Assembly (NCBI RefSeq): GCF_019104765.1
Contig: NZ_JAHRXJ010000009.1
Location: forward strand, 124,001 to 188,000
Length of the DNA stretch: 64,000 nucleotides
Direction: 5' to 3'
From: Synechococcus sp. HK05
GTDB taxonomy: Bacteria; Cyanobacteriota; Cyanobacteriia; PCC-6307; Cyanobiaceae
Part shown: one piece after another, positions 1-64,000 of the stretch
Numbering within the stretch: the stretch's first letter is position 1
Layout: every line of letters starts with the position of its first letter
The notes under the pieces: model-generated
Seen by the model: only the letters and a program-made list of their open reading frames with translations
Databases searched by the model: none
What the model was told of the DNA's origin: nothing
Position numbers and translations under genes: made by a program

Positions 1-563
1 GTTTCTTCCTTGAAGTTGGTCTCCAGGATGCCGGCGCGGGTGCCGCCGATGCCCTTGGCGTAGGCCATGGCCAGGGCGCGGGCGTTGCCAGTGGCGTCCT
101 GGTGGATGGCGAATAGGGCGGGAACGCCCATGCCGTTCTGGTACTCCCAGCGCACGGTGTGGCCGGGGCCCTTGGGAGCGATCATCACCACATCCACGTC
201 GGCGGGGGGCTTGATCAGCTCGAAGCGCACGTTGAAGCCGTGGGCGAAGCTGAGCACCTTGCCGGCGCTGAGGTGAGGAGCGATTTCCTTGTCGTAAACG
301 GCCTTCTGGGTCTCATCGGGCAGCAGCACCATGATCCAGTCGGCCTTGGCGGCGGCGTCAGCCACGCTGAGCACTTCCAGACCATCGGCCTTGGCTTTTT
401 CGGCGGAGCGGCTGCCTTCGTAAAGGCCCACCACCACGTTCACGCCGCTGTCCTTGAGGTTGAGGGCGTGGGCGTGGCCTTGGGAGCCGTAGCCAATGAT
501 GGCCACCGTTTTGCCGTTCAGCAGGCTGAGGTCGGCATCGGTGTCGTAATACAGCTTGGCCAT
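1..563 (-). CDS. ilvC: Ketol-acid reductoisomerase, N-terminal part (runs off the window)
   Basis: Catalyses the NADPH-dependent isomeroreduction step of valine, leucine and isoleucine biosynthesis in the cytoplasm. Only the first ~187 residues are present because the 3' end lies beyond base 1. The start [12 protein letters not shown] is followed by the Rossmann dinucleotide motif [10 protein letters not shown] (about residues 20-29), then LLPDE and the stretch [10 protein letters not shown], all typical of IlvC. The ATG at 563-561 gives the usual cyanobacterial N-terminus. clpP follows on the same strand upstream with a 61-base gap. Identity is seen directly in the sequence; the missing C-terminal knotted domain cannot be judged. 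Confidence 0.96.
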
Positions 564-624
564 CAGGGGCTTCGGTTCAGCGCTGAGCAAGGGTCGAGCT
601 TACGAAAGCGCCTGCCGCTGCCCC

Positions 625-1227
625 TCAGGCCTCGCTGGGATGGGCAATCACGCGGTCGATCAAGCCGTAGTTCTTGGCTTCCTCGGCACTGAGGAAGTAG
701 TCGCGGTCGGTGTCCTTCTCGATCTTGGCCAGCTCCTGGCCGGTCATCTCCGCCATGCTCTTGTTGAGCATGTCCTTGATGCGCAGGATTTCGCGGGCCT
801 CAATCTCGATGTCGCTGGCTTGGCGCTGAGCCGTGCCGCCCAGGGGCTGGTGGATCATGATCCGGCTGTGGGGCAGAGCCAGCCGCTTGCCCTTGGTGCC
901 GGCGCCGAGCAAGAAAGCACCCATCGAGGCAGCCAGACCCACGCAGATGGTCACCACATCGCTCTTCACGTATTGGATGGTGTCGTAGATCGCCAGACCG
1001 GCGGTCACCGAGCCACCCGGTGAGTTGATGTAGAGGTAGATCGGCTTGGAGTTGTCCTCCGAGTCGAGGTAGAGCATCTGCGCTACCAGGCTGTTGGCAA
1101 TGGCGTCGTTCACCTCGGAGCCCAGGAACAGGATCCGCTCCACGCCCAGGCGCGTGTAGATGTCAACCCAACGCTCGTACTGGCTGCCGGGCAGGCGGTA
1201 GGGAACGCTGGGGGTGCCGATGGGCAT
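625..1227 (-). CDS. clpP: ATP-dependent Clp protease proteolytic subunit (ClpP3-type)
   Basis: Serine peptidase subunit of the Clp protease, 200 aa. The catalytic Ser101 (AASMGA), His126 (MIHQPLGG) and Asp176 (DTDRD) are all visible, so this subunit should be active. It lies 72 bases behind clpR on the same strand. In Synechococcus elongatus the ClpP3 and ClpR subunits form one mixed ring encoded by adjacent genes; the same arrangement here suggests this is the ClpP3 type, but that paralogue assignment is inference. The ATG at 1227 gives a normal-length protein. Confidence 0.94.
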
Positions 1228-1299
1228 GGCGGATGCGGGGGTGGCCGGTGGGTTGAAGTGAGGGGTGAGATCTAGGCCGCCGTTGGGGCCCAGCCGGTT

Positions 1300-2001
1300 T
1301 CAGCTGATACCGGGATTGCCGGGGCTCACGCCGGCGCCGGCCGGTAGTTGGCTCGGAAGCTTTTGGCTGGTGAGCACCCGATCGATCAGGCCGTACTCCA
1401 CAGCTTCATCGGCCGTGAGGTAGGTCATGCGGTCGGAGTCTTTCGCCAGCTGCTCCACGCTGCGGCCGGTGTTGGCCGAGAGCATTTCGAGCATGGTCTG
1501 CTTGTTGTGCAGCACCTCTTTGGCCCGGATCTGGATGTCGCTGGCCTGGCCGCGGGCGCCGCTGCGGGGCTGGTGCAGCACGATCGAGGCGTGGGGCAGG
1601 GCGGCGCGATGGCCCTTGGTGCCGGCGCTGAGGATCATCGCCGCGGTGCCCATGGCCTGGCCGATGCAGATGGTGTGCACCGGGGGCTTCACGTAGCGGA
1701 TCGTGTCGGCGATGGCGAAAGCCTCGGTTTCAAAGCCGATGGCATCGCCGGAGTACCAGCTGGTGCCGGTGGAGTTGATGTAGAAGAAGATCGGCTTCTC
1801 CGGGTTGTCAAACTCCAGATACAGCAGCTGGGCAATGATCAGCTCGGTCACGTCGATGCCCATCTGACGCTTGGCATCGTCGTCGCTGAAGAGCGGCAGC
1901 CCCAGATACACGATCCGCTCCTTCAGCAGCAGTGAGGGCAGATCGGGCGGTGGGGTGCGCATCACGGCGGAATCGCCGTAGTAGGGAGCTGACACCGACA
2001 T
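1300..2001 (-). CDS. clpR: ClpR: inactive ClpP-like subunit
   Basis: ClpP-fold protein of 233 aa. Aligned with the neighbouring ClpP, the catalytic serine position is glycine (Gly118, in GQAMGTAA) and the Asp176 position is methionine (Met192, in DSDRMTY), while the histidine (His143, VLHQPRSG) remains. Loss of the nucleophile marks it as ClpR, the non-catalytic subunit found in cyanobacteria and plastids, which assembles with ClpP3 in a mixed core. It also carries the ClpR-style insertion around INSTGTSWYSGDAIGFETEAF (residues ~75-94). It is the first gene of a likely clpR-clpP transcription unit. Confidence 0.92.
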   Translation of the reverse strand: MSVSAPYYGDSAVMRTPPPDLPSLLLKERIVYLGLPLFSDDDAKRQMGIDVTELIIAQLLYLEFDNPEKPIFFYINSTGTSWYSGDAIGFETEAFAIADTIRYVKPPVHTICIGQAMGTAAMILSAGTKGHRAALPHASIVLHQPRSGARGQASDIQIRAKEVLHNKQTMLEMLSANTGRSVEQLAKDSDRMTYLTADEAVEYGLIDRVLTSQKLPSQLPAGAGVSPGNPGIS

Positions 2002-2032
2002 CCGCGGATCACTGCAGGCCTGAGCCGGGAGC

Positions 2033-3184
2033 CTAGCGGGGGTTGGCGGTGCCCGGATCGCCTTTCGAGGGTGCGGATTTCTTGCCCGTGGATCGGGGTT
2101 TGGCGGGCGACGGCCCCGTGGCCCCCTCCAACTTGCCGAACACCATTCGGCCCGTGGGGGTTTGCAGGGCCCCGGTGATCACCACCGGCAGGCGCTCACC
2201 GCTGCGGCCGTGGGCGCCATCCACCACCACCATCGTGCCGTCGTCGAGGTAGCCCACCCCCTGGTTGGCTTCCTTCCCATCGCGCACGATCTTCAGGTTG
2301 AGCTCATCACCCGGCTGCACCTCGGGGCGCAGGGCGATCACCAGCTCGCTCAGGTTCATCACCTTCACGGTCTGCACCTCGGCCACCTTGGTGAGGTTGT
2401 AATCGGCTGTGAGCAGGGTGCCGCCGGTATCGGCCGCCAGTTTGAGCAGCTTGTCGTCGACGCCGTTGCCTTCGTAGCGGGTGGTGTTCACCACCAGGCG
2501 GCGGCCGTAGCGCTCCCGCAGGCTGCTGAGCAACTTCAGGCCGCGGCGGCCCTTACTGCGCTTTTCGTTGTTGCTCGAATCGGCCAGGGCCTGCAGTTCA
2601 TCGATCACCGCCTGGGCCACGATCACCTGGCCCTCCAGCAAGCCGGAATCGAGCAGGCCGCGCACCCGCCCATCGATGATCACGCTGGTGTCGAGGATCT
2701 TGGCGCTGGCGGGCATCAGCACGCCATCGGCCACCAGCAGGGCTTCGGTGCTGTTGGGGTTGAACAGGCGCAGCAGGGTGCGGCCGTGCACCTCCGCCAG
2801 GTTGTAGCCCGACACGCCAAAGAACACGTTCGCTGCCACTGCCGCCAGGGGCTTCACCAGCACCAGCTCCCAGGGGAGCGACAGGAACAGGATCGGTGAA
2901 ATCAGAAGGTTGGCCACCAGCAGGCCTAGGATCAGGCCCACTGCCCTGCTCACCAGCAGATCGGTGGGCATGGTGCGCACCTGCTCCATCAGGCGCTTGC
3001 GCAGCCGTTGGAACACCACACCGGCGAGTAGGCCTGCCAACCCCCCTCCGGCCCCCAGGATCCAGCTCAGCTGCTCCAGGTTTTCGATGCGGATCAGCTG
3101 CTGTTCGGGCAGCAGGTCGACCCCCAGCCATCCAGCGGCGGCCCCTGACACCACGAACAGCACCAGGATGAGGGTGTCCACCAT
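2033..3184 (-). CDS. Membrane-anchored PIN/TRAM domain protein (YacL-like)
   Basis: Protein of 383 aa with an N-terminal hydrophobic region (about residues 1-125, roughly four membrane segments), a PIN nuclease-like domain starting at ILDTSVIIDGR with later acidic motifs (VIDELQ, TADYNL), and a C-terminal TRAM-like region (PGDELNLKIVRDGKEANQGVGYLDDGTMVVV). The architecture matches the YacL/PilT-N family of putative membrane RNases; the substrate is unknown. The C-terminal tail is Lys/Pro/Ser rich. Its ATG (3184-3182) overlaps the likely hemW ATG on the other strand. The family call is firm; nuclease activity is inferred from the acidic residues. Confidence 0.85.
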   Translation of the reverse strand: MVDTLILVLFVVSGAAAGWLGVDLLPEQQLIRIENLEQLSWILGAGGGLAGLLAGVVFQRLRKRLMEQVRTMPTDLLVSRAVGLILGLLVANLLISPILFLSLPWELVLVKPLAAVAANVFFGVSGYNLAEVHGRTLLRLFNPNSTEALLVADGVLMPASAKILDTSVIIDGRVRGLLDSGLLEGQVIVAQAVIDELQALADSSNNEKRSKGRRGLKLLSSLRERYGRRLVVNTTRYEGNGVDDKLLKLAADTGGTLLTADYNLTKVAEVQTVKVMNLSELVIALRPEVQPGDELNLKIVRDGKEANQGVGYLDDGTMVVVDGAHGRSGERLPVVITGALQTPTGRMVFGKLEGATGPSPAKPRSTGKKSAPSKGDPGTANPR

Positions 3185-4490
3185 GACCGGTGCTGTGGCT
3201 GCCGACGGCTTGAAGAAGGCAGCATGCCTGATCCCGGCGGCTTTGGCCCGGGAAGGTAACCGGCCTGCACCGCACGCATGGCCGCCGCGCAGCGCCTATC
3301 TGCACATCCCGTTCTGCCACCGGCGCTGCTTCTACTGCGATTTCCCCGTGGTGCCGCTGGGGGATCGCGCTAGCGCCGAGCCCGGCGCCCCGGGCAGTGC
3401 ATCCATCGCCCACTACCTGGAGCAGCTGCAGCGTGAGATCGACTTGGCCCCCTCCGGGCCGCCCCTGTCCACTGTGTATGTGGGTGGTGGGACCCCATCG
3501 CTGCTGAGCGCTGAGCAGTTGAAGGTGTTGCTCGCGCTCCTGCGGCGCCGCTTTGGTCTGGCGCCCGGAGCGGAGGTGAGCCTTGAGCTTGACCCCGCCA
3601 GCTTCGATCAGCAGCGCCTGGCCGGCTATCTCGCGGCGGGGGTCACACGCGTGAGCCTTGGGGGCCAGAGCTTCAGCGATGCGGTGCTCGAGCAGCTAGG
3701 CCGCCGCCACCGCGGCGCCGATCTGCGGGAGGCAGCGGGCTGGCTGCGGCAGGCTCAAACCAGCGGCCGACTGCAGAGCTGGAGCCTGGATCTGATTCAG
3801 GGCTTGCCGGGGCAGAGCCTGGCCGGTTGGCGAGAGCAGCTTCAGCAGGCGATGGCGCTGCAGCCGCCCCATCTCTCGGTCTACGACCTGATCGTGGAGC
3901 CCGGCACCGTGTTTGAGCGCCTCGAGCAGCGCGGTGCTCTGGCCCTGCCGGAGAGCGATCTCGCGGCGGATTTGATGGAGCTCACCGCCCGCACCCTTGG
4001 CGCCGCGGGCTACGGCCACTACGAGATTTCCAACTACGCCCTGCCGGGCCATGCTTCCCGCCACAACCGCGTCTACTGGAGCGGCGCCGGCTGGTGGGGC
4101 TTCGGCATGGGAGCCACCGCGGCGCCCTGGGGTGTGCGCGAGGCGCGCCCGCGCACCCGCGAGGGTTATGCAGCCTGGCTCGATCAGGCAGAACGCGCGC
4201 AGCCGCTTGGCCATGAGCGCTTACACACGGCGCCGGAGACAGGGATGCCGCTCGATGAGCGCTGGATGGTGGGGTTCCGGCGGCGGGAGGGAGTGAGGAT
4301 CGATGTGCCGGAAGCGTTAAGGCGCCGTTGGCAGCCCTTTGTGGATCAGGGCCTGCTGCTGCAGGAGGGGCCGCGCTGGCGCCTGCGTGATCCCGAGGGG
4401 CTCGCCCTCAGCAATGCGGTGCTGCGGGAGCTGCTGGCGTGGTGGGAGGAGGAGGGCTCTGCGGTTGCAGACCCGCCACCCAGCTCCTGA
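3183..4490 (+). CDS. hemW: Radical SAM heme chaperone HemW (HemN-like)
   Basis: Radical SAM protein of about 435 aa. The cluster-binding motif CHRRCFYC (CX3CX2C, about residues 44-51) follows AYLHIPF, and GGGTPSLL is the usual second motif. HemW binds heme and resembles oxygen-independent coproporphyrinogen oxidase, but family members of this length are generally heme chaperones; I cannot exclude oxidase activity. The open frame runs upstream to 2910, but that part is antisense to the PIN/TRAM gene. The ATG at 3183 is chosen; it precedes an unusually long 35-residue lead before [10 protein letters not shown], so a GTG (3195) or TTG (3210) start is also possible. Confidence 0.88.
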
Positions 4491-5265
4491 GGGCATCGAT
4501 ACAGAGCGCACGGCCCGCCAGCAGCGGCGGCGAGAAGGGCGGCTGCCGCTCGGTGAGGCCCAGGAGATCAGCGGTCACGCGCACCTGTCCATCGCACTGA
4601 TCGCCCGCGCCGATGCCGATCACCGGGATGCTGAGCTCCTGGCTGAGGCCCGCCGCCAGATCGGCAGGCACGTGTTCGACCACCAAGGCAAAGCAGCCGG
4701 CGGCCTGGAGATCGCGGGCCTGGCGGCGCAGCCGTTCCTGGCTGAGGGGGTCATTGGCCTGGCGCCGGTAGCCCAGTTGATGCACCGATTGCGGTGTGAG
4801 GCCCAGGTGCCCCATCACCGGGATGCCGCTGCGCACCAGGCGATCCACCACCGCGAGGGTTTCTGGCTCGGCACCTTCGAGTTTTACGGCGGCTGCAGGG
4901 CTGTCTTTGAGGACGCGCCCGGCGGCGGCCACGGCGGCATCGCCGCCGCACTGGTAGCTGAGGAATGGCAGATCGGTGACGATCAGCGGCTGCTGCGCAG
5001 CCGGGCGCTGCAGGCCGCGCCCCACGGCGCGGGTGTGCAGGATCATCTCCTCGAGCGTCACCGGCAGGGTGGTGGCATGGCCGAGCACCACCATCGCCAG
5101 GGAATCGCCCACCAGGATCAGGTCGGCGCCGGCTTGCTCCACCAGCGCGGCTGAGAGGGCATCCCAGGCGGTGAGGGCGGCGATGGGCCTCCCTTCCTGC
5201 TTGCAGGTGAGCAGATCAGCAGGTCGCACGCCGGAGCACTGAAGGCCGAGGCCCATTGCTAGCAT
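4408..5265 (-). CDS. panB: 3-methyl-2-oxobutanoate hydroxymethyltransferase
   Basis: First committed enzyme of pantothenate synthesis: transfers a hydroxymethyl group from methylene-tetrahydrofolate to 2-oxoisovalerate. Family motifs are clear: [39 protein letters not shown] and IPVIGIGAG. The frame stays open to 5301, but that would enter the SRP RNA gene, so the ATG at 5265 (or 5256) is preferred, giving about 285 aa. The C-terminal tail is Pro/Ala rich ([14 protein letters not shown]) and overlaps the 3' end of hemW by 83 bases in convergent orientation. The tail looks like low-complexity extension rather than part of the TIM barrel. Confidence 0.93.
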
Positions 5266-5273
5266 CTGCTCGA

Positions 5274-5370
5274 CTCGGACCCATGCGGCCCGGACGCCCA
5301 AATCTGGTCAGGACCGGAAGGGAGCAGCCACACGGGATGCTCCGAGCAGGCGTGGACTCCGGGTCACCCC
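5274..5370 (+). ncRNA. ffs: Small (4.5S-type) signal recognition particle RNA
   Basis: The apical domain that binds Ffh is recognisable: GGTCAGGACCGGAAGG followed by GAGCAGCC at about 5326-5349, matching the near-invariant bacterial SRP RNA core. Flanking arms pair: CGGACGCC (from about 5290) with GGCGTGGACTCCG, and GACCC (5277-5281) with GGGTC (5361-5365). This gives a hairpin of ~97 nt, the usual size of the small bacterial SRP RNA. It sits between the divergent panB start and the convergent ftsZ end. Exact ends are estimated from pairing. Confidence 0.93.
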
Positions 5371-5388
5371 AATCCAATCGCCTCTGGC

Positions 5389-6534
5389 TCAGCTCTCGCG
5401 CTGTCGGTTGAGCAGGAACGATGGGATGGCGGCCCCGGATTGATCGGCCTCTGTGCTGGCGGAGTTGTTCCCCGCGAAGCTGGCGATGGAACGCTCCGGC
5501 CGGTAGCTGCCACCGCCCTCGAAGCCGGTGGCGATCACGGTGACGTGAATTTCGCCCTCGAGGCGTTCATCCACCACCGCACCCACGATGATGTTGGCTT
5601 CGGGATCCACCACGTCGTAAATCACTTCGGAGGCAGTGGTCATGTCCTCAAGGGTCATGTCCTTGCCGCCGGAGATGTTGATCACGCAGCCCTTGGCGCC
5701 ATCGATGCGGGCGGCCTCCAGCAGGGGGCTGCTGATAGCGGCCTGAGCCGCTTCAGTGGCGCGGGAGCGGCCCGAGCCAACGCCTAGGCCCAGCAGCGCG
5801 GTGCCGGCATCGGTCATCACCGAGCGCACATCCGCGAAGTCAACGTTCACCAGGCCGGGCTTGGTGATGATGTCGCTGATGCCCTTCACGCCCATGCGCA
5901 GCACGTCGTCCGCGGCGCGGAAGGCATCCTGCAGCGGGGCTCCGGCGATCGCTTCGCGCAGACGATCGTTGGGGATCACGATCAGCGTGTCCACATGCTC
6001 CGACAGCCTGGCGATGCCTTCTTCGGCCTGGCGCATGCGGCGGCGGCCTTCAAAGGCAAACGGCTTGGTCACGATGCCCACGGTGAGGGCGCCGCACTCT
6101 TTGGCCACTTCCGCCACCACCGGTGCGGCGCCGGTGCCGGTGCCGCCGCCCATGCCGGCAGCGATGAACACCAGGTCGGTGCCTTGCAGGGTCTGGGCAA
6201 GATCGCTGCGGGATTCTTCAGCGGCCTTCTGACCGATGGCCGGGTTCCCGCCGGCGCCCAGGCCTCGGGTCAGCTTCTGGCCCAGCTGCACCCGTTGTTT
6301 CGACGCTGACTGCAGCAACGCCTGGGCATCGGTGTTCAACACGCGATAGCCCACCCCCTGGAGATCCGAGGCGATCATGCGGTTGACGGCGTTGCTGCCA
6401 CCGCCACCCACGCCGATCACTTCAATGCGAGCCGATTGGCTGGGAACGATCCCGCTGGCTCCATTGCTGCTGGCACTGAGGCCTTCAGCTGCCATCTCCA
6501 TAGAAGGTCCCATGCCTGTGGTGCTGCGCAGCAT
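5389..6534 (-). CDS. ftsZ: Cell division protein FtsZ
   Basis: Tubulin-like GTPase that forms the cytokinetic ring. The N-terminal GVGGGGSNAVNRM, the tubulin signature GGGTGTGAAP, the NPDRL-like loop (IPNDRLRE) and the T7-loop NVDFADVR are all intact. The frame extends to a TTG at 6603, but the ATG at 6534 (MLRSTTGMGPS) gives 381 aa with a short variable N-terminus, normal for the group; further ATGs at 6513 and just after are alternatives. The C-terminus ends IPSFLLNRQRES, resembling the conserved FtsZ tail. It is the last gene of the ddl-ftsQ-ftsZ run. Confidence 0.97.
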   Translation of the reverse strand: MLRSTTGMGPSMEMAAEGLSASSNGASGIVPSQSARIEVIGVGGGGSNAVNRMIASDLQGVGYRVLNTDAQALLQSASKQRVQLGQKLTRGLGAGGNPAIGQKAAEESRSDLAQTLQGTDLVFIAAGMGGGTGTGAAPVVAEVAKECGALTVGIVTKPFAFEGRRRMRQAEEGIARLSEHVDTLIVIPNDRLREAIAGAPLQDAFRAADDVLRMGVKGISDIITKPGLVNVDFADVRSVMTDAGTALLGLGVGSGRSRATEAAQAAISSPLLEAARIDGAKGCVINISGGKDMTLEDMTTASEVIYDVVDPEANIIVGAVVDERLEGEIHVTVIATGFEGGGSYRPERSIASFAGNNSASTEADQSGAAIPSFLLNRQRES

Positions 6535-6664
6535 TATGTCGTTGATCTGTTCGATCAGCCGCGGGAATCGACACACCTTTGCCGGTAGCAACAGGTGAAG
6601 CAATCACCTGTCACCGTTTGCACGCCGTTCGCTTTGCTCCAGTGCTGTTTGTAGACCGCTTGCG

Positions 6665-7564
6665 TTAGTCGGCAGCGGGGGGTGGCGCTGGCCGGTTGGT
6701 GGTGCTTGGTGCCTGCGGTGGACGGTTGGCTTCAGCTATCGCTTTCTGCAGGGCCGCGATGCTGATGCGCCCCTTCCCCGGCAAGCCCAGTTCGGGTTGC
6801 TCCGGGTCGCTCAGATCGATCGATTGGATCTTGAGCGTTTTGATCTGCTTCGGCAGATGGGAGGAGAGATGGCGCAGCACCTCGAGGCGCCGGTTCAGCC
6901 GTTGATCCGGAAGGCCTAGATGCACATCGCCCAGGGCGGCGGTGCGGAGCCACAGGCTGCCGTTGGGTTCAAACCGCACCTGTTGCAGGGTGCTGCCCAG
7001 CTCGTTTTGTTGAGCAAGGATGTCGGCCAGGGGCGCCCGCAGCCGCTCTTGCCAGCCCATCACCATCACCTGTGGGGTGCGGTTGGCGCCACTGCCGCGC
7101 TGTTGCCGGCTGGTCATCCAGTTGCCGAGGCGATCCACGTAGCCGCGCTCCATGCCTTTGGCGGAGCGGCGCTGGGCCTGGGCCACTGCTTCCCGTTCCA
7201 CCAGGCTGATGCGCAGCCGTGGCGGCAGCATCAGCCGGCTCACCTGCACCTGCTCCACCGGCAAGCCAGCCGAAAGCCGCTGGGCCAGTTCCCGGGGTTT
7301 GAGGCCTAGTAACGGTTGGGGCAGCTGCAGCTGGGCTTCGCGGATCACCTGCTCGCGATTCACTTGGGAGCTGCCCAGCACTTCGATCTGATCCGGGCTG
7401 CGCAGCACCCACCCCTCACGCAGCAAGCCCCAGCCCAGCCCGGTGGCCGCGGCGCTGAACAGGGTGATCCGCCACAGCTGCCGCAAGCGCTCCTGACGGC
7501 GTTGCTGGCGCAGTTGCTTACGCCGTTCCGGAGCCAGTGACGGCCGGGTGGGGGTGCGGGTCAC
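6665..7564 (-). CDS. ftsQ: Cell division protein FtsQ (POTRA domain)
   Basis: Bitopic division protein of 299 aa linking early and late divisome parts. It has a basic cytoplasmic N-terminus (RRKQLRQQRRQERLRQLW), a single membrane segment (about residues 32-50), then a POTRA-like region starting IEVLGSSQVNREQVIREA and an FtsQ/DivIB domain with PRLRISLVEREAVAQ. A Pro-rich tail ends the protein. The GTG start at 7564 overlaps the stop of the upstream small membrane gene by four bases (GTGA), indicating translational coupling. The position between ddl and ftsZ supports the call. Confidence 0.9.
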   Translation of the reverse strand: MTRTPTRPSLAPERRKQLRQQRRQERLRQLWRITLFSAAATGLGWGLLREGWVLRSPDQIEVLGSSQVNREQVIREAQLQLPQPLLGLKPRELAQRLSAGLPVEQVQVSRLMLPPRLRISLVEREAVAQAQRRSAKGMERGYVDRLGNWMTSRQQRGSGANRTPQVMVMGWQERLRAPLADILAQQNELGSTLQQVRFEPNGSLWLRTAALGDVHLGLPDQRLNRRLEVLRHLSSHLPKQIKTLKIQSIDLSDPEQPELGLPGKGRISIAALQKAIAEANRPPQAPSTTNRPAPPPAAD

Positions 7565-7971
7565 AGCTCGCAGCGCGAGCGCGCCATCAGCTCCGCAATC
7601 CAGCGGCGGGCGCGATCGGCATCGGCGAAGGGAACATCCTGATGGGCGCTGCCGCTGATCAGGCGCAAGCGGCAGGCTCCCTGGGATTCATCGGTGAGCG
7701 GTGCTTCCCCCGATCCGAGCGCCAGGAGCTCCACCTTCTCGAGGGTCTTCACCTCAAACTGGCCCTTTTCCTCGAGCTTGCCGGAGGCGAACACGCTCCA
7801 GGTGAGCACGCCGTTGATCAGGCGAGCACCGCCGCAGTCATCGAGCTTGGAGAGCTCAGCGCCTTCGGCCCAGTCGCGGAAGAGCCTCTGCCGCCGCCGT
7901 TCCAGCCAGCCCAGGGCCGTGATCAGCGGGAACACCACCAGCAGTGGCAGCCAGAGCAACCCGTGACTCAT
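7561..7971 (-). CDS. Conserved hypothetical membrane-anchored protein
   Basis: Small protein of 136 aa with one N-terminal membrane segment ([19 protein letters not shown], about residues 4-22) followed by a basic stretch and a soluble domain ([15 protein letters not shown]...). I do not recognise a named family. It overlaps ddl by four bases at its start (ATGA) and ftsQ at its end, so it is translated as part of the ddl-ftsQ-ftsZ unit. The location suggests a role at the envelope or in division, but this rests on context only. Confidence 0.8.
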
Positions 7972-9062
7972 GCGGCTTCAGCCCTCCTCCCCAGCGCCGG
8001 TGTGCCCGATTCTTGCGCCAGTTGCACCAGTTGGTGCACCAATGCGTCGAGCGGTAACCCGCTGGCCTCCCAGAGCATGGGGTACATGCTCTGGCTCGTG
8101 AAGCCGGGCAGGGTGTTGATCTCGTTTAACCAGAGATCGCCGCTGCGGCGATCCAGGAAGAAATCCACCCGGGCCAGGCCCTCAGCCGCCACCGCCCGGC
8201 AGGCGGCGATGGCCATGCTGCGGGCGCGATCGCTGATGGAGCTGCTCACCTCAGCCGGAATCACGGTGTGACTTTTGCCGTCGCTGTACTTGGTGTCGTA
8301 GTCGTACCAGTCGGCGTCGAAGCAGATTTCGCCCAGCACGGAAGCTTGCATGCTGCGGCCCCCGAGCACGGCGCATTCCAGTTCGCGGGCGTCGATGCCT
8401 TGCTCCACCACCAGGCGTGGGTCGTGGCTGGCGGCCAGCTCCAGGCCCGCCAGCAGCTCGTTGCGGTTGGTGGCCTTGCTGATGCCCACCGAGGAGCCCA
8501 GGTTGGCGGGCTTGATGAAGCAGGGGTAGCCGAGCTGTTGCTCCAGTCGATCCAGCAGCGCCTGAGGATCGGCGTCCAGCTCCTGGGCATCCACGCAGGC
8601 GTAGGGCACCTGGGGCAGGCCGGCGGCGGCAAAGGCAGCCTTCATCGCTTGCTTATCCATGCCCACGGCCGATCCCAACACGCCGGATCCCACGAAGGGC
8701 ACCTGCATCAGGCTGAACAGGCCCTGAATCGTGCCGTCTTCCCCGTTGGGGCCATGCATCACTGGCACCCACACCTGCATGTCGAGTGCGCCTTCGGGAA
8801 ATCCCTGGAAACCCGGCCGCAGTGGTGCTGCTGGCAACTCCTCGCGGCTCGCCGGGGTGCCCTTCGCGAGCACGGCATCGGCCACCGCCGGCGGCCACCA
8901 ATGGCCCCATTGATCGATGTAGAAGCAGCTCAGCCGGTAGCGCTCGGCGTTGGCACCGCGCCGCAGGGCTGCCGCCACCGTGTTGGCCGAGCGGATCGAG
9001 ACCGCATGCTCACCCGAGACACCGCCGAACACCAGGCCTAGTTGCATGGGTTCGCTGGTCAT
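7968..9062 (-). CDS. ddl: D-alanine--D-alanine ligase
   Basis: ATP-grasp enzyme of 364 aa that makes the D-Ala-D-Ala dipeptide for peptidoglycan. Visible motifs are [17 protein letters not shown] at the N-terminus, [44 protein letters not shown] and [16 protein letters not shown], all diagnostic of Ddl. The ATG at 9062 places the first beta strand directly after a short leader (MTSEPMQLG). It heads the ddl - small protein - ftsQ - ftsZ unit, with four-base overlaps between its first three genes. Confidence 0.97.
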
Positions 9063-9115
9063 GGGCGCGTGAATCGAGAGGCCAAACGTATCAGCGATCT
9101 CGGCGCTGACCAGGC

Positions 9116-10501
9116 CTAGGGCTGGGCTGTGCCGCTGAGGGAGAAGGCCCGCACCTCCTCGATGCGCACCTCCACCAGATCGCCCGGCTGCCAGCGGCCG
9201 TTCTCGCCGGAGAAGAAGGTGAGCCGGTTGGTGCGGGTGCGGCCCATCACCTGCTCGGGATCCTTAGGATTGATGCCCTCCACCAGCACCTGTTCGGTGC
9301 GGCCGGCATAACGGGCGCTGCGCTCCCGGGCCACCCGCTCCACCACGGCGTTGATCTCGCGCAGGCGCTCCACCTTCACCTCCTCGCTTAGCTGGTTGGG
9401 CCAGTTGGCCGCAGGGGTGTTGGGGCGCGGCGAGTAGGCGGCGGTGTTCACCTGATCGAAGCCGATCTCCTCAATCAGATCGAGGGTGCGGCGGTATTGG
9501 GCGTCGGTTTCGCCTGGGAAGGCCACGATCACATCGGCGCTGATCGAGGCATCGGGCATGCGCTCGCGGATCCGATCGATGATGCGCCGGTAGCGGTCCA
9601 CCGTGTAGCCGCGGGCCATCTCCTTGAGCACGTCATCGTCGCCGCTCTGGAAGGGGATGTGGAAGTGCTCGCACACCTTGGGCAGATCGGCGCAGGCATC
9701 GATCAGCCGTTCGGTGAAGTAGCGCGGGTGGCTGGTGGCGAAGCGGATGCGCTCGAGCCCCTCCACGTTGTGCACGAACTGCAGCAGATCGGTGAGGGTG
9801 TGCTGGCGGCGGCCTTCCGGCGTGATGCCGGGGAGATCGCGGCCGTAAGCATCGATGTTCTGGCCCAGCAGGGTGATCTCCTTGAACCCCTGGGCGGCGA
9901 GGCCTTCCATCTCGAGCTTGATCGCCTCGGGCAGGCGGGATTGCTCCTTGCCGCGCACCGAGGGCACCACGCAGTAGGTGCAGCGCTCGTTGCAGCCGTA
10001 GATCACATTCACCCAGCCGCAGATGCTGCTGTCGCGGCGGGCGGTGGTGATGTCTTCCAGGATGTGGTGCTCTTCGGTGGCCACCACCTGCTGGCCCTGC
10101 TCCACCTGGGCGAGCAGCACATCGAGGCGGTTGGCGTGCTGGGGGCCCATCACCAGATCCAGCTCGGGCACCCTCCGCAGCAGTGATTCGCCCTCCTGCT
10201 GGGCCACGCAGCCCGCCACCACCAGGGTGAGGTTGGGGTTGACGCGTTTGCGCTGGGCTTGCCGGCCCAAGTAGCTGTAAACCTTCTGCTCGGCGTTATC
10301 GCGGATCGTGCAGGTGTTGTAGAGCACGAGATCGGCCTCGAGCTCAGCCTGGGCTTCGCTGTAGCCCATGGATTCGAGGATCCCGGCCATGCGCTCGGAA
10401 TCCGCCTTGTTCATCTGGCAGCCGAAGGTGGTGATCCAGTAGCTGCCGCGCCCGCCCACTGCGGTGGGGGAAGGAGCGTCGCGCAGAGGTGTCGCCGTCA
10501 T
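9116..10501 (-). CDS. miaB: tRNA-2-methylthio-N6-dimethylallyladenosine synthase
   Basis: Radical SAM methylthiotransferase of 461 aa modifying A37 of tRNAs reading UNN codons. The N-terminal cluster cysteines are seen in [17 protein letters not shown] and VAGCVAQQ, the radical SAM motif in CNERCTYC (CX3CX2C), and a TRAM domain at the C-terminus (RTEQVLVEG...[12 protein letters not shown]). The frame stays open to 10864 but the extra 121 residues are low-complexity and cross the inverted repeat and part of the opposite gene, so the ATG at 10501 ([10 protein letters not shown]) is preferred. Confidence 0.95.
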
Positions 10502-10587
10502 GAGCTCAGTCTCCGGTATCGCGGGGTCGGGCTGCGATGGCCCGTCGCCGCGACGGCCTGGCCTAGGGGCGACTGCCATTGGGTTGC

Positions 10588-10635
10588 CTCCGGGAGTGGG
10601 CCCAGATCCGGCTTGATGTGGGCCCACTCCCGGAG
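10588..10635. repeat. Perfect 17-bp inverted repeat in the miaB/dgcA divergent spacer
   Basis: Left arm CTCCGGGAGTGGGCCCA (10588-10604) and right arm TGGGCCCACTCCCGGAG (10619-10635) are exact reverse complements around a 14-base loop. It lies in the 217-base spacer between the miaB ATG (10501) and the dgcA ATG (10719), about 85 bases from each start. There is no T-tract after it on either strand, so it does not look like an intrinsic terminator. It could form an RNA hairpin in either leader or be a palindromic protein site. Confidence 0.9.
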
Positions 10636-10718
10636 ATGCAGCTCGATGAGGTCGGCCCGGCTTCAGGCCTGGCGGGCGCGGCGCATGCGTGCCAGCTTGA
10701 AGGCAGCGCCGTGGGGCC

Positions 10719-11780
10719 ATGCGCCTTCGCCTGCATCGCTTCCGCCTGAGCAAGGCCGTGCCGCTCGCCATCAGCCGCGGTACCACCAGCGCTGTGGAGC
10801 ATCTGCTGCTCGAGCTCGAGCACGAGGGCCTGATCGGCCGCGGCGAGACCGGTGGCTTTGACACCGGCCACCGCCACTACGACACCGAGGCCATTGCGGC
10901 GGAGCTGGAGGGGCTGGCGCCGGAGCTGGAGTGCCTGGCGCCGCAGCCGCTGCAGCCGCTTGAGCCGCTTCTGGCCGGGCTGAGCCCGCCGGCGCGCTGC
11001 GGCCTGGATCTGGCCCTGCACGATTGGTGGGGGCAGCGCCTGGGGCAACCGCTGCACCGGCTCTGGGGGCTGGATCCAGGCGCCTGCGCCGCCACCAGCG
11101 TGACCCTCGGCTTAGGACCGATCGAGGCGGTGTTGGCGCGGCTCGAGCGCTGGCGGCTGCAGCTGCCCTCCACTCGCATCAAGCTCAAGCTGGGCTCCCC
11201 TGATGGTCTCGACCACGACCGTGCCCTCGTGCAGGCGGTGCGCAGGGCGCTGCGGCCTGGCGATGAGCTGCAGATCGATGCCAATGGCGGTTGGGATCTC
11301 GATGGGGCACAGCAGATGATTCCCTGGCTGGCCGATCTGGGGGTGGTGCTGGTGGAGCAGCCCCTGGCGCCCCAGCGCGATGCCGCCGCCGACACGGCTG
11401 GCTTCGCGGCACTCCAGGGACTGGCGTCGATCCCTGTGGTGGCTGATGAAAGCTGCTGGGATCTGGCCGATTTGTTGCGCTTGGCGCCCCATGTGCAGGG
11501 CATCAACATCAAGTTGGTGAAGTGCGGCGGCCTGAGCGAGGGGGTGTTGATGGCGCGCACGGCGCGGCGTCTCGGTCTTGGCGTGATGCTGGGTTGTTAT
11601 TCCGATGGCGGTTTGCTCAACAGCGCCGCGGCTCAGTTGCTGCCGCTGGTGCAGTGGCCTGATCTCGATAGCCATCTCAACCTGCTCAACGACCCCTTCG
11701 CCGGCCCCGAGCGTGAGGGGGATGTGCAGCGGCCGGCGCAGAGGCCGGGTCTTGGGGTGCAGCCCCAGGAGGTGCACTGA
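10719..11780 (+). CDS. dgcA: Enolase-superfamily epimerase (dipeptide epimerase / N-acetyl-D-glutamate racemase DgcA-like)
   Basis: Protein of 353 aa. The catalytic set of the muconate-lactonizing/dipeptide-epimerase subgroup is in place: IKLKLG (Lys acid/base, about residue 154), DANGGW, VEQP and ADES (metal ligands), and [10 protein letters not shown] (second Lys). Taken alone it would be annotated L-Ala-D/L-Glu epimerase. It overlaps the next gene, a DUF1611 protein, by one base (TGATG) with a strong AGGAGGTG ribosome site inside its own end. DUF1611 plus this epimerase is the DgcN-DgcA pair described for D-glutamate degradation, where DgcA racemizes N-acetyl-D-Glu. The substrate here is inferred from that pairing. 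Confidence 0.8.
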
Positions 11781-12862
11781 TGCTCAGCCCCGATGCTCCG
11801 CTGGTGCTGTTGCAGCACGGCGGCCTCGACAACCTCTCGGGCAAGACCGGCCTGGCGATGCTGCGCTACCGCCAGGGCCCGATCGTGGCGGTGATCGATC
11901 CCGCCCATGCTGGCGCCGATCTGCAGACGCTCACGGGGATCGCGCGCGCTGTGCCGGTGGTGGCGGATCTGGCCGCGGCGCTGGCCTTTGGGCCGGCGGT
12001 GGCGGCGGTGGGATTGGCGCCCTCCGGCGGACGCTTGCCGCGCGAGATGCGGGCCGATGTGGTGGCGGCGCTGCGGGCTGGGCTCAATCTGGCGAGCGGC
12101 TTGCACAGCCGTCTGGCGGCGGACCCGGAGTTTGCAGCGATTCCCCTGGCGCCGGGTCAGTGGATCTGGGATCTGCGCCAGGAGCCGGCGGAGCTGGAGG
12201 TGGCGATGGCCCGCTGCGCTGCCCTGCCCTGCCGGCGCCTGCTGGCGGTGGGATCGGATATGGCCGTGGGCAAGATGAGCGCCTGCCTGGAGCTGCAGCG
12301 GGCGGCCCAGCGGGCGGGGTTGGATGCCCGCTTTGTGGGCACCGGCCAGGCCGGCATCTTGATCAGCGGCCAGGGCGTGGCGCTGGATGCGGTGCGTGTG
12401 GATTACGCCGCCGGTGCGGTGGAGGCGGCAGTGCTGGCGGCCGCGCAGGGGGCTGGAGCCGAGGCCTGGGTGCTGGTGGAGGGCCAGGGTTCGCTGGCGC
12501 ACCCTGGATCCACGGCCACCTTGCCGCTGATGCGGGGCAGCCAGCCCACGGATCTGCTGCTGGTGCATCGCGCCGGCCAGAGCCATGTGCGCACCCGAGC
12601 GGGCGCTGTGCCCGTGGCGATCCCACCGCTACCGGAGCTGATCGCGGCCTGTGAAGCGGTGGCGGCCTTGGGCCGGCCCGACGGACTGCGGCCCCGGGTG
12701 CGGGCCATCGCCTTGAACACCGCCTTACTTGATGCGGCCGAAGCCGAGCGCCAAGCCCAGCAGATTTCAGCACTCACCGGCTTGCCGGCGCTTGATCCAG
12801 TGCGCCACGGGGCTGATGCGCTGTTGGCGGCCTTACTTGCAGCGCCGGCGACCGCTGGATAG
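11780..12862 (+). CDS. dgcN: DUF1611 P-loop protein (D-glutamate N-acetyltransferase DgcN-like)
   Basis: Protein of 360 aa with the two-domain DUF1611 layout. The N-terminal Rossmann-like part has VAVIDPAHAGADLQ, and the C-terminal P-loop domain starts GSDMAVGKMSA (about residues 154-164), the family's Walker A, followed by GTGQAGILISGQG and LVEGQGSLAHPG. In the described D-glutamate pathway DgcN acetylates D-Glu and DgcA racemizes the product to N-acetyl-L-Glu. It is translationally coupled to the epimerase gene (TGATG, good Shine-Dalgarno). The family is clear by motif; activity in this organism is inference. A bidirectional terminator follows. Confidence 0.82.
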   Translation: MLSPDAPLVLLQHGGLDNLSGKTGLAMLRYRQGPIVAVIDPAHAGADLQTLTGIARAVPVVADLAAALAFGPAVAAVGLAPSGGRLPREMRADVVAALRAGLNLASGLHSRLAADPEFAAIPLAPGQWIWDLRQEPAELEVAMARCAALPCRRLLAVGSDMAVGKMSACLELQRAAQRAGLDARFVGTGQAGILISGQGVALDAVRVDYAAGAVEAAVLAAAQGAGAEAWVLVEGQGSLAHPGSTATLPLMRGSQPTDLLLVHRAGQSHVRTRAGAVPVAIPPLPELIAACEAVAALGRPDGLRPRVRAIALNTALLDAAEAERQAQQISALTGLPALDPVRHGADALLAALLAAPATAG

Positions 12863-12863
12863 G

Positions 12864-12900
12864 CGAAAGCCCCACCACTCAACGAGTGATGGGGCTTTCG
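12864..12900. terminator. Bidirectional terminator between dgcN and tRNA-His
   Basis: CGAAAGCCCCACCACTC (12864-12880) pairs with GAGTGATGGGGCTTTCG (12884-12900) around a three-base loop, with one A/C mismatch. The AAAG/CTTT ends can serve as short U-tracts for both the plus-strand dgcA-dgcN unit and the minus-strand tRNA-His. Confidence 0.85.
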
Positions 12901-12906
12901 AGCAGG

Positions 12907-12980
12907 GGCGGACGAGGGGACTTGAACCCCCGAATGCCGGAATCACAATCCGGTGCCTTAACCACTTGGCTACGCCCGCC
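12907..12980 (-). tRNA. trnH-GTG: tRNA-His (anticodon GTG)
   Basis: Read on the minus strand, the acceptor GCGGGCG pairs with CGTCCGC, and the anticodon stem CCGGA/TCCGG holds the loop TTGTGAT with anticodon GTG. The T-arm GGGGGTTCAAGTCCCC is standard. The extra 5' G (G-1, base 12980) opposite discriminator C73 (base 12907) is the tRNA-His hallmark. CCA is not encoded. Confidence 0.97.
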
Positions 12981-13018
12981 AGGGCTGCGCGATCCTATCA
13001 ATGCGTGTGCAGCCTTGA

Positions 13019-13429
13019 ATGGAGCGGCTTGGTGGGCTGAGCAGGCCATGGGGGTGGTGCCTCACGGCGGTGGCGCTGGGGGGAGCCCTGGTGGCCACCA
13101 ACCCCGACGAACAGGATTTCGAGGAGTTCGCCGGTGAGCGGCTCGTGCGCCTCGTGGATCAGGAGCTCTGCGATCAGGGCGGCCTGCCGATGGTGGCGCG
13201 GCTGCTGATTCAGAACTGCTCTGAGCTCGTGCAGGGGCAGGAGCGCGTGCTGGGCAGCCTGGCTCTGCAGGGCAGCACGCGCACCAATGCCGGTGTGTTC
13301 AGCCTTTACAGCACCCAGCTCGGCGGACAGTCGCTGTTGCCTGGCCTGCGCATACCCCGCTACAGGATCCTCACGCTGGGAGTGGCGGGGCAGCTGGTGA
13401 TGCTGCAGGCCAGTGCTGATGAGGGCTGA
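13019..13429 (+). CDS. DUF4359 family protein
   Basis: Small protein of 136 aa with an N-terminal hydrophobic segment (WCLTAVALGGALVATNP, about residues 13-29), then the TNPDEQDFEEFAGERLV stretch typical of the cyanobacterial DUF4359 family, and a C-terminal region ending in short hydrophobic strands. It is probably anchored or secreted; the function is unknown. Its stop overlaps the start of the amidohydrolase gene by about 11 bases, suggesting co-expression. The ATG follows tRNA-His by about 38 bases on the opposite strand. Confidence 0.78.
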   Translation: MERLGGLSRPWGWCLTAVALGGALVATNPDEQDFEEFAGERLVRLVDQELCDQGGLPMVARLLIQNCSELVQGQERVLGSLALQGSTRTNAGVFSLYSTQLGGQSLLPGLRIPRYRILTLGVAGQLVMLQASADEG

Positions 13430-14720
13430 TGCCCCCGGGCCCAGCTGCCTGAAGCTGCAGCTGCCGCGGCTGCTGCTGGATCCCTGCCAGCGCGATCTGC
13501 CCTGCGGCGATGCCGATGGGTTGGTGCCGGTGCAGCTGGAACTGAAGGCCGGCCGGGTGGCCGCGATCCGGCCCCTGGCATCCCCGCAGGGTTTGCCCCT
13601 GGCGCTCACGCCTCTGGTGGAGGCCCATGCCCATCTTGATAAGGCCTTCAGTTGGGAGCAGCACCCCAACCGCAGCGGCCAGATGGCTGACGCACTGAGC
13701 GTGAATCTGCTGGAGGGCGAGCAGCGCACCCTCGAGCAGGTGTGCCAGCGCGCCGGCCGCGCCCTGGATCAGGCCTGGCGCTATGGCCTGCGCGCCATTC
13801 GCAGCCACATCGATAGTGGCGGGCCGGGTGCAGCGCCCAGCTGGGAGGCCTTGCTGGGGCTCCAGCAGCAGTGGCGCGGGCGCGTGGAGTTGCAGCTGGT
13901 TGCTCTGGTGCCGATCAGCCACTGGAGCACTGAGGCCGGCCGGGCCCTGGCGCAGCGGGTGGCGCTGGCTGGCGGCTTGTTGGGCGGAGTGCTCGGGCCG
14001 CCCTATCCGCGCGCCCGCCGCGATCGCCAGGCCCTGCAGGGGATGTTGGCCCTGGCTGAGCAGCTCGGCTGCGGCATCGATCTGCACGTGGATGAGAGCG
14101 GCGAGGCCCCTGGCCAGGGGGTGGCGCTGTTGCTCGAGCAGCTGGAGCGCCACCGCCCTCAACTGTCGATCACCTGCAGTCACGCCAGCAGCATGGGGCT
14201 GCTGCCGCTCGCCGCGCAGCAGCGGCTGGCGGAGCGGCTGGCGCGTTTGCAGGTGGATGTGGTGGCCCTGCCCACCACCAACCTCTGGTTGCTGGGCCGG
14301 CGCGGGGATACGGATCTGGCCCAGCGGCCCCTGGCGCCGGTGCGCCAGTTGCAGCGGACCGGGGTGGTGGTGGCTGTGGGCGGCGACAACGTGCAAGACC
14401 CCTGGGATCCCGGCAGCGACTTCGACCCGCTCGAGCTGCTGCGCCTGGGCAGTCGCGTGTGCCATTGCGCCCCCTGGCAGCGCCAGGGGCTCACCCCCTT
14501 CACCACGGCGCCTGCGCGCCTGCTCGGCCTGGCGTGGGATGGGATCTTGCGCCAGGGATCTCCGGCCGATCTAGTGATCACCAGTGCCACCAGCTGGAGT
14601 GAGCTGCTGGCTAGGCCGCCCCAGCGGCGGGTGCTGCGCGGCGGCCAGTGGCTGCAGGCGGCCTCCACAGAGCAGCCCTCGCCAGCCCTTGCCAGGCTGG
14701 AGGCCTCAACCTTCCGCTGA
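13419..14720 (+). CDS. Amidohydrolase, cytosine-deaminase-like (CodA family)
   Basis: Metal-dependent hydrolase of about 433 aa. Metal-site motifs appear in order: HAHLDKAFSW (about residue 68), HVDESGE (~223), SHASSMG (~253) and GGDNVQDPWDP (~320), the last closely resembling the DDVMDPW region of cytosine deaminases and related aminohydrolases. FTTAPARLLG and the DLVI strand complete the composite domain. The substrate could be cytosine, another heterocycle or an amide. The start overlaps the DUF4359 gene; the ATG at 13419 is chosen over GTG 13413. It is followed within 8 bases by a FAD oxidoreductase gene. Confidence 0.82.
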   Translation: MRADAPGPSCLKLQLPRLLLDPCQRDLPCGDADGLVPVQLELKAGRVAAIRPLASPQGLPLALTPLVEAHAHLDKAFSWEQHPNRSGQMADALSVNLLEGEQRTLEQVCQRAGRALDQAWRYGLRAIRSHIDSGGPGAAPSWEALLGLQQQWRGRVELQLVALVPISHWSTEAGRALAQRVALAGGLLGGVLGPPYPRARRDRQALQGMLALAEQLGCGIDLHVDESGEAPGQGVALLLEQLERHRPQLSITCSHASSMGLLPLAAQQRLAERLARLQVDVVALPTTNLWLLGRRGDTDLAQRPLAPVRQLQRTGVVVAVGGDNVQDPWDPGSDFDPLELLRLGSRVCHCAPWQRQGLTPFTTAPARLLGLAWDGILRQGSPADLVITSATSWSELLARPPQRRVLRGGQWLQAASTEQPSPALARLEASTFR

Positions 14721-14727
14721 TTGCTCG

Positions 14728-16125
14728 ATGGCCTCGCTGCTGCCCAGCGCTCTGCCGCAGCCCCTGCCGGATCCGGCTACGGCGCAGCAGCTGGAGCAGC
14801 TGGCCGCTGATCTGCGCGCCGCCGGCTTGATGCCCCTGCGCAGCAGCGGAGAGCTTGAGCAGCTCTCCGCCGATGCTTTTGTGTATTCGCCGGTGCTGCA
14901 GCCCCTGCTGCAGGGGTTGCGGGCGCAGCTGGGCGTACGGGCTGAGAGCGCCGAACAGGTGTTGGCGGTAGCGGCGGCCTGCGCCCGCCATGGGGTGAGC
15001 CTCACCCTGCGCGGGGCTGGCACGGGTAATTACGGCCAGGCCACGCCCCTGGCTGGCGGGTTGGTGCTGGAGCTCAGCGCCATGAACCGTCTGCTGGAGG
15101 TTGATCCCAGCAGCGGTGTGTTCAAAGCAGAGGCGGGAATCCTGCTGGCCGATCTGGAGGAACAACTGCAGGCGCGGGGCCGTGAGCTGCGCCTGCTGCC
15201 CAGCACCGTGCGCAGCGCCAGCCTGGCGGGGTATCTGGCGGGCGGCTCCAGTGGGATCGGCTCGCTGCGCTGGGGATTTCTGCGGGATCCAGGCCATCTG
15301 CTCGGGCTTGAGATCGTCACGCTCGAATCCACGCCGCGGCGGCTTCAGCTCGGGGCTGCGGAAGCCGAGGCGATCAACCACGCCTATGGCTGCAACGGCA
15401 TCATCACCAGCGTCACCATGGCCAGCGCGGCTGCCGTGCCCTGGCAGCAGTGGGTGCTGGAGTTTGCCTCCTGGGACCAGGCCCTGTCGGCGGCGCAGCA
15501 GCTGCCTAAAACAGCCTTGCTGCTCAACGCCCTCTGTGCCCTGGAAGGGCCTGTGGCGCAAAGGATGCCGTGGCCAAAGGGCTGCCCCCCCGCTAAGGCA
15601 TCAGGGCATCGGCTGTTAATCCTGGCGGCCCCGGATGCACGCTTGGCCCTCGATGCGCTGCTGCTGAGCCTCGGGGGCCAGCTGGTGTGGGAGGCGCCCC
15701 AGGGGCAAAGCCGGGGCATCCCGCTGCGGGAGCTGTGCTGGAACCACACCACCCTGCATGCCCGCACCCAAGATCCGGGTCTCACCTATCTGCAGCTGCT
15801 GTTGCCTCAACCGGAGCAGCCGGCCCTGGCCGCCTTGCGCCAGCGTTGGGGCGACGACGTGCTCTGGCACCTGGAAGCGGTGCGGGCCCAGGGGCAGCAG
15901 CGGTTGGCCTGTTTGCCGCTGGTGCGCTGGCGGGGGCGTGAGGCGCTCAGCGACCTCATCCGCCACGCCTGCGAGCTGGGCTGTCTGTTGTTCAACCCCC
16001 ACGCGATCACGGTGGAGGACGGCGGCCTGGGCGGGGTGGATGCGGCTCAGGTGGCGGCCAAAGCCGAGTACGACCCGGCCGGGCTGCTCAACCCCGGCAA
16101 GCTGCGTGGCTGGTTGGAGCGCTGA
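14728..16125 (+). CDS. FAD-binding oxidoreductase (GlcD / PCMH-type)
   Basis: Protein of 465 aa related to glycolate oxidase GlcD and D-lactate dehydrogenases. The PCMH FAD-binding domain shows TLRGAGTGNYGQATPLAGG (about residues 92-110), LLPSTVRSASLAGYLAGGSSG and GCNGIITSV; the C-terminus DPAGLLNPGKLRGW is the family's end motif. No extra cysteine-rich Fe-S domain is present. The substrate is unknown; an alpha-hydroxy acid is usual. The frame is open upstream to 14584, but that part overlaps the amidohydrolase, so the ATG at 14728, 8 bases after its stop, is chosen. Confidence 0.87.
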   Translation: MASLLPSALPQPLPDPATAQQLEQLAADLRAAGLMPLRSSGELEQLSADAFVYSPVLQPLLQGLRAQLGVRAESAEQVLAVAAACARHGVSLTLRGAGTGNYGQATPLAGGLVLELSAMNRLLEVDPSSGVFKAEAGILLADLEEQLQARGRELRLLPSTVRSASLAGYLAGGSSGIGSLRWGFLRDPGHLLGLEIVTLESTPRRLQLGAAEAEAINHAYGCNGIITSVTMASAAAVPWQQWVLEFASWDQALSAAQQLPKTALLLNALCALEGPVAQRMPWPKGCPPAKASGHRLLILAAPDARLALDALLLSLGGQLVWEAPQGQSRGIPLRELCWNHTTLHARTQDPGLTYLQLLLPQPEQPALAALRQRWGDDVLWHLEAVRAQGQQRLACLPLVRWRGREALSDLIRHACELGCLLFNPHAITVEDGGLGGVDAAQVAAKAEYDPAGLLNPGKLRGWLER

Positions 16126-16137
16126 AGCGAACTGGCT

Positions 16138-16662
16138 TCAGCAGCCGAGGCTGGCGCGGGTGTCGGCGCCGGTGCTGGGGTTGGTGCCGCTGGCCTTGGC
16201 GCAGAGCAGCCGCTGGTCGGCGCGATCAATCAGGGCATCGCTGAAGTCGGCGCCGGTCACATCAGCGCCGCTGAAGCTGGCACCCGCCGCGATCACCCCC
16301 ACCAGCACGGCATCGCGCAGGTTGGTGTAGCTCATGTCGGTGCGGTCCATCAGCACATCGCTGAGATCGGCGCCGCTGAAATCAGCTTCGGGGAAGGCCC
16401 CTTGCGTGAAGATCGCGCCGTGCAGATTGGCGCCGGTGAAGTTGGCACCCTTGCCCACCGCACCAGCAAACGACGTGTTGGCCAGCTGCTGGTTGGAGAA
16501 GTCTTTGCCGCTCTGGTTGGTGAGCGTGTAATCCACGGTGTCCTGGAACAGGGCCCGATCCTGCAGGCCCACACCTGCACTGGTGTCGAGCGCCATGGCC
16601 GGCAGGGCGGCCACCAGCAGCCAGAGGCTGGTGGCAAAGGCCATCAGGCGGCGGATCAGCAT
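16138..16662 (-). CDS. Exported pentapeptide-repeat protein
   Basis: Protein of 174 aa. A signal peptide is evident (RRLMAFATSLWLLVAALPAMALD, cleavage near ALA/D), then a short conserved segment and tandem pentapeptide repeats of the A(N/D)LXX/F type (ANFTGANLHGAIF, ADFSGADLSDVLMDRTDM, ASFSGADVTGADF). Two C-terminal cysteines (LLCAK and SLGC) close the chain. It resembles the thylakoid-lumen pentapeptide proteins of cyanobacteria and chloroplasts; the role is unknown. The open frame continues to 17667 over folC, but the ATG at 16662 directly precedes the signal peptide. Confidence 0.87.
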   Translation of the reverse strand: MLIRRLMAFATSLWLLVAALPAMALDTSAGVGLQDRALFQDTVDYTLTNQSGKDFSNQQLANTSFAGAVGKGANFTGANLHGAIFTQGAFPEADFSGADLSDVLMDRTDMSYTNLRDAVLVGVIAAGASFSGADVTGADFSDALIDRADQRLLCAKASGTNPSTGADTRASLGC

Positions 16663-16682
16663 GGCGGCGGCGGCGTCTGCCT

Positions 16683-17906
16683 TCAGTCTGTCGCTTGAAG
16701 CAGGGGCAGTAGCTCCGCCACCAGATAGAGCGAACCGCAGGCCACCGGTAGAGCGGGCGAGTCGATCAGCCAGGCCAGGTTGCTGAGGAGGTCTGGAGCG
16801 CCTGCCTCCAGGGGAAGGCCCGTCGCGGCCTGGAGCTCCTCCGCGCTCCAGCTGCTGTGCTCTGCCGGCAACGCCACCACGCGCACCGCATCGCCTGGCT
16901 TGAGCAGGCTCTGCAGCAGTTGCGGCGCATCCTTGTGGCGTTGCATGCCGATCAGCCAGCGCCGCGGTAGGCCCTGCTCCTGGGTGCGTTGATCGAGCTC
17001 TTGGCGCAGGGCCGCGGCGGCTGGTGGGTTGTGGGCGCCGTCCACGAGCAGCGGGCACCCCTGGAATTGGCGATGCTCCAGCCGGCCAGGCCAGCGGGCT
17101 TGCTGCAGCCCTGCGTGGATGGCGGCGGTGTTGATCGGCCAGCCGCGCTCCGCCAGTGCCTCGGCCGCGCCGTAGGCCACGGCGGCGTTGAGCTGCTGCA
17201 AAGTGCCGCGCAGGCCCAAACGCGGGCCGCCTTCCGCGGTGCTCGGGAGTGGTCCCACCCAACGCAGCAGACAGCCCTCGCGGGTCGCCTGCTGGCGCAG
17301 TACCGCCGCTGCTTCCGGGGGCTGTGGGCCGCTCACGGCGAAGGCCCCGGGGTGCAGCACGCCCGCTTTCTCTGCGGCGATGGCCGCGATCGTGGGCCCT
17401 AGGTGTTCGGTGTGATCGAGGCCGATGCTCCCGAACGCCAGCACCTGGCGATCCGGATGCACCGTGGTGGCATCGAGCCGGCCCCCCAGTCCCACCTCCA
17501 ATACGGCTAGCTCCACGCCCGCATCGGCGAAGGCCTGCATGGCCGCAGCCGTCACCAGCTCGAAGGGGGTGAGGTTGTGCCGCAGCGCTAGGGGCTGAAG
17601 CTCCTGCAGTAGTGCACTCAGCGCGGCTTCGCTGATCAGGCCCTCCGGCAGGCGGATGCGCTCGCACCAGCTGAGCAGATGGGGTGAGGTGTAGAGGCCG
17701 CAGGGGATGCCGGCGGCGCTGGCGATGGCGTGCAGCATCGTGCTGATCGAACCCTTGCCATTGGTGCCGGCCACTTGCACCGCCGCAAAGCGACGCTCCG
17801 GATGGCCCAGTTCGGCCAGGGCCGCCTGCAGCCTCTCAAGGCCGAGGTCAACACCCCGGCGGCTGAAGGGGGCGATCAGCTCGCTGAAGGGGTCTTGGCC
17901 TGGCAC
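16683..17906 (-). CDS. folC: Bifunctional dihydrofolate/folylpolyglutamate synthase
   Basis: Mur-ligase-type enzyme of 407 aa adding glutamate to dihydropteroate and to folates. The P-loop GTNGKGSIS (about residues 49-57), the segment YTSPHLLSWCERIRL, IGLDHTEHLG and LVDGAHNP are the diagnostic FolC motifs. The GTG start at 17906 lies inside the 3' end of argD, giving a 31-base same-strand overlap. Length is normal for the family. Confidence 0.94.
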   Translation of the reverse strand: MPGQDPFSELIAPFSRRGVDLGLERLQAALAELGHPERRFAAVQVAGTNGKGSISTMLHAIASAAGIPCGLYTSPHLLSWCERIRLPEGLISEAALSALLQELQPLALRHNLTPFELVTAAAMQAFADAGVELAVLEVGLGGRLDATTVHPDRQVLAFGSIGLDHTEHLGPTIAAIAAEKAGVLHPGAFAVSGPQPPEAAAVLRQQATREGCLLRWVGPLPSTAEGGPRLGLRGTLQQLNAAVAYGAAEALAERGWPINTAAIHAGLQQARWPGRLEHRQFQGCPLLVDGAHNPPAAAALRQELDQRTQEQGLPRRWLIGMQRHKDAPQLLQSLLKPGDAVRVVALPAEHSSWSAEELQAATGLPLEAGAPDLLSNLAWLIDSPALPVACGSLYLVAELLPLLQATD

Positions 17907-19129
17907 TCGATCAGGGCTCGTTCCAGTCGCTTCACCGCTTCGCGGATGTGGCGCGGCTGAATCGTGAGGGGCGGCACAAAGCGCACCACATTGGTGCCGG
18001 CGGGCACCAGCAGGAGCCCTTCAGTCATGGCCGCTTTCACCACATCGATGGCGGCGGGGCCATCGGGGCGCAGCACCAGGCCCTGGAGCAAACCCCAGCC
18101 GCGGCAGCCTTCGGCCAGCGTGGGGTGACGACCCACGAGGCCGGCGAGCTGCTCCTGCAGCAGCTGACCCATCGCTTCGGCATGGGCGGGCAGATTGCGC
18201 CGCACCAGCTCTTCCGCCACGGTGAGGCCAGCTCGGCAGGCCATGGGGTTGCCGCCGAAGGTGCTGGCATGCTCACCGGGCTTGAGGTGATCGGCAGAGG
18301 CCTTCACGCACAACGCGCCGATCGGGAATCCGCCGCCCAGCCCTTTGGCGAGGGTGAAGGCATCGGGTTCCACGCCCAGCTTTTGGTAACCCCAGAGACG
18401 CCCGGTGCGGCCCACGCCCACCTGCACCTCATCAAAGATCAACAGGATGTTGTGTTGATCGCAAAGCTCTCGCACCCGCCGGAAGAACGCCTGGTTGCCG
18501 GGGTTCACACCGCCTTCGCCCTGGAGCGGCTCGAGCATCACGGCGGCCACCCGTGGACCGTTCTGTTCGCACTCCGCAAGGAGCGCCTCAAAGGCGGCGG
18601 TGTCGTTGTAGGGGAAGTAGCGGAACCCCTGCACCATCGGCTCAAAGCCCTGGTGATATTTGGGTTGGCCAGTGGCGGTGACCGCCGCCAGTGTGCGCCC
18701 GTGGAAGCTCGCCTGGGCGGTGAGGATCAGCGGGCCACCAGCCTCATTGCCAATGCCGCGCACCTGGTGGCCGTGCTTGCGGGCCAGCTTGATCGCGCCC
18801 TCGTTGGCCTCTGCGCCCGAATTGCAGAAGAACACCGCATCGGCGCAGCTGTTGGCCGTGATCCAGGCCGCCAGCTGTTCCTGCTCGGGAATGCGATACA
18901 GGTTCGACACGTGCTGCAGCTTGCGCAGCTGCCGGCCCAGAGCCCGGCGCATCACCGGGCTGCTGTGGCCGAGGGTGCACACGGCAATACCAGCCACGCC
19001 GTCGAGGTAGCGCTTGCCCTGGCTGTCCCACACCCACACGCCCCGGCCGCGGACCAGTTCGAGGGGAAAACGCCCGTAGGTCTGCATCACCGCCGAGCTG
19101 GCGGGGGTGATGCGAGGGGGCGGAGTCAT
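17876..19129 (-). CDS. argD: Acetylornithine aminotransferase
   Basis: Class III PLP aminotransferase of up to 417 aa in arginine synthesis. The motifs FCNSGAEANEGAIKLARK, SFHGRT, LLIFDEVQVGVGRTG, the PLP-lysine segment TLAKGLGGG and STFGGNP are all present. The ATG at 19129 coincides with the last base of the tRNA-Leu gene; the open frame also runs through that tRNA. The ATG at 19087 (MQTYGRFPLEL) is an alternative that leaves room for a ribosome site. Close homologues such as succinyl-ornithine or GABA aminotransferases are possible but the location and motifs favour ArgD. Confidence 0.92.
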   Translation of the reverse strand: MTPPPRITPASSAVMQTYGRFPLELVRGRGVWVWDSQGKRYLDGVAGIAVCTLGHSSPVMRRALGRQLRKLQHVSNLYRIPEQEQLAAWITANSCADAVFFCNSGAEANEGAIKLARKHGHQVRGIGNEAGGPLILTAQASFHGRTLAAVTATGQPKYHQGFEPMVQGFRYFPYNDTAAFEALLAECEQNGPRVAAVMLEPLQGEGGVNPGNQAFFRRVRELCDQHNILLIFDEVQVGVGRTGRLWGYQKLGVEPDAFTLAKGLGGGFPIGALCVKASADHLKPGEHASTFGGNPMACRAGLTVAEELVRRNLPAHAEAMGQLLQEQLAGLVGRHPTLAEGCRGWGLLQGLVLRPDGPAAIDVVKAAMTEGLLLVPAGTNVVRFVPPLTIQPRHIREAVKRLERALIECQAKTPSAS

Positions 19130-19210
19130 AGGAGCGGTGGGACTTGAACCCACATGCCCGAAGGCGCTCGATTTTGAGTCGAGTCCGTCTACCAATTCCG
19201 GCACGCTCCC
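19129..19210 (-). tRNA. trnL-CAA: tRNA-Leu (anticodon CAA)
   Basis: On the minus strand the sequence begins GGGAGCGTGCCGGAATTGG, with the D-loop AATTGGTAGAC typical of leucine tRNAs, anticodon loop CTCAAAA (anticodon CAA), a long variable arm (GCGCCTTCGGGCA) and T-arm GTGGGTTCAAGTCCCAC. The discriminator A is at 19129, the same base as the A of the argD start codon. CCA is not encoded. Confidence 0.96.
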
Positions 19211-19236
19211 GCGTGGCTGACTTTAGGGGTCAGCCC

Positions 19237-20532
19237 TCAGCCCACGCGGCGGATCGAGGCGCCGACGCGGTTGAGTTTGCCCTCGAAGTCGGCGTAGCCG
19301 CGATCGAGGTATTCCAGGCCCTGCACCGTGGTGATGCCTTCGGCGGCCAGGCCCGCCAGCACCATGGCGGCGGAAGCGCGCAGGTCGCTGCCCTGCACCG
19401 GTGCACCGCTGAGGCGCGCCACCCCTTCGATGAAGGCGGTGCTGCCCTGCACGCGGATCGCAGCGCCCATGCGCTGCAGTTCAGCCACGTGCTGCAGCCG
19501 GTTTTCGAAGATGTTTTCCGTGATCACGCTTGTGCCTGTGGCCGTGGCTAGCAGGCTCATGAACGGCGCTTGCAGGTCGGTGGGGAAACCCGGGAAGGGC
19601 TGTGTGCGTAGATCCACGGCCCGGATCTCGTCGGCGCTGATCGTGACCAACGTGCCGTCGATCTCGAGCTTGCAGCCCGCTTCTTCGAGCTTGGTGAGCA
19701 CGGCGCCGAGGTGATCGGTGATCACCGGGCCCACCGTGAGGGTGGAGCGGGTGATCGCCGCGGCCAACAGGAAGGTGCCCGCCTCGATGCGATCGGGAAT
19801 CACGGCGTAATCCGCACCGTGGAGCCTCTCCACCCCAACGATCGTGATGGTGGGGGTGCCGGCACCGCGCACCTTGGCGCCCATGGCCAGCAACAACCCG
19901 GCCAGATCCACCACCTCCGGCTCGAGGGCGGCGTTTTCGATCACCGTTTCACCCTCGGCCAGGGCGGCGGCCATCATCAGTGTTTCCGTAGCGCCCACGC
20001 TGGGGCAATCGAGGTGGATGCGCCCGCCCTTCAGGCGATGGCCGCGGCCTGGCACCACCGCCGACACCACACCGTGCTCGATCGTGACCTGAGCCCCCAG
20101 GGCCTTGAGCCCCTTCACGTGCTCCACCACAGGCCGGGTGCCGATCTGGCAGCCACCGGGGAGGGGGACCCGGGCGATGCCCAGCCGTGCCAGCAGGGGG
20201 CCGATGCAGAAGAAGCTGGCCCGAAGGCTGTTCACCAGCTCATAGGGCGGGGCCGATTGGCTCAGGCCCGAGCCGTTCATCTCAAGGCTCTCACCGTTGC
20301 GGCGCACCTTGACCCCGAGGGAACTGAGGATGTCGCCCATCCCCTGGATGTCCGTGAGGGGCGGCACGTTGCGCAGCCGCAATTGATCTTCGGTGAGCAG
20401 GCTGGCGGCCATCAGCACCAAGGCTGAGTTCTTGGCACCACTGACCCGCAGCTCGCCCGACAAACGGCGGTTTCCCGCGATCTCGAGCTGAGGGTTGAGA
20501 ATCTGTTGAGACGGGAGCGCGGTCACGGTCAT
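19237..20532 (-). CDS. murA: UDP-N-acetylglucosamine 1-carboxyvinyltransferase
   Basis: First committed enzyme of peptidoglycan synthesis, 431 aa. The sequence shows [21 protein letters not shown] near the N-terminus, the active-site cysteine loop [11 protein letters not shown] (about residues 123-133), [10 protein letters not shown], and the C-terminal [19 protein letters not shown]. It is a normal-length EPT-family member; the cysteine implies fosfomycin sensitivity as in other Cys-type MurA. It is transcribed toward tRNA-Leu(CAA) and argD. Confidence 0.97.
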
Positions 20533-20680
20533 GGCTTCGGGCGTCCCGCCTCAGGGGCCTCATCCTGACAATCCGTCCTGAGACCGGCAAGACGTCCGGC
20601 GCTGGAACTGGCTTGGCCCCGGGGGCGCCACCCTTGATGGGGTACATTTCCGGGGTCGCCGACGCGACACGCCAGCCCCT

Positions 20681-20764
20681 GCGGATGTGGCGGAATTGGT
20701 AGACGCGCTAGTTTCAGGTACTAGTGGCAGCAATGTCGTGGGAGTTCAAGTCTCCCCATCCGCA
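20681..20764 (+). tRNA. trnL-CAG: tRNA-Leu (anticodon CAG)
   Basis: Acceptor GCGGATG pairs with CATCCGC; the D-arm contains GGAATTGGTAGAC; anticodon stem CTAGT/ACTAG holds loop TTCAGGT with anticodon CAG; a long variable arm and T-arm GGGAGTTCAAGTCTCCC follow. Discriminator A at 20764, CCA not encoded. A terminator lies directly downstream. Confidence 0.97.
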
Positions 20765-20770
20765 CTTCTA

Positions 20771-20801
20771 AAGCCTCCCTCAAGCTGAGGGGGGCTTTTT
20801 G
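20771..20801 (+). terminator. Intrinsic terminator after tRNA-Leu(CAG)
   Basis: AAGCCTCCCTCA (20771-20782) pairs with TGAGGGGGGCTT after a three-base AGC loop and is followed by a T-run (CTTTTTGTT). It begins 6 bases after the tRNA. Confidence 0.88.
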
Positions 20802-20907
20802 TTGCTTCGCTGCTTTTGCTTGCTGTGGATTGCCTTGGTTGTCAGGCTGCGCGGCAAAGCAGCTGCATCCGTGCAGCTGCTTTGATCGTTGTTGTTGCAC
20901 CTTCGCG

Positions 20908-21156
20908 ATGCTCGTTCTCAAGATCACCAATGCCCCTGAAGTGGTGGCATCCAAGATCGGCCGTTTTCTCGAGGCGCTGACTCCCGACGCCCTCGACGAA
21001 AAAACGGTGGAGGACGTGATTATCAAAGAATTGATCAGCAACCTCACCGCCGAGGGGCTCAAGGGTGAAGTGGCGGCGGTGCGTGGTCTGGAGCTGAAGG
21101 ACGCCAGCCTTGAAGTGGGCGATGGACTGCACGTGCGCCGCCACGAAACCTTCTGA
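20908..21156 (+). CDS. Conserved hypothetical protein (82 aa)
   Basis: Small soluble, acidic protein of 82 aa (MLVLKITNAPEVVASKIG...). I do not recognise a domain; it has no membrane segment or cysteine motif and reads as a mixed alpha/beta fold. The open frame reaches 20830, but the ATG at 20908 gives a natural N-terminus beyond the terminator of the tRNA. Its TGA overlaps the ATG of the downstream SpoU methyltransferase by one base, so the two are translated together; a role in RNA modification is possible but unproven. Confidence 0.8.
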   Translation: MLVLKITNAPEVVASKIGRFLEALTPDALDEKTVEDVIIKELISNLTAEGLKGEVAAVRGLELKDASLEVGDGLHVRRHETF

Positions 21157-21941
21157 TGGAGCTGATCACCAGCCGCCGGAACCCGCTGGTGGGACGCCTG
21201 CGGGCGCTGCACCAGCCCAAGGGGCGCCGTGAGCAGGGCTTGCTGCTGTTGGAGGGCACCCATCAAGTGCAGGAGCTGCTGCGGCTGGGGCTTCAGCCCG
21301 AGCAGCTGCTCGCCACCCCCGCCTGGATCGAGCGCCACGGCGCTTTGCTGGCGGATCAGGCGCTTCCGCTGCAGCCGGTGGGTGAGGAGGTGATGGAGGC
21401 GGTGGCCACCACCGATCACCCCGATGGGGTGGTGGCCACCCTGGCGCGCGAGGCCCTGCCGGTTGCCCGGGGTGACGGAGCCTTCGTGCTGGCCTTGGAT
21501 CAGCTCCAGGACCCTGGCAATCTCGGCACCCTGCTGCGTACGGCTCTCGCTGCCGGAGTGGATGAGGTGTGGCTCGGAGGCGGCGCCGATCCGCTCCAGC
21601 CCAAGGTGCTGCGCGCTTCTGCAGGTGCCGCTTTGGCCCTGCCACTGCTGCGGCTGACCGATCGCTCAGGCCTGCTGCCCCTGCTGCAGCGTGCGGCAGC
21701 TGAAGGCCGCCAACTGGCCGCCACCCTGGTGCATGCCACTGCCCAGCCCTATTGGCAACTCGAGTGGACCCGTCCCACGGTGTTGTTGCTAGGGAATGAA
21801 GGGGCGGGGCTGCATCCGCAGCTGGCTGACCTGGCGACCCATCGCGTCACCATCCCCCACAGCGCGGCGGTGGAATCCCTGAACGTGGCGGTGGCGGCGG
21901 CGCCGTTGTTGCTGGAGCGCTGGCGCCAGCTCCACAGCTGA
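21156..21941 (+). CDS. SpoU/TrmH-family RNA 2'-O-methyltransferase
   Basis: SPOUT-class methyltransferase of 261 aa. The N-terminal substrate-binding domain (RRNPLVGRLRALHQPKGRREQGLLLLEG) is followed by the three SpoU motifs: LDQLQDPGNLGTLLRTA, VLLLGNEGAGL and IPHSAAVESLNVAVAAA. The target could be 23S rRNA (RlmB-like) or a tRNA; the sequence does not decide. It is coupled to the 82-aa gene upstream. Confidence 0.93.
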   Translation: MELITSRRNPLVGRLRALHQPKGRREQGLLLLEGTHQVQELLRLGLQPEQLLATPAWIERHGALLADQALPLQPVGEEVMEAVATTDHPDGVVATLAREALPVARGDGAFVLALDQLQDPGNLGTLLRTALAAGVDEVWLGGGADPLQPKVLRASAGAALALPLLRLTDRSGLLPLLQRAAAEGRQLAATLVHATAQPYWQLEWTRPTVLLLGNEGAGLHPQLADLATHRVTIPHSAAVESLNVAVAAAPLLLERWRQLHS

Positions 21942-21988
21942 ATGGGGGGCTGACAGGAGAGAATGCCCGCCAATTGAGCAGGCATCCG

Positions 21989-23431
21989 GTGAGCGACGGC
22001 AGCTTCGACTTTGATGTGATCGTGATCGGCGCTGGCTATGGCGGCTTCGATGCGGCCAAACACGCTGCTGAGCACGGCCTGCGCACCGCCATCATTGAAA
22101 GCCGCGACATGGGCGGCACCTGCGTGAACCGCGGTTGCGTGCCCTCCAAGGCGCTGCTGGCCGCCAGCGGCCGCGTGCGCGAGTTGGCCGATGCCGAGCA
22201 CCTCAAGGGCTTCGGGATCCACGCCGCCCCCGTGCGTTTTGAGCGTCAGAAGATCGCCGACCACGCCAACCAGCTGGTGGCCACGATCCGCGGCAACCTC
22301 ACCAAAACCCTGGAGCGCGCCGGCGTCACGATCATCCGCGGCACCGGCCGCCTCGAAGGGCCCCAGAAGGTGGGTGTGCGCGAGATCAACGGCGTGGATC
22401 GCGTGCTCAGCGGCCGCGACGTGATCATCGCCACCGGTTCTGATCCCTTCGTGCCGCCCGGGATTGAAACCGATGGCCGCACGGTATTCACCAGCGATGA
22501 GGCCGTGAGCCTGGAGTGGCTTCCCCGCTGGATGGCGATCATCGGCAGCGGCTATATCGGCCTGGAATTTGCCGATGTGTACACCGCTTTGGGTTGTGAG
22601 GTCACGATGATCGAGGCCCTCGATCGGGTGATGCCCACCTTTGATCCCGACGTCGCCAAGATTGCTGCCCGCAACCTGATCGATGGCCGCGACATCGACG
22701 CCCGCTCCGGTGTGCTGGCCAAGTCGATCAAGCCCGGTGCGCCGGTGCAGATCGAGCTGGTGGATATGCAGACCCGTGAGCCCGTGGAAACCCTCGAGGT
22801 GGATGCGGTCCTGGTGGCCACCGGCCGCGTGCCCAGCAGCAAGGGCCTGAACCTGGAGGCCTGTGGCATCGAAACCAACCGCGGCTTCATTCCGGTGGAC
22901 GATCAGCTGCGGGTGCTGGTGAACGGTGCTCCCGTGCCCCACCTCTGGGCCGTGGGCGATGTGACCGGAAAAATGATGCTGGCCCACACCGCAGCGGCCC
23001 AGGGCACCGTGGCGGTGGACAACATCCTGGGCCACCCGCGCGCGATCGATTACCGCTCGATCCCTGCAGCCACCTTCACCCATCCCGAGATCAGCTCGGT
23101 GGGGTTGAGCGAAGCCGATGCCAAAGAGCTGGCGGCCAAAGATGGTTTCGAGCTGGGAGCGGTGCGCAGCTACTTCAAGGCCAATTCCAAGGCCCTGGCG
23201 GAGCTGGAGAGCGACGGCCTGATGAAGCTGCTGTTCAACAAGAGCACTGGCGAGGTTCTCGGCGCCCATATTTATGGCCTGCATGCTGCAGATCTGATCC
23301 AGGAGATCGCCAACGCTGTGGCTCGCCGCCAGAGCGTGAAGCAGCTGGCCAACGAGGTGCATACCCACCCCACCTTGAGCGAAGTGGTGGAAGTGGCCTA
23401 CAAGCAGGCCGCCATGGCCGTGGGAGCCTGA
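21989..23431 (+). CDS. lpdA: Dihydrolipoyl dehydrogenase (E3)
   Basis: FAD/NAD disulfide oxidoreductase of about 480 aa, the E3 subunit shared by 2-oxoacid dehydrogenase complexes and the glycine cleavage system. FAD motif [14 protein letters not shown], redox disulfide [16 protein letters not shown] motif [21 protein letters not shown], and the C-terminal base HTHPTLSE are all present. The GTG at 21989 ([14 protein letters not shown]) is preferred; a TTG at 21974 is also open. trpC begins 4 bases after its stop. Confidence 0.96.
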
Positions 23432-23435
23432 ACCG

Positions 23436-24320
23436 ATGGAGATTCGTCGCCGGCCGCCGAACCCCAAGGTGAAGGTGGCCCACCTGGAGTACGCCATCCC
23501 CCACGAGGAAAGCGAACCGCGCAACATCCTCGAGAAGATCGTCTGGGAGAAAGACCGCGAGGTGGCGGTTGCCCGCGAACGGGTGAGCTTGGAGCAGCTC
23601 AAGAAACAGGTGGCTGAGCTGCCGGCTACCCGCGATTTCCTGGCGTCGCTGAAAGCCGCCTGCCGCAAACCGGCGGTGATCGCCGAGGTGAAGAAAGCCA
23701 GCCCCAGCAAGGGCGTGATCCGTGAGGATTTCGATCCCGTGGCGATTGCCCAGGGTTACGCCGCTGGTGGTGCCAGCTGCCTCTCTGTGCTCACCGATAA
23801 GCAGTTCTTCCAGGGTGGCTTTGAGGTGCTGGTGCAAGTGCGCCAGGCCGTGGAGCTGCCGCTGCTCTGCAAAGACTTCATCCTCAGCCCCTATCAGCTG
23901 TATCAAGCGCGCGCCGCCGGCGCCGACGCAGCCCTGCTGATTGCCGCGATCCTCACCGACGCGGATATGGCTTATCTCCTGAAGGTGGCGCGGGCCCTGG
24001 GCCTCACCGTGCTGGTGGAGGTGCATGATGCAACCGAGCTGGAGCGGGTGCTCGCTCTCGACGGTGTGCAGCTGATCGGCATCAACAACCGTGATCTGGC
24101 CAGCTTCCACACCGATCTGGCCACCACTGAGTCGCTCACCGAGCGCTATGGCGATCAGATCCGCGCCAAGGGCTGCCTGCTGGTGAGCGAATCGGGGCTG
24201 TTCAGCCGCGATGATCTCGATCGCGTGCAGAGCGCCGGCGCCGATGCTGTGCTGGTGGGTGAATCGCTGATGCGGCAAGACGATGTGACCGCGGCTCTCG
24301 AGAAGCTGATCGGCGGCTGA
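23436..24320 (+). CDS. trpC: Indole-3-glycerol phosphate synthase
   Basis: TIM-barrel enzyme of 294 aa for the ring-closing step of tryptophan synthesis. Motifs: [57 protein letters not shown] and VLVGESLM. An N-terminal extension of ~45 residues ([19 protein letters not shown]) before the usual domain is common in cyanobacterial TrpC. It lies 4 bases after lpdA, likely co-transcribed, and ends at a bidirectional terminator facing rpsD. Confidence 0.96.
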
Positions 24321-24353
24321 CATCTCAGCGCTGTCAGACACAACCCAGCTCAC

Positions 24354-24384
24354 AAAAAAGCCCGGCTGGATAGCCGGGCTTTTG
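24354..24384. terminator. Bidirectional terminator between trpC and rpsD
   Basis: AGCCCGGCT (24359-24367) and AGCCGGGCT (24372-24380) form a 9-bp perfect stem with loop GGAT; an A-run precedes it (24354-24359) and TTT follows, so it can terminate both convergent units. Confidence 0.92.
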
Positions 24385-24428
24385 CTGTAGGTGGGGAAGA
24401 TCGGGGCTGCCGGAAGGCAGCCGATTGA

Positions 24429-25037
24429 TCACACCTTGCGGGAGTAGTACTCCACCACCAGCAGTTCGTTGATTTCGAGGGCGACCCACTCGCGCTCGCA
24501 CTTGCTGATCACCTTGGCCACCTGCTTGTTCTTGTCGAGCTCGAGGTGGGGGGGGATGTTGGCCAGACCCGGGAATTCCAGGTTGGCTTCAGCCAGCTTC
24601 TTGCTTTGCTTGCGCTCGCGGATGGCGACCACATCACCGGCTTTGCACTGGTAGCTGGGGATGTCCACGACGCGACCGTTCACGGTCACGTGGCCATGGT
24701 TCACCAGCTGACGGGCACCGGGAACGGTGGGGCCGAAGCCGAGGCGGAAGCACACATTGTCGAGACGGTTCTCGAGCAGCTTCAGCAGGTTGGTTCCCGT
24801 GGAACCCTCCTGGGCGCGCGCTTTCTTCACGTAGCGCACGAGCTGACGCTCGGAGATGCCGTAGTTGAAGCGAAGCTTCTGCTTCTCTTCGAGGCGGATG
24901 GCGTATTCGGAGCGCTTGCGACGGGCTTGGCCGTGCTGACCGGGGGGATAAGACCGCTTAGCGGACTTACGGGTGAGACCGGGAAGGTCTCCCAAGCGCC
25001 GCGTAATCCTCAGACGAGGGCCGCGGTAGCGAGACAT
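24429..25037 (-). CDS. rpsD: 30S ribosomal protein S4
   Basis: Primary 16S-binding protein of 202 aa. It begins [24 protein letters not shown], continues with the basic [21 protein letters not shown] and the S4 RNA-binding domain [33 protein letters not shown]. The length and N-terminus match plastid/cyanobacterial S4. It is monocistronic here. Confidence 0.98.
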
Positions 25038-25193
25038 AGAAAACCGTGTGGTTGGGCAAAGGAGTGGTGAGAGCTTGGTGCTGGTGAAGCGGCCTTGCGA
25101 GAATCTCTCGGTGCCGGTAGCTCCAACAGCGGGCTGCAGCCACGCCAGTTGTCGATCCTATCGCTCGGCCCTGGTTTCTCCCCTTTGCTGCCC

Positions 25194-25421
25194 ATGAACC
25201 AGCTGCTGCAACGGTTGCTCCTGGCCTTGATCGGCTTCTACCGCCTCTTCATCTCACCGCTGTTGGGCCCGCCCCGCTGCCGTTTCATCCCCAGCTGCAG
25301 TGCTTACGGTTTGGAGGCGATTGAGCGGCATGGCCCCTGGCGCGGCAGCTGGCTCACCCTGCGTCGCCTGCTGCGCTGTCATCCCTTCACCCCCTGCGGC
25401 TGCGACCCGGTGCCGGATTGA
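25194..25421 (+). CDS. yidD: Membrane protein insertion efficiency factor YidD
   Basis: Small protein of 75 aa that assists YidC/Sec insertion. The signature is complete: [27 protein letters not shown] followed by [24 protein letters not shown] and CGCDPVP. An amphipathic N-terminal helix precedes the cysteine-rich core. The ATG at 25194 is chosen over the upstream-open frame. Its TGA overlaps the ATG of the glutaredoxin-like gene. Confidence 0.95.
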
Positions 25422-25675
25422 TGGCTGAGCTTGTGCTGATCACCCGGGAGGGGTGCTGCCTTTGCGAGGGACTGGAAGAGAAGCTGCTCGCTTTGGCTTT
25501 GCCGTTCAGCCGGCTGGATGTGGACGCTGATCCGCAGTTGTTGGCCCGTTTTGATCTGGAGGTGCCGGTGCTGCTGGTTCGGGAGGCCGGTGAGGAGCGG
25601 CAGCTGCCGCGGGTGTCGCCGCGCTTGCCGGCTACCCAGCTGCACGCCTGGCTGAAGGGCCATGGTGTGGCCTGA
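25421..25675 (+). CDS. Glutaredoxin-family protein
   Basis: Thioredoxin-fold protein of 84 aa ([25 protein letters not shown]). The CxxC active site is CCLC near residue 12, and the cis-proline region is FDLEVPVLLV. This matches the short glutaredoxin-like (DUF836) proteins of bacteria rather than classical glutathione-dependent glutaredoxins, so the reductant is uncertain. ATG at 25421 overlaps the yidD stop by one base (TGATG). murE follows after a ~107-base spacer. Confidence 0.85.
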   Translation: MAELVLITREGCCLCEGLEEKLLALALPFSRLDVDADPQLLARFDLEVPVLLVREAGEERQLPRVSPRLPATQLHAWLKGHGVA

Positions 25676-25782
25676 TCAGGTGGCCAGAGTGGTCAGTCTT
25701 GCCTGAGGCTCACAAGACTGGTTGCAGCGGCAACCGTGTGGGCTGGGATTGCGCTTAAAACAAGCGCATCAGCCTTGCGGCC

Positions 25783-27303
25783 ATGTCTGATCGGCTTCAC
25801 CCTTTGCTGCGCCAGGTGGGCCTGGCGGTGCCGCCCGGGTTGGCCAACGCGGATGTGACCAGCGTCAGCTGTGATAGCCGGCGGGTGGGCCCGGGCACCG
25901 TGTTTGTGGGCTTGCCGGGCGCGCAAGTGGATGGCGGGGTGTTCTGGCCGCAGGCCCTGGCGGCTGGGGCGGTGCTGGCGGTGATTGGGCGTGCGGCGGC
26001 GGAAGCCTGTCCACCCGCCGACCAGGACGCGGTGCTGGTGGTGGCCGACCCCGTGGCGCGCTGGGCTGGGCTGCTGGCTGCGGAGTTCTGGCAGCAGCCG
26101 AGCCAACGCCTGCACCTGATTGGCGTGACGGGCACCAACGGAAAAACCACCACCACCCACCTGATCGAGCATCTCGCCGCCAGCTGCGGCACCCCCGCCG
26201 CCTTGTTTGGCACCTTGGTGAACCGCTGGCCTGGCCACAGCGTGACCGCGCAGCACACCACGGCGTTTGCCGATGTGCTCCAGGGGCAGTTGGCTCAGGC
26301 CGCGGAATCGGGGGCCCAGCTGGGAGCCATGGAGGTGAGCTCCCATGCCCTCGATCAGCAACGCGTGAGCGGCTGCCGTTTTGCGGGGGCGGTGTTCACC
26401 AACCTCACCCAGGACCACCTCGACTATCACCCGTCGATGCAGGCCTATTTCGAGGCCAAGGCCAGCCTGTTCAGTGCGCCCTTCCTTGAGCTGCAGGACG
26501 GGCAGCCCACGGCCGTGGTGAATGTGGATGACCCCTGGGGGCAGCGTTTGGCCGAGCGGCTGGGGAGCCACGCCTGGCGCTGTTCGTTGGAGGAAGGCTC
26601 TGAGGCGGAGCTGCGCATGGAGCAGCTGCAGTTCAGCTCTGAGGGTGTTCGAGGGGTGCTGGTGAGCCCCCATGGCAGCGGTGCGTTCCAATCGCCCCTG
26701 CTCGGTCGGTTCAACCTGATGAACCAGCTGCAGGCGGTGGGCGCCTTGCTGCAGCAGGGGCTGCCTTTGGCCAACCTGCTGCAGGGCCTCAGCAGTTTTC
26801 GGGGTGTTCCCGGCCGGATGGAACGGGTAGCTGTGGGCCGTGCGGAGTGTTGTGAAGGAGCGTTGCCGGCGGTGTTGGTGGATTACGCCCACACCCCCGA
26901 TGGTTTGGAGAGTGCGTTGAAGGCCTGCCGGCCCTTTGCGCGCGGGCAGCTGATCTGTGTGTTTGGGTGCGGGGGGGATCGCGATCGCACCAAGCGGCCG
27001 CTGATGGGCTCCATCGCCGCGCGGTTGGCGGATCGGGTGGTGGTCACCTCCGATAACCCCCGCACCGAAGATCCTCAGCAGATCCTCAACGACGTGGTCG
27101 CCGGCATCCCCGAGGGCACGGCCGTGCAGGTGGAGGCGGATCGTGGCCGTGCGATCGCCGCCGTTGTGGCGGCTGCCCGGCCTGAGGATCTGGTGTTGAT
27201 TGCCGGCAAGGGCCACGAGGATTACCAGATCCTGGGCACCACCAAGATCCATTTCGACGACCGCGAGGAAGCGGAGAAGGCCCTGCGGGAGCGGCCCTGT
27301 TAG
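25783..27303 (+). CDS. murE: UDP-MurNAc-tripeptide synthetase (meso-diaminopimelate adding)
   Basis: Mur ligase of 506 aa. The P-loop [13 protein letters not shown], the carbamylated-lysine region and the DNPR motif ([14 protein letters not shown], about residue 423) are seen; DNPR is the signature for meso-diaminopimelate specificity. [15 protein letters not shown] and [10 protein letters not shown] are further conserved blocks. It ends with a 4-base convergent overlap with the aminotransferase gene on the other strand. Confidence 0.97.
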
Positions 27304-28484
27304 GCGAGGGCCCTCACGGCGTTCAGCAGGGCCTCAATCTCCTGGGTTGTGGTGGTGATGTGGGTGCAGGCCCGCAGGCAATCGGGATCGTCCAGACGGC
27401 GGATCCACAGGTGCTGTTCTCCAAGACGGTCCACCACACCGGCTGTGGAGGCGCCCTGCAGGCTGAAGCTCACCAAGCCCGCCGGTGGTGGGTCCGGCAG
27501 CAGGGTGCTGATGCCTTGGACCGCCTGAAGGCCCTGCCAAAGCTGGCGGCTGCCGGCCTGGATGGTGGCGAGGCGTTGCTGAGGAGTTCCCGCTTCGGCA
27601 AGCAGCTCCAGGGATGTGGCCAGGCCGCTGCAGAGAGGAACGCAGGAGGTGGCCACTTCAAAGCGTCGCGCGTCGCTGTGGAAGCTGCTGCCGGCTGAGG
27701 CCTCATGGCGCAGGCTGCGCCAGCCGATCAGGGTGGGCTGTGCCTGCTCCAGAAGCCGATTTGAGAGGGCGACGCCGCCCAGCCCCTCTGGGCCGCAGCA
27801 CCATTTGTGGCCCGTAAAGGCATAGATGTCGGCCGCTGCGGCTGCCTCATCCACGGGGATGGATCCCATTGACTGCGCTGCATCCACCAGCAGCCACGGT
27901 GTGTTTGGATGCCGGCGCAGATGTGCTGCCACCGCGGTGATCGGCATCACGCTGCCGCTGTTCCACAGCAGGTGGGAGAGCGCCACCAGACGCGTGCGTG
28001 GCGTGAGGGCCCGCTCGAGGGCCTCCAGCACGGCCTGATCAAGCGCAGCTTGCGGTGTGGTGCGGCACAGCTCCAGCACCGGCAGCCACTGAATCTGGAG
28101 CCCTTCGCGCCGGGCCAGCTCCTGGCAGGCAGCCACCACTCCTGGATGTTCGCAGTCGCTGATCAGGAGCGCGTCATCCGCTTGCCAGGGCAGTCCCCAG
28201 AGCGGCAACACGCAACCGCTAGTGACGTTTTCGGTGAGGGCAATCCGATGCGGTGCCACACCGCACAGGTGAGCTAAGGCTTGGCGTACCCGGGCTGATT
28301 CGTGCTCAATGAAGGGCCACACATCATTGGTGAACGGCCCCAGCTCCTGGATGCGCTGCCAGCTGGCGTGGATGGCCTGCAGGGAGGGAGTTGGCAGGGG
28401 GCCTTGACCGCCGTAGTTGAAGTAGGTCTTGTTGGCGAGGGCTGGGCAGAGATCCCTGAAGTCGTTTTGCGTTGCGTCTGTCAA
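27300..28484 (-). CDS. Class V aminotransferase (cysteine desulfurase / cystine lyase-like)
   Basis: PLP fold-type I protein of 394 aa. It shows [12 protein letters not shown] at the N-terminus, the PLP aspartate region [16 protein letters not shown], and the Schiff-base lysine in [16 protein letters not shown] (about residue 223). It resembles the cyanobacterial cystine C-S lyase (C-DES) branch of the NifS family more than SufS/IscS, because the mobile active-site cysteine loop of desulfurases is not evident near the C-terminus. Role may be sulfur release from cyst(e)ine for Fe-S clusters. Start is a TTG at 28484; no better start is nearby. Confidence 0.82.
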
Positions 28485-28521
28485 GGTCTGGCTGTTGCGG
28501 ATTAGCTCGGAGCCGCTTGCT

Positions 28522-28551
28522 GAGAGAATGGCGCCGTGAGCGTATTCTCTC
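28522..28551. repeat. 8-bp inverted repeat between the class V aminotransferase and sulfotransferase genes
   Basis: GAGAGAAT (28522-28529) and ATTCTCTC (28544-28551) are exact reverse complements separated by 14 bases. It lies about 38 bases upstream of the aminotransferase TTG and downstream of the sulfotransferase stop. It could be an operator-like palindrome or a weak hairpin; no T-tract follows. Confidence 0.5.
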
Positions 28552-28573
28552 GCCTCGGTGCTGTTTCTGCTGT

Positions 28574-29386
28574 CTATGGAGATGGTGGATCAGGCCACAG
28601 CCCAACCTCTGGAAAGCGTGCTGCGAGCTGTTGATTAGGCTCCTTATAAAAATCTTGAAGGTGCCGGATCACATCTGCGGGGATTACTGTTTTGGGCTTG
28701 TTGGTGTTTCGAGGGGGGGAATGTTGGGGCTGTGGAATTGGATTAAGATTGAGAAAACGCTGTGCCTGATAGAAGGTGGCTTCGGAGTCTCTGAAGAAGT
28801 CTTCACTTTTGATGATCAGGATTTGTTCTCGGCTGTAGTACTCGATGAATGCCTCGAGTTGCTGGGCATAGAGGCCGCGCGCTTTGTAGGGGTTAGCGTT
28901 CCTTCCGCTGCGTGAGACTTCGGCAGTGAGGGCGATTTCCGGGGGCCTCGTTTCGACGCCATTGCGCTGAAGATGGCAGTAGTGGGAGATGGCTCGCTCC
29001 ACAGGGTTACGAAGCATCGCGATGAGCTTGGCGTTCGGAATCAACGCGTGCATGCGTGGTGCTGAGACCGTTGCATTCGCGAGATACGACGGCGTTGCCT
29101 CGATTCTGCAGTGTGCACCTCTCAATGTTTCCCAGATTGGGAAGTGAGTTCGATACCAGTGGCTGCCTTTTGCATAGTGCTTGTCAAAGAAGTGTATTTC
29201 CTTCACCGATGAGAAGGCGACTTGTGGGTGCTCGCGCAGCCATGCATTGAGTGTTGTGGTCCCGCATTTCATGCCGCCAATGATCAGGGCATTCGGTAGG
29301 GGGCGGAACGCGGTGGTGAGCCGGTAGTAGGGGTAAAGCGCTTGCCGAAGGCGCTCGCGCTGAGTGAGGGTTCGGATTCGAAACAT
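28574..29386 (-). CDS. Sulfotransferase (copy 1 of a tandem pair)
   Basis: Sulfotransferase-domain protein of 270 aa. The 5'-phosphosulfate loop ALIIGGMKCGTTTLNAWL (about residues 33-50), the substrate segment EIHFFDKHY and the 3'-phosphate motif MLRNPVERAISHYCH are all clear, implying use of PAPS. The acceptor is unknown; family members of this type modify glycans or lipids. It is a close paralogue of the next gene (same blocks at the same spacing). Codon use is richer in A/T than flanking genes. The start ATG gives MFRIRTLTQRERLRQALYPYYRL. Confidence 0.88.
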   Translation of the reverse strand: MFRIRTLTQRERLRQALYPYYRLTTAFRPLPNALIIGGMKCGTTTLNAWLREHPQVAFSSVKEIHFFDKHYAKGSHWYRTHFPIWETLRGAHCRIEATPSYLANATVSAPRMHALIPNAKLIAMLRNPVERAISHYCHLQRNGVETRPPEIALTAEVSRSGRNANPYKARGLYAQQLEAFIEYYSREQILIIKSEDFFRDSEATFYQAQRFLNLNPIPQPQHSPPRNTNKPKTVIPADVIRHLQDFYKEPNQQLAARFPEVGLWPDPPSP

Positions 29387-29427
29387 GTTGTTGGCACGCC
29401 CGCCTTCATCGTAGACAGTGGGTTTGC

Positions 29428-30243
29428 TTACCAGCCTGGAAAATCACCCAAGAGAGCGCTGAGGTCCTGATTGGGTTGTTCATAGAAGATCTCCAGGTGC
29501 TGCCTTACGGCATCGGAAATCACGGGCTTGATGGTGCTGGTGTTGCGAGCGGTTGCATTGTCGGGGAGGGGTCTTCTCTCCAGGTTGAGAAAGTTCAGAG
29601 TTTGTTGGTAGATGGTTGAGGGTGCGCTGAAGAATTCCTCGCTTTTGATGATGAGGATGTTATTGCGTGGGTAAAAGTTGAGGAAGTGTTCGAGCTGTTT
29701 GGCGTAAAAGCCTCGCGACTTGTAGTGATTGACGCAGCTGCCGTTGCTTGTGAAATCAGACATCAGTGCCACTTCAGGTGGGCGGGATTCCTTCTGGTTT
29801 CGGAGTGCATGGCCGTAGTGAGAAATGGCCCGCTGGACCGGGTTGCGCAACATCACGATCAACTTGGCACCCGGAATCAGGGCATGCATCCGTGGTGCAA
29901 CCCGTTCTGCCCGATAGAGGTAAGAGGGTGTTGCCTCGAGTGTGCAGCTTGCGCCCTGTAGGCGTTCCATGATGGGGAAATGGGTTCTGTACCAACCTGT
30001 GCCCCGTTCAAAATGTTTGTCGAAAAAATGAACCTCTTTGTGGCTCGAGAAGGCGATGCCTGGGTGCTCCCTCAGCCAAGCATTCAGGCTTGTTGTGCCG
30101 CACTTCATGCCGCCAATGATCACGGCATTAGGAAGGGGTCTCAGGGGCGCGCTGAGCCTGTAAAGAGGGTAAAAGTTTTTGCGAAGATACTGGCGAGTGC
30201 TCTTGCTTCGGCGTAGCAAGGTCTGATTCGCGGCAATGGGCAA
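29428..30243 (-). CDS. Sulfotransferase (copy 2 of a tandem pair)
   Basis: PAPS-dependent sulfotransferase of ~271 aa, paralogue of the gene 41 bases downstream. It shares AVIIGGMKCGTTSLNAWLREHPG, EVHFFDKHFERGTGWYRTHFP and MLRNPVQRAISHYGH with copy 1. The start at 30243 is a TTG; later TTG codons are possible, so the N-terminus is uncertain. No N-terminal membrane segment is present, unlike many eukaryotic Golgi enzymes. AT-rich codons and the intergenic sequence upstream suggest acquisition followed by local duplication. Confidence 0.87.
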   Translation of the reverse strand: MPIAANQTLLRRSKSTRQYLRKNFYPLYRLSAPLRPLPNAVIIGGMKCGTTSLNAWLREHPGIAFSSHKEVHFFDKHFERGTGWYRTHFPIMERLQGASCTLEATPSYLYRAERVAPRMHALIPGAKLIVMLRNPVQRAISHYGHALRNQKESRPPEVALMSDFTSNGSCVNHYKSRGFYAKQLEHFLNFYPRNNILIIKSEEFFSAPSTIYQQTLNFLNLERRPLPDNATARNTSTIKPVISDAVRQHLEIFYEQPNQDLSALLGDFPGW

Positions 30244-30526
30244 TATGACCCACTGATCTAGTAAATATTCTGAAGGTGCTAAAGGGGTTGTCTAGAAGCT
30301 CCTGCGCTGCAGTGCTTTCAGGGTTTTTGCCCAACATCTGTAAGCACTCTTGCTGTGATCTAGCGCACGGTTTGATTCATGTCTCGCTCGATTTCAGCCT
30401 CGCTGAACGGCATCGCGGGTTGGGAGAGCGTCCAGCCAGTCCTGGTGGCCAGCATTGGGGTTGCCACTATTAACCGCTGCTACGGCTGGCGGTAGGCGCA
30501 TTCGTGCTGGAGGCGCCGCATCCCCT
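30244..30526. other. Non-coding, AT-richer spacer with no gene recognised
   Basis: This 283-base stretch between the sulfotransferase start and the small membrane ORF contains only short overlapping frames without family motifs or convincing codon use. It should hold the sulfotransferase promoter. Composition shifts back to high GC near 30400, marking the edge of the AT-rich patch. Confidence 0.5.
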
Positions 30527-30688
30527 TCAGAGCACCTGCCCCACCATCACGGCAGCGATGGCGGAGAACAGGGTGATGCCGAGGGCAGTGAAGGGGTTCT
30601 GGCCCTGGGCCACGGCGAAGCTGGTGATCACACCGGCGCCGAGGCAGGCCACGGCCAGTTGGGTGGTGAGGGCTGGGCGCTGCTCCAC
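30527..30688 (-). CDS. Small two-helix membrane protein with uncertain start
   Basis: Open frame ending at 30527 whose C-terminal part reads as a real protein: RPALTTQLAVACLGAG, then TSFAVAQGQNPFTALG and a second hydrophobic helix ending AAVMVGQVL, with GC-rich third positions as in neighbouring genes. The frame is open back to 30766 (FEPETVEQRPAL is preceded by an Ala/Lys/Pro-rich stretch) but contains no ATG; the only standard candidate I see is the GTG at 30688, giving 53 aa. It is in the same frame as ycf46, 16 bases after its stop. Either the start is unusual or the 5' end has decayed. No family recognised. Confidence 0.5.
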   Translation of the reverse strand: MEQRPALTTQLAVACLGAGVITSFAVAQGQNPFTALGITLFSAIAAVMVGQVL

Positions 30689-30781
30689 GGTCTCGGGCTC
30701 GAATGGCAGCAGCTTGCTGGCAGCAGCGGCTGGGAGCTTGGCTTCTTTACCTGGCGTTGATCTTCGTTACGCCGCGCAATG

Positions 30782-32275
30782 TCAGGCCGGAGCCATTCGG
30801 GTGGAGGCTGGGCGCGCTCGGCCGCTGCTGGCCCACTGCTGCAGCGCCTCGAGTTGCTCGCGGGCCGTTCGCGACAGCGGCACCAGTTGGGCGGCGGCAC
30901 TGATCAGATCACTCTCGCAAAACTCGCGCTGCTCGCTGAAGGCTTGGTGCATTGCTTCGATCACCACCTGCTCGAGTTCGGCCCCGGAGAAGCCGGCTGT
31001 GCGGTCCACCACCACCTCTAGCGGCAGGCTGTGATCGGGGCGCCGCCTCCGAAGCTGCAAATCGAGGATCGCTTTGCGCTCGGTTGCATCGGGGAGATCC
31101 AGCAGGAAGATCTCGTCGAAGCGGCCCTTGCGTAGCAGCTCGGGAGGCAGCTTGTCCACGCCGTTTGCGGTGGCCACCACGAACACGGCGCTGCTCTTCT
31201 CCGCCATCCAGGTGAGCAGGCTGGCCAGCACGCGCTGGCTGGTGCCGCCATCGCTGCGGCCATCGCCGGCGGCTCCGAACCCCTTATCGATTTCATCAAT
31301 CCAGAGCACGCAAGGGGCCATGGCTTCAGCGCGCTGGATCATGTCGCGGGTGCGTGCTTCGGAGGCCCCCACCAGCCCGGCGAAGAGGCGTCCCACATCC
31401 AGCCGCAGCAACGGCATGCTCCAGCTGTGAGCAATCGCTTTGGCGGTGAGCGATTTGCCGGTGCCTTGCGGGCCCACCAGCAGCACGCCCCGTGGCAAGG
31501 GCAGCCCGTAGCGGCGCGCGTCATCGCTGAACGCCATGTGGCGCTGTTCCAGCCAGCGCTTGAGAGCATCGAGACCGCCGATGTCGGCTGGGCTGGCTTC
31601 CGTGGGGCAGTACTCGAGCAGCTCGCTGCGGGCGATGGCCTGCCGCTTTTCCTCCAGCACCTCATCAAGATCAGACAGGCCCAGCTCGCCGCGGCTGGCG
31701 AGGCCCCGAGCCGCGACCTGGCGAATGCGCTGTTCGCTCAGCCCGCTGCAGCTGTGGCTGAGTTGCTCGAGCAGTTCAGGCTCGAGATGTTGGCCGCAGG
31801 CTTGGGCGATGCTGCCCAGGAGAGCTTCGATCTCCTGCTGGTTGGGCAGGGGCAGATCGAGCAGCGTGATGCACTCATCGAGATCCCTCGGTGGCTGCCA
31901 CTCGGTGGCGGTGATCACGAGGGTGTGCGGCTGTTGGCGCAGGCTGCTGGCCAGGTTGCGCAATTTGCGGCAAATGCTGGCGTCGTCGCAGTAGCGGTGG
32001 AAGTCGTGCAGCACCAGCAGGGCCGGCTGTTCGGCCGACAGGGCGGCCAGGCTGTCGAGGGCTGCTAGGGGATTGCGCGCGGCTTCGCCATCGCGACCTG
32101 GCCAGCCGCTGAGGCCACTAATGAAATCCCAGCGGGCGAGAGCTCGATTCCCCAGGCGACGCGCGGCGGCAGCGAGCAGCGTGGCGATCCGTTCTTCTTC
32201 CTGGCTACGGATCCAGAGGATGGGGGTGCGCGCCCGAATCAGCAGATCGAGGTGGTCGGCCCAGGCCTGGCTCAT
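30782..32275 (-). CDS. ycf46: Ycf46-like AAA+ ATPase
   Basis: Protein of 497 aa. The N-terminal half is a degenerate domain (LDLLIRARTPILWIRSQEEERI...), and the C-terminal AAA module has Walker A GPQGTGKS (about residues 267-274), Walker B VLWIDEIDKGF, and RKGRFDEIF as second-region motif. Overall it matches plastid Ycf46/cyanobacterial AAA proteins linked to inorganic carbon response in published work on cyanobacteria; precise role remains uncertain. It starts with a four-base overlap with the YceD-like gene. Confidence 0.9.
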   Translation of the reverse strand: MSQAWADHLDLLIRARTPILWIRSQEEERIATLLAAAARRLGNRALARWDFISGLSGWPGRDGEAARNPLAALDSLAALSAEQPALLVLHDFHRYCDDASICRKLRNLASSLRQQPHTLVITATEWQPPRDLDECITLLDLPLPNQQEIEALLGSIAQACGQHLEPELLEQLSHSCSGLSEQRIRQVAARGLASRGELGLSDLDEVLEEKRQAIARSELLEYCPTEASPADIGGLDALKRWLEQRHMAFSDDARRYGLPLPRGVLLVGPQGTGKSLTAKAIAHSWSMPLLRLDVGRLFAGLVGASEARTRDMIQRAEAMAPCVLWIDEIDKGFGAAGDGRSDGGTSQRVLASLLTWMAEKSSAVFVVATANGVDKLPPELLRKGRFDEIFLLDLPDATERKAILDLQLRRRRPDHSLPLEVVVDRTAGFSGAELEQVVIEAMHQAFSEQREFCESDLISAAAQLVPLSRTAREQLEALQQWASSGRARPASTRMAPA

Positions 32276-32823
32276 GGCTGCAGTTTTTTCAACGCCGCCC
32301 AGCGAGGGTCGGTGAGTGCCTGTTCACCGGGCGCCCCCAACAGCTCAGGGCCCGGGCAATCCGTGCCGCAGCGATTCACCAGCGGCAGCTGCAGGCTGAG
32401 CTGTTCGAAGATCCAGTGTTCGGGATCGAAGTCGCCGCTGGGATCAAGGCTTTCGCACAGGCCATCGGGATCGAGTTCGAGCACCTCGCTGCCGCCTTCA
32501 AGCACCACCTCGGCATCAATGCCGGCGGATCTGGCTTGATCCCCGAGCCACACCACTTCCTGATGGCGAAAGCTCAGGGGGTGATTGAAGTGTTGCAGGC
32601 AGCGATCACAGCGCAGGGTCACGATCGTGCTCGCTTCGCCGGCCACCTCAAGGATGTTGCCGCGATGCACGGCCGTGAGGCTGCCGCGAACGGGGGTGAG
32701 GCTCTCCAGTTCGCTGATCGCTTGATCCACCGTCCAGCTTCGTCCGTCCGCGAGGAGCCGCAACTCCTGAAGCGGCACAGGCTGCAGGGGATCTCCAGCC
32801 GGCGACGGATGGATGGCAGCCAT
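32272..32823 (-). CDS. YceD / DUF177 family protein
   Basis: Protein of 183 aa. The family motif VTLRCDRCLQHFNHPL (about residues 69-84) and the C-terminal NRCGTDCPG identify DUF177/YceD, which in bacteria and plastids is linked to 23S rRNA/large-subunit biogenesis. The four cysteines could bind a metal. The ATG at 32823 (MAAIHPSPAG) is preferred over the longer frame. In many bacteria the gene precedes rpmF; here it is coupled to ycf46 instead (ATGA overlap) and lies 4 bases after yidC. Confidence 0.85.
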   Translation of the reverse strand: MAAIHPSPAGDPLQPVPLQELRLLADGRSWTVDQAISELESLTPVRGSLTAVHRGNILEVAGEASTIVTLRCDRCLQHFNHPLSFRHQEVVWLGDQARSAGIDAEVVLEGGSEVLELDPDGLCESLDPSGDFDPEHWIFEQLSLQLPLVNRCGTDCPGPELLGAPGEQALTDPRWAALKKLQP

Positions 32824-32827
32824 GCCC

Positions 32828-33964
32828 TTACTTCTTGCCCTTGGGCTCGAACGGCAAGCGCTCACTGCCACTCACGGTGGCGGTGACGGTTTTGGCTTCA
32901 GCCGCGAGCTGTTGATCCAGGATCGCCTGCAGGTTGTCGGGCAGGGCCTCACGGGTGAGCAGGAAGGTTTGCGCAGCCTGGAAGATGTTGGCCACCACCA
33001 TGTAGAGCAGCACCCCAGCCGGCAGCGGGAAGAATAGGAACATGCCGGTGATCATCACGGGCGTGATCTTGTTGGCCGTGGCTTGCTGCGGGTTGGCCGG
33101 CATGCCCATCCCCGAGAGGATTTGGCTCACAAACAGGCTGGCGCCGAAGGCAGCCACCAGGATCGCGATATCCCAGTTGACGGCGCCATCGGTGTAGAAG
33201 CCCACCTGGCCGAGGGCCTTGATGAACAGGAAGCCGCTACGGGCAGCCAGGCCGGGGATCTTGGCCTCCACAGTCACATCGCCTGGGGCGATGGCGTGGA
33301 TGGTGCCATTCTGATCCACGCTCACCAGGCCCTCGCCTTTAGTAACGCTCCAGGTGGGGGTGAAGGCACTGCCGTTCTCCACACCCGTGAGCACCGAGGC
33401 GAAGCTGGCGCCGTCTTTGGTGTGGAGGCTCACGGTTTCGGTGTCGCCCACGCCCAGCTTGGTGCCCTTCTCGAGGCTGGCAATCACCGGCACGTGGTTG
33501 GTGGCGGTAACGAAGATCGAATGGCTGGGGCTATTGAACGGCTTGGGCTCAACGGCGGCGATCTGATCGGCCGGCAACACCTTCAGGTTGAGGGTGTAAG
33601 GCACATCTGCGAACGGTGATCCCCGCAGGGTGGCGAACAGCGCAAACAGGATCGGCATCTGCACCAGCAGGGGCAGACATCCAGAGAGAGGGCTGCCGAA
33701 CTCCTTCATCAGCGAGCCCAGCTCCTCCTGCTGCTTCTGGGGATTGTTGGCGTATTTGGCCTTGATCTCGGCCTGGCGCTTCTGCATCACCGGCTGGGCG
33801 ATGCGCATGCGGCGGGCGCTGCGGATCGAGCCGGCGCTCAGCGGGAACAGCGCCAGGCGGATCACCACGGTGAGGGCAATGATCGCCAGGCCGTAGCTCG
33901 GCACCAATCCGTAGAAGAAATCGAGGATCGGCAGCAGCAGGTTGTCGGAGATGTAGCCGATCAC
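32828..33964 (-). CDS. yidC: Membrane protein insertase YidC (Oxa1/Alb3 family)
   Basis: Insertase of 378 aa for membrane and thylakoid proteins. The first membrane segment carries the conserved arginine ([10 protein letters not shown], Arg36), a cytoplasmic coiled stretch follows ([22 protein letters not shown] written over residues 61-82), then the segment [16 protein letters not shown]; helices 4 and 5 are at about residues 262-285 and 300-330. Between helices 2 and 3 lies a large exported insert (about 118-260) whose second half resembles a bacterial Ig-like domain. Start is a GTG at 33964. It heads the YceD-ycf46 run and follows the PH-domain gene. Confidence 0.95.
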
Positions 33965-34019
33965 GGCGTGTGCAGGTCCGGGGAGAAGGGAAGTGGAGCC
34001 AGTGTGTCAGGCGGGTGGC

Positions 34020-34472
34020 TCAGGCCGCTGCGTTGTCGCCGAAACCGGTTTTGGGGCTGGCCTTGGCGGCCGGACTGGCGGCCATGCGCTCCTGGATGTA
34101 GGCCTCGGCCTCCTTGTAACGGGGCACGGCGCGCATCTCGAGCTTCATGCCGTCGTTGAGGATCAGCACCATGTCGCCCCAGAAGCCCAGGCCGCGGGCC
34201 ACCGAGCGCACCTCACGGATCTGGCTGTACACCACCTGGCTGCGGTCGCGGCCGAGCCAACCACCGCTCACTTCCACACGGCGGCTGGTGATGCGGAAGC
34301 GCAGCCATAGGGCCCGCACCAGGGCACCCACGGCGAAGGGAATGCCGATCAGGGTGAGGCCGAACAGCAGGTTGGTGATCAGGTCACCCTTGGCCGGCCC
34401 CCCCGCGTAGAAGACGTCTTCATTGATGCTGGCTCCTGGAGCCACCGGTGGCGTCTGGGGCGTGCCTGTCAT
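34020..34472 (-). CDS. PH-domain (YdbT/DUF304-like) membrane protein
   Basis: Protein of 150 aa with one or two hydrophobic helices (ITNLLFGLTLIGIPFAVGALVRALWL, about residues 32-57), followed by a bacterial PH-type domain (FRITSRRVEVSGGWLGRDRSQVVYSQIREV..., LNDGMKLEMRAV). The ATG at 34472 overlaps the rnpA stop (ATGA), placing it in the rpmH-rnpA-PH-yidC cluster common to cyanobacteria. Function is unknown; the location suggests involvement in membrane protein biogenesis. Confidence 0.85.
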   Translation of the reverse strand: MTGTPQTPPVAPGASINEDVFYAGGPAKGDLITNLLFGLTLIGIPFAVGALVRALWLRFRITSRRVEVSGGWLGRDRSQVVYSQIREVRSVARGLGFWGDMVLILNDGMKLEMRAVPRYKEAEAYIQERMAASPAAKASPKTGFGDNAAA

Positions 34473-34858
34473 GGCCGTAGTCCTGCCTTCGCGAGGAGTT
34501 GGAAACATTCTCCCAGCAGGGCCTGGTCGGTGGCCTCGGCACTGCCGGGTTTGAGGGAGATCAGCAGCCAGTGACCGGCGCCCTGATTGGGCAAGGCTTC
34601 CACGGCAGCCGAGAGGTGGCTGTGGAAGAGGCGGCGAAGCTGGTTGCGGCGCACGGAGCGCTTGCTCACCTTGCTGCTCACCACCACCGCCAACCGGCAG
34701 CTGTTGGGGCTGTGGTCGCGGGGATCCGGTTTGAGCAGCTCAGGCTGGGCGTTCAAGCAGCGCAGCACCATCAAGTTGCCGTGGTGGCGCTGGCCCTTCT
34801 GGTAGAGGCGGTCAAACACAAACCGCCCCCGCAGTCTGTGTTCCCGGGATAACACCAT
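34469..34858 (-). CDS. rnpA: Ribonuclease P protein component
   Basis: Protein subunit of RNase P, 129 aa. It begins MVLSREHRLRGRFVFDRLYQKG and has the RNA-binding signature VVSSKVSKRSVRRNQLRRLFHSHL (about residues 65-88). It lies 46 bases after rpmH and overlaps the next gene by four bases. Its start codon sits in the loop of a 13-bp perfect hairpin (34822-34881) in the transcript. Confidence 0.96.
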   Translation of the reverse strand: MVLSREHRLRGRFVFDRLYQKGQRHHGNLMVLRCLNAQPELLKPDPRDHSPNSCRLAVVVSSKVSKRSVRRNQLRRLFHSHLSAAVEALPNQGAGHWLLISLKPGSAEATDQALLGECFQLLAKAGLRP

Positions 34859-34881
34859 GGGACACGAGCTGCGGGGGCGGT
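34822..34881 (-). promoter_or_regulatory. GC-rich hairpin enclosing the rnpA start codon
   Basis: In the minus-strand transcript, ACCGCCCCCGCAG (34881-34869) upstream of rnpA pairs exactly with CTGCGGGGGCGGT (34834-34822) inside codons 9-12 of rnpA. The 34-nt loop carries the ATG (34858-34856). A 13-bp stem of almost pure G-C should be very stable and could limit ribosome access or be a processing site between rpmH and rnpA. The pairing is seen in sequence; the regulatory role is inference. Confidence 0.6.
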
Positions 34882-34904
34882 GCGGCGAACAGCTGATCGA
34901 ACGA

Positions 34905-35042
34905 TCAGACGGCCAGGCGAGCGCGACCGCGCTTGCGGCGGGAGCGGATCACACGGCGGCCGGTGTGGCTGCGCATGCGAACACGGAAGCCCGAGACGCG
35001 CTTGCGCTTGCGGCTGGTTCCTTCAAGGGTGCGCTTGGTCAT
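34905..35042 (-). CDS. rpmH: 50S ribosomal protein L34
   Basis: Highly basic 45-aa protein, [19 protein letters not shown] followed by [20 protein letters not shown] and ending RARLAV. This is the complete L34 sequence pattern (normally 44-47 aa). ATG at 35042, TGA at 34905. It is upstream of rnpA as in nearly all bacteria, so the two are probably co-transcribed. Confidence 0.97.
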
Positions 35043-35100
35043 GGCTCCGGCTCGGCTGCGCCTTCAACGTCGATCGCCCAACCTACCAGCCCGCCTTGGC

Positions 35101-35718
35101 TCAATCGCTCTGGGGATCGATCTGGATCAACCAGCTGCCCAGGTAGCCCGATACCGGTACATCCCCAGGGGCCTGGGCGAGGGCGTTGAACTGATACATC
35201 CCAATGTTGAAGGGATTGAACAGGTTGATGTACACGCCGATCGTCTTACCCACGGGCACGGGGGTGTCGGGGAAGATCTCGATAGCGCTGCCGTCGGCCG
35301 CCACTTCCACGGTGGCAGGAATGTCGGTTTCGCAGCGGGTGCGCGAGAGCATGCCGCCTTCCTTCATGTAGCAGAGCTTGACGCGCTTGGGATCGATGGT
35401 GGCGTCAAAGCTCTTGGGGATACCAACCACCAATTTGAGGATGGCGGTTTTGCGATCTTTCGGCTTGAGGATCAGGTAATACTCCGAGCGCTTGAGGCGC
35501 TTGGTATCCGTCATGAAGAAGTAGAGCTTCCGGTAATCCTTGCTGGAATCCCAGCGGAATTCCACGAGCCCGGGGGTGCCTTGGCCCTTCACCGGCAGCA
35601 TCGGTGCGAGGGCGGTGGCGGCGCCAGCGAGCCCCAGCGCTGCGGCCAGAGCGGTGCCTGCGGCACCCATGCGGAACCCAGCCATGGATTGCTTCGAGTC
35701 GGTGGTCTTGCTGACCAT
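35101..35718 (-). CDS. DUF2808 exported protein
   Basis: Protein of 205 aa with an N-terminal export signal (GTALAAALGLAGAATALAP, about residues 21-39) and the DUF2808 core: VEFRWDSSKDYRKLYFFMTD, LKPKDRKTAILKLVVGIPKSFDATI, PVGKTIGVYINLFNPFNIGMYQ. The family is largely cyanobacterial and of unknown function; it is predicted to be lumenal or periplasmic. The long pre-signal stretch (MVSKTTDSKQSMAGFR) suggests a start at the later ATG (about 35685) is possible. Confidence 0.85.
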   Translation of the reverse strand: MVSKTTDSKQSMAGFRMGAAGTALAAALGLAGAATALAPMLPVKGQGTPGLVEFRWDSSKDYRKLYFFMTDTKRLKRSEYYLILKPKDRKTAILKLVVGIPKSFDATIDPKRVKLCYMKEGGMLSRTRCETDIPATVEVAADGSAIEIFPDTPVPVGKTIGVYINLFNPFNIGMYQFNALAQAPGDVPVSGYLGSWLIQIDPQSD

Positions 35719-35793
35719 TCTTGGCAGCCAACGCCAGCACCAGGGCTGAGGGGGGTGCCGGACCTGGGTTTGGAAGCTGTGACCAGATGCGAC

Positions 35794-36165
35794 TCAGGAG
35801 GCTAGATCGGGGCGCAGGCGTGCGGCGTCGCGCAGGTAGGCATGGCGCACGGGTTGGTCGGGCTCCAGCCAGGCATGGGCCAGCAGGCGGATGCAGCGGG
35901 GCAGGTCGCCGGCGACGGCCATCTGCTGGCAATCGAGTAAGGCAACGCTGTCCCAGCCATCGCGGCGGCGGGCAATCGCCGCAGGAAACATCGCATCCAG
36001 GTCGGCCGTGACCGAGAAGGTCACCGAGAGCAGTTGGCTTCCCTGGAGCTGGTTGCGCTCCACCAAGGCATCAATCAGTTCGCTCACCGCCTCGCTGATG
36101 GCAGCGCTGGTGTTGGCCGCAGCGGTGGTGGCGCCCCGCAAGGCCCGCAGTTGGGAGGTGCTCAT
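35794..36165 (-). CDS. aroH: Chorismate mutase, AroH type
   Basis: Monofunctional AroH-class chorismate mutase of 123 aa, converting chorismate to prephenate for Phe/Tyr. It has RALRGATTAAANTSAAISEAVSELIDALVERN, VTFSVTADLDAMFPA and HAYLRDAARLRPDL, matching the Bacillus-type trimeric enzyme including the active-site arginine and glutamate-region segments. Its start overlaps the sppA stop by four bases (ATGA). Confidence 0.94.
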   Translation of the reverse strand: MSTSQLRALRGATTAAANTSAAISEAVSELIDALVERNQLQGSQLLSVTFSVTADLDAMFPAAIARRRDGWDSVALLDCQQMAVAGDLPRCIRLLAHAWLEPDQPVRHAYLRDAARLRPDLAS

Positions 36166-36974
36166 GGGCGGTACAACCAGAGGGGTTGGCCGCTCCAGGC
36201 GAGCTCCAGGTGGAGGGCTTCGCTGAGGCGGGCGAACAGGTTGCGGCCAGGGATCATCCCGGCCAGGCCTTTCTTCGGCTGTCCGAAGTTGATCGGCCTG
36301 GTGGTCTCTTCATCGAGGTCGGCTAGTTCACAGGCCAAGCGGCGGGCGCTGTCCTCATCACCCAGTTGATCCACCAGTCCCAGCTCAAGAGCCTGGGCGC
36401 CGCTGAACACGCGCCCATCGGCAAAGCCGCGCACGGCGCTCTCCTCCAGCCCCCGGCCCTCAGCCACGGCGTTCACGAATTGGCCGTAGCTCGAGTCGAT
36501 CAGGTCTTGCAGCAGCTGCCTCTCACCAGCGGTGAGGGCACGATCCGGCGAGAGAATGTCTTTATACAACCCGCTTTTCACGGTTTCAAACTGCACGCCG
36601 ATGCGCTCAAGCAGCCGCGAGAGGTTGTTGCCCCGCAGGATCACGCCGATCGAGCCGGTGATCGAGCCGGCATTGGCCACGATTTTTTCGGCCGCCACCC
36701 CCACGTACACCCCGCCGGAGGCCGAGATGTTGCCGAAGCTGGCCACCACGCGACAGCCCTTCTGGCGCAAGCGTTGAATCGCCGCATGGATTTCTTGGCT
36801 GTCACCCACGGTGCCGCCAGGGCTATCGATCCGCAGCAGCAGCGCTGGGAATTCACGCCGCTCCACCTCCCGCAGCGCTTTGAGCACCCGTTCGCGGGTG
36901 CCGGAGGCAATCGCCCCTTCGATGGCGATACGCGCCAATTTGCGGCGGGATTTGCGGCGCCAGGGCCAGACCAT
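36162..36974 (-). CDS. sppA: Signal peptide peptidase SppA (short form)
   Basis: Peptidase of 270 aa of the S49 family. The catalytic serine region is NISASGGVYVGVAAEKIVAN (about residues 83-102) and the lysine region is VKSGLYKDILSPDRALTAGER (~135-155); LLRIDSPGGTVGDSQEI is the third conserved block. The short form lacks the second repeat of E. coli SppA and shows no clear N-terminal membrane helix; basic RRKSRRKLARIAI starts the chain. Likely co-transcribed with aroH. Confidence 0.93.
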   Translation of the reverse strand: MVWPWRRKSRRKLARIAIEGAIASGTRERVLKALREVERREFPALLLRIDSPGGTVGDSQEIHAAIQRLRQKGCRVVASFGNISASGGVYVGVAAEKIVANAGSITGSIGVILRGNNLSRLLERIGVQFETVKSGLYKDILSPDRALTAGERQLLQDLIDSSYGQFVNAVAEGRGLEESAVRGFADGRVFSGAQALELGLVDQLGDEDSARRLACELADLDEETTRPINFGQPKKGLAGMIPGRNLFARLSEALHLELAWSGQPLWLYRP

Positions 36975-37024
36975 CGAGGCGGTGTGCAGTGGCTGGATCT
37001 TAAAAAGGAGCCTGTGGGCTGCTG

Positions 37025-37987
37025 GTGCGGGTGAAGGTGCGCTGGCTGCTGATGGTGTTGCCGTTTGCCCTCTGGGGCACGGCGATGGCGGCCATGAAGC
37101 CGTTGCTGGCGGAGGCTGGGCCCCTCACCCTGGCCTGGATGCGTTTGCTGCCTGCCGGGGGCGTGGTGTTGCTGGCGGCGGGGCTCTGGCGCGGGCAGTG
37201 GCGTGTGGATCGGCGCGATTGGGGGTGGCTGCTGCTGTTTGCCCTGGTGGACGCCACGGCGTTTCAGGGGCTGCTGGCCAGGGGGTTGGTTGGCACCGGC
37301 GCGGGTCTGGGATCGGTGTTGATCGATTCCCAGCCCTTGCTCGTGGCCCTGCTGGCCCGCAGCCTGTTTGGAGAGGCGATCAATCCAGTGGGCTGGCTGG
37401 GGTTGCTGGTGGGTTTGCTCGGCATCCTTTGCCTGGGGTTGCCGGCTCCGCTGCTGCGCCAATGGTGGCTGATGGGGCCGGAGTCTCTGGGTGACCAGGC
37501 CTGGAGCCATGGCGAGCTGTGGATGCTGGCGGCTGCCCTGGCCATGGCTGTGGGCACGGTGATCAGTCGCTACGCCTGCCGCCACAGCGATGCGGTGGCC
37601 GTCACCGGTTGGCACATGGTGTTGGGTGGCCTGCCGTTGCTGGCCGGATCGGCCCTGCTGCCGGTGTTCAGGGCGGACGTTCCGCCGTTTTGGCCCCACT
37701 GGTCCCTGTTGCAGTGGGGGCTGATGGCTTACGCCGCCTTGCTGGGCAGTGCTGTGGCCTATGGCCTGTTTTTCTGGTTCGCCAACCACGGCGATCTCAC
37801 GAGCTTCACCTCGCTCACCTTCCTCACGCCAGTGTTCGCCTTGCTGTGCGGGGTGGTGCTGCTGGAGGAGCAGCTGCAGCCTTTGCAGTGGCTGGGGGCT
37901 GCTCTGGCCCTGGTGAGCGTGGTGCTGATCAACCGCCGTGCGCTGCTGTGGCACCCCGGTGGGGCGGCGGCTGAGGTGGTGCCATGA
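37025..37987 (+). CDS. EamA/DMT-family transporter
   Basis: Membrane protein of 320 aa with two EamA repeats and about ten hydrophobic helices. The first repeat starts WLLMVLPFALWGTAMAAMKPLL, the second around ELWMLAAALAMAVGTVISRYA, ending in the SLTFLTPVFALLCGVVLLEEQLQPLQWLGAALALVSVVL block typical of the family. Substrate unknown (metabolite exporter class). GTG start at 37025; the stop overlaps the glycosyltransferase ATG by four bases. Confidence 0.9.
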   Translation: MRVKVRWLLMVLPFALWGTAMAAMKPLLAEAGPLTLAWMRLLPAGGVVLLAAGLWRGQWRVDRRDWGWLLLFALVDATAFQGLLARGLVGTGAGLGSVLIDSQPLLVALLARSLFGEAINPVGWLGLLVGLLGILCLGLPAPLLRQWWLMGPESLGDQAWSHGELWMLAAALAMAVGTVISRYACRHSDAVAVTGWHMVLGGLPLLAGSALLPVFRADVPPFWPHWSLLQWGLMAYAALLGSAVAYGLFFWFANHGDLTSFTSLTFLTPVFALLCGVVLLEEQLQPLQWLGAALALVSVVLINRRALLWHPGGAAAEVVP

Positions 37988-39060
37988 ACCTGTTGGTGGT
38001 GGCCACCGCTCTGGGGCCTTTGGGCAGCGGCCGCGGCGGTGGCGTGGAGCTCACCCTTGCTGGCCTGGTGGCCGGGCTGCTGCAGCGGGGGCATCGGATC
38101 ACGGTGCTCGCGGCTGAGGGGTCTCAGCTGCCAGGTGATGGCGCAGCCGCAGAGCTCTGGAGCTGCGCTGGCACGCCGCAGCCGAGCGTGCAGCACCAAG
38201 GCCGTGAGGCGTTGATCACCATGCCGGCGGATGCGTTGCTGGCTCGTTTTTGGCGGCGCGTCCTCGCTGAGGCGCCGGCGGCGGGGTTTGATGCGGTGCT
38301 CAACCTCGGCTACGACTGGCTTCCGTTTTGGCTCACCCCCACGGCGCCGCTGCCGCTGTTTCACCTGGTGAGCATGGGTTCGGTGAATGCCGCGATGGAT
38401 GGGGTGATCGCGGAGGTGGCGGCCTGGGATCAACGGCGGCTCGCCTTTCACACGGCGGCTCAAGCTGCGGATTTCGCCCTTGTGCAGCCGCCTGTGCTGC
38501 TGGGCAATGGCTTTGATCTGAGTGCCTACCGGTTTTGCGAGCAGCCCGAAGCGCTGCTCGGCTGGGTAGGACGAGTCGCACCCGAGAAGGGGCTAGAGGA
38601 TGCGGCCGCTGCAGCGGCGCGCTGCGGCTTGCCCCTGGCGGTGTGGGGTCTGGTGGAAGACGAGGCCTATGCCGCTGCTGTTCAGGCCTCGGTGCCGGCG
38701 GGCACGCTGCAGTGGCGGGGATTTTTGCCCACGGCGCAGTTGCAGGCCGCGCTGGGCCATTGCAGGGCGCTGCTCAACACGCCGAAGTGGAACGAGGCCT
38801 ACGGAAATGTTGTTGTGGAGGCGATGGCCTGCGGTGTGCCGGTGGTGGCCTATCGGCGTGGTGGCCCCGGCGAATTGGTGCAGCCCGGTGAGAACGGCTT
38901 CCTGGTGGAGCCTGACGACGTCGCGGCCCTGGCCGATGCCGTCGGCCAGGTGGATCGAATCGATCGCCGCGCCTGCCGTCAGTGGGTGGAGCGCCATGCG
39001 TCGCGGGCGGTGCTGGCGGAGCGGATTGAGGCCTGGGTGGGGCAGGCGCTGCAGCCGTAA
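37984..39060 (+). CDS. GT4-family glycosyltransferase
   Basis: GT-B fold protein of 358 aa. The N-terminus has GRGGGVELTLAGLVAGLLQRGH, the C-terminal donor domain GWVGRVAPEKGLEDA, and the GT4 signature EAYGNVVVEAMACGVPVVAYRRGGPGELV (about residues 270-298) with the EX7E-type glutamates. Acceptor and sugar are unknown; envelope polysaccharide or glycolipid synthesis is likely. It is translationally coupled to the transporter (ATGA) and followed by a GT39 gene. Confidence 0.9.
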   Translation: MNLLVVATALGPLGSGRGGGVELTLAGLVAGLLQRGHRITVLAAEGSQLPGDGAAAELWSCAGTPQPSVQHQGREALITMPADALLARFWRRVLAEAPAAGFDAVLNLGYDWLPFWLTPTAPLPLFHLVSMGSVNAAMDGVIAEVAAWDQRRLAFHTAAQAADFALVQPPVLLGNGFDLSAYRFCEQPEALLGWVGRVAPEKGLEDAAAAAARCGLPLAVWGLVEDEAYAAAVQASVPAGTLQWRGFLPTAQLQAALGHCRALLNTPKWNEAYGNVVVEAMACGVPVVAYRRGGPGELVQPGENGFLVEPDDVAALADAVGQVDRIDRRACRQWVERHASRAVLAERIEAWVGQALQP

Positions 39061-39094
39061 GCGATAACGTCGAGCCTGACGCAGCTCGCCCCTG

Positions 39095-40885
39095 GTGCCC
39101 CGCAGGTTCGTGTTGCCCTTGGTGCTGATCTGCGGCCTGGCGTTGTTTGTGTGGGGGCTGGGCAGCACCGGCCTGGTGGATGAAACCCCGCCCCTGTTTG
39201 CAGCCTCCGCCCGGGCGATGGCCCGCACCGGCGATTGGCTGATTCCGCGGGTGAACGGCTTGCCTCGCTACGACAAGCCGCCCCTGGTGTATTGGCTGAT
39301 GGGGCTGATTTATGCCCTGCCGGCCCATGACCAATGGGACCCTCTGGGCACCTGGGCGGCCCGGCTGCCTTCGGCCCTATCCAGTGTGGGCCTGATGCTC
39401 GCGATGGCTGCGGCCCTCGTGCGCTGGCCGCAGCCGCTTCCCAGCGGCCGCCTGCCGGCTTCCTCCCAGCAGGCGATCACAGCGGTGTGTGCGGCGCTCG
39501 CCTTTGCTCTATCGCCGCTGGTGCTGCTCTGGAGCCGGATCGCCGTGAGCGACGCCTTGCTCACCGGTTTGCTGGGGGGTGTGCTGGTGTTGTTGTGGCG
39601 TTGCTATGCCGGCGGCGGCCGCCCTTGGTGGGCCTGGATTCTGTTGGGTCTGGCGGTGCTGGCCAAGGGCCCGGTGGCTGTGGTGTTGGCGGGCATGACC
39701 CTGGTGGGCTTTGGCCTGTGGCAGCGGGATCTGGCGGGCCTGACCGCTCGGCTGCGCCCCTGGCCAGGCCTTGGCCTCACCGCCTTGGTGGCCTTGCCCT
39801 GGTATGGGCTGGCGGCCCTGGTGGAAGGGCAACCGTTCATTCAGAGCTTTTTCGGCTATCACAACCTGCAGCGCTTCACCGGGGTGGTGAATAACCACCT
39901 GCAGCCTTGGTGGTTTTTCCTACCGGTGATGGCGGTGGCCTCCTTGCCGTTCACGCCGCTGTTGCTGGCGGGGCTGGTGGGGGCTGTGCAAAGCCGCAAC
40001 GTGAGTCAGCCGCCGGAGCATTCGCTGCAGCGCTTTGCTACCTGCTGGCTACTGGCGGTGCTGCTGTTTTTCACCTTGGCGGCCACGAAGCTGCCGAGCT
40101 ATTGGATTCCGGCGACGCCAGCGGCGGGCCTTTTGATCGCCCTGGCCGCGCAGCAGCGTCCGGGGCGTTGGCTGATGGCCAGCACCTTGTTGTTGCAGGG
40201 GGTGTTGGCGGCGGGCCTGGCGGCCTCGAACCGTTGGGTGCCCCTGATCCATGAACCAGAACTCCCCACCCTGCCGGCGGAGCTCCTGGCGAGTGGGTTG
40301 CTCAGCCGTGCGGCGGCCTGCTTCGGTGTCGCTGTGTTGGCAGGCCTGATTCTCTGGTGGGCGAAGGCCCCTTGGGCGCGTGGCTGGTTGCTGGCGCAGC
40401 AGCTGGCGGTGGTGGCTTTTGCCGTGTCGGCCCTGCAGCCGTTGGTGGTCTTCGGGGATCGTTTGCGCCAGGCTCCGCTGCGCCGCCTGGCGGCGGCGGT
40501 GCAACAGCAGCACCGCCCTGGAGAACCCCTGGCGATGGTGGGGATCCTGAAGCCCTCGCTGCACTTCTACGCCAACCAGGTGGTGATCTACGAGGGGGTG
40601 CAGCCCAACGGTCCGCTCAACCTCAACGACCGGCTGTTGCAGGAGCGTCGCCGCGGGCAGACCCCCTCCCCGCCCGTTCCCGGCAGCTCTGTTTTGCTGG
40701 TGATCGATCAACGCACTGCCCAGCTGCCCCACTGGCGCGGCTTGCGTCATCAGGCCCTGGCCTCCGAAGGGTTGTTTGATCTCTGGCGGGTGCCGCGTCA
40801 GGCCCTCGATCAGTGGGCCGACCAGCTCAAGCGCTCCGACGCACCTCCGGCGGATTGGCAGCAGCCCCGGCCCGAGCGCTATTGA
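39095..40885 (+). CDS. ArnT/PMT-like glycosyltransferase (GT39/GT83)
   Basis: Polytopic membrane protein of 596 aa with ~12 hydrophobic helices and a C-terminal globular part. The first exported loop has the catalytic acidic residue in GLVDETPPLFAASARAM and the YDKPPLVYWLMG motif of the ArnT/PMT family, which transfers sugars from polyprenyl-phosphate donors. The acceptor is unknown. GTG start at 39095. The 3' end overlaps the DUF721 gene by 7 bases in convergent orientation. Confidence 0.9.
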   Translation: MPRRFVLPLVLICGLALFVWGLGSTGLVDETPPLFAASARAMARTGDWLIPRVNGLPRYDKPPLVYWLMGLIYALPAHDQWDPLGTWAARLPSALSSVGLMLAMAAALVRWPQPLPSGRLPASSQQAITAVCAALAFALSPLVLLWSRIAVSDALLTGLLGGVLVLLWRCYAGGGRPWWAWILLGLAVLAKGPVAVVLAGMTLVGFGLWQRDLAGLTARLRPWPGLGLTALVALPWYGLAALVEGQPFIQSFFGYHNLQRFTGVVNNHLQPWWFFLPVMAVASLPFTPLLLAGLVGAVQSRNVSQPPEHSLQRFATCWLLAVLLFFTLAATKLPSYWIPATPAAGLLIALAAQQRPGRWLMASTLLLQGVLAAGLAASNRWVPLIHEPELPTLPAELLASGLLSRAAACFGVAVLAGLILWWAKAPWARGWLLAQQLAVVAFAVSALQPLVVFGDRLRQAPLRRLAAAVQQQHRPGEPLAMVGILKPSLHFYANQVVIYEGVQPNGPLNLNDRLLQERRRGQTPSPPVPGSSVLLVIDQRTAQLPHWRGLRHQALASEGLFDLWRVPRQALDQWADQLKRSDAPPADWQQPRPERY

Positions 40886-41418
40886 TCGCTGGCGGGGGTG
40901 CCCATGGCCACGCCGTTGTCCATCCGTTCCCGCTGGCAGAAGCTGCAGTGCCCCCAGCGCTGCAATTCACCGGCAGGTGCTGGCCGCTGACAGCAGGGGC
41001 AGTTGGCCATGCCGAAAACATCCACACGGCTCGGATGGTGCGCCCACACCTGGGCCTCTTCGTCGCTGCCGAAGGGCGGCAGGGGGGAGGGTTGGTGCTG
41101 CTGCAGCACCAGATCCTTCACAGAAAAACCAGCGCCGCGCAGGGCGCCCAGCAGGCGGTGTTTGTTGAAGCGCAGTGCTTGCAACCATTGGGGATGGCTC
41201 GCACCCACCACCAGCCGTCCGCCCTGCAGGCGCAGGGGGCGGCAATGGGGGGCCAGCTGGGCTCCGGCGATCCCAGGCCAGGCCTGCCAGAGGGCGGCGA
41301 GGTTCTCGTCGCGGCGCCAGTGCTCCTGCAACTGGCGCAGGCAGGTTTGCAGACGGGTGGCTGGCGCCGGCGCTGAGGGCACCAGGAAGGAGAGATTGCC
41401 AACGGTGCGCGGCTGCAT
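40879..41418 (-). CDS. DUF721 (DciA-like) protein with C-terminal zinc ribbon
   Basis: Protein of 179 aa. The DUF721 region covers LRQLQEHWRRDENLAALWQAWPGIAGAQLAPHCRPLRLQGGRLVVGASHPQWLQALRFNK; members include DciA, a helicase-loading factor in bacteria lacking DnaC. A C-terminal module has NCPCCQRP and HCSFCQRE, a four-cysteine zinc-ribbon pattern. ATG at 41418 (MQPRTVGNLSFLVP) is preferred over the longer frame. A replication role is inferred from the family. Confidence 0.85.
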   Translation of the reverse strand: MQPRTVGNLSFLVPSAPAPATRLQTCLRQLQEHWRRDENLAALWQAWPGIAGAQLAPHCRPLRLQGGRLVVGASHPQWLQALRFNKHRLLGALRGAGFSVKDLVLQQHQPSPLPPFGSDEEAQVWAHHPSRVDVFGMANCPCCQRPAPAGELQRWGHCSFCQRERMDNGVAMGTPASDQ

Positions 41419-41428
41419 GAGATCTGCT

Positions 41429-42556
41429 TCAGCGGGCGGTGGTGAGCTTCTGGATCGGGTGAGTGCTGTCGAGGTCTGGAGCCGGATAGAGGGTGGTGCA
41501 GTTGAAGGCGAAGTCACCGCCGGCTTTCTTCACGATGTCGGCGATTTCCAGGAAGATTTTCTGCTGCACGTGTAGATACTCCCGCCACACCGTTGTGCGG
41601 GTGAAGCAGTACACCAGCATGTTGATCGAAGAGCCGGCCCACTCATCGAAGCTCACCAGAATCATCTGCCGGTTGTCGATATCCGGATGGTTCTCCAGGA
41701 GATGCTGCACCGCTTCGGTGATGGCCTGCATGCGTGGGAGATCCTCGTAGCGCAGGCCGATGCTGGCCTTGATGCGCCGGTTGTACATGCGCCCGGGATT
41801 CTCAATCGGTGTGGTGGCAAAGACCGAATTGGGAATCGAGAGTGGCCGGCGGTCGAGGGTCACGATTCGGGTGTGATACCAGCCGATGCGCTCCACGGTG
41901 CCCTGCAACGTGGACGTTTCCACGCCTGACCAGATCGGTAGCTGAATCCAGTCGCCCACTGAGAAAGGGCGGGTGAAATAGAGCATCAGGCCGGAGAGAA
42001 AGTTCTGTGACACCTGCTGGGTGCCGAAGCCGATGCCGATGCCGGCCCCGCCGAGCATCGTGGCCACGGCGGTGGTGGACACGCCGAAGGTGACCATCAG
42101 CGCTGCCACTGTGATGACCACCACGCCAATGGAGAGCAGCCGATCCAGGAGGCTGGTGACCATGGCGCGCTCACCGGGATCGTCGACCCCCAGCCAGCGC
42201 TGCACGTGATCGGTGTGCAGCAGCATCTGCCCTGCATCGATGCTGGCCCAGCCCACGGCGATCAGGATCAGTGCCGTTGAGGTTTCCAATCCTTTGAGCG
42301 GCATCAGGGCCGGGGCGGCTCCGCTCATGGCGTGGGCTAGCCAACCCAGGTAGAGCGCCGCACTAAGACCGGTGATCAGCGGTCGCCGCAGGGTGGCTGC
42401 CAGACGCGGCACCAGTGGCCGCACATGCCTGCCGTAGCGCTCCGCGAACTTCAGCACCAGCCAAAGGGCTAGCAGCAGGCCGGTTCCCACCAGAAGCCCT
42501 TCGTTGCTCTGGAAGAAATCAACGTCGCTTAGGAGACGCTGGCGTGCATCGGACAT
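41429..42556 (-). CDS. MscS-type mechanosensitive ion channel
   Basis: Protein of 375 aa with about four N-terminal membrane segments before the MscS core: GGAGIGIGFGTQQVSQNFLSGLMLYFTRPFSVGDWI, with TM3 glycine/alanine packing, then the beta domain (VERIGWYHTRIVTLDRRPLSIPNSVF) and the vestibule. It releases solutes on hypo-osmotic shock. The extra N-terminal helices compared with E. coli MscS (three) are common in cyanobacteria. Confidence 0.92.
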   Translation of the reverse strand: MSDARQRLLSDVDFFQSNEGLLVGTGLLLALWLVLKFAERYGRHVRPLVPRLAATLRRPLITGLSAALYLGWLAHAMSGAAPALMPLKGLETSTALILIAVGWASIDAGQMLLHTDHVQRWLGVDDPGERAMVTSLLDRLLSIGVVVITVAALMVTFGVSTTAVATMLGGAGIGIGFGTQQVSQNFLSGLMLYFTRPFSVGDWIQLPIWSGVETSTLQGTVERIGWYHTRIVTLDRRPLSIPNSVFATTPIENPGRMYNRRIKASIGLRYEDLPRMQAITEAVQHLLENHPDIDNRQMILVSFDEWAGSSINMLVYCFTRTTVWREYLHVQQKIFLEIADIVKKAGGDFAFNCTTLYPAPDLDSTHPIQKLTTAR

Positions 42557-42663
42557 CAGCGATCAGGGATCAGGGGCCACCGTAAGGCCGCCCAAAGGAG
42601 GCTGAATTCAGGTGGCTGCTTTCGATAACCTGGCGCCACGGCTTCTGTTCCTGCAGCACATTT

Positions 42664-43431
42664 ATGGGCTTCTTTGATCGCCTCGGCCGTCTGGTGCGCG
42701 CCAACGCCAACGCGGCGGTGGGAGCGATGGAGGATCCCGCCAAGATCCTGGATCAGTCGGTGGCCGACATGCAGGCCGACCTGGTGAAGCTCCGGCAAGC
42801 CGTGGCTACCGCCATCGCCAGCCAGAAACGCATTCAGAACCAGGCTGAGCAGGCCGAAGCCCAGGCGAAAACCTGGTATGAGCGTGCCGAACTGGCCCTC
42901 AAAAAGGGCGAGGAAGACCTCGCACGCGAGGCCTTGGGCCGCCGCAAAACCTGCCAGGACACCGCCACAGCCCTGAACACTCAGCTCCAGAGCCAGGCCG
43001 GCCAGGTGGAGCAGCTCAAACAGAGCTTGGTGAAGCTCGAAAGCAAGATCGCCGAGGCCAAAACCAAAAAAGACATGCTCAAGGCCCGGGCCCAGGCGGC
43101 CCAGGCCCAGGAGCAGCTGCAGAGCGCCGTGGGCAACCTCGGCACCAACAGTTCCATGGCGGCCTTTGAGCGCATGGAAGAAAAGGTGGAGGCACTGGAG
43201 GCCCGTAGCCAGGCCGCCGCTGAGCTGGCCGGTGCCGATCTTGAGAGCCAGTTCGCCGCACTGGAGGGCGCCCCTGAGGTGGACGACGAACTGGCGGCTC
43301 TCAAAGGCAAGCTGGCCGGCTCCGCCCCTGCGGCCGCCCTGCCGGAGGCCGGTGGTGCTGTGCAGGCGGTGAAAGTGGAAGAGGTGGATGCCGAGCTCGA
43401 GGAGCTCAAGCGCTCGATCGACAAGCTCTGA
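42664..43431 (+). CDS. PspA/IM30 (Vipp1-like) membrane-remodelling protein
   Basis: Protein of 255 aa, nearly all alpha-helical coiled coil. It begins MGFFDRLGRLVRANANAAVGAMEDP, the membrane-binding amphipathic helix, and ends VKVEEVDAELEELKRSIDKL, a C-terminal extension after a linker. The C-terminal helix is the feature that separates Vipp1 from PspA, so Vipp1 is likely, with roles in thylakoid biogenesis and membrane stress. There is no PspB/PspC gene nearby. Confidence 0.9.
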   Translation: MGFFDRLGRLVRANANAAVGAMEDPAKILDQSVADMQADLVKLRQAVATAIASQKRIQNQAEQAEAQAKTWYERAELALKKGEEDLAREALGRRKTCQDTATALNTQLQSQAGQVEQLKQSLVKLESKIAEAKTKKDMLKARAQAAQAQEQLQSAVGNLGTNSSMAAFERMEEKVEALEARSQAAAELAGADLESQFAALEGAPEVDDELAALKGKLAGSAPAAALPEAGGAVQAVKVEEVDAELEELKRSIDKL

Positions 43432-43463
43432 TCCATACAATCGCCGCAGCGTTGCCTGCTGCC

Positions 43464-43784
43464 GTGTCTGTTCTGCACCTCACCGATGCCAACTTCCAGG
43501 CCGAGGTGCTGGATGCCGCTATGCCGGTGCTCGTGGATGTATGGGCTGAGTGGTGCGGCCCCTGCCGCCTGATGGCCCCGATGATGGATTGGGCAGCTGC
43601 TGAATATGCCGGCCGTTTGGCTGTGGGCAAGCTCGAGGCTGATCCCAACCCCACCGCCCGCGATCAGATGGGCATTCAGGGTTTGCCCACCCTGGTGATT
43701 TTCAAGAATGGCCAGGAGGTGGCGCGCCATGAGGGCGCCATGGCCAAGCCCCAACTCAAGGCTTTCCTGGATGCCAACCTCTGA
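43464..43784 (+). CDS. Thioredoxin
   Basis: Thioredoxin of about 106 aa with VDVWAEWCGPCRLMAP (active-site WCGPC) and the cis-proline segment GIQGLPTLVIFKNGQ. The GTG at 43464 (VSVLHLTDANFQ) is preferred over TTG 43452. The trx stop overlaps the start of the next aminotransferase by 14 bases. It reads as an m-type-like cyanobacterial thioredoxin, but the partner reductase is not seen here. Confidence 0.93.
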   Translation: MSVLHLTDANFQAEVLDAAMPVLVDVWAEWCGPCRLMAPMMDWAAAEYAGRLAVGKLEADPNPTARDQMGIQGLPTLVIFKNGQEVARHEGAMAKPQLKAFLDANL

Positions 43785-44991
43785 GGCGCCGGCAGCACTG
43801 CATCTCTCCGAGCGGGTTCGAGGTCTGGGCAGCGGCGTGTTCGCCCGCAACGACCAGCGCAAACAGGCTTATCGGGCGCGGGCCCAGGCGTTAGGTCTTC
43901 CGGCTCTGCTGGATCTCTCCCTTGGCTCCACCGATCTGCAACCGCCAGATCTGGCCATGGACGCCATCCGCGCCCAGCTGGGCCGGCCTGAGAGCGCCGC
44001 CTATTGCTTGCATGGCGCCACCCTGCCCTTCCGCGAGGCTGTGGCGGCCTGGGCGCAGCGGCGATTCGGGGTGGCCGTGGATCCGGAGCGGGAAGTGCTG
44101 CTGCTGGTGGGCTCCCAGGAGGGGACGGCCCATCTGCCCCTGGCGGTGCTCAACCCCGGCGATCAGGCGTTGTTGCTCGATCCCTATTACCCCTCACACC
44201 TGGGGGGACTGCAGCTGGCCTCGGCGCAGCCACGCTTGTTGAAGCTCGATCCCCAGGCCGGTTTTGCTCCGGATTTTGATCAGTTGAGCGATCACCAGTG
44301 GGATGCCCTCAAGTTGATGGTGCTCGGCTTTCCCCACAACCCAACGGCCACCACCGGTGAGCAGGCCTGGGTGGATGCTGCGGCGGAGCGGGCTGTGCGC
44401 CATGGGGTGGTGTTCGCTCACGACAACCCCTATGTGGATCTGGCCCTCGATGGGGAGGCACCGGCATTGCTGCGTTCACCACTGTGGCGCCAGTGCGGCA
44501 TTGAATTTTTCTCCTTTTCCAAGGGATGGTGCCTTGGGGGCTACCGCCTGGCTTTCGCCATCGGCGCGGAGCCGTTGATCACGGCCCTACGCCAGCTGAA
44601 GGGCGTGGTGGATTTCAACCAGAGCACAGCGCTTCAGGCCGGGGCGATCGCCGCCTTGGAGCAGGCGGCCGACTGGCCGGATCGGATCAAGCCGATTTAC
44701 CGCGAGCGTCGCGATCGGATGGCGGCGCTGTTGCAGGCGGCGGGCTGGCCGGTGCGGATCCCCTCGATGGCGCTGTATCTGTGGCTGGAGCTGCCGGAGC
44801 GGGCCCGCGCAGCCGGCCTGAATTCGGAATCGTTCTGCGCCCAGATGCTGGAGGCCACGGGCGTGTGCCTCACCCCGGGCAACGGCTTTGGCGGCGGTGG
44901 TGAGGGCTATGCGCGCTTGGCCCTGGTGCATCCGATCGAAGAGCTGGAGGCCGGCGCTCAGCGGATGGCAGCTTGGCTGGCTCAGCTCTGA
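43771..44991 (+). CDS. Class I/II aminotransferase
   Basis: PLP aminotransferase of 406 aa. It has the order LDLSLGSTDLQPP, SAAYCLHGATLPFREA, LLDPYYPSHLGG, GFPHNPTATTG, FAHDNPYVDL and the Schiff-base lysine in FFSFSKGWCLGGYRLAF (about residue 250), then the arginine of YARLALVHP. It resembles succinyl-/LL-diaminopimelate and aspartate aminotransferases; the substrate cannot be fixed by eye. ATG at 43771 lies in the end of the thioredoxin gene. Confidence 0.87.
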   Translation: MPTSEAPAALHLSERVRGLGSGVFARNDQRKQAYRARAQALGLPALLDLSLGSTDLQPPDLAMDAIRAQLGRPESAAYCLHGATLPFREAVAAWAQRRFGVAVDPEREVLLLVGSQEGTAHLPLAVLNPGDQALLLDPYYPSHLGGLQLASAQPRLLKLDPQAGFAPDFDQLSDHQWDALKLMVLGFPHNPTATTGEQAWVDAAAERAVRHGVVFAHDNPYVDLALDGEAPALLRSPLWRQCGIEFFSFSKGWCLGGYRLAFAIGAEPLITALRQLKGVVDFNQSTALQAGAIAALEQAADWPDRIKPIYRERRDRMAALLQAAGWPVRIPSMALYLWLELPERARAAGLNSESFCAQMLEATGVCLTPGNGFGGGGEGYARLALVHPIEELEAGAQRMAAWLAQL

Positions 44992-45722
44992 AAGCCGCCG
45001 CGATTGCCGCTGCTCTGCGGGGGCTGGCGGCGGATCAACCGCTGGCCTGGCGGCTGCGGGTGCTGCCGGTGTGCGCCAGCACGGAATGGGAGCTGGAGCG
45101 TTGGCTGGAGGCCGGCGCCCAGCCGCCGCTGGCGTTGCTGGCGCAGCAGCAGCGCCACGGCCATGGGCAGCAGGGCCGGAAGTGGCAGTCGCCGCCAGGG
45201 GGCGTGTGGCTGAGTGCGGCCATTCCCTGGCCCGAGCAGCCCGCGCCAGCGGCCTCCTTGGCTCTGGCCGCGGCGGTGGGGATCGCGCTGCAGCTGGAGG
45301 CGCTGGGGCTGAAGCCTCAGATCAAGTGGCCGAATGATCTGTTGATCGATGGTCGCAAGTTGGCGGGGATCCTTCCGCGGCTGCGTTGGCGCGGCGGCCG
45401 GGTGCGCTACGCCCAGCTGGGGGTGGGCCTCAATGGGCTGAACCGGGTGCCCGCTTTTGCGATCAATGCGGCAGAGGCCCTGGGCCAGCACCCGCTGGCG
45501 CAGCCGGCGACCCTCGCGGCCCGGGCGCTGCGCGGGCTGGAGTGGGCAGCGGCCGCCTGCAATCAGCCTGAATTGGTGCGTCGCCAGGCGGAGCAGCGCC
45601 TCCACCGGCCGGAGTGGGTGGAGCACGAGGGTGAGCGCTGGGCCGTGGCTGGCCTCGAGCCCAATGGGGGGCTTCGCCTTTGCCGCGGCAACGCGCCAGC
45701 TGTGCTGCAGCGGGCTTTCTAG
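44973..45722 (+). CDS. birA: Biotin--[acetyl-CoA-carboxylase] ligase
   Basis: Biotin protein ligase of 249 aa without the N-terminal helix-turn-helix of E. coli BirA, so it should act as ligase only. CASTEWELERWLE, the biotinyl-AMP loop QQQRHGHGQQGRKWQSPPGGVWLS (residues ~58-81), and IKWPNDLLIDGRKLAGIL are all typical. The start is a TTG at 44973, within the end of the aminotransferase gene; no ATG is available in frame. The biotin-binding loop reads GHGQQGRKW rather than the classical GRGRRGRxW. Confidence 0.9.
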   Translation: MAGSALKAAAIAAALRGLAADQPLAWRLRVLPVCASTEWELERWLEAGAQPPLALLAQQQRHGHGQQGRKWQSPPGGVWLSAAIPWPEQPAPAASLALAAAVGIALQLEALGLKPQIKWPNDLLIDGRKLAGILPRLRWRGGRVRYAQLGVGLNGLNRVPAFAINAAEALGQHPLAQPATLAARALRGLEWAAAACNQPELVRRQAEQRLHRPEWVEHEGERWAVAGLEPNGGLRLCRGNAPAVLQRAF

Positions 45723-45750
45723 AGTTTGTTCCGCATTGTTTGCGGCTGCT

Positions 45751-46821
45751 GTGCCTCGCCTCCAACCGCTCAGGCTTCTGGTGGCCCTTCCGGCTCTGTT
45801 GGGGGGAGGCCTGGCCTGGGCGCAGCGAGAGGCTGCTCAGCCAGACGTGCCCGTCGCACCTGCCGCATCCGCTGCACCTTTGGCGCCACTGTTGCCGCCG
45901 CCAGGTAGCACCGCCGTTCCCCTTCGGCCTGATCCGGCCCGGCTCAGCGGTGCCGCTTCAGCGCCGAAGCGCTTCGATCAATCCCTCGATGAGCTCGTGC
46001 GCCAGGGGGTGGTGACCCCTCATGAGCGCAACCTGGTGCGTGGTGGCAGCGGATCGCTGGCCCCATTGGATGTGGGGGCGTTCCAGCAGGCTTGCCGCGG
46101 CGGAGCGCTGTCGGCCAAGGAATGCCGCGGTGGGATTGCTCTGCGCTGGGGCCGCCGCAACGGCAGTACGGGCAACACCGCCTGGGGCGGGCGGATGGAT
46201 GCCAACGGCATGCCGCTGCCGCCGCTCACCGTGCCGGTGTCGGCGCTGTTGGCCGGCAATGGTGGCAGTTTCAATCTGGCGAGTGTGTTTCGGGTCACCC
46301 CTCGCCCCGCACCGGTGCTGGGCAACGGCAACCGCCGCTTGCTGCTGCCGATCATCGGCAGTGCGGTGAACACCAGCGGCTTTGGTTGGCGGCTGCATCC
46401 GCTGCTCGGGGCCTGGCGGTTGCATGCCGGTGAAGACCTGGCGGCGCCGGAGGGCACACCGGTGGTGGCGGCCCTGAGCGGCAAGGTGGTGAGTAGTGGC
46501 CTGGCGGGCGGCTATGGCCTGGCGGTGGAGGTGGAGCATCAGCGGCCCCTGCGCCGCAGCCTCTACGGCCACCTTTCGGAGCTGTATGTGAAGGCCGGTG
46601 ATGTGGTGCGCCAGGGCGAGGTGATTGGCCGGGTTGGCAGCACGGGATTAAGCACCGGCCCTCACCTGCATTTCGAGTTGCGGGAGCCCGCGGCAGGCGG
46701 CTGGGTGGCGATCGATCCGGGCGACTTTGATCCCGGCAATGGTTGGCAAGGCCGTGATGCGATTGCGCTGCTGATGGGGCAACTGCTCCAGAGCCTGGAG
46801 CGGCCGCCTGCCCAGGGCTAG
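45751..46821 (+). CDS. M23-family (LytM-type) peptidase
   Basis: Exported zinc metallopeptidase of 356 aa. A signal peptide (LRLLVALPALLGGGLAWAQ) is followed by a Pro/Ala-rich linker, a middle region, and the LytM domain: HAGEDLAAPEGTPVVAA (about residue 225) and HLHFELRE (about 305), containing the metal ligands His, Asp, His. It probably cleaves peptidoglycan cross-links. Start is a GTG at 45751. It ends 4 bases into the ABC transporter gene on the opposite strand. Confidence 0.9.
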   Translation: MPRLQPLRLLVALPALLGGGLAWAQREAAQPDVPVAPAASAAPLAPLLPPPGSTAVPLRPDPARLSGAASAPKRFDQSLDELVRQGVVTPHERNLVRGGSGSLAPLDVGAFQQACRGGALSAKECRGGIALRWGRRNGSTGNTAWGGRMDANGMPLPPLTVPVSALLAGNGGSFNLASVFRVTPRPAPVLGNGNRRLLLPIIGSAVNTSGFGWRLHPLLGAWRLHAGEDLAAPEGTPVVAALSGKVVSSGLAGGYGLAVEVEHQRPLRRSLYGHLSELYVKAGDVVRQGEVIGRVGSTGLSTGPHLHFELREPAAGGWVAIDPGDFDPGNGWQGRDAIALLMGQLLQSLERPPAQG

Positions 46822-47528
46822 TCCTGCGACCCGGCGCCGCTGTCCACCAGCCGCCCATCGTGGAAATGCACGATCCGCTCGGCCCGGGCCGCCACATCGT
46901 GTTCGTGGGTGACCAGCAGGATCGTCATCCCCTGCTCCCTGTGCAGCTCATCGAACAGATCCAGCACCTCTTTGGTGGTGCGGGAATCGAGGGCGCCGGT
47001 GGGTTCATCCGCCAGCAGCAAGTTGGGGTTGTTGATGATGGCTCGGGCCACGGCCACCCGTTGCTGTTGGCCGCCGGAGAGCTGGTTGGGCTTGTTGTGC
47101 AACCGCTCGCCGAGGCCCACCCGCTGCAGTGCCGCGATCCCCAGCTCCCGCCGCCGCTCCGCCGGTACGCCGGCGTACACCATCGGCAGCATCACATTCT
47201 CCAGGGCCGTGAGCTCTTGCAGCAGATGGAACTGCTGAAACACGAACCCCAGTTCGCGGTTGCGCAGGTCGGCCAGTTGGTCGTCGCTGAGGTGCTCCAC
47301 GGCGGTGCCGTTCAGCCGGTAGCTGCCGCCGCTGGGGCGATCCAGGCAGCCGAGGATGTTCATCGCCGTGCTCTTGCCCGAGCCGGAGGTGCCCATCACA
47401 GCCAGGTATTCGCCGCGGCGCACGTTGAGGCAGAGATCATCCAGTGCCGTAACGGCCGTGTCTCCAGTGCCGTACACCTTGCGGATGTGATCCAGCTCCG
47501 CCACCAGCGGTACGGCGGTGGGGCTCAT
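46818..47528 (-). CDS. MacB/LolD/DevA-type ABC transporter ATP-binding protein
   Basis: ATPase of 236 aa. Walker A GTSGSGKST (about residues 45-53), Q-loop FVFQQFHLL, signature LSGGQQQRVAVARA and Walker B LLLADEPTGALD all indicate an active subunit. This class works with MacB/DevC permeases or LolCE. Its ATG overlaps the ndhB stop by one base (TGATG), yet no cognate permease gene lies nearby, so the partner must be elsewhere. Efflux or lipoprotein release are possible roles. Confidence 0.9.
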   Translation of the reverse strand: MSPTAVPLVAELDHIRKVYGTGDTAVTALDDLCLNVRRGEYLAVMGTSGSGKSTAMNILGCLDRPSGGSYRLNGTAVEHLSDDQLADLRNRELGFVFQQFHLLQELTALENVMLPMVYAGVPAERRRELGIAALQRVGLGERLHNKPNQLSGGQQQRVAVARAIINNPNLLLADEPTGALDSRTTKEVLDLFDELHREQGMTILLVTHEHDVAARAERIVHFHDGRLVDSGAGSQD

Positions 47529-49102
47529 CAACCGATGGGGAGGTTGGACGCTGCAGCAAGGGCTTTCTGCAGCATCGGTGTGCCGGCTACAGCGCCATTG
47601 GCCCAGCCGAACAGAGGGTTGGAGAGGATCCCGCCCACGGCCGTAACGGCTACGCAGGAGATCAGTGCGGCGCGCAGGGGCTGCAGACCGGCAATGCTCC
47701 AGTTCACTTCCGGATAAGCCTTCACCACTTCAGAGGCTTCCTGAGGCTCTTTCACCACCATCATCTTGATCACCGAGATGTAGTAGTAGATCGACACCAC
47801 CGAGGTGAGCAGGCCCACCACCACCAGCAGGTATTGGCCATCGGCCCAGCCGGCAAAGAAGAGGTAAATCTTGCCGAAGAAGCCCAGCATCGGCGGAATG
47901 CCGCCGAGGGAGAGCAGGCAGAGGCTCAGGCCCAGGGTAATCAGCGGATCCTTCTGGTACAGACCGGCGTAATCGCTGATCCGGTCACTGCCGGTGCGCA
48001 GCGAGAACAGGATGATGCAGGCGAAGGCGCCCAGGTTCATGAACAAATAGGCCGCCATGTAGAGCACCATCGCGGCGTAGCCGTCTTCGGTGCCGCACAC
48101 CAGGCCGATCATCACGAAGCCGGCCTGGCCGATGGAGCTGTAGGCCAGCATCCGCTTCATCGAGGTTTGGGCCAGGGCCACCACGTTGCCCAGCACCATG
48201 CTCAGGATCGCCAGCACGGTGAAGAGGAGCTTCCACTGGGCCTCGAAGGGCTCGAAGCAGCCCACCAGGATGCGCAGCGCCAGGGCAAAACCAGCAGCTT
48301 TCGAACCCACTGAGAGGAAGGCCACCACTGGAGTGGGGGAGCCTTCGTACACATCCGGCGTCCACTGGTGGAAGGGAACTGCGGCGATCTTGAACGCCAC
48401 CGTGGAGAGCACGAACACCAGAGCCAGAGCCGCCACCGGAGAGGCGCTGGTCTGCAGAGCTAGGCCAACGGCTTCGAGGCTGGTGTTGCCGCCAGTGAGG
48501 CCGTAGAGCAGAGAGGCGCCGTAGAGGAACACGGCCGCTGCGGCCGAGCCCACCAGGAGATACTTCAGTGCGGCCTCGGAGCTGCGCGCATCGCGCTTCA
48601 TGTAGCCCGAGAGCAGGTAGCTCGCCACTGAAAGGGTTTCCAGCGAGACGAACACGCTCACCAGGTCGGTGGAGCCGCAGAGCAGCATCGCCCCGAGGGT
48701 GGCGGCCAGCAGGATCGCGGCGTATTCACCCACAGGGGTGCCGGCGCGCTCCACGTAGCGCCAGCTGATCAGCAGCGACAGCAGTGTGGACGCTGCCACC
48801 ACGGCGCGGAAAGCAATGGCGAGGTTGTCGGCCAGGAACGAGCCGAGGAAGGAGGGCTCCAGTGGTGAAGCGTTCCACTGCAGAGCCAGCAGCCCCAGGG
48901 CGCTGCCAAGGCCGATGTAAGAGAAGAGAGGCACCCAGCGGGAAGCGGCCTTCTCGCCGGCCAGATCCACCAGCAGGCAAGCCAGCATCGCCAGGAGCAC
49001 GGCTCCTTCGGGTGCCACCGCACCTGCATTCAGCTGCAGGGAGGTGATCGCGCTCACTGCAGGAGCTGCCGCTGAGCCGGCCTCGGCCAGAAGAGAGTGC
49101 AC
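47528..49102 (-). CDS. ndhB: NAD(P)H-quinone oxidoreductase subunit 2
   Basis: Proton-pumping membrane subunit of NDH-1, 524 aa with about 14 helices. [30 protein letters not shown] and the later [23 protein letters not shown] block identify NdhB. The protein takes part in respiration, cyclic electron flow and CO2 uptake at the thylakoid. It is followed on the same strand by an overlapping ABC ATPase gene. Confidence 0.96.
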
Positions 49103-49220
49103 AGCTGGATCAAGGTCGCCCGTTGGGGGGGACTGTAGCCGCGCTCACGGCGGGATCTGGTTTCTGTGCCAGGGCTTGACCGCCGGTGCGATAAAGAGGG
49201 AAGCGGTTTACCGCCTGCCT

Positions 49221-51932
49221 GTGGCGCACACCCTCGTCATCGTTGAGAGCCCCACGAAGGCCCGCACCATCCGCGGGTTCCTTCCCAAGGACTTCAAGGT
49301 GGAAGCCTCGATGGGGCACGTGCGCGACTTGCCCAACAACGCCAGTGAGATTCCGGCGGCCCACAAAGGCGAGAAGTGGGCCAATCTCGGCGTGAACACC
49401 GCCAACGACTTCGAGCCCCTCTACGTGGTGCCGAAGGACAAGAAAAAGGTGGTGAAGGAACTCAAGGACGCCCTCAAGGGTGCCGATCAGCTGCTGCTGG
49501 CGACGGACGAAGACCGGGAAGGGGAATCGATCAGCTGGCACCTGCTGCAGCTGCTGAACCCCAAGGTGCCGGTGAAGCGGATGGTGTTCCACGAGATCAC
49601 CAAAGAAGCGATTGGCCGGGCGCTGGAGCAGACGCGCGAGCTCGATATGGAGCTGGTGCACGCCCAGGAAACCCGGCGCATCCTCGATCGCCTGGTGGGC
49701 TACACCCTCTCGCCCCTGCTGTGGAAAAAAGTGGCCTGGGGCTTGAGCGCCGGCCGGGTGCAATCGGTGGCGGTGCGGCTGCTGGTGCAGCGCGAGCGGG
49801 CGCGGCGCGCCTTCAAGAGCGGCAGCTACTGGGATCTCAAGGCCCAGCTGCAGCAGGGCAGTGCTGGTTTTGAAGCCAAGCTCACCCACCTCAAGGGCGA
49901 GCGCATCGCCGGGGGCTCCGATTTCGATGAGGCCACCGGTGGCCTCAAGGCCGGCAGCAAAGTGCGCCTGCTTGCTGAAGCCGAAGCGCGACAGCTGCGG
50001 GACACCGTGCTGGCGGCCCCCTGGACAGTGGCAGCCGTGGAGGAGAAGCCCACCACCCGCAAACCGGTGGCGCCCTTCACCACCAGCACCCTGCAGCAGG
50101 AGGCCAACCGCAAGCTGCGGCTGTCGGCCCGCGAAACGATGCGCACGGCCCAGGGGCTCTACGAGCGCGGCTTCATCACTTACATGCGTACCGATTCGGT
50201 GCATCTGAGTGATCAGGCGATCAATGCCGCCCGCAGTTGCGTGGCCGACAAATACGGCAAGGACTACCTGAGCCCTTCAGCCCGCCAGTTCTCCACCAAG
50301 GCGCGCAACGCCCAGGAGGCCCATGAGGCGATCCGCCCCGCCGGCGAAAGCTTCCTCGACCCCTCCGCCACGGGCCTCGATGGTCGTGATCTGGCGCTCT
50401 ACGAGCTGATCTGGAAGCGCACCGTGGCGTCTCAAATGGCTGACGCCAAGCTCACGATGCTGAGCGTGGATCTGGAAGCCGATGGCGGCAGCCTCGGCAC
50501 CGCGGCCTTCCGCGCCACCGGCAAGCGCATCGATTTCCCCGGCTTCTTCCGCGCCTATGTGGAAGGCAGCGACGATCCCGATGCCGCCCTTGAGGGGCAA
50601 GAGGTGCTGCTGCCTTCGCTGAAGACTGGCGATCGTCCCACCTGCAAGGGCGTGGAAGCCCTTGGCCACCAAACCCAGCCACCCGCCCGCTACAGCGAAG
50701 CGGCCCTGGTGAAGATGCTGGAGAAGGAGGGCATCGGCCGCCCCTCCACCTATGCCTCGATCATCGGCACGATCGTGGACAGGGGCTACGCCACCCTGCA
50801 GAACAACGCCCTCACCCCCAGCTTCACGGCGTTCGCTGTGACCGCACTGCTGGAGGAGCACTTCCCCGATCTGGTGGACACGAGCTTCACCGCGCGGATG
50901 GAGAACACCCTCGACGAGATCTCCCACGGGCAGGTGCAATGGCTGCCCTACCTGGAGAGCTTCTACAAGGGCGACAAGGGCCTGGAAACCCAGGTGCAGC
51001 AACGCGAAGGCGATATCGATCCCACCGCCTCGCGCACGATCGAGCTCGAGGGCCTGCCCTGCGTGGTGCGCATCGGCCGCTTCGGCGCCTACCTGGAAAC
51101 CAAGCGCGTGGCCGACGACGGCACCGAAGAGCTGCTCAAGGCCACGCTGCCCAATGAGATCACCCCGGCCGATCTCGATGCTGAGAAGGCGGAACTGATC
51201 CTCAAGCAGAAGGCCGATGGCCCCGAATCTCTGGGCGAAGACCCGGAAACCGGCGATCTGGTGTACCTGCTCTTTGGCCAGTACGGGCCCTACGTGCAGC
51301 GGGGCCAGGTGAGCGACGAGAACCCCAAACCCAAGCGCGCCTCTCTGCCGAAGGGCACCCAGCCGGAAGAGCTCAGCCTCGAGGACGCCCTCGGTCTGCT
51401 GCGGCTGCCGCGCCACCTGGGGGAACACCCCGAAGGCGGCAAGATCGAGGCTGGCCTCGGCCGCTTCGGCCCCTACGTGGTGCACCACAAGGGCAAGGGC
51501 GAGAAGGACTACCGCTCCCTCAAGGCCGAAGACGATGTGCTGATGGTGGGCCTCTCACGGGCGATGGAGCTGTTGGCGCAGCCCAAGCGCGGCCGCGGCG
51601 GCCGCACCGCCCTCAAGGAGCTCGGCACCCCCGAGGGCGCCGATGAGGCGATCCAGCTGTTCGATGGCCCCTACGGCCTCTATGTGAAGCAGGGCAAGGT
51701 GAACGCCTCCCTGCCGGAGGGCACCACGGCCGACACGATCACCCTCGAGCAGGCGGTGGAGCTGCTGGCGGCCAAGGCGGCGGCCGGCAAGGGCAAGGGT
51801 CGCAAAGCGGCAGGTACGGCGGCCAAGAAACCGGCGGCCAAAAAGCCCGCTGCCAAGAAGGCCCCGGCGACCACCAAAACCGGTCGCCTCCGGGCCAGTG
51901 CCGTGCGGGTGATCCGCGCTGCCGACAGCTGA
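49221..51932 (+). CDS. topA: DNA topoisomerase I
   Basis: Type IA topoisomerase of 903 aa. TOPRIM motif [14 protein letters not shown] at the N-terminus, [12 protein letters not shown], and the active-site tyrosine in [12 protein letters not shown] (about residue 321). The C-terminus carries several TopA C-terminal repeats without zinc cysteines ([38 protein letters not shown]) and ends in a Lys/Ala-rich tail ([12 protein letters not shown]). GTG at 49221 ([13 protein letters not shown]) is the natural start; the upstream frame is not conserved-looking. It overlaps the lipoprotein gene by one base. Confidence 0.95.
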
Positions 51933-52348
51933 TGCCGCTGCCACGGCTGACGCCGCTCCTGCTGGCTGTCGCTGTGACCGGCTGCAGCGGAACGCCTTTT
52001 GGCGATCAGCTCTCGCGCAGCTTCTCCCAGCCTGCCGCTGCCCCTGCGGTGCCGCCGGCCAAGCCCGCTGCCGCTCCGGCCAAGCCTGAGGTGGTGGAGA
52101 CGCCCAAGCCCGAGCCTCCGAAGCCCGAGCCCAAGCCCGTGGCGGCGGCGCAACCCCTCACTCCGGCGCCCTACCGCGTGACGATCAAGCTGCCCGCGGC
52201 CGATCCCTCATCACCAGCAGAAGCGGTCACCGATGCGCTGCGTCAGGCCGGTGTGGCCTTTGAGGTGGAAACGATCGAGCGGGTGCCGGCTGCGGGTGCA
52301 GACACCGCAGCACCCCTGCGCACCACGCCGGCCCCGCCAGCGCGATGA
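51932..52348 (+). CDS. Proline-rich putative lipoprotein
   Basis: Protein of 138 aa with a lipoprotein-type signal (LTPLLLAVAVTGCSG, lipobox VTGC near residue 18), a Pro/Lys/Ala-rich linker (KPEPPKPEPKPVA) and a short C-terminal domain (YRVTIKLPAADPSSPAEAVTDALRQAGVAFEVETIERV). No named family is recognised. It sits between topA and DUF2232 with one-base and four-base overlaps, so translation is coupled across all three. The Pro/Lys linker may span the peptidoglycan. Confidence 0.75.
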   Translation: MPLPRLTPLLLAVAVTGCSGTPFGDQLSRSFSQPAAAPAVPPAKPAAAPAKPEVVETPKPEPPKPEPKPVAAAQPLTPAPYRVTIKLPAADPSSPAEAVTDALRQAGVAFEVETIERVPAAGADTAAPLRTTPAPPAR

Positions 52349-52983
52349 GCCTCAGCCGCCGCCAGGCCCATCAGCTCACCGACACCGCCTATCTGGCGGC
52401 GGCCACTGCATTGTTGTGGGTGGGTCTCTACTACCTGCCGGTGGGTGGTGCCCTGTTTCGCTTGGCCCTGCCGCTGCCGCTGGCCCTCCTGCAGCTGCGC
52501 CACAACCGCCGCTGCGCTGTGGAGGGGGTGGCCGTATCGGCCTTGCTGCTGGTGGCCCTGATGGGACCGATCCGCGGACCGCTGGTGCTGTTCCCCTACA
52601 CACTCTTGGCCCTGTGGTTGGGCTGGTGCTGGAGCCGAAAGCTCAGCTGGTGGCTCAGCTGGAGTGTGGGGGTGCTGATCGGGGCAACGGGATTTCTGGT
52701 GCGGGTGGCGGTGGTGTCGGTGCTGCTCGGTGAAAACCTCTGGGTGGTGATCACCACCGCAGCGGCCCAGTTGCTCGAGCGGCTCAGCGGCCTGTTGCAC
52801 CTCGGTGGCGGCCCCGAGCTCTGGCAGGTGCAACTGCTGGCTCTGGGGCTGGTGTTGCTCCAGAACGTGATTTATGTGCTGGCGCTGCATGCGGTGGCGC
52901 TGTGGATCTTCGGTCGCCTGCGCAGCCCGATCACCCCGCCGCCGCCGCTGCTGCGTCCCCTGCTCGCCCTCGATCCCCTTTGA
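52345..52983 (+). CDS. DUF2232 membrane protein
   Basis: Polytopic protein of 212 aa with about six to seven hydrophobic helices (TAYLAAATALLWVGLYYLP, ...YTLLALWLGWCWSRKLSWWLSWSVGVLIGATGF, ...QLLALGLVLLQNVIYVLALHAVALWIFG). This matches the DUF2232 (YybS-like) family of predicted membrane proteins, unknown function. ATG at 52345 overlaps the lipoprotein stop (ATGA), and the CobT-like gene begins in its stop codon region. Confidence 0.8.
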   Translation: MSLSRRQAHQLTDTAYLAAATALLWVGLYYLPVGGALFRLALPLPLALLQLRHNRRCAVEGVAVSALLLVALMGPIRGPLVLFPYTLLALWLGWCWSRKLSWWLSWSVGVLIGATGFLVRVAVVSVLLGENLWVVITTAAAQLLERLSGLLHLGGGPELWQVQLLALGLVLLQNVIYVLALHAVALWIFGRLRSPITPPPPLLRPLLALDPL

Positions 52984-54089
52984 CGCTCCAGCGCCTCAGC
53001 GGTGATTCCCTGCAGGCCCAGCGATGGTGTGCTCAGGTGGCTGCCGCTGCCCACGACACCCGGGTGCTGCTGCTCCTAGCCGGCACCGCCACCGCCGCTG
53101 TGCCGGGAATTTCGGCGGCGGGTGCGACACCCGAAAGCCGCCGGCTCACCGCCGCTGCCGATGCGGAGTTGCTGCTGCTGGGGCCTGGCCATCCCCGCCC
53201 TCATGCCCTGCCGCCCCTGCCGGCGGGGGTGAGCCCGGCGCTGATTTCCCGGGTGGTGGTGGAACAGCTGGCGCTGGATCCGCTGGTGGTGGATGCGGGG
53301 GCAGCGGTGCCGCCAGCGGTGCCCCACCTGCAGCTGGGCCATCGCCCCGCCCGTTGTCTCAGCACGGGAGCAGCGATGGAACAGCAGCGAGTGCTCGCGC
53401 TGATCGCTCTCGGCCGGCGCTGGGGGCGGCAGCTGGCCCGGCGCGGGCAGCCCTTGCTGCTGGCGGAATGCGTGCCCGGCGGGACCAGCACGGCCCAGGC
53501 GGTGCTCCAGGGCCTGGGGGTGCCCGCCGCCGGACTGGTGAGCGGCAGCCTGCGGCAGCCGGCCCATGCCCTGAAGGCTCAGCTGGTGGCACAGGGATTG
53601 GCAGCGGCCCAGCTGCCCCAGCACGCAACGGCGGAGCAGGTGCTGGCAGCGGTGGGGGATCCCATGCAGCCCTTGGCGGCTGGGCTGCTGCTGGAGGCGG
53701 CCGTGGCCGGCCTGCCGGTGCTGTTGGCAGGTGGCAGCCAGATGGCAGCGGTGCTGGCGGTGGCGCTTGCCCTGGCCGAGCCCAGCCAGCGCTCAAGGCT
53801 TGCGGCTTGCAGTGCCATTGCCACCACCGCCTGGGTGGCAGGCGAACCCGGTAGCGATCTGGCGCGGTTGCTGGATGAGCTTCGTGCCCGTTGGGGGCCT
53901 GAGCCGCTCGCCTTTGCGGCCTCCCTGCGCTTCCAAGGCTGTGCCTCTCCCCAGCTGCTGGCCTTTGAGCAGGGCTACGTGAAGGAAGGCGTGGGTGCGG
54001 GTGGTTTAGCGGCTCTTTGGGAGCTGAGTGGCCGCATGCCGCAGGCCTTGGCCCAGGCCTGTGATCAGGCCTGCCGCCAGCTGGTCTGA
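52980..54089 (+). CDS. CobT-like nicotinate mononucleotide phosphoribosyltransferase family protein
   Basis: Protein of 369 aa. It resembles the cyanobacterial/archaeal TIGR00303-type relatives of CobT (nicotinate-nucleotide-dimethylbenzimidazole phosphoribosyltransferase): ECVPGGTSTAQAVLQGLGVPA (about residues 163-183), LLLAGGSQMAAVLAVALAL and the C-terminal EGVGAGGLAALW. It would activate the lower-ligand base of a cobamide. The start is a TTG at 52980 overlapping the DUF2232 stop (TTGA); no ATG is nearby in frame. Call by motif similarity, moderate confidence. Confidence 0.8.
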   Translation: MTLQRLSGDSLQAQRWCAQVAAAAHDTRVLLLLAGTATAAVPGISAAGATPESRRLTAAADAELLLLGPGHPRPHALPPLPAGVSPALISRVVVEQLALDPLVVDAGAAVPPAVPHLQLGHRPARCLSTGAAMEQQRVLALIALGRRWGRQLARRGQPLLLAECVPGGTSTAQAVLQGLGVPAAGLVSGSLRQPAHALKAQLVAQGLAAAQLPQHATAEQVLAAVGDPMQPLAAGLLLEAAVAGLPVLLAGGSQMAAVLAVALALAEPSQRSRLAACSAIATTAWVAGEPGSDLARLLDELRARWGPEPLAFAASLRFQGCASPQLLAFEQGYVKEGVGAGGLAALWELSGRMPQALAQACDQACRQLV

Positions 54090-54115
54090 TCGGCTTTGCC
54101 CCTTAGGGTCGGGCG

Positions 54116-55171
54116 ATGGCTCAAGCCCCTCTGCACTCGCGCCGCCATCTGCTGCAGTTGGCCAGCCTGGGGGGCGCCGCCCTGGCCGCTGGATCCCTGG
54201 CGGGATGCCGCCGCGGCGCCGCGGCTGGCCGCTTGCTCACGGTGCGGGGCCAACTGCCGCCGTCCTGGCTCAAGGCCCTGCCCTCGGCCTGGCGTTCCCA
54301 GGTGCTGGAGGACCCCGCCGAGCTGCTGGAGCAGCTCCAACGCCCGAGTGATCAGCCGAGCCTGAGCAGCCTCGGGGATGGCTGGCTGCAGCAACTCCCA
54401 GCTGGGCTGTTGCAGCCCATCGAGGCTGCGGCGCTGCTGGAGCTGCTCGACCCGATCGCCCAGGCGCCCAGCCGTCTGTTCGCGGGGCCTGACGCGGCCG
54501 TCAAGGCCTTCCCCTGGGCTTTTGGCACCTGGGTGATTCTGCTGCGCAACCGGCCGGATCTGCTGCGGCGCCAGGGCGAAGGTTGGTCATTGCTGCTCGA
54601 TCCCAGCCTTCGGCAGCGGCTGGTGCTGCCCGCCAGCCCGAGGCTGCTGCTTGAGTTGGCGCGGCGCCAACTCAGCCTTCCACCAGGTGCGGTGGATCCG
54701 CGCCTGGTGGAGCAGCTGCAGCGTTTGCATGCTCAAGCCATCAGCCTGGATGAACGCCAGGGGCTCAATTTCCTCTTGGCCGGCGATGCGGATGCGGCCG
54801 TGGTGACCAGCCAGCGCGCCGTGCCGTTGCTGCAGCGTGATCCCCGACTGGCTGCTGTCCTGCCGGCCTCGGGCTCACCGCTGTGGTGGCAGCTGTTGGT
54901 GCGCACGGGGCCGGCTGGCTCGCCCCTGCCGCTGGAGTGGATCCGCGATGGCTTGAGCCTGCCGCTCTTGGATCGCTTGCTGGCGGCCGGTTGGGTGCCG
55001 CCCCTCCCGGCGGCTGTGCTGCAGCCGGCTCTCCAGCGCTGGCCCCGGCGGCTGCGGCCCTTGCTGCTGCCCCCGCCGGACCTGCTGGCCCGCTGCACCA
55101 ATCTCCCGCCGCTCACGCCAGCTGAGCGCCAGGACCTACAGCAGCTCTGGGATCAGGCGATGGCTGGGTAG
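54116..55171 (+). CDS. Tat-exported lipoprotein, substrate-binding-like
   Basis: Protein of 351 aa with a twin-arginine signal and lipobox (SRRHLLQLASLGGAALAAGSLAGC; lipid cysteine about residue 31). The mature part resembles a periplasmic binding-protein fold (LLTVRGQLPPSWLKALP..., AFPWAFGTWVILLRNRPDLL..., LAGDADAAVVTSQRAVP), similar to extracellular solute-binding proteins of the polyamine/iron type, but I cannot name a ligand. ATG at 54116, 26 bases after the CobT-like gene. Confidence 0.75.
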   Translation: MAQAPLHSRRHLLQLASLGGAALAAGSLAGCRRGAAAGRLLTVRGQLPPSWLKALPSAWRSQVLEDPAELLEQLQRPSDQPSLSSLGDGWLQQLPAGLLQPIEAAALLELLDPIAQAPSRLFAGPDAAVKAFPWAFGTWVILLRNRPDLLRRQGEGWSLLLDPSLRQRLVLPASPRLLLELARRQLSLPPGAVDPRLVEQLQRLHAQAISLDERQGLNFLLAGDADAAVVTSQRAVPLLQRDPRLAAVLPASGSPLWWQLLVRTGPAGSPLPLEWIRDGLSLPLLDRLLAAGWVPPLPAAVLQPALQRWPRRLRPLLLPPPDLLARCTNLPPLTPAERQDLQQLWDQAMAG

Positions 55172-55181
55172 GGCCCGCACC

Positions 55182-56345
55182 TCAGCCCCAGAGCCGCCGC
55201 CGCGGAGCTGCCGCCAGCCGTTGGTGGGTGTCGGCCAGCAGATCGGGAATCGGGAGCTGGTGGGGGCAGCGGGGCAGGCAGTCGCCGCAGCGCTGGCAGG
55301 CGCTGGCATTGCGCTCCTCCCACCAATGGCCGGCCCTGCCGATCAGGTTGTAGCGCTCCTGGGCGAAGGCGTTCATGCCGTGGCCCACCGCCAGGTTGCG
55401 CAAGCGCAGCAGCTCGGGGATGGGCACCTCGCTGGGGCAGGGCAGGCAGGCGCGGCATTGCCCGCAGGCTTCGGTGCCCAGGCGCGCCTGACCTGCTGCC
55501 GCCAACCGGGCCAGGGCGGCTTGATGGGCCTCGCTGAGCCAGGGCGTGGCGCCGCTCAGGCGCGCGGCGAGGGCCAGATCCTCAGGCTGTTCAGCGCCGA
55601 GGGTGAGGGAGGAGATGCCCGCCTCCAGCAGGAAGCGATAAGCCAACTCCAGGGGGTGGAAGGGGGCGCAATCCACCAGGAGCTCATCTGAGGGGGCATA
55701 CAGCCGTCCGCCTTTGTCGGCCGGGGAGATGGCGAGAACCCCGATTCCGGCTTGCAGGGCATGTTGCGCGATGGCCAGCCGGGTTTGATCGAACAGGTGC
55801 AGATGCAGGCTGCAGAAGCTGAAGCGCCCGCTGGCCAGTGCCTGCTCGATCAGGGTGTTGCTGCCGTGGCTGGAGAAGCCCACCTGGCCCACGAGCCCTT
55901 CCTCCAGGGCCCAACGCAGCAGCTCAGCACCCGCTCCCTCTAGGGCCCAGTTCAGGTGCTCCGGTCGGTTGAGGCCGTGCACCGCCAGGTTGTGGAGCTG
56001 GGTTAATCCCAACCGCTCCAGCAACGCCGCCAGCTGCTGCTGGCCGTCCTCCAGGCTGATACCCGGCAGCAGCTTGCTGGTGAGCACCAGATCGGCGTGG
56101 ACGTCGGGATCCTGCTCCTGCAGGTTGCGCAACGCCAGCCCGAGGTAACGCTCAGCCATGCCATAGGCCGGTGCCGTTTCCACGTGGTTGATGCCGGCCG
56201 CCAGGGCCGCCTTCAGCACCTGGGTCATCTGCTCGGCACTGCCGGTGGCCCGCATCGTGCCGAGGCAGAAGGGCGAGACGGCCGGGCCTCGGCCGAAGGG
56301 GCGCCGCTCAGCTGGGGGCTGTTTCACCGCCGGGGGCCTCCTCAT
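55182..56345 (-). CDS. Aldo/keto reductase with C-terminal 4Fe-4S domain
   Basis: Protein of 387 aa: an AKR barrel (LGTMRATGS, INHVETAPAYGMAERYLGLAL, VHGLNRPEHLN, GVLAISPADKGG) fused to a ferredoxin-like region with ACGQCRACLPCPSEVPIPELL and CQRCGDCLPRCPHQLPIPDLL, two 4Fe-4S-type cysteine sets. Such reductases are widespread in cyanobacteria; the substrate is unknown. The ATG at 56345 gives a start overlapping the DUF151 stop by 38 bases; the longer frame is antisense-type filler. Confidence 0.88.
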   Translation of the reverse strand: MRRPPAVKQPPAERRPFGRGPAVSPFCLGTMRATGSAEQMTQVLKAALAAGINHVETAPAYGMAERYLGLALRNLQEQDPDVHADLVLTSKLLPGISLEDGQQQLAALLERLGLTQLHNLAVHGLNRPEHLNWALEGAGAELLRWALEEGLVGQVGFSSHGSNTLIEQALASGRFSFCSLHLHLFDQTRLAIAQHALQAGIGVLAISPADKGGRLYAPSDELLVDCAPFHPLELAYRFLLEAGISSLTLGAEQPEDLALAARLSGATPWLSEAHQAALARLAAAGQARLGTEACGQCRACLPCPSEVPIPELLRLRNLAVGHGMNAFAQERYNLIGRAGHWWEERNASACQRCGDCLPRCPHQLPIPDLLADTHQRLAAAPRRRLWG

Positions 56346-56868
56346 CGCCACCCTCCTCTGGGTTGCTGTCGCTTTGGGCCTGGCGGATGTGACGCACCAG
56401 CTCGGCGGGGCTGATCCCGTCGAGGAAGCGGCGGAAATCGGCGGCATCTTCGGCATCGGCTTCGGCATCCACCGGGATGGAGGCATCGGCCACCACTTCC
56501 TCCAGCATCCAGATGCTGCTGCCGGTGCGCACCGCCAGGGCGATGGCATCACTGGGCCGGGCATCGAGCTCGTGGCTTTGGCCATCGCTGCCGCTGAGCT
56601 TGAGCACCGCGCGGAAGGTGCTGTCTTCGATGGTGTGGATGATCACCCGTTGCAGCTCCAGGCCACCGGCCTCCAGCAGCTTGGCCATCAGGTCGTGGCT
56701 GAGGGGCCGGGCGGGACTCTGATCCTTGAGCCCAGCCATGATGTTCTGGGCTTGAGCCTGGTCGATCCAGATCGGCACTTGCCGCCGGCCGGAGGGATCG
56801 CGCAACAGCACGATCGGGCTGCGGCTGGCGGCGTCGAGGGCGATGCCGGCCACGCGCATCTCAACCAT
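56308..56868 (-). CDS. Bifunctional nuclease family protein (DUF151)
   Basis: Protein of 186 aa. MRVAGIALDAASRSPIVLLRDPSGRRQVPIWIDQAQAQNI and ELDARPSDAIALAVRTGSSIWM identify the BFN/DUF151 family, reported to have RNase/DNase activity in plants and common in bacteria. The C-terminal tail is acidic (DSNPEEGGDEEAPGGE). The tail overlaps the start of the AKR gene. Confidence 0.9.
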   Translation of the reverse strand: MVEMRVAGIALDAASRSPIVLLRDPSGRRQVPIWIDQAQAQNIMAGLKDQSPARPLSHDLMAKLLEAGGLELQRVIIHTIEDSTFRAVLKLSGSDGQSHELDARPSDAIALAVRTGSSIWMLEEVVADASIPVDAEADAEDAADFRRFLDGISPAELVRHIRQAQSDSNPEEGGDEEAPGGETAPS

Positions 56869-56923
56869 CGCTTGCCTGCAGACGCCCTTGCCCGATTATG
56901 GCCAGGGTTGATCGGGGCACCGC

Positions 56924-57595
56924 ATGTTCACCGGGCTGGTGCAGGCCGTGGGGCAGCTGCAGCGTTGCAGCGGCGGTGTGGAGCTGCGCGTGTCAGCTGA
57001 AGCCGGGCTCGATCCCGCCGCCCTGGCCCTCGGTGACAGCGTGGCCGTGGATGGTGTGTGCCTCACGGTGACCGAGCGGTCAGCCCATGGCTTCAAGGCC
57101 GATGTGAGCGAGGAAACCCTGGCCCGCACCACCCTGGCCGCCAAGGCTGATCGGCGCGGCTGGGTGAATCTCGAGCCGGCCCTGCGTTTGGCGGATCGCC
57201 TCGGCGGCCATCTGGTGAGCGGTCACGTGGATGGCTTGGGCACCGTGGTGGCTGTGGAGCAGCAACCGGCTTCCTGGCGGCTGGTGCTGCGCTGGGCTAA
57301 CCCCGCCTATGGCCGCTACGTGTGTGAGAAGGCCAGTGTGGCCGTCGATGGCATCAGCCTCACCGTGGCCGATTGCAGCGCCGATGGGGCGGAGTTCTGG
57401 ATTGCGGTGATTCCCCACACCTGGAGCTCCACCACCCTGCGGCAGTTGCGGGTGGGGGATGCGGTGAATCTCGAGGCGGATCTGCTGGCGAAGTACACCG
57501 AACGGCTGTTGGGTTGGCGCCAGGAGCGTGATGCCAACACCGCCTCAGCCCCCGCGATCGACGCTGGCTGGCTGGCTGAACACGGCTGGAGCTGA
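56924..57595 (+). CDS. ribE: Riboflavin synthase, alpha subunit
   Basis: Protein of 223 aa with the two internally duplicated lumazine-binding repeats: FTGLVQAVGQL..., DSVAVDGVCLTVTE..., GHLVSGHVDGLGTV and KASVAVDGISLTV. It converts two 6,7-dimethyl-8-ribityllumazine to riboflavin plus the pyrimidine precursor. Length is normal. No FMN riboswitch is visible in the 55-base spacer upstream. Confidence 0.95.
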   Translation: MFTGLVQAVGQLQRCSGGVELRVSAEAGLDPAALALGDSVAVDGVCLTVTERSAHGFKADVSEETLARTTLAAKADRRGWVNLEPALRLADRLGGHLVSGHVDGLGTVVAVEQQPASWRLVLRWANPAYGRYVCEKASVAVDGISLTVADCSADGAEFWIAVIPHTWSSTTLRQLRVGDAVNLEADLLAKYTERLLGWRQERDANTASAPAIDAGWLAEHGWS

Positions 57596-57611
57596 CGATC
57601 GCAGCGGTGAT

Positions 57612-57629
57612 GTCTACCTTCTGGTAGAC
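57612..57629 (+). other. Short perfect hairpin upstream of the HdeD-like gene
   Basis: GTCTACC (57612-57618) and GGTAGAC (57623-57629) form a 7-bp stem with loop TTCT, followed by GACCGTTTTCT just before the ATG at 57641. It could end ribE transcription or affect HdeD translation; the T-run is short. Confidence 0.45.
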
Positions 57630-57640
57630 GACCGTTTTCT

Positions 57641-58243
57641 ATGGCTTCCGACAGACCTGAGCTCGCTGTGAGCTCCCTGCGCAGTTTCACCATTGCCGAG
57701 GGCATCTTGCTGCTGGTGCTCGGCGTGCTGGCGCTGCTGTTCCCCGTGATCGCCTCCGCCTGGGTCACCGTGATCGTGGCCCTGGCCTTTCTGGTGGGCG
57801 GCATCTTTGGCTGGATCAACAGCCTCACCCGTTCACGCCGCCTGAGCCGCTGGCATTGCTTCTGGCGCCTGGTGGTGTCCACTCTCTTCCTGGTCACCGG
57901 CGCCTGGATTATTCAGCAGTTCAGTGCCGGCATCGTGCCGGCGGCCGCGCAGGTGGCGGCGCTGGCCTTTGCCATCGGCATCGTGTTCCTGGTGGAGGGT
58001 GTCGTGGCCGCGATCGTGGCGCTCTCCCATAGGGAGATGTTCGGATGGGGGTGGGGCCTGGCCAATGGCGTCGTCACCTTCGTCCTGGGACTGATCATCG
58101 TTTCGATGAGAGACGGCGGCTTGCTGAGCGTGTTGGGGATCCTGGTTGGGATCAGCTTCCTGTTCAGCGGCATTGATCTGCTGGTGTTCAGTGCCGCCTT
58201 CCACGGTCCTGATGATCGGGGCGGGCCTGCTCAGCCGGCCTGA
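57641..58243 (+). CDS. HdeD-family (DUF308) membrane protein
   Basis: Protein of 200 aa with six hydrophobic helices in three pairs: FTIAEGILLLVLGVLALLFPVIASAWVTVIVALAFLVGGIFG, later VTFVLGLIIVSMRDGG and a final ISFLFSGIDLLVF. This is the HdeD/DUF308 repeat pattern; E. coli HdeD is tied to acid resistance, but function here is unknown. ATG at 57641. Its 3' end overlaps the cyAbrB gene by 13 bases, convergent. Confidence 0.88.
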   Translation: MASDRPELAVSSLRSFTIAEGILLLVLGVLALLFPVIASAWVTVIVALAFLVGGIFGWINSLTRSRRLSRWHCFWRLVVSTLFLVTGAWIIQQFSAGIVPAAAQVAALAFAIGIVFLVEGVVAAIVALSHREMFGWGWGLANGVVTFVLGLIIVSMRDGGLLSVLGILVGISFLFSGIDLLVFSAAFHGPDDRGGPAQPA

Positions 58244-58677
58244 TCGGCTGCGTTGCTCTCGCCTGTGTTGCTGCTCTCGTTGGCTTCATCGAGGGGCAGC
58301 AACCAGATCGAGCCGGTTTCCTGGTGAATTTCGATCTTGAATTCCTGGCCCGGCTCCAGACCCATGCGGCGGGTGTAGGCATGGCCGATCAGCAGATTGC
58401 CGTTGCCATGCACCCGCGTGCGGAATTCGGCCTGGCGGCCGCGGGTGCCGCTACCACCGCCGCTCCCACCGCTGGCGTGACTGGGCAGTTTGTAGCCCTT
58501 CGCTTCCACCAGGGCGCGGTAGAAGCTCTTCTTCAGCAACCGGCCGCTGGGACCCACATAGCCGCAGGCTCTGGCGATCTGGTCTTCGGGGCGATTGCTC
58601 AGGGCACGGGCCTTGTCGAGGAGGGCCTTCCCTTCCAGCATCTGCACGGGCGTGCTCACTTTCTCTTCAACGAACAC
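58231..58677 (-). CDS. cyAbrB-type transcriptional regulator
   Basis: Protein of 148 aa. The N-terminal domain (MLEGKALLDKARALSNRPEDQIARACGYV, ...FYRALVEAKGYKLP) and C-terminal AbrB-like part (RTRVHGNGNLLIGHAYTRRMGLEPGQEFKIEIHQETGSIWLLP) match the cyanobacterial cyAbrB family, global regulators of nitrogen, carbon and stress responses. A Gly/Ser linker joins the domains. GTG at 58677 opens the frame; GTG 58659 or the ATG at ~58641 are alternatives. Confidence 0.88.
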   Translation of the reverse strand: MFVEEKVSTPVQMLEGKALLDKARALSNRPEDQIARACGYVGPSGRLLKKSFYRALVEAKGYKLPSHASGGSGGGSGTRGRQAEFRTRVHGNGNLLIGHAYTRRMGLEPGQEFKIEIHQETGSIWLLPLDEANESSNTGESNAADQAG

Positions 58678-58755
58678 CGGCTTGGCTGAGATCTGGTCGC
58701 CCGATTGTGCCGATCAACTGCAATCACCCGCAAGGGCAAAAGCAGAGAACTGTGT

Positions 58756-59364
58756 TCAAAGCAGATACAGCAGGCCGTAGAGGATCACCCAGATCCCATC
58801 CACAAAGTGCCAGTAGAGCTCTGCCGCCTCCAACGGGAACTGGTTGTCGATCGTGATCCTTCCGCCTTCTCGGCTTTGCCACCACACGATCAGGATCATC
58901 AGGCCGCCCAGGGTCACGTGCAGGCCGTGGAACCCCGTAATGGCGTAGAAGGTGCTGGCGAAGAGGTTGTCGGTGAGGCCGAAGGGCAGGGCGAAGTACT
59001 CCTTCATCTGACCGGCCAGGAAGCTGAAGCCCAGTGCAGCGGTGAGCAGCAGCCAGCGCTGACAGAGCGGGTGATTGCCGCGCCGCAGGGCGGCCCCTGC
59101 CCGATGGAAGGTGAAGCTGCTCACCAGGAGCAACAGCGTGTTGATCGTTGGCAGCAGTAGCTCGAGCTCGTAGTTGTGCCCGGAGGGCAACGGGTTCACA
59201 GCCCGGAAGGTGAGGTACGCCGCAAAGAAGCCGGCGAAGGTCATGCCATCCGCTACCAGGAAGGTGGCCAGGCCGAAGATGCGGTGGTCGCCGTGGCCGT
59301 CTGCATGGTCGTGGTCAGCTGCGCTGACGGGGGAGGCAAGGTTGTCGCTCTGAAGGCTCGTCAT
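58756..59364 (-). CDS. ctaE: Cytochrome c oxidase subunit III
   Basis: Membrane subunit of about 202 aa. It has FGLATFLVADGMTFAGFFAAYLTFRA, the central helices with LPFGLTDNLFASTFYAITGFHGLHVTLG (conserved His/Gly segment) and the C-terminal AAELYWHFVDGIWVILYGLLYLL, all diagnostic of COX3. The ATG at 59364 overlaps the ctaD stop (ATGA). Last gene of ctaC-ctaD-ctaE. Confidence 0.95.
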   Translation of the reverse strand: MTSLQSDNLASPVSAADHDHADGHGDHRIFGLATFLVADGMTFAGFFAAYLTFRAVNPLPSGHNYELELLLPTINTLLLLVSSFTFHRAGAALRRGNHPLCQRWLLLTAALGFSFLAGQMKEYFALPFGLTDNLFASTFYAITGFHGLHVTLGGLMILIVWWQSREGGRITIDNQFPLEAAELYWHFVDGIWVILYGLLYLL

Positions 59365-61028
59365 CGCTGATCTCCTTGGCCAAGGGTCCACAGGTCACGG
59401 CCACTGCTGGCCTCCAGGCTCAGTTCACCGGGCGCGACGCCGTAGCCATAGGGCTCATGAACCAGTGGCGGCTCGCCGTGCCAGTTCTCCACCGGTGGCG
59501 GTGAGCTGGTGAGCCACTCAGGGGTGAGAGCCTTCCAGGGGTTGTCGCCGGCGGGGGCCCCGTTGAAGGCGCTCATCACCACATTCAGCAGAAAGGGCAG
59601 TGTGCTGATCGCCATGAGCAGGGCGCCGGCACTGCTGAACTGATTGATCAGGGTGAACTGAGGGTCGTATTCGGCCACGCGCCGGGGCATGCCATTGAGG
59701 CCGAGCCAGTGCTGAGGGGCAAAGCAGAGGTTGAAACCGATGAAGGTGAGCCAGAAGTGCAGTTGCCCGAGGGGTTCATTCAGCATCCGGCCGGTGACCT
59801 TCGGGTACCAGTGGTAGATCGAGGCAAAGATCACAAACACCGTGCCTCCGTAGACGATGTAGTGGAAATGCCCCACCACGAAGTAGGTGTCGTGCACGTG
59901 GATGTCGAAGGGCACCTGGGCCAGTGCCACGCCGGTGATGCCGCCGAACACAAAGTTCACGATGAAGCCACAGCAGAACAGCATTGCCGTGTTGAGGCTG
60001 ATTTTGCCGCCCCAGAGGGTGGCCAACCAATTGAAAAACTTGATGCCCGTGGGAACGGCGATAAACGCGGTGGCGATCGTGAAAAACAGGCGCATCCAAG
60101 GAGGTGTGCCACTGGTGAACATGTGGTGCGCCCACACGATCAAGCCCAGAAACACAATCGCCATGATCGAATACACCATTGTGGTGTAGCCAAACAGCGG
60201 CTTGCGGGCATGCACCGGCAGGATCTCGCTCACCAGGCCAAAGGCCGGCAGCACCATGATGTACACCGCTGGGTGTGAGTAAAACCAGAACAGGTGCTGG
60301 TACACCACAGCATTGCCACCGAGAGCCGGATTAAAGAAGCCGGTGTGGGCAATGATGTCGAAGCTGAGCAGCACCAAGGTGCCGGCTAGCACGGGGGTGG
60401 AGAGCACCACCAGGATGCTGGTACCGAGCATGGCCCAGCAATACATCGGCAATTGCATCAAGCCAAGGCCAGGGCGGCGCAGCTTGAGGATGGTGGCGAT
60501 GAAATTGATGCCACCGAAAATTGAGCTGCCCCCCAGAAGCAGCACACTCAGGATCCAGATGATCTGCCCTGTGGCTGGTGTGGTGATGCTTAAGGGTGGA
60601 TAGGCCGTCCAGCCGGATTGGGCGGCGCCGGTGATGAAGTAGCTGCTGATCAGCAGGATCCCCGCGGGGGGAATCAACCAGAACGCCACGGCATTGAGCC
60701 GCGGGAAGGCCATGTCACGGGCACCCACGTAGAAGGGGATCAGGTAGTTGCCGAAGGCGCCATTCACCACCGGCACGATCCACAGAAAAATCATCACCGT
60801 GCCGTGCAGGGTGAGCACTTCGTTGTAGGTCTCCCGCGGCAGGAAATCGGAGATGGGGGTGAGTAGCTCCGTGCGGATCGCGCCGGCCAGGGCGCCGCCG
60901 ATCAAATAGAAGAGAAAGCCGCATACCAGATACTGGAGCCCGATCACTTTGTGGTCGGTGCTGAAGCTCAGGTAGCGCAGCCAGCCCTGGGGCTGCAGCG
61001 AGGGGCTGGGGTTGAGGCTGAGGGTCAT
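59361..61028 (-). CDS. ctaD: Cytochrome c oxidase subunit I
   Basis: Catalytic subunit of the aa3-type oxidase, 555 aa, 12 helices. Heme and copper ligands are in the blocks TLHGTVMIFLW (first heme His), FWFYSHPAVYIMVLPAFG (CuB His and the cross-linked Tyr region), VWAHHMF (CuB His pair) and HVHDTYFVVGHFHYIVYGG (heme His). The FDIHVHDTYF motif marks a genuine cytochrome oxidase. Four-base overlaps with ctaC and ctaE show coupling. Confidence 0.97.
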   Translation of the reverse strand: MTLSLNPSPSLQPQGWLRYLSFSTDHKVIGLQYLVCGFLFYLIGGALAGAIRTELLTPISDFLPRETYNEVLTLHGTVMIFLWIVPVVNGAFGNYLIPFYVGARDMAFPRLNAVAFWLIPPAGILLISSYFITGAAQSGWTAYPPLSITTPATGQIIWILSVLLLGGSSIFGGINFIATILKLRRPGLGLMQLPMYCWAMLGTSILVVLSTPVLAGTLVLLSFDIIAHTGFFNPALGGNAVVYQHLFWFYSHPAVYIMVLPAFGLVSEILPVHARKPLFGYTTMVYSIMAIVFLGLIVWAHHMFTSGTPPWMRLFFTIATAFIAVPTGIKFFNWLATLWGGKISLNTAMLFCCGFIVNFVFGGITGVALAQVPFDIHVHDTYFVVGHFHYIVYGGTVFVIFASIYHWYPKVTGRMLNEPLGQLHFWLTFIGFNLCFAPQHWLGLNGMPRRVAEYDPQFTLINQFSSAGALLMAISTLPFLLNVVMSAFNGAPAGDNPWKALTPEWLTSSPPPVENWHGEPPLVHEPYGYGVAPGELSLEASSGRDLWTLGQGDQR

Positions 61029-61858
61029 GACTGCACCGCGGCGGGGGACTCAGCAGGGGGATTGGGGCTGTTTTTCGCCACCCAGGCGGCAAAGCTTTCC
61101 GGTTCTTCCACGACCACCGTGGAGCGCATGCCGCCGTGATACGGGCCGCAGAGCTCAGCGCACACGATCGGGTATTGCCCCGCTCGGGTGGGGGTAAAGC
61201 TCAGCAGGGTTGGTTGGCCTGGGATCACATCCTGTTTCAGGCGAAACTGCGGCACCCAGAAGGCGTGGATCACATCGAGGGCTTTCATCTGCAGAGCCAC
61301 CGGCTGCCCCACCGGCACATGCAGTTCGCCGCTGGTGATGTCGGAATCGGGGTAATGAAAGATAAAGGCAAATTGCATGGCGGTCACGTCCACCGGCAGC
61401 GCCGCGATCGCCCCGTCTCCCTCGAGCGCCACCGGACTGATCCCACCCCAGGTGCGCTCGTCGCTGTGTTGCATGCCGTGCATGCTGTGATCGTTGAGCG
61501 GGGTCATCCCGCCCATCCGGTCGTAAATGTCGTAGCTGTAGATCCCCACAAACAGCACCACCACCGCGGGGATGGCCGTCCAGACGATCTCCAGCGGCAG
61601 ATTCCCTTCGATGGCTGCCCCATCGCCGGTTTCTCCCACGCGGCGTCGAAAGCGCACCAGGCTGTAAACAATCAAGCCCACGATCCCGATGAACAGGATC
61701 GCGCCAATGCTGAACAAAACCTTAAAGAGTTCGTCGTAAACCGGTGCATTGGCGCTGGCGTCTGTCGGCAGCAGGTTCACGTTCTGGCCAATCCATAGCC
61801 CTGCCAGCACCAGAGCCATTCCGGTGAGCAGGGTGAGGATGGAGGGAGGGACCCGCAT
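61025..61858 (-). CDS. ctaC: Cytochrome c oxidase subunit II
   Basis: CuA-bearing subunit of 277 aa. Two N-terminal hydrophobic segments (about residues 7-25 and 46-69) precede the cupredoxin domain; the CuA motif is CAELCGPYHGGM near residue 235, with the upstream His in HAFWVPQFRLKQD. A His/Met-rich loop (HSMHGMQHSDE) occurs between. It is the promoter-proximal gene of ctaCDE and divergent from ctaA. Confidence 0.95.
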   Translation of the reverse strand: MRVPPSILTLLTGMALVLAGLWIGQNVNLLPTDASANAPVYDELFKVLFSIGAILFIGIVGLIVYSLVRFRRRVGETGDGAAIEGNLPLEIVWTAIPAVVVLFVGIYSYDIYDRMGGMTPLNDHSMHGMQHSDERTWGGISPVALEGDGAIAALPVDVTAMQFAFIFHYPDSDITSGELHVPVGQPVALQMKALDVIHAFWVPQFRLKQDVIPGQPTLLSFTPTRAGQYPIVCAELCGPYHGGMRSTVVVEEPESFAAWVAKNSPNPPAESPAAVQS

Positions 61859-62043
61859 GGCTGCGGCTTCGAACGACCAACCCTATGGAGGATCGCCAGG
61901 GCTGGGCTGCGGCTGTTGACCTTTGCAGCAATGTCCTTGGTTCGGGTGAGGGATTGAACACCGATTGCAACGTCGATTGATGCAATCGTGTGGCCGCCTG
62001 TTGCCCTGGTTAGTTTCAGCTCAACCCTGGTTTCAGTCGTCCG

Positions 62044-62967
62044 ATGACGGCCATTGCCCTCTCGCCGCCGATCGGTCGTCGTAGCGCTCTCGCGGCGCTC
62101 AGTGCCCACTTATTGGTGGCACTGATTGCTTTGGTAGGCATTGGTGGGGCTACTCGGGTGATGGAGGCGGGCCTGGCTTGTCCGGATTGGCCTCTCTGTT
62201 ACGGCTCACTGCTGCCGGGCCGGCAGATGAATCTGCAGGTGTTCCTGGAATGGTTTCACCGCCTCGACGCCTTTGTGGTGGGTGTGGGGTTGTTGGTTCA
62301 GGCATCGCTCAGCACCTGGTGGCGTCGCGACTTGCCCCGTGCCGTGCCGTGGCTGTCCGGGGCAGCTCTGCTGCTGGTGGCCGTTCAAGGCGGCCTTGGC
62401 GCTCTCACGGTCACCCTGTTGTTGCCGTTTTCGGTGGTCACGGCTCACCTGATCACGGCACTGCTGTTGGTGGCGCTGCTCAGCGCCTGCACGCAGGTGT
62501 TGTTGGAGCCAACCCCCAGTGGCATGGCTCCTCTCCAGAGCCGTTGTGCGGTGGATCGGCTCTGGCCCACGCTGCTCGGTGTGGTGGCGCTGCTGGCCCT
62601 AGGCCAGTGCTTGCTTGGTGGACTGATGGCCACCCAGTGGGCTGCCGGGCGTTGCCTCAGCTCAGGCGAGGGCTGCGGTTGGCTCTTGGCCCATCGCCTG
62701 GGCGCTCGGCCCGTGGCAGTGGCCGCGTTGGTGGCCGCCGCCTGGGGGCTCTGGCGCCGCCAGAGCGAACGACTCCTGGCCGCGCTGGCGGCCTTGGCCG
62801 TGCTGGCTCAGGTGGCGCTTGGGGTGCTGAGCCTGCGTCTCACCCTGGCGGTGCCCGCCGTCACCGTGGCGCACCAATTGATGGCGGCCTTCCTGGTGGC
62901 GGTGCTCGCCGCCTGGTTCAGCCGCAGCTTGCTTCAGCCCGCTTATTTGGAGGTGACTCGTGGTTAG
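62044..62967 (+). CDS. ctaA: Heme A synthase (COX15/CtaA)
   Basis: Eight-helix membrane protein of 307 aa oxidizing heme O to heme A. Heme-ligand histidines appear in [33 protein letters not shown] and [12 protein letters not shown]. It shows [14 protein letters not shown] and [12 protein letters not shown], paired cysteine loops on the exported side. ATG at 62044; the stop overlaps the ctaB start by 8 bases. It is divergent from ctaC across a 185-base spacer. Confidence 0.95.
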
Positions 62968-63979
62968 TGCTCCTGCTGCTTCAACGGGTCTGAGCCGTGA
63001 CCAGGCGGTGCCCTCGCGGGCACGGATCAAGCTGCCGCCTTGGCTGGAGGTGGCCAAGCCGCGCCTGATTCCGCTCCTGCTGGCCACCACCCTCGGGGGC
63101 ATGGCCCTCTCCGAGGGGTGGCCCCTGCCGCCGTTGCGCTTGGCCTGCACCCTGGGTGGCGGTGCGTTGGCGGCAGCGGCCGCTGGTGTTCTCAACTGCC
63201 TTTGGGAGCAAGAGCTCGATGGCCGCATGCAGCGCACCAGCTCCCGGGCGCTGCCCTCCGGTCGCTTGTCGATGGGCACGGCTTTCGCCATTGCCGTGGC
63301 GCTTGCCCTCACGGCGGCCACCCTGCTGGTGGGCGGCGTGAATTGCCTCGCCGCAAGCCTGGCGCTGCTGGGGCTCTGCAGCTACGTGCTGCTCTACACC
63401 GTCCTGCTCAAGCCCCGCACCCCGCAAAACATCGTGATCGGCGGGGTGGCCGGCGCCATCCCGCCCCTGGTGGGGGCCGCGGCGGCCACGGGTCACCTGG
63501 GCCTAGGGAGCTGGTGGCTGTTCGCGCTGGTGATGGTGTGGACCCCCGCCCACTTTTGGGCCCTGGCCCTGCTGCTGCGCGAGGACTACCGCGCCGTGGG
63601 GATTCCGATGCTGCCGGTGGTGAAGGGCACCGCCGCCACCGCTCGTGGCATCAGCTTTTATGCCGCCCTCACGGTGTTGCTCAGCCTGTTGGGGGTGTGG
63701 GCACTGCCCAGTGGCGGGCTGCTCTATGGCTTGTTGCTGCTGCCGTTCAATGCCCGTCTGATTCAGATGGCCTGGCGGCTCCATCAAGATCCCGATGATG
63801 TGCAGCGCGCCCGTGGCTTGTTCCGCTGGTCGATCCTGTATCTATTCGGGATCTGCCTGCTGTTGCTGATGGCTCGGCTGCCGTCGGGTGCTGTGTTCAG
63901 TTCCCAGGGTTGGGATCTGCTGGCGCTGGCTGGGTCCGGCAAGCCAGGTTTCACCCTGGCTGCGGTTTTGGCGGCCTGA
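62960..63979 (+). CDS. ctaB: Protoheme IX farnesyltransferase (heme O synthase)
   Basis: UbiA-type prenyltransferase of 339 aa. The first Asp-rich motif is [23 protein letters not shown] (positions about 75-97), and the later [27 protein letters not shown] block contains the second; about nine helices. GTG start at 62960 overlaps ctaA, so the two heme-maturation genes are coupled. With ctaCDE they provide the oxidase and its heme. No further gene fits in the remaining 21 bases. Confidence 0.95.
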
Positions 63980-64000
63980 GCTTTCTAGATTGGCCTCTTC

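Follow-up and report, generated by a model that had tools for sequence, protein, structure and literature searches.

A DgcN-DgcA-like gene pair of cyanobacteria that probably inverts a D-amino acid, most likely D-glutamate

Among the closest known relatives of the locus reported here is the DgcN-DgcA pathway, for which three papers provide background (PMC10845958, PMC12363236, PMC7133116). As in our locus, a DUF1611 protein and an MR_MLE enzyme are encoded by overlapping or adjacent genes, and the two systems have in common the P-loop, TGQ, EGQGSL, ISRG, KxK and DLD motifs and a fold that matches over the whole length. They differ in sequence, with 27-38% identity between the corresponding proteins, in the clade to which the epimerase belongs and in gene order. 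In the plasmid pairs named by PGAP in Sphingobium, Pantoea, Pseudoalteromonas and Vibrio pelagius, dgcN lies ahead of dgcA in all four cases, whereas here, as in each of the 70 linked pairs found in the same class, the epimerase gene comes first.

Two further relatives are of importance. The dipeptide epimerases (YcjG, 3iji and 3jva) resemble our epimerase in fold, catalytic lysines, metal ligands and the D-x-D motif, but they are about 30-34% identical to it and, as judged from the YcjG locus only, are not tied to a DUF1611 protein. Ava_3511 of Anabaena variabilis, a DUF1611 protein with a solved structure (2obn), is much closer, with 53% BLAST identity and a place in the same clade. The open-licence literature yielded neither a functional statement nor a paper on Ava_3511/2obn, and no paper on a cyanobacterial epimerase-DUF1611 pair.

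Here, we describe such a pair in Synechococcus sp. HK05, within a window of 64,000 nucleotides (the whole stretch of DNA that was analysed). The pair probably inverts a D-amino acid, of which D-glutamate is the likeliest, to the L-form via an acetylated intermediate. We put the probability that it is a diverged DgcN-DgcA-like amino-acid inversion module, with D-glutamate as its likeliest substrate, at about 0.5.

The first gene (10719-11780, forward strand) encodes an MR_MLE epimerase/racemase of the enolase superfamily with 353 amino acids, as identified from its open reading frame, its Pfam domains (MR_MLE_N and MR_MLE_C), its PDB relatives and a residue alignment. The second (11780-12862, forward strand) encodes a DUF1611 protein of 360 amino acids, in which Pfam (DUF1611_N and DUF1611_C, 8e-63), matches to 2obn and 7xrj and an AlphaFold2 model delineate a Rossmann-like N-terminal domain and a P-loop C-terminal domain. 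Both open reading frames are intact, and the TGA stop codon of the epimerase gene (11778-11780) has one base in common with the ATG start codon of the DUF1611 gene (11780-11782). A Shine-Dalgarno-like site, AGGAGGTG (11767-11774, forward strand), lies within the 3' end of the epimerase gene and, going by its sequence, would serve the DUF1611 gene. The reading frames, the Pfam domains and the codons that meet in one base thus uphold the overlapping two-gene unit set out in the preliminary description of this DNA.

Upstream of the pair, the other strand carries miaB-, ddl-, ftsQ- and ftsZ-type genes, and no dgcR-like LysR gene lies beside the pair within the window. On the 3' side, a stable hairpin (12864-12900, -26.2 kcal/mol, z -5.28) separates the DUF1611 gene from a convergent tRNA-His gene; it is a possible terminator lacking a T run and is not among the terminator-like matches of a pattern scan. 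Farther along the window are a cytosine-deaminase-like amidohydrolase gene (13413-14720, forward strand) and an FAD-binding oxidase gene (14584-16125, forward strand), which are syntenic across the family and are kept where the pair has been lost (L126). A class III aminotransferase gene, by appearance presumably that of acetylornithine aminotransferase (ArgD), lies about 5 kb from the pair (17876-19204, reverse strand); its nearness is probably synteny only. Each gene of the pair is present in a single copy in the genome, and the nearest named relatives are found in Vulcanococcus and other Synechococcaceae, with identities of up to 92% for the DUF1611 protein.

The preliminary description drew attention to the presence of the pair in a cyanobacterial genome; this is not exceptional, as about half of the sampled class carries it. 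The co-occurrence survey that the same description proposed came out in favor of the pairing: of 139 genomes sampled from the class, 76 have the epimerase, the same 76 have the cognate DUF1611 protein and 63 have neither gene intact. None of the 139 has only one intact gene of the pair, with G174 counted as a carrier although a stop splits its DUF1611 gene in two (G174:C1:2888875-2889475) while its epimerase gene is intact, which detracts from perfect joint retention. We scored as absences the weak matches to DUF1611 in G131 (24 bits) and G172 (21 bits) and to the epimerase in G056, G145 and G193 (43-53 bits), and likewise both genes in G266, where remnants of the two persist; G211, with a DUF1611 gene of the PLP-paired kind only (see below), was not counted as a carrier. 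The G266 locus (L126, G266:C1 approximately 700783-701334), where the remnants share one open frame, marks a recent loss of both genes at the syntenic position, next to a miaB-type gene.

In the 76 carriers, the genes are adjacent in 61, less than 4 kb apart on one strand in nine and unlinked in six; among the unlinked, the DUF1611 gene was confirmed by identity or tree in G011, G060, G289 and G185, and was counted from the search match alone in G033 and G045. Five families are mixed, with 13/36, 7/15, 30/31, 2/3 and 3/8 carriers, so joint loss or gain has occurred several times. Of 35 distinct cyanobacterial loci measured, with start codons picked by a script, 22 show an overlap of 1-14 bases between the two genes, and this recurrent overlap, together with the occurrence of both genes in the same genomes, means that the pairing exceeds chance. 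The distances of the two proteins across 36 genomes are also correlated (r 0.93, with 0 of 2000 permutations as high); since shared species history alone raises this value, we place the weight on co-retention. A comparison of 47 cyanobacterial stretches, including that of the window and several with no pair or with a PLP-type locus only, revealed no third gene that recurs beside the pair across families; neighbors conserved inside one family reflect synteny. Outside the class, both genes are found in five genomes of another group (f38), in the reverse order. A control genome, that of Synechococcus elongatus, likewise gives a DUF1611 match.

The preliminary description named the genes dgcA and dgcN. 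The catalytic and P-loop residues and the DUF1611 fold lend these names partial support, while both model scores, the gene order and the epimerase clade do not. The epimerase scores 156.3 bits with the DgcA model (NF042940), against an equivalog cut-off of 400, and the DUF1611 protein 214.5 bits with the DgcN model (NF041892), against a cut-off of 480. Because of these scores, the gene order and the separate epimerase clade, we do not file the module as a member of DgcN-DgcA. The title of a 2023 paper by Yu et al. (ISME J) names haloarchaea as users of the D-glutamate pathway. A haloarchaeal pair from Haloprofundus, annotated as a DUF1611 protein and a dipeptide epimerase, reaches 187.9 bits for DgcN and 167 bits for DgcA under the same cut-offs; a score below the cut-off therefore does not exclude function, and the DgcN cut-off may be too narrow.

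At the level of residues, the DUF1611 protein was aligned with six DgcN rows and 45 rows of the cyanobacterial clade. The P-loop with its Walker A residues, the TGQ motif (T188-G-Q190), the EGQGSL motif (E234-G-Q-G-S238), D203, D208, H263 and others are common to it and DgcN, and the clade-fixed differences are M161/C, P81/N and R252/H (cyanobacterial residue first). In the epimerase, I18-S19-R20-G21, K155, K157, D187, N189, E213, D243, K265, K268 and D315-L-D317 are conserved with DgcA, meaning that they are invariant in five DgcA rows and present in at least 95% of 43 cyanobacterial rows. Y294/M, S318/G and H319/P, and W103 as well, are fixed differences between the clades. The catalytic motifs of the epimerase quoted in the preliminary description are all present in the translation and conserved among relatives; the roles that we give to conserved residues of both proteins (lysines, metal ligands and arginine) are assumed.

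The trees of the two proteins place them differently. DgcA and YcjG of Escherichia coli cluster together with good support; apart from these two, the cyanobacterial epimerases group with Rhodobacterial ones. An epimerase clade that unites the cyanobacterial sequences, the second Roseovarius sequence and DgcA, under a constraint that excluded the YcjG, 3iji, 3jva and f38 rows, is rejected by the AU test (p 3.6e-10, log-likelihood 126 lower), and by the tree, therefore, our epimerase is no orthologue of DgcA; the test does not reject a DgcA clade that leaves out YcjG (p 0.58). The phylogeny that had been proposed as a check thus gives a divided answer, with the epimerase outside the muropeptide group of YcjG and outside that of DgcA too. 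Clustering with muropeptide epimerases had been named as grounds for giving up the DgcA reading, a contrast that is ill-posed because DgcA itself groups with YcjG. In both DUF1611 trees, DgcN and the cyanobacterial clade are on separate branches, but a topology that joins them is not rejected (p 0.54 and 0.76), so that DgcN may be the closest relative of our DUF1611 protein, or may not. In the DUF1611 tree that includes it, the haloarchaeal protein is farther from both than they are from each other, which speaks for the DgcN-DgcA-like reading.

The sister clade in both trees includes a second pair in a Roseovarius metagenome-assembled genome (JAOSKR01, L016), which has the same epimerase-DUF1611 order and overlap. 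Unlike the cyanobacterial pair, this pair and its relatives lie in operons with deacetylase, BKACE, aminotransferase and transporter genes. The sister DUF1611 gene is present in nine of 198 genomes of the Roseovarius family (E 1e-60) and adjoins an epimerase gene at all nine loci. An HDAC-family deacetylase gene is found immediately 5' of the pair at six of these, which supports acetyl chemistry for the sister pair, and genes for a class III aminotransferase (7/9), BKACE (6/9) and GNAT (4/9) lie nearby. The Rhodobacterial operon, seen in varying completeness at L139-L147, looks like an undescribed catabolic pathway. A dedicated cyanobacterial deacetylase of the HDAC family was considered and set aside: the Rhodobacterial HDAC-family query matches 18 of the 139 class genomes (E 1e-30), exceeds 200 bits in G278 and G068 only and has no match in the genome of the window (E 1e-30).

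The gene content of the sister operons points away from plain use of D-glutamate by the sister pair, and brings up the strongest of the alternatives, namely that the module performs the same chemistry on another substrate, for example D-aspartate or a basic or beta-amino acid, perhaps transferring a different acyl group. The same Roseovarius genome carries a bona fide dgcN (538 bits, L078) in a fifth dgcN-dgcA pair in addition to a pair of the cyanobacterial kind, and this co-existence suggests that their substrates differ. The clade-specific active-site changes, together with an N-succinyl Arg/Lys racemase that ties with dipeptide epimerases among the closest folds (Z 42.4), point in the same direction. 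In L-Ala-D/L-Glu epimerases, the arginine of the ISRG motif contacts the Glu side chain. This arginine is invariant in the cyanobacterial rows, in the Rhodobacterial rows read and in DgcA, which favors an acidic substrate residue, and we consider another substrate rather unlikely.

Muropeptide recycling is improbable. Under this explanation, the epimerase would convert L-Ala-D-Glu to L-Ala-L-Glu, while another step of the route would fall to the DUF1611 protein. The closest solved sequences to the epimerase are indeed dipeptide epimerases (3iji, 3jva and 1jpd), and the closest folds to its AlphaFold2 model (pLDDT 92.0) are those of dipeptide epimerases, muconate cycloisomerases and N-acyl amino acid racemases, with the top rows tied, so that structure fails to rank a dipeptide epimerase over an N-acyl racemase. 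The epimerase also has the D-x-D motif, which holds the dipeptide ammonium in dipeptide epimerases, alongside the Glu-binding arginine, but both are present in DgcA as well (D-x-D in 5/5 rows) and offer no discrimination. With the L-Ala-D/L-Glu epimerase models it reaches 111.5 of 343 bits (NF011708) and 50.1 of 500 bits (NF041118), and with PRK15129 it reaches 111 of 343 bits. The pair adjoins miaB and ddl, followed at a greater distance by ftsQ and ftsZ, both in one family (f1) and in a genome of another (G036), a setting that would suit cell-wall recycling. On the other side, YcjG of E. coli adjoins mpaA with no DUF1611 gene near, so dipeptide epimerases do not need DUF1611, whereas retention of the two genes in cyanobacteria is strictly joint. 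NLPC_P60 peptidases could provide the dipeptide, but six of 76 carriers lack the domain (E 1e-10), and 62 of 63 non-carriers have it; as a muropeptide supply it shows no association in the expected direction across the 139 class genomes. Joint retention and the NLPC_P60 pattern together weaken this explanation. LD-carboxypeptidase S66 was likewise set aside: the family is found in 262 of 292 genomes, and its two matches in the genome of the window are uninformative, since non-carriers such as G139 and G141 also have two.

We propose the DUF1611 protein as a candidate amino-acid N-acyltransferase. Its closest solved sequences are 2obn (E 7e-98) and 7xrj (E 3e-44), and its AlphaFold2 model (pLDDT 93.6) matches 2obn with Z 46.8, 7xrj, the N-acetyltransferase DgcN, with Z 37.6 and 2g0t with Z 37.2. 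An ATP-dependent activity in place of acyl-CoA transfer would fit the strictly conserved Walker A motif and the matches of the P-loop domain to dethiobiotin synthetase, cobyrinic acid a,c-diamide synthase and MinD/ParA (Z approximately 12-13). We regard it as most improbable, as the same domain is present in 7xrj with far higher similarity.

Taken as a module for N-acyl transfer plus epimerization, which we hold to be reasonably probable, the pair would work in steps, for which we infer the acyl transfer, substrate, direction and product fate. The DUF1611 protein would acylate the amino group of a D-amino acid, probably with acetyl from acetyl-CoA, and the amino acid would most likely be D-glutamate from cell-wall turnover or uptake; D-glutamate with acetyl is, in our judgment, an even bet. 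The epimerase would then remove the alpha proton of the N-acyl amino acid and return it on the other face, which would give N-acetyl-L-glutamate, and this would be deacetylated or fed into arginine synthesis. N-acetyl-L-glutamate is the first intermediate of the arginine pathway, which makes salvage of D-glutamate into arginine plausible. On the DgcN-DgcA-like reading, the cyanobacterial pair would consist of distant relatives of the known DgcA and DgcN that work like them.

The preliminary description also linked the pair to nitrogen storage, and, if cyanophycin was meant, this does not hold for the genome of the window. Cyanophycin synthetase (TIGR02068) has no match there and, although found in 60 of 76 carriers, is absent from the whole sampled family to which that genome belongs (0 of 36). 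Control by NtcA found no support either, with no occurrence of GTAN8TAC in 37 upstream stretches against 2.2 expected.

A second kind of DUF1611 gene in cyanobacteria, whose product is approximately 28-33% identical to ours, adjoins a PLP fold-III racemase-like gene (Ala_racemase_N) in all six cyanobacterial loci read out of seven detected (L091, L093, L112, L123, L124 and L125; Pfam was run on three of the six). The same combination is found on plasmids of Vibrio europaeus, Phaeobacter, Aliiroseovarius and Ruegeria, and in Oligosphaera and a Lentisphaerae metagenome-assembled genome DUF1611 lies ahead of a full alanine racemase gene. A universal rule fails, since L086, L148, L149, L150 and L154 have no annotated racemase neighbor, L150 including an unannotated gap. 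With unrelated PLP racemases beside other DUF1611 genes, the racemase partner looks exchangeable.

A wider and tentative idea, which we regard as doubtful, is that DUF1611 proteins are the constant part of inversion modules with an exchangeable racemase. An enolase-superfamily epimerase would work after N-acylation (N-acyl-D to N-acyl-L), and a PLP racemase before it, converting the L-form to the D-form, which would be trapped as the N-acyl-D-amino acid. The cyanobacterial version would convert D-glutamate to N-acetyl-L-glutamate for arginine synthesis; this product would require no deacetylation, being itself the first intermediate of that pathway, and would couple cell-wall turnover to the arginine branch under PII control. 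N-acyl-D-amino acids would be the output of the PLP version, which is found in the same phylum. Such a shift of partner between unrelated racemases, if true, would provide a general rule for reading DUF1611 genes.

The existence of 2obn, a solved close relative, places a functional test within reach. If N-acetyl-L-glutamate is made from D-glutamate, these cyanobacteria would have an unrecognized entry into arginine synthesis, fed by the cell wall or by dissolved D-amino acids.
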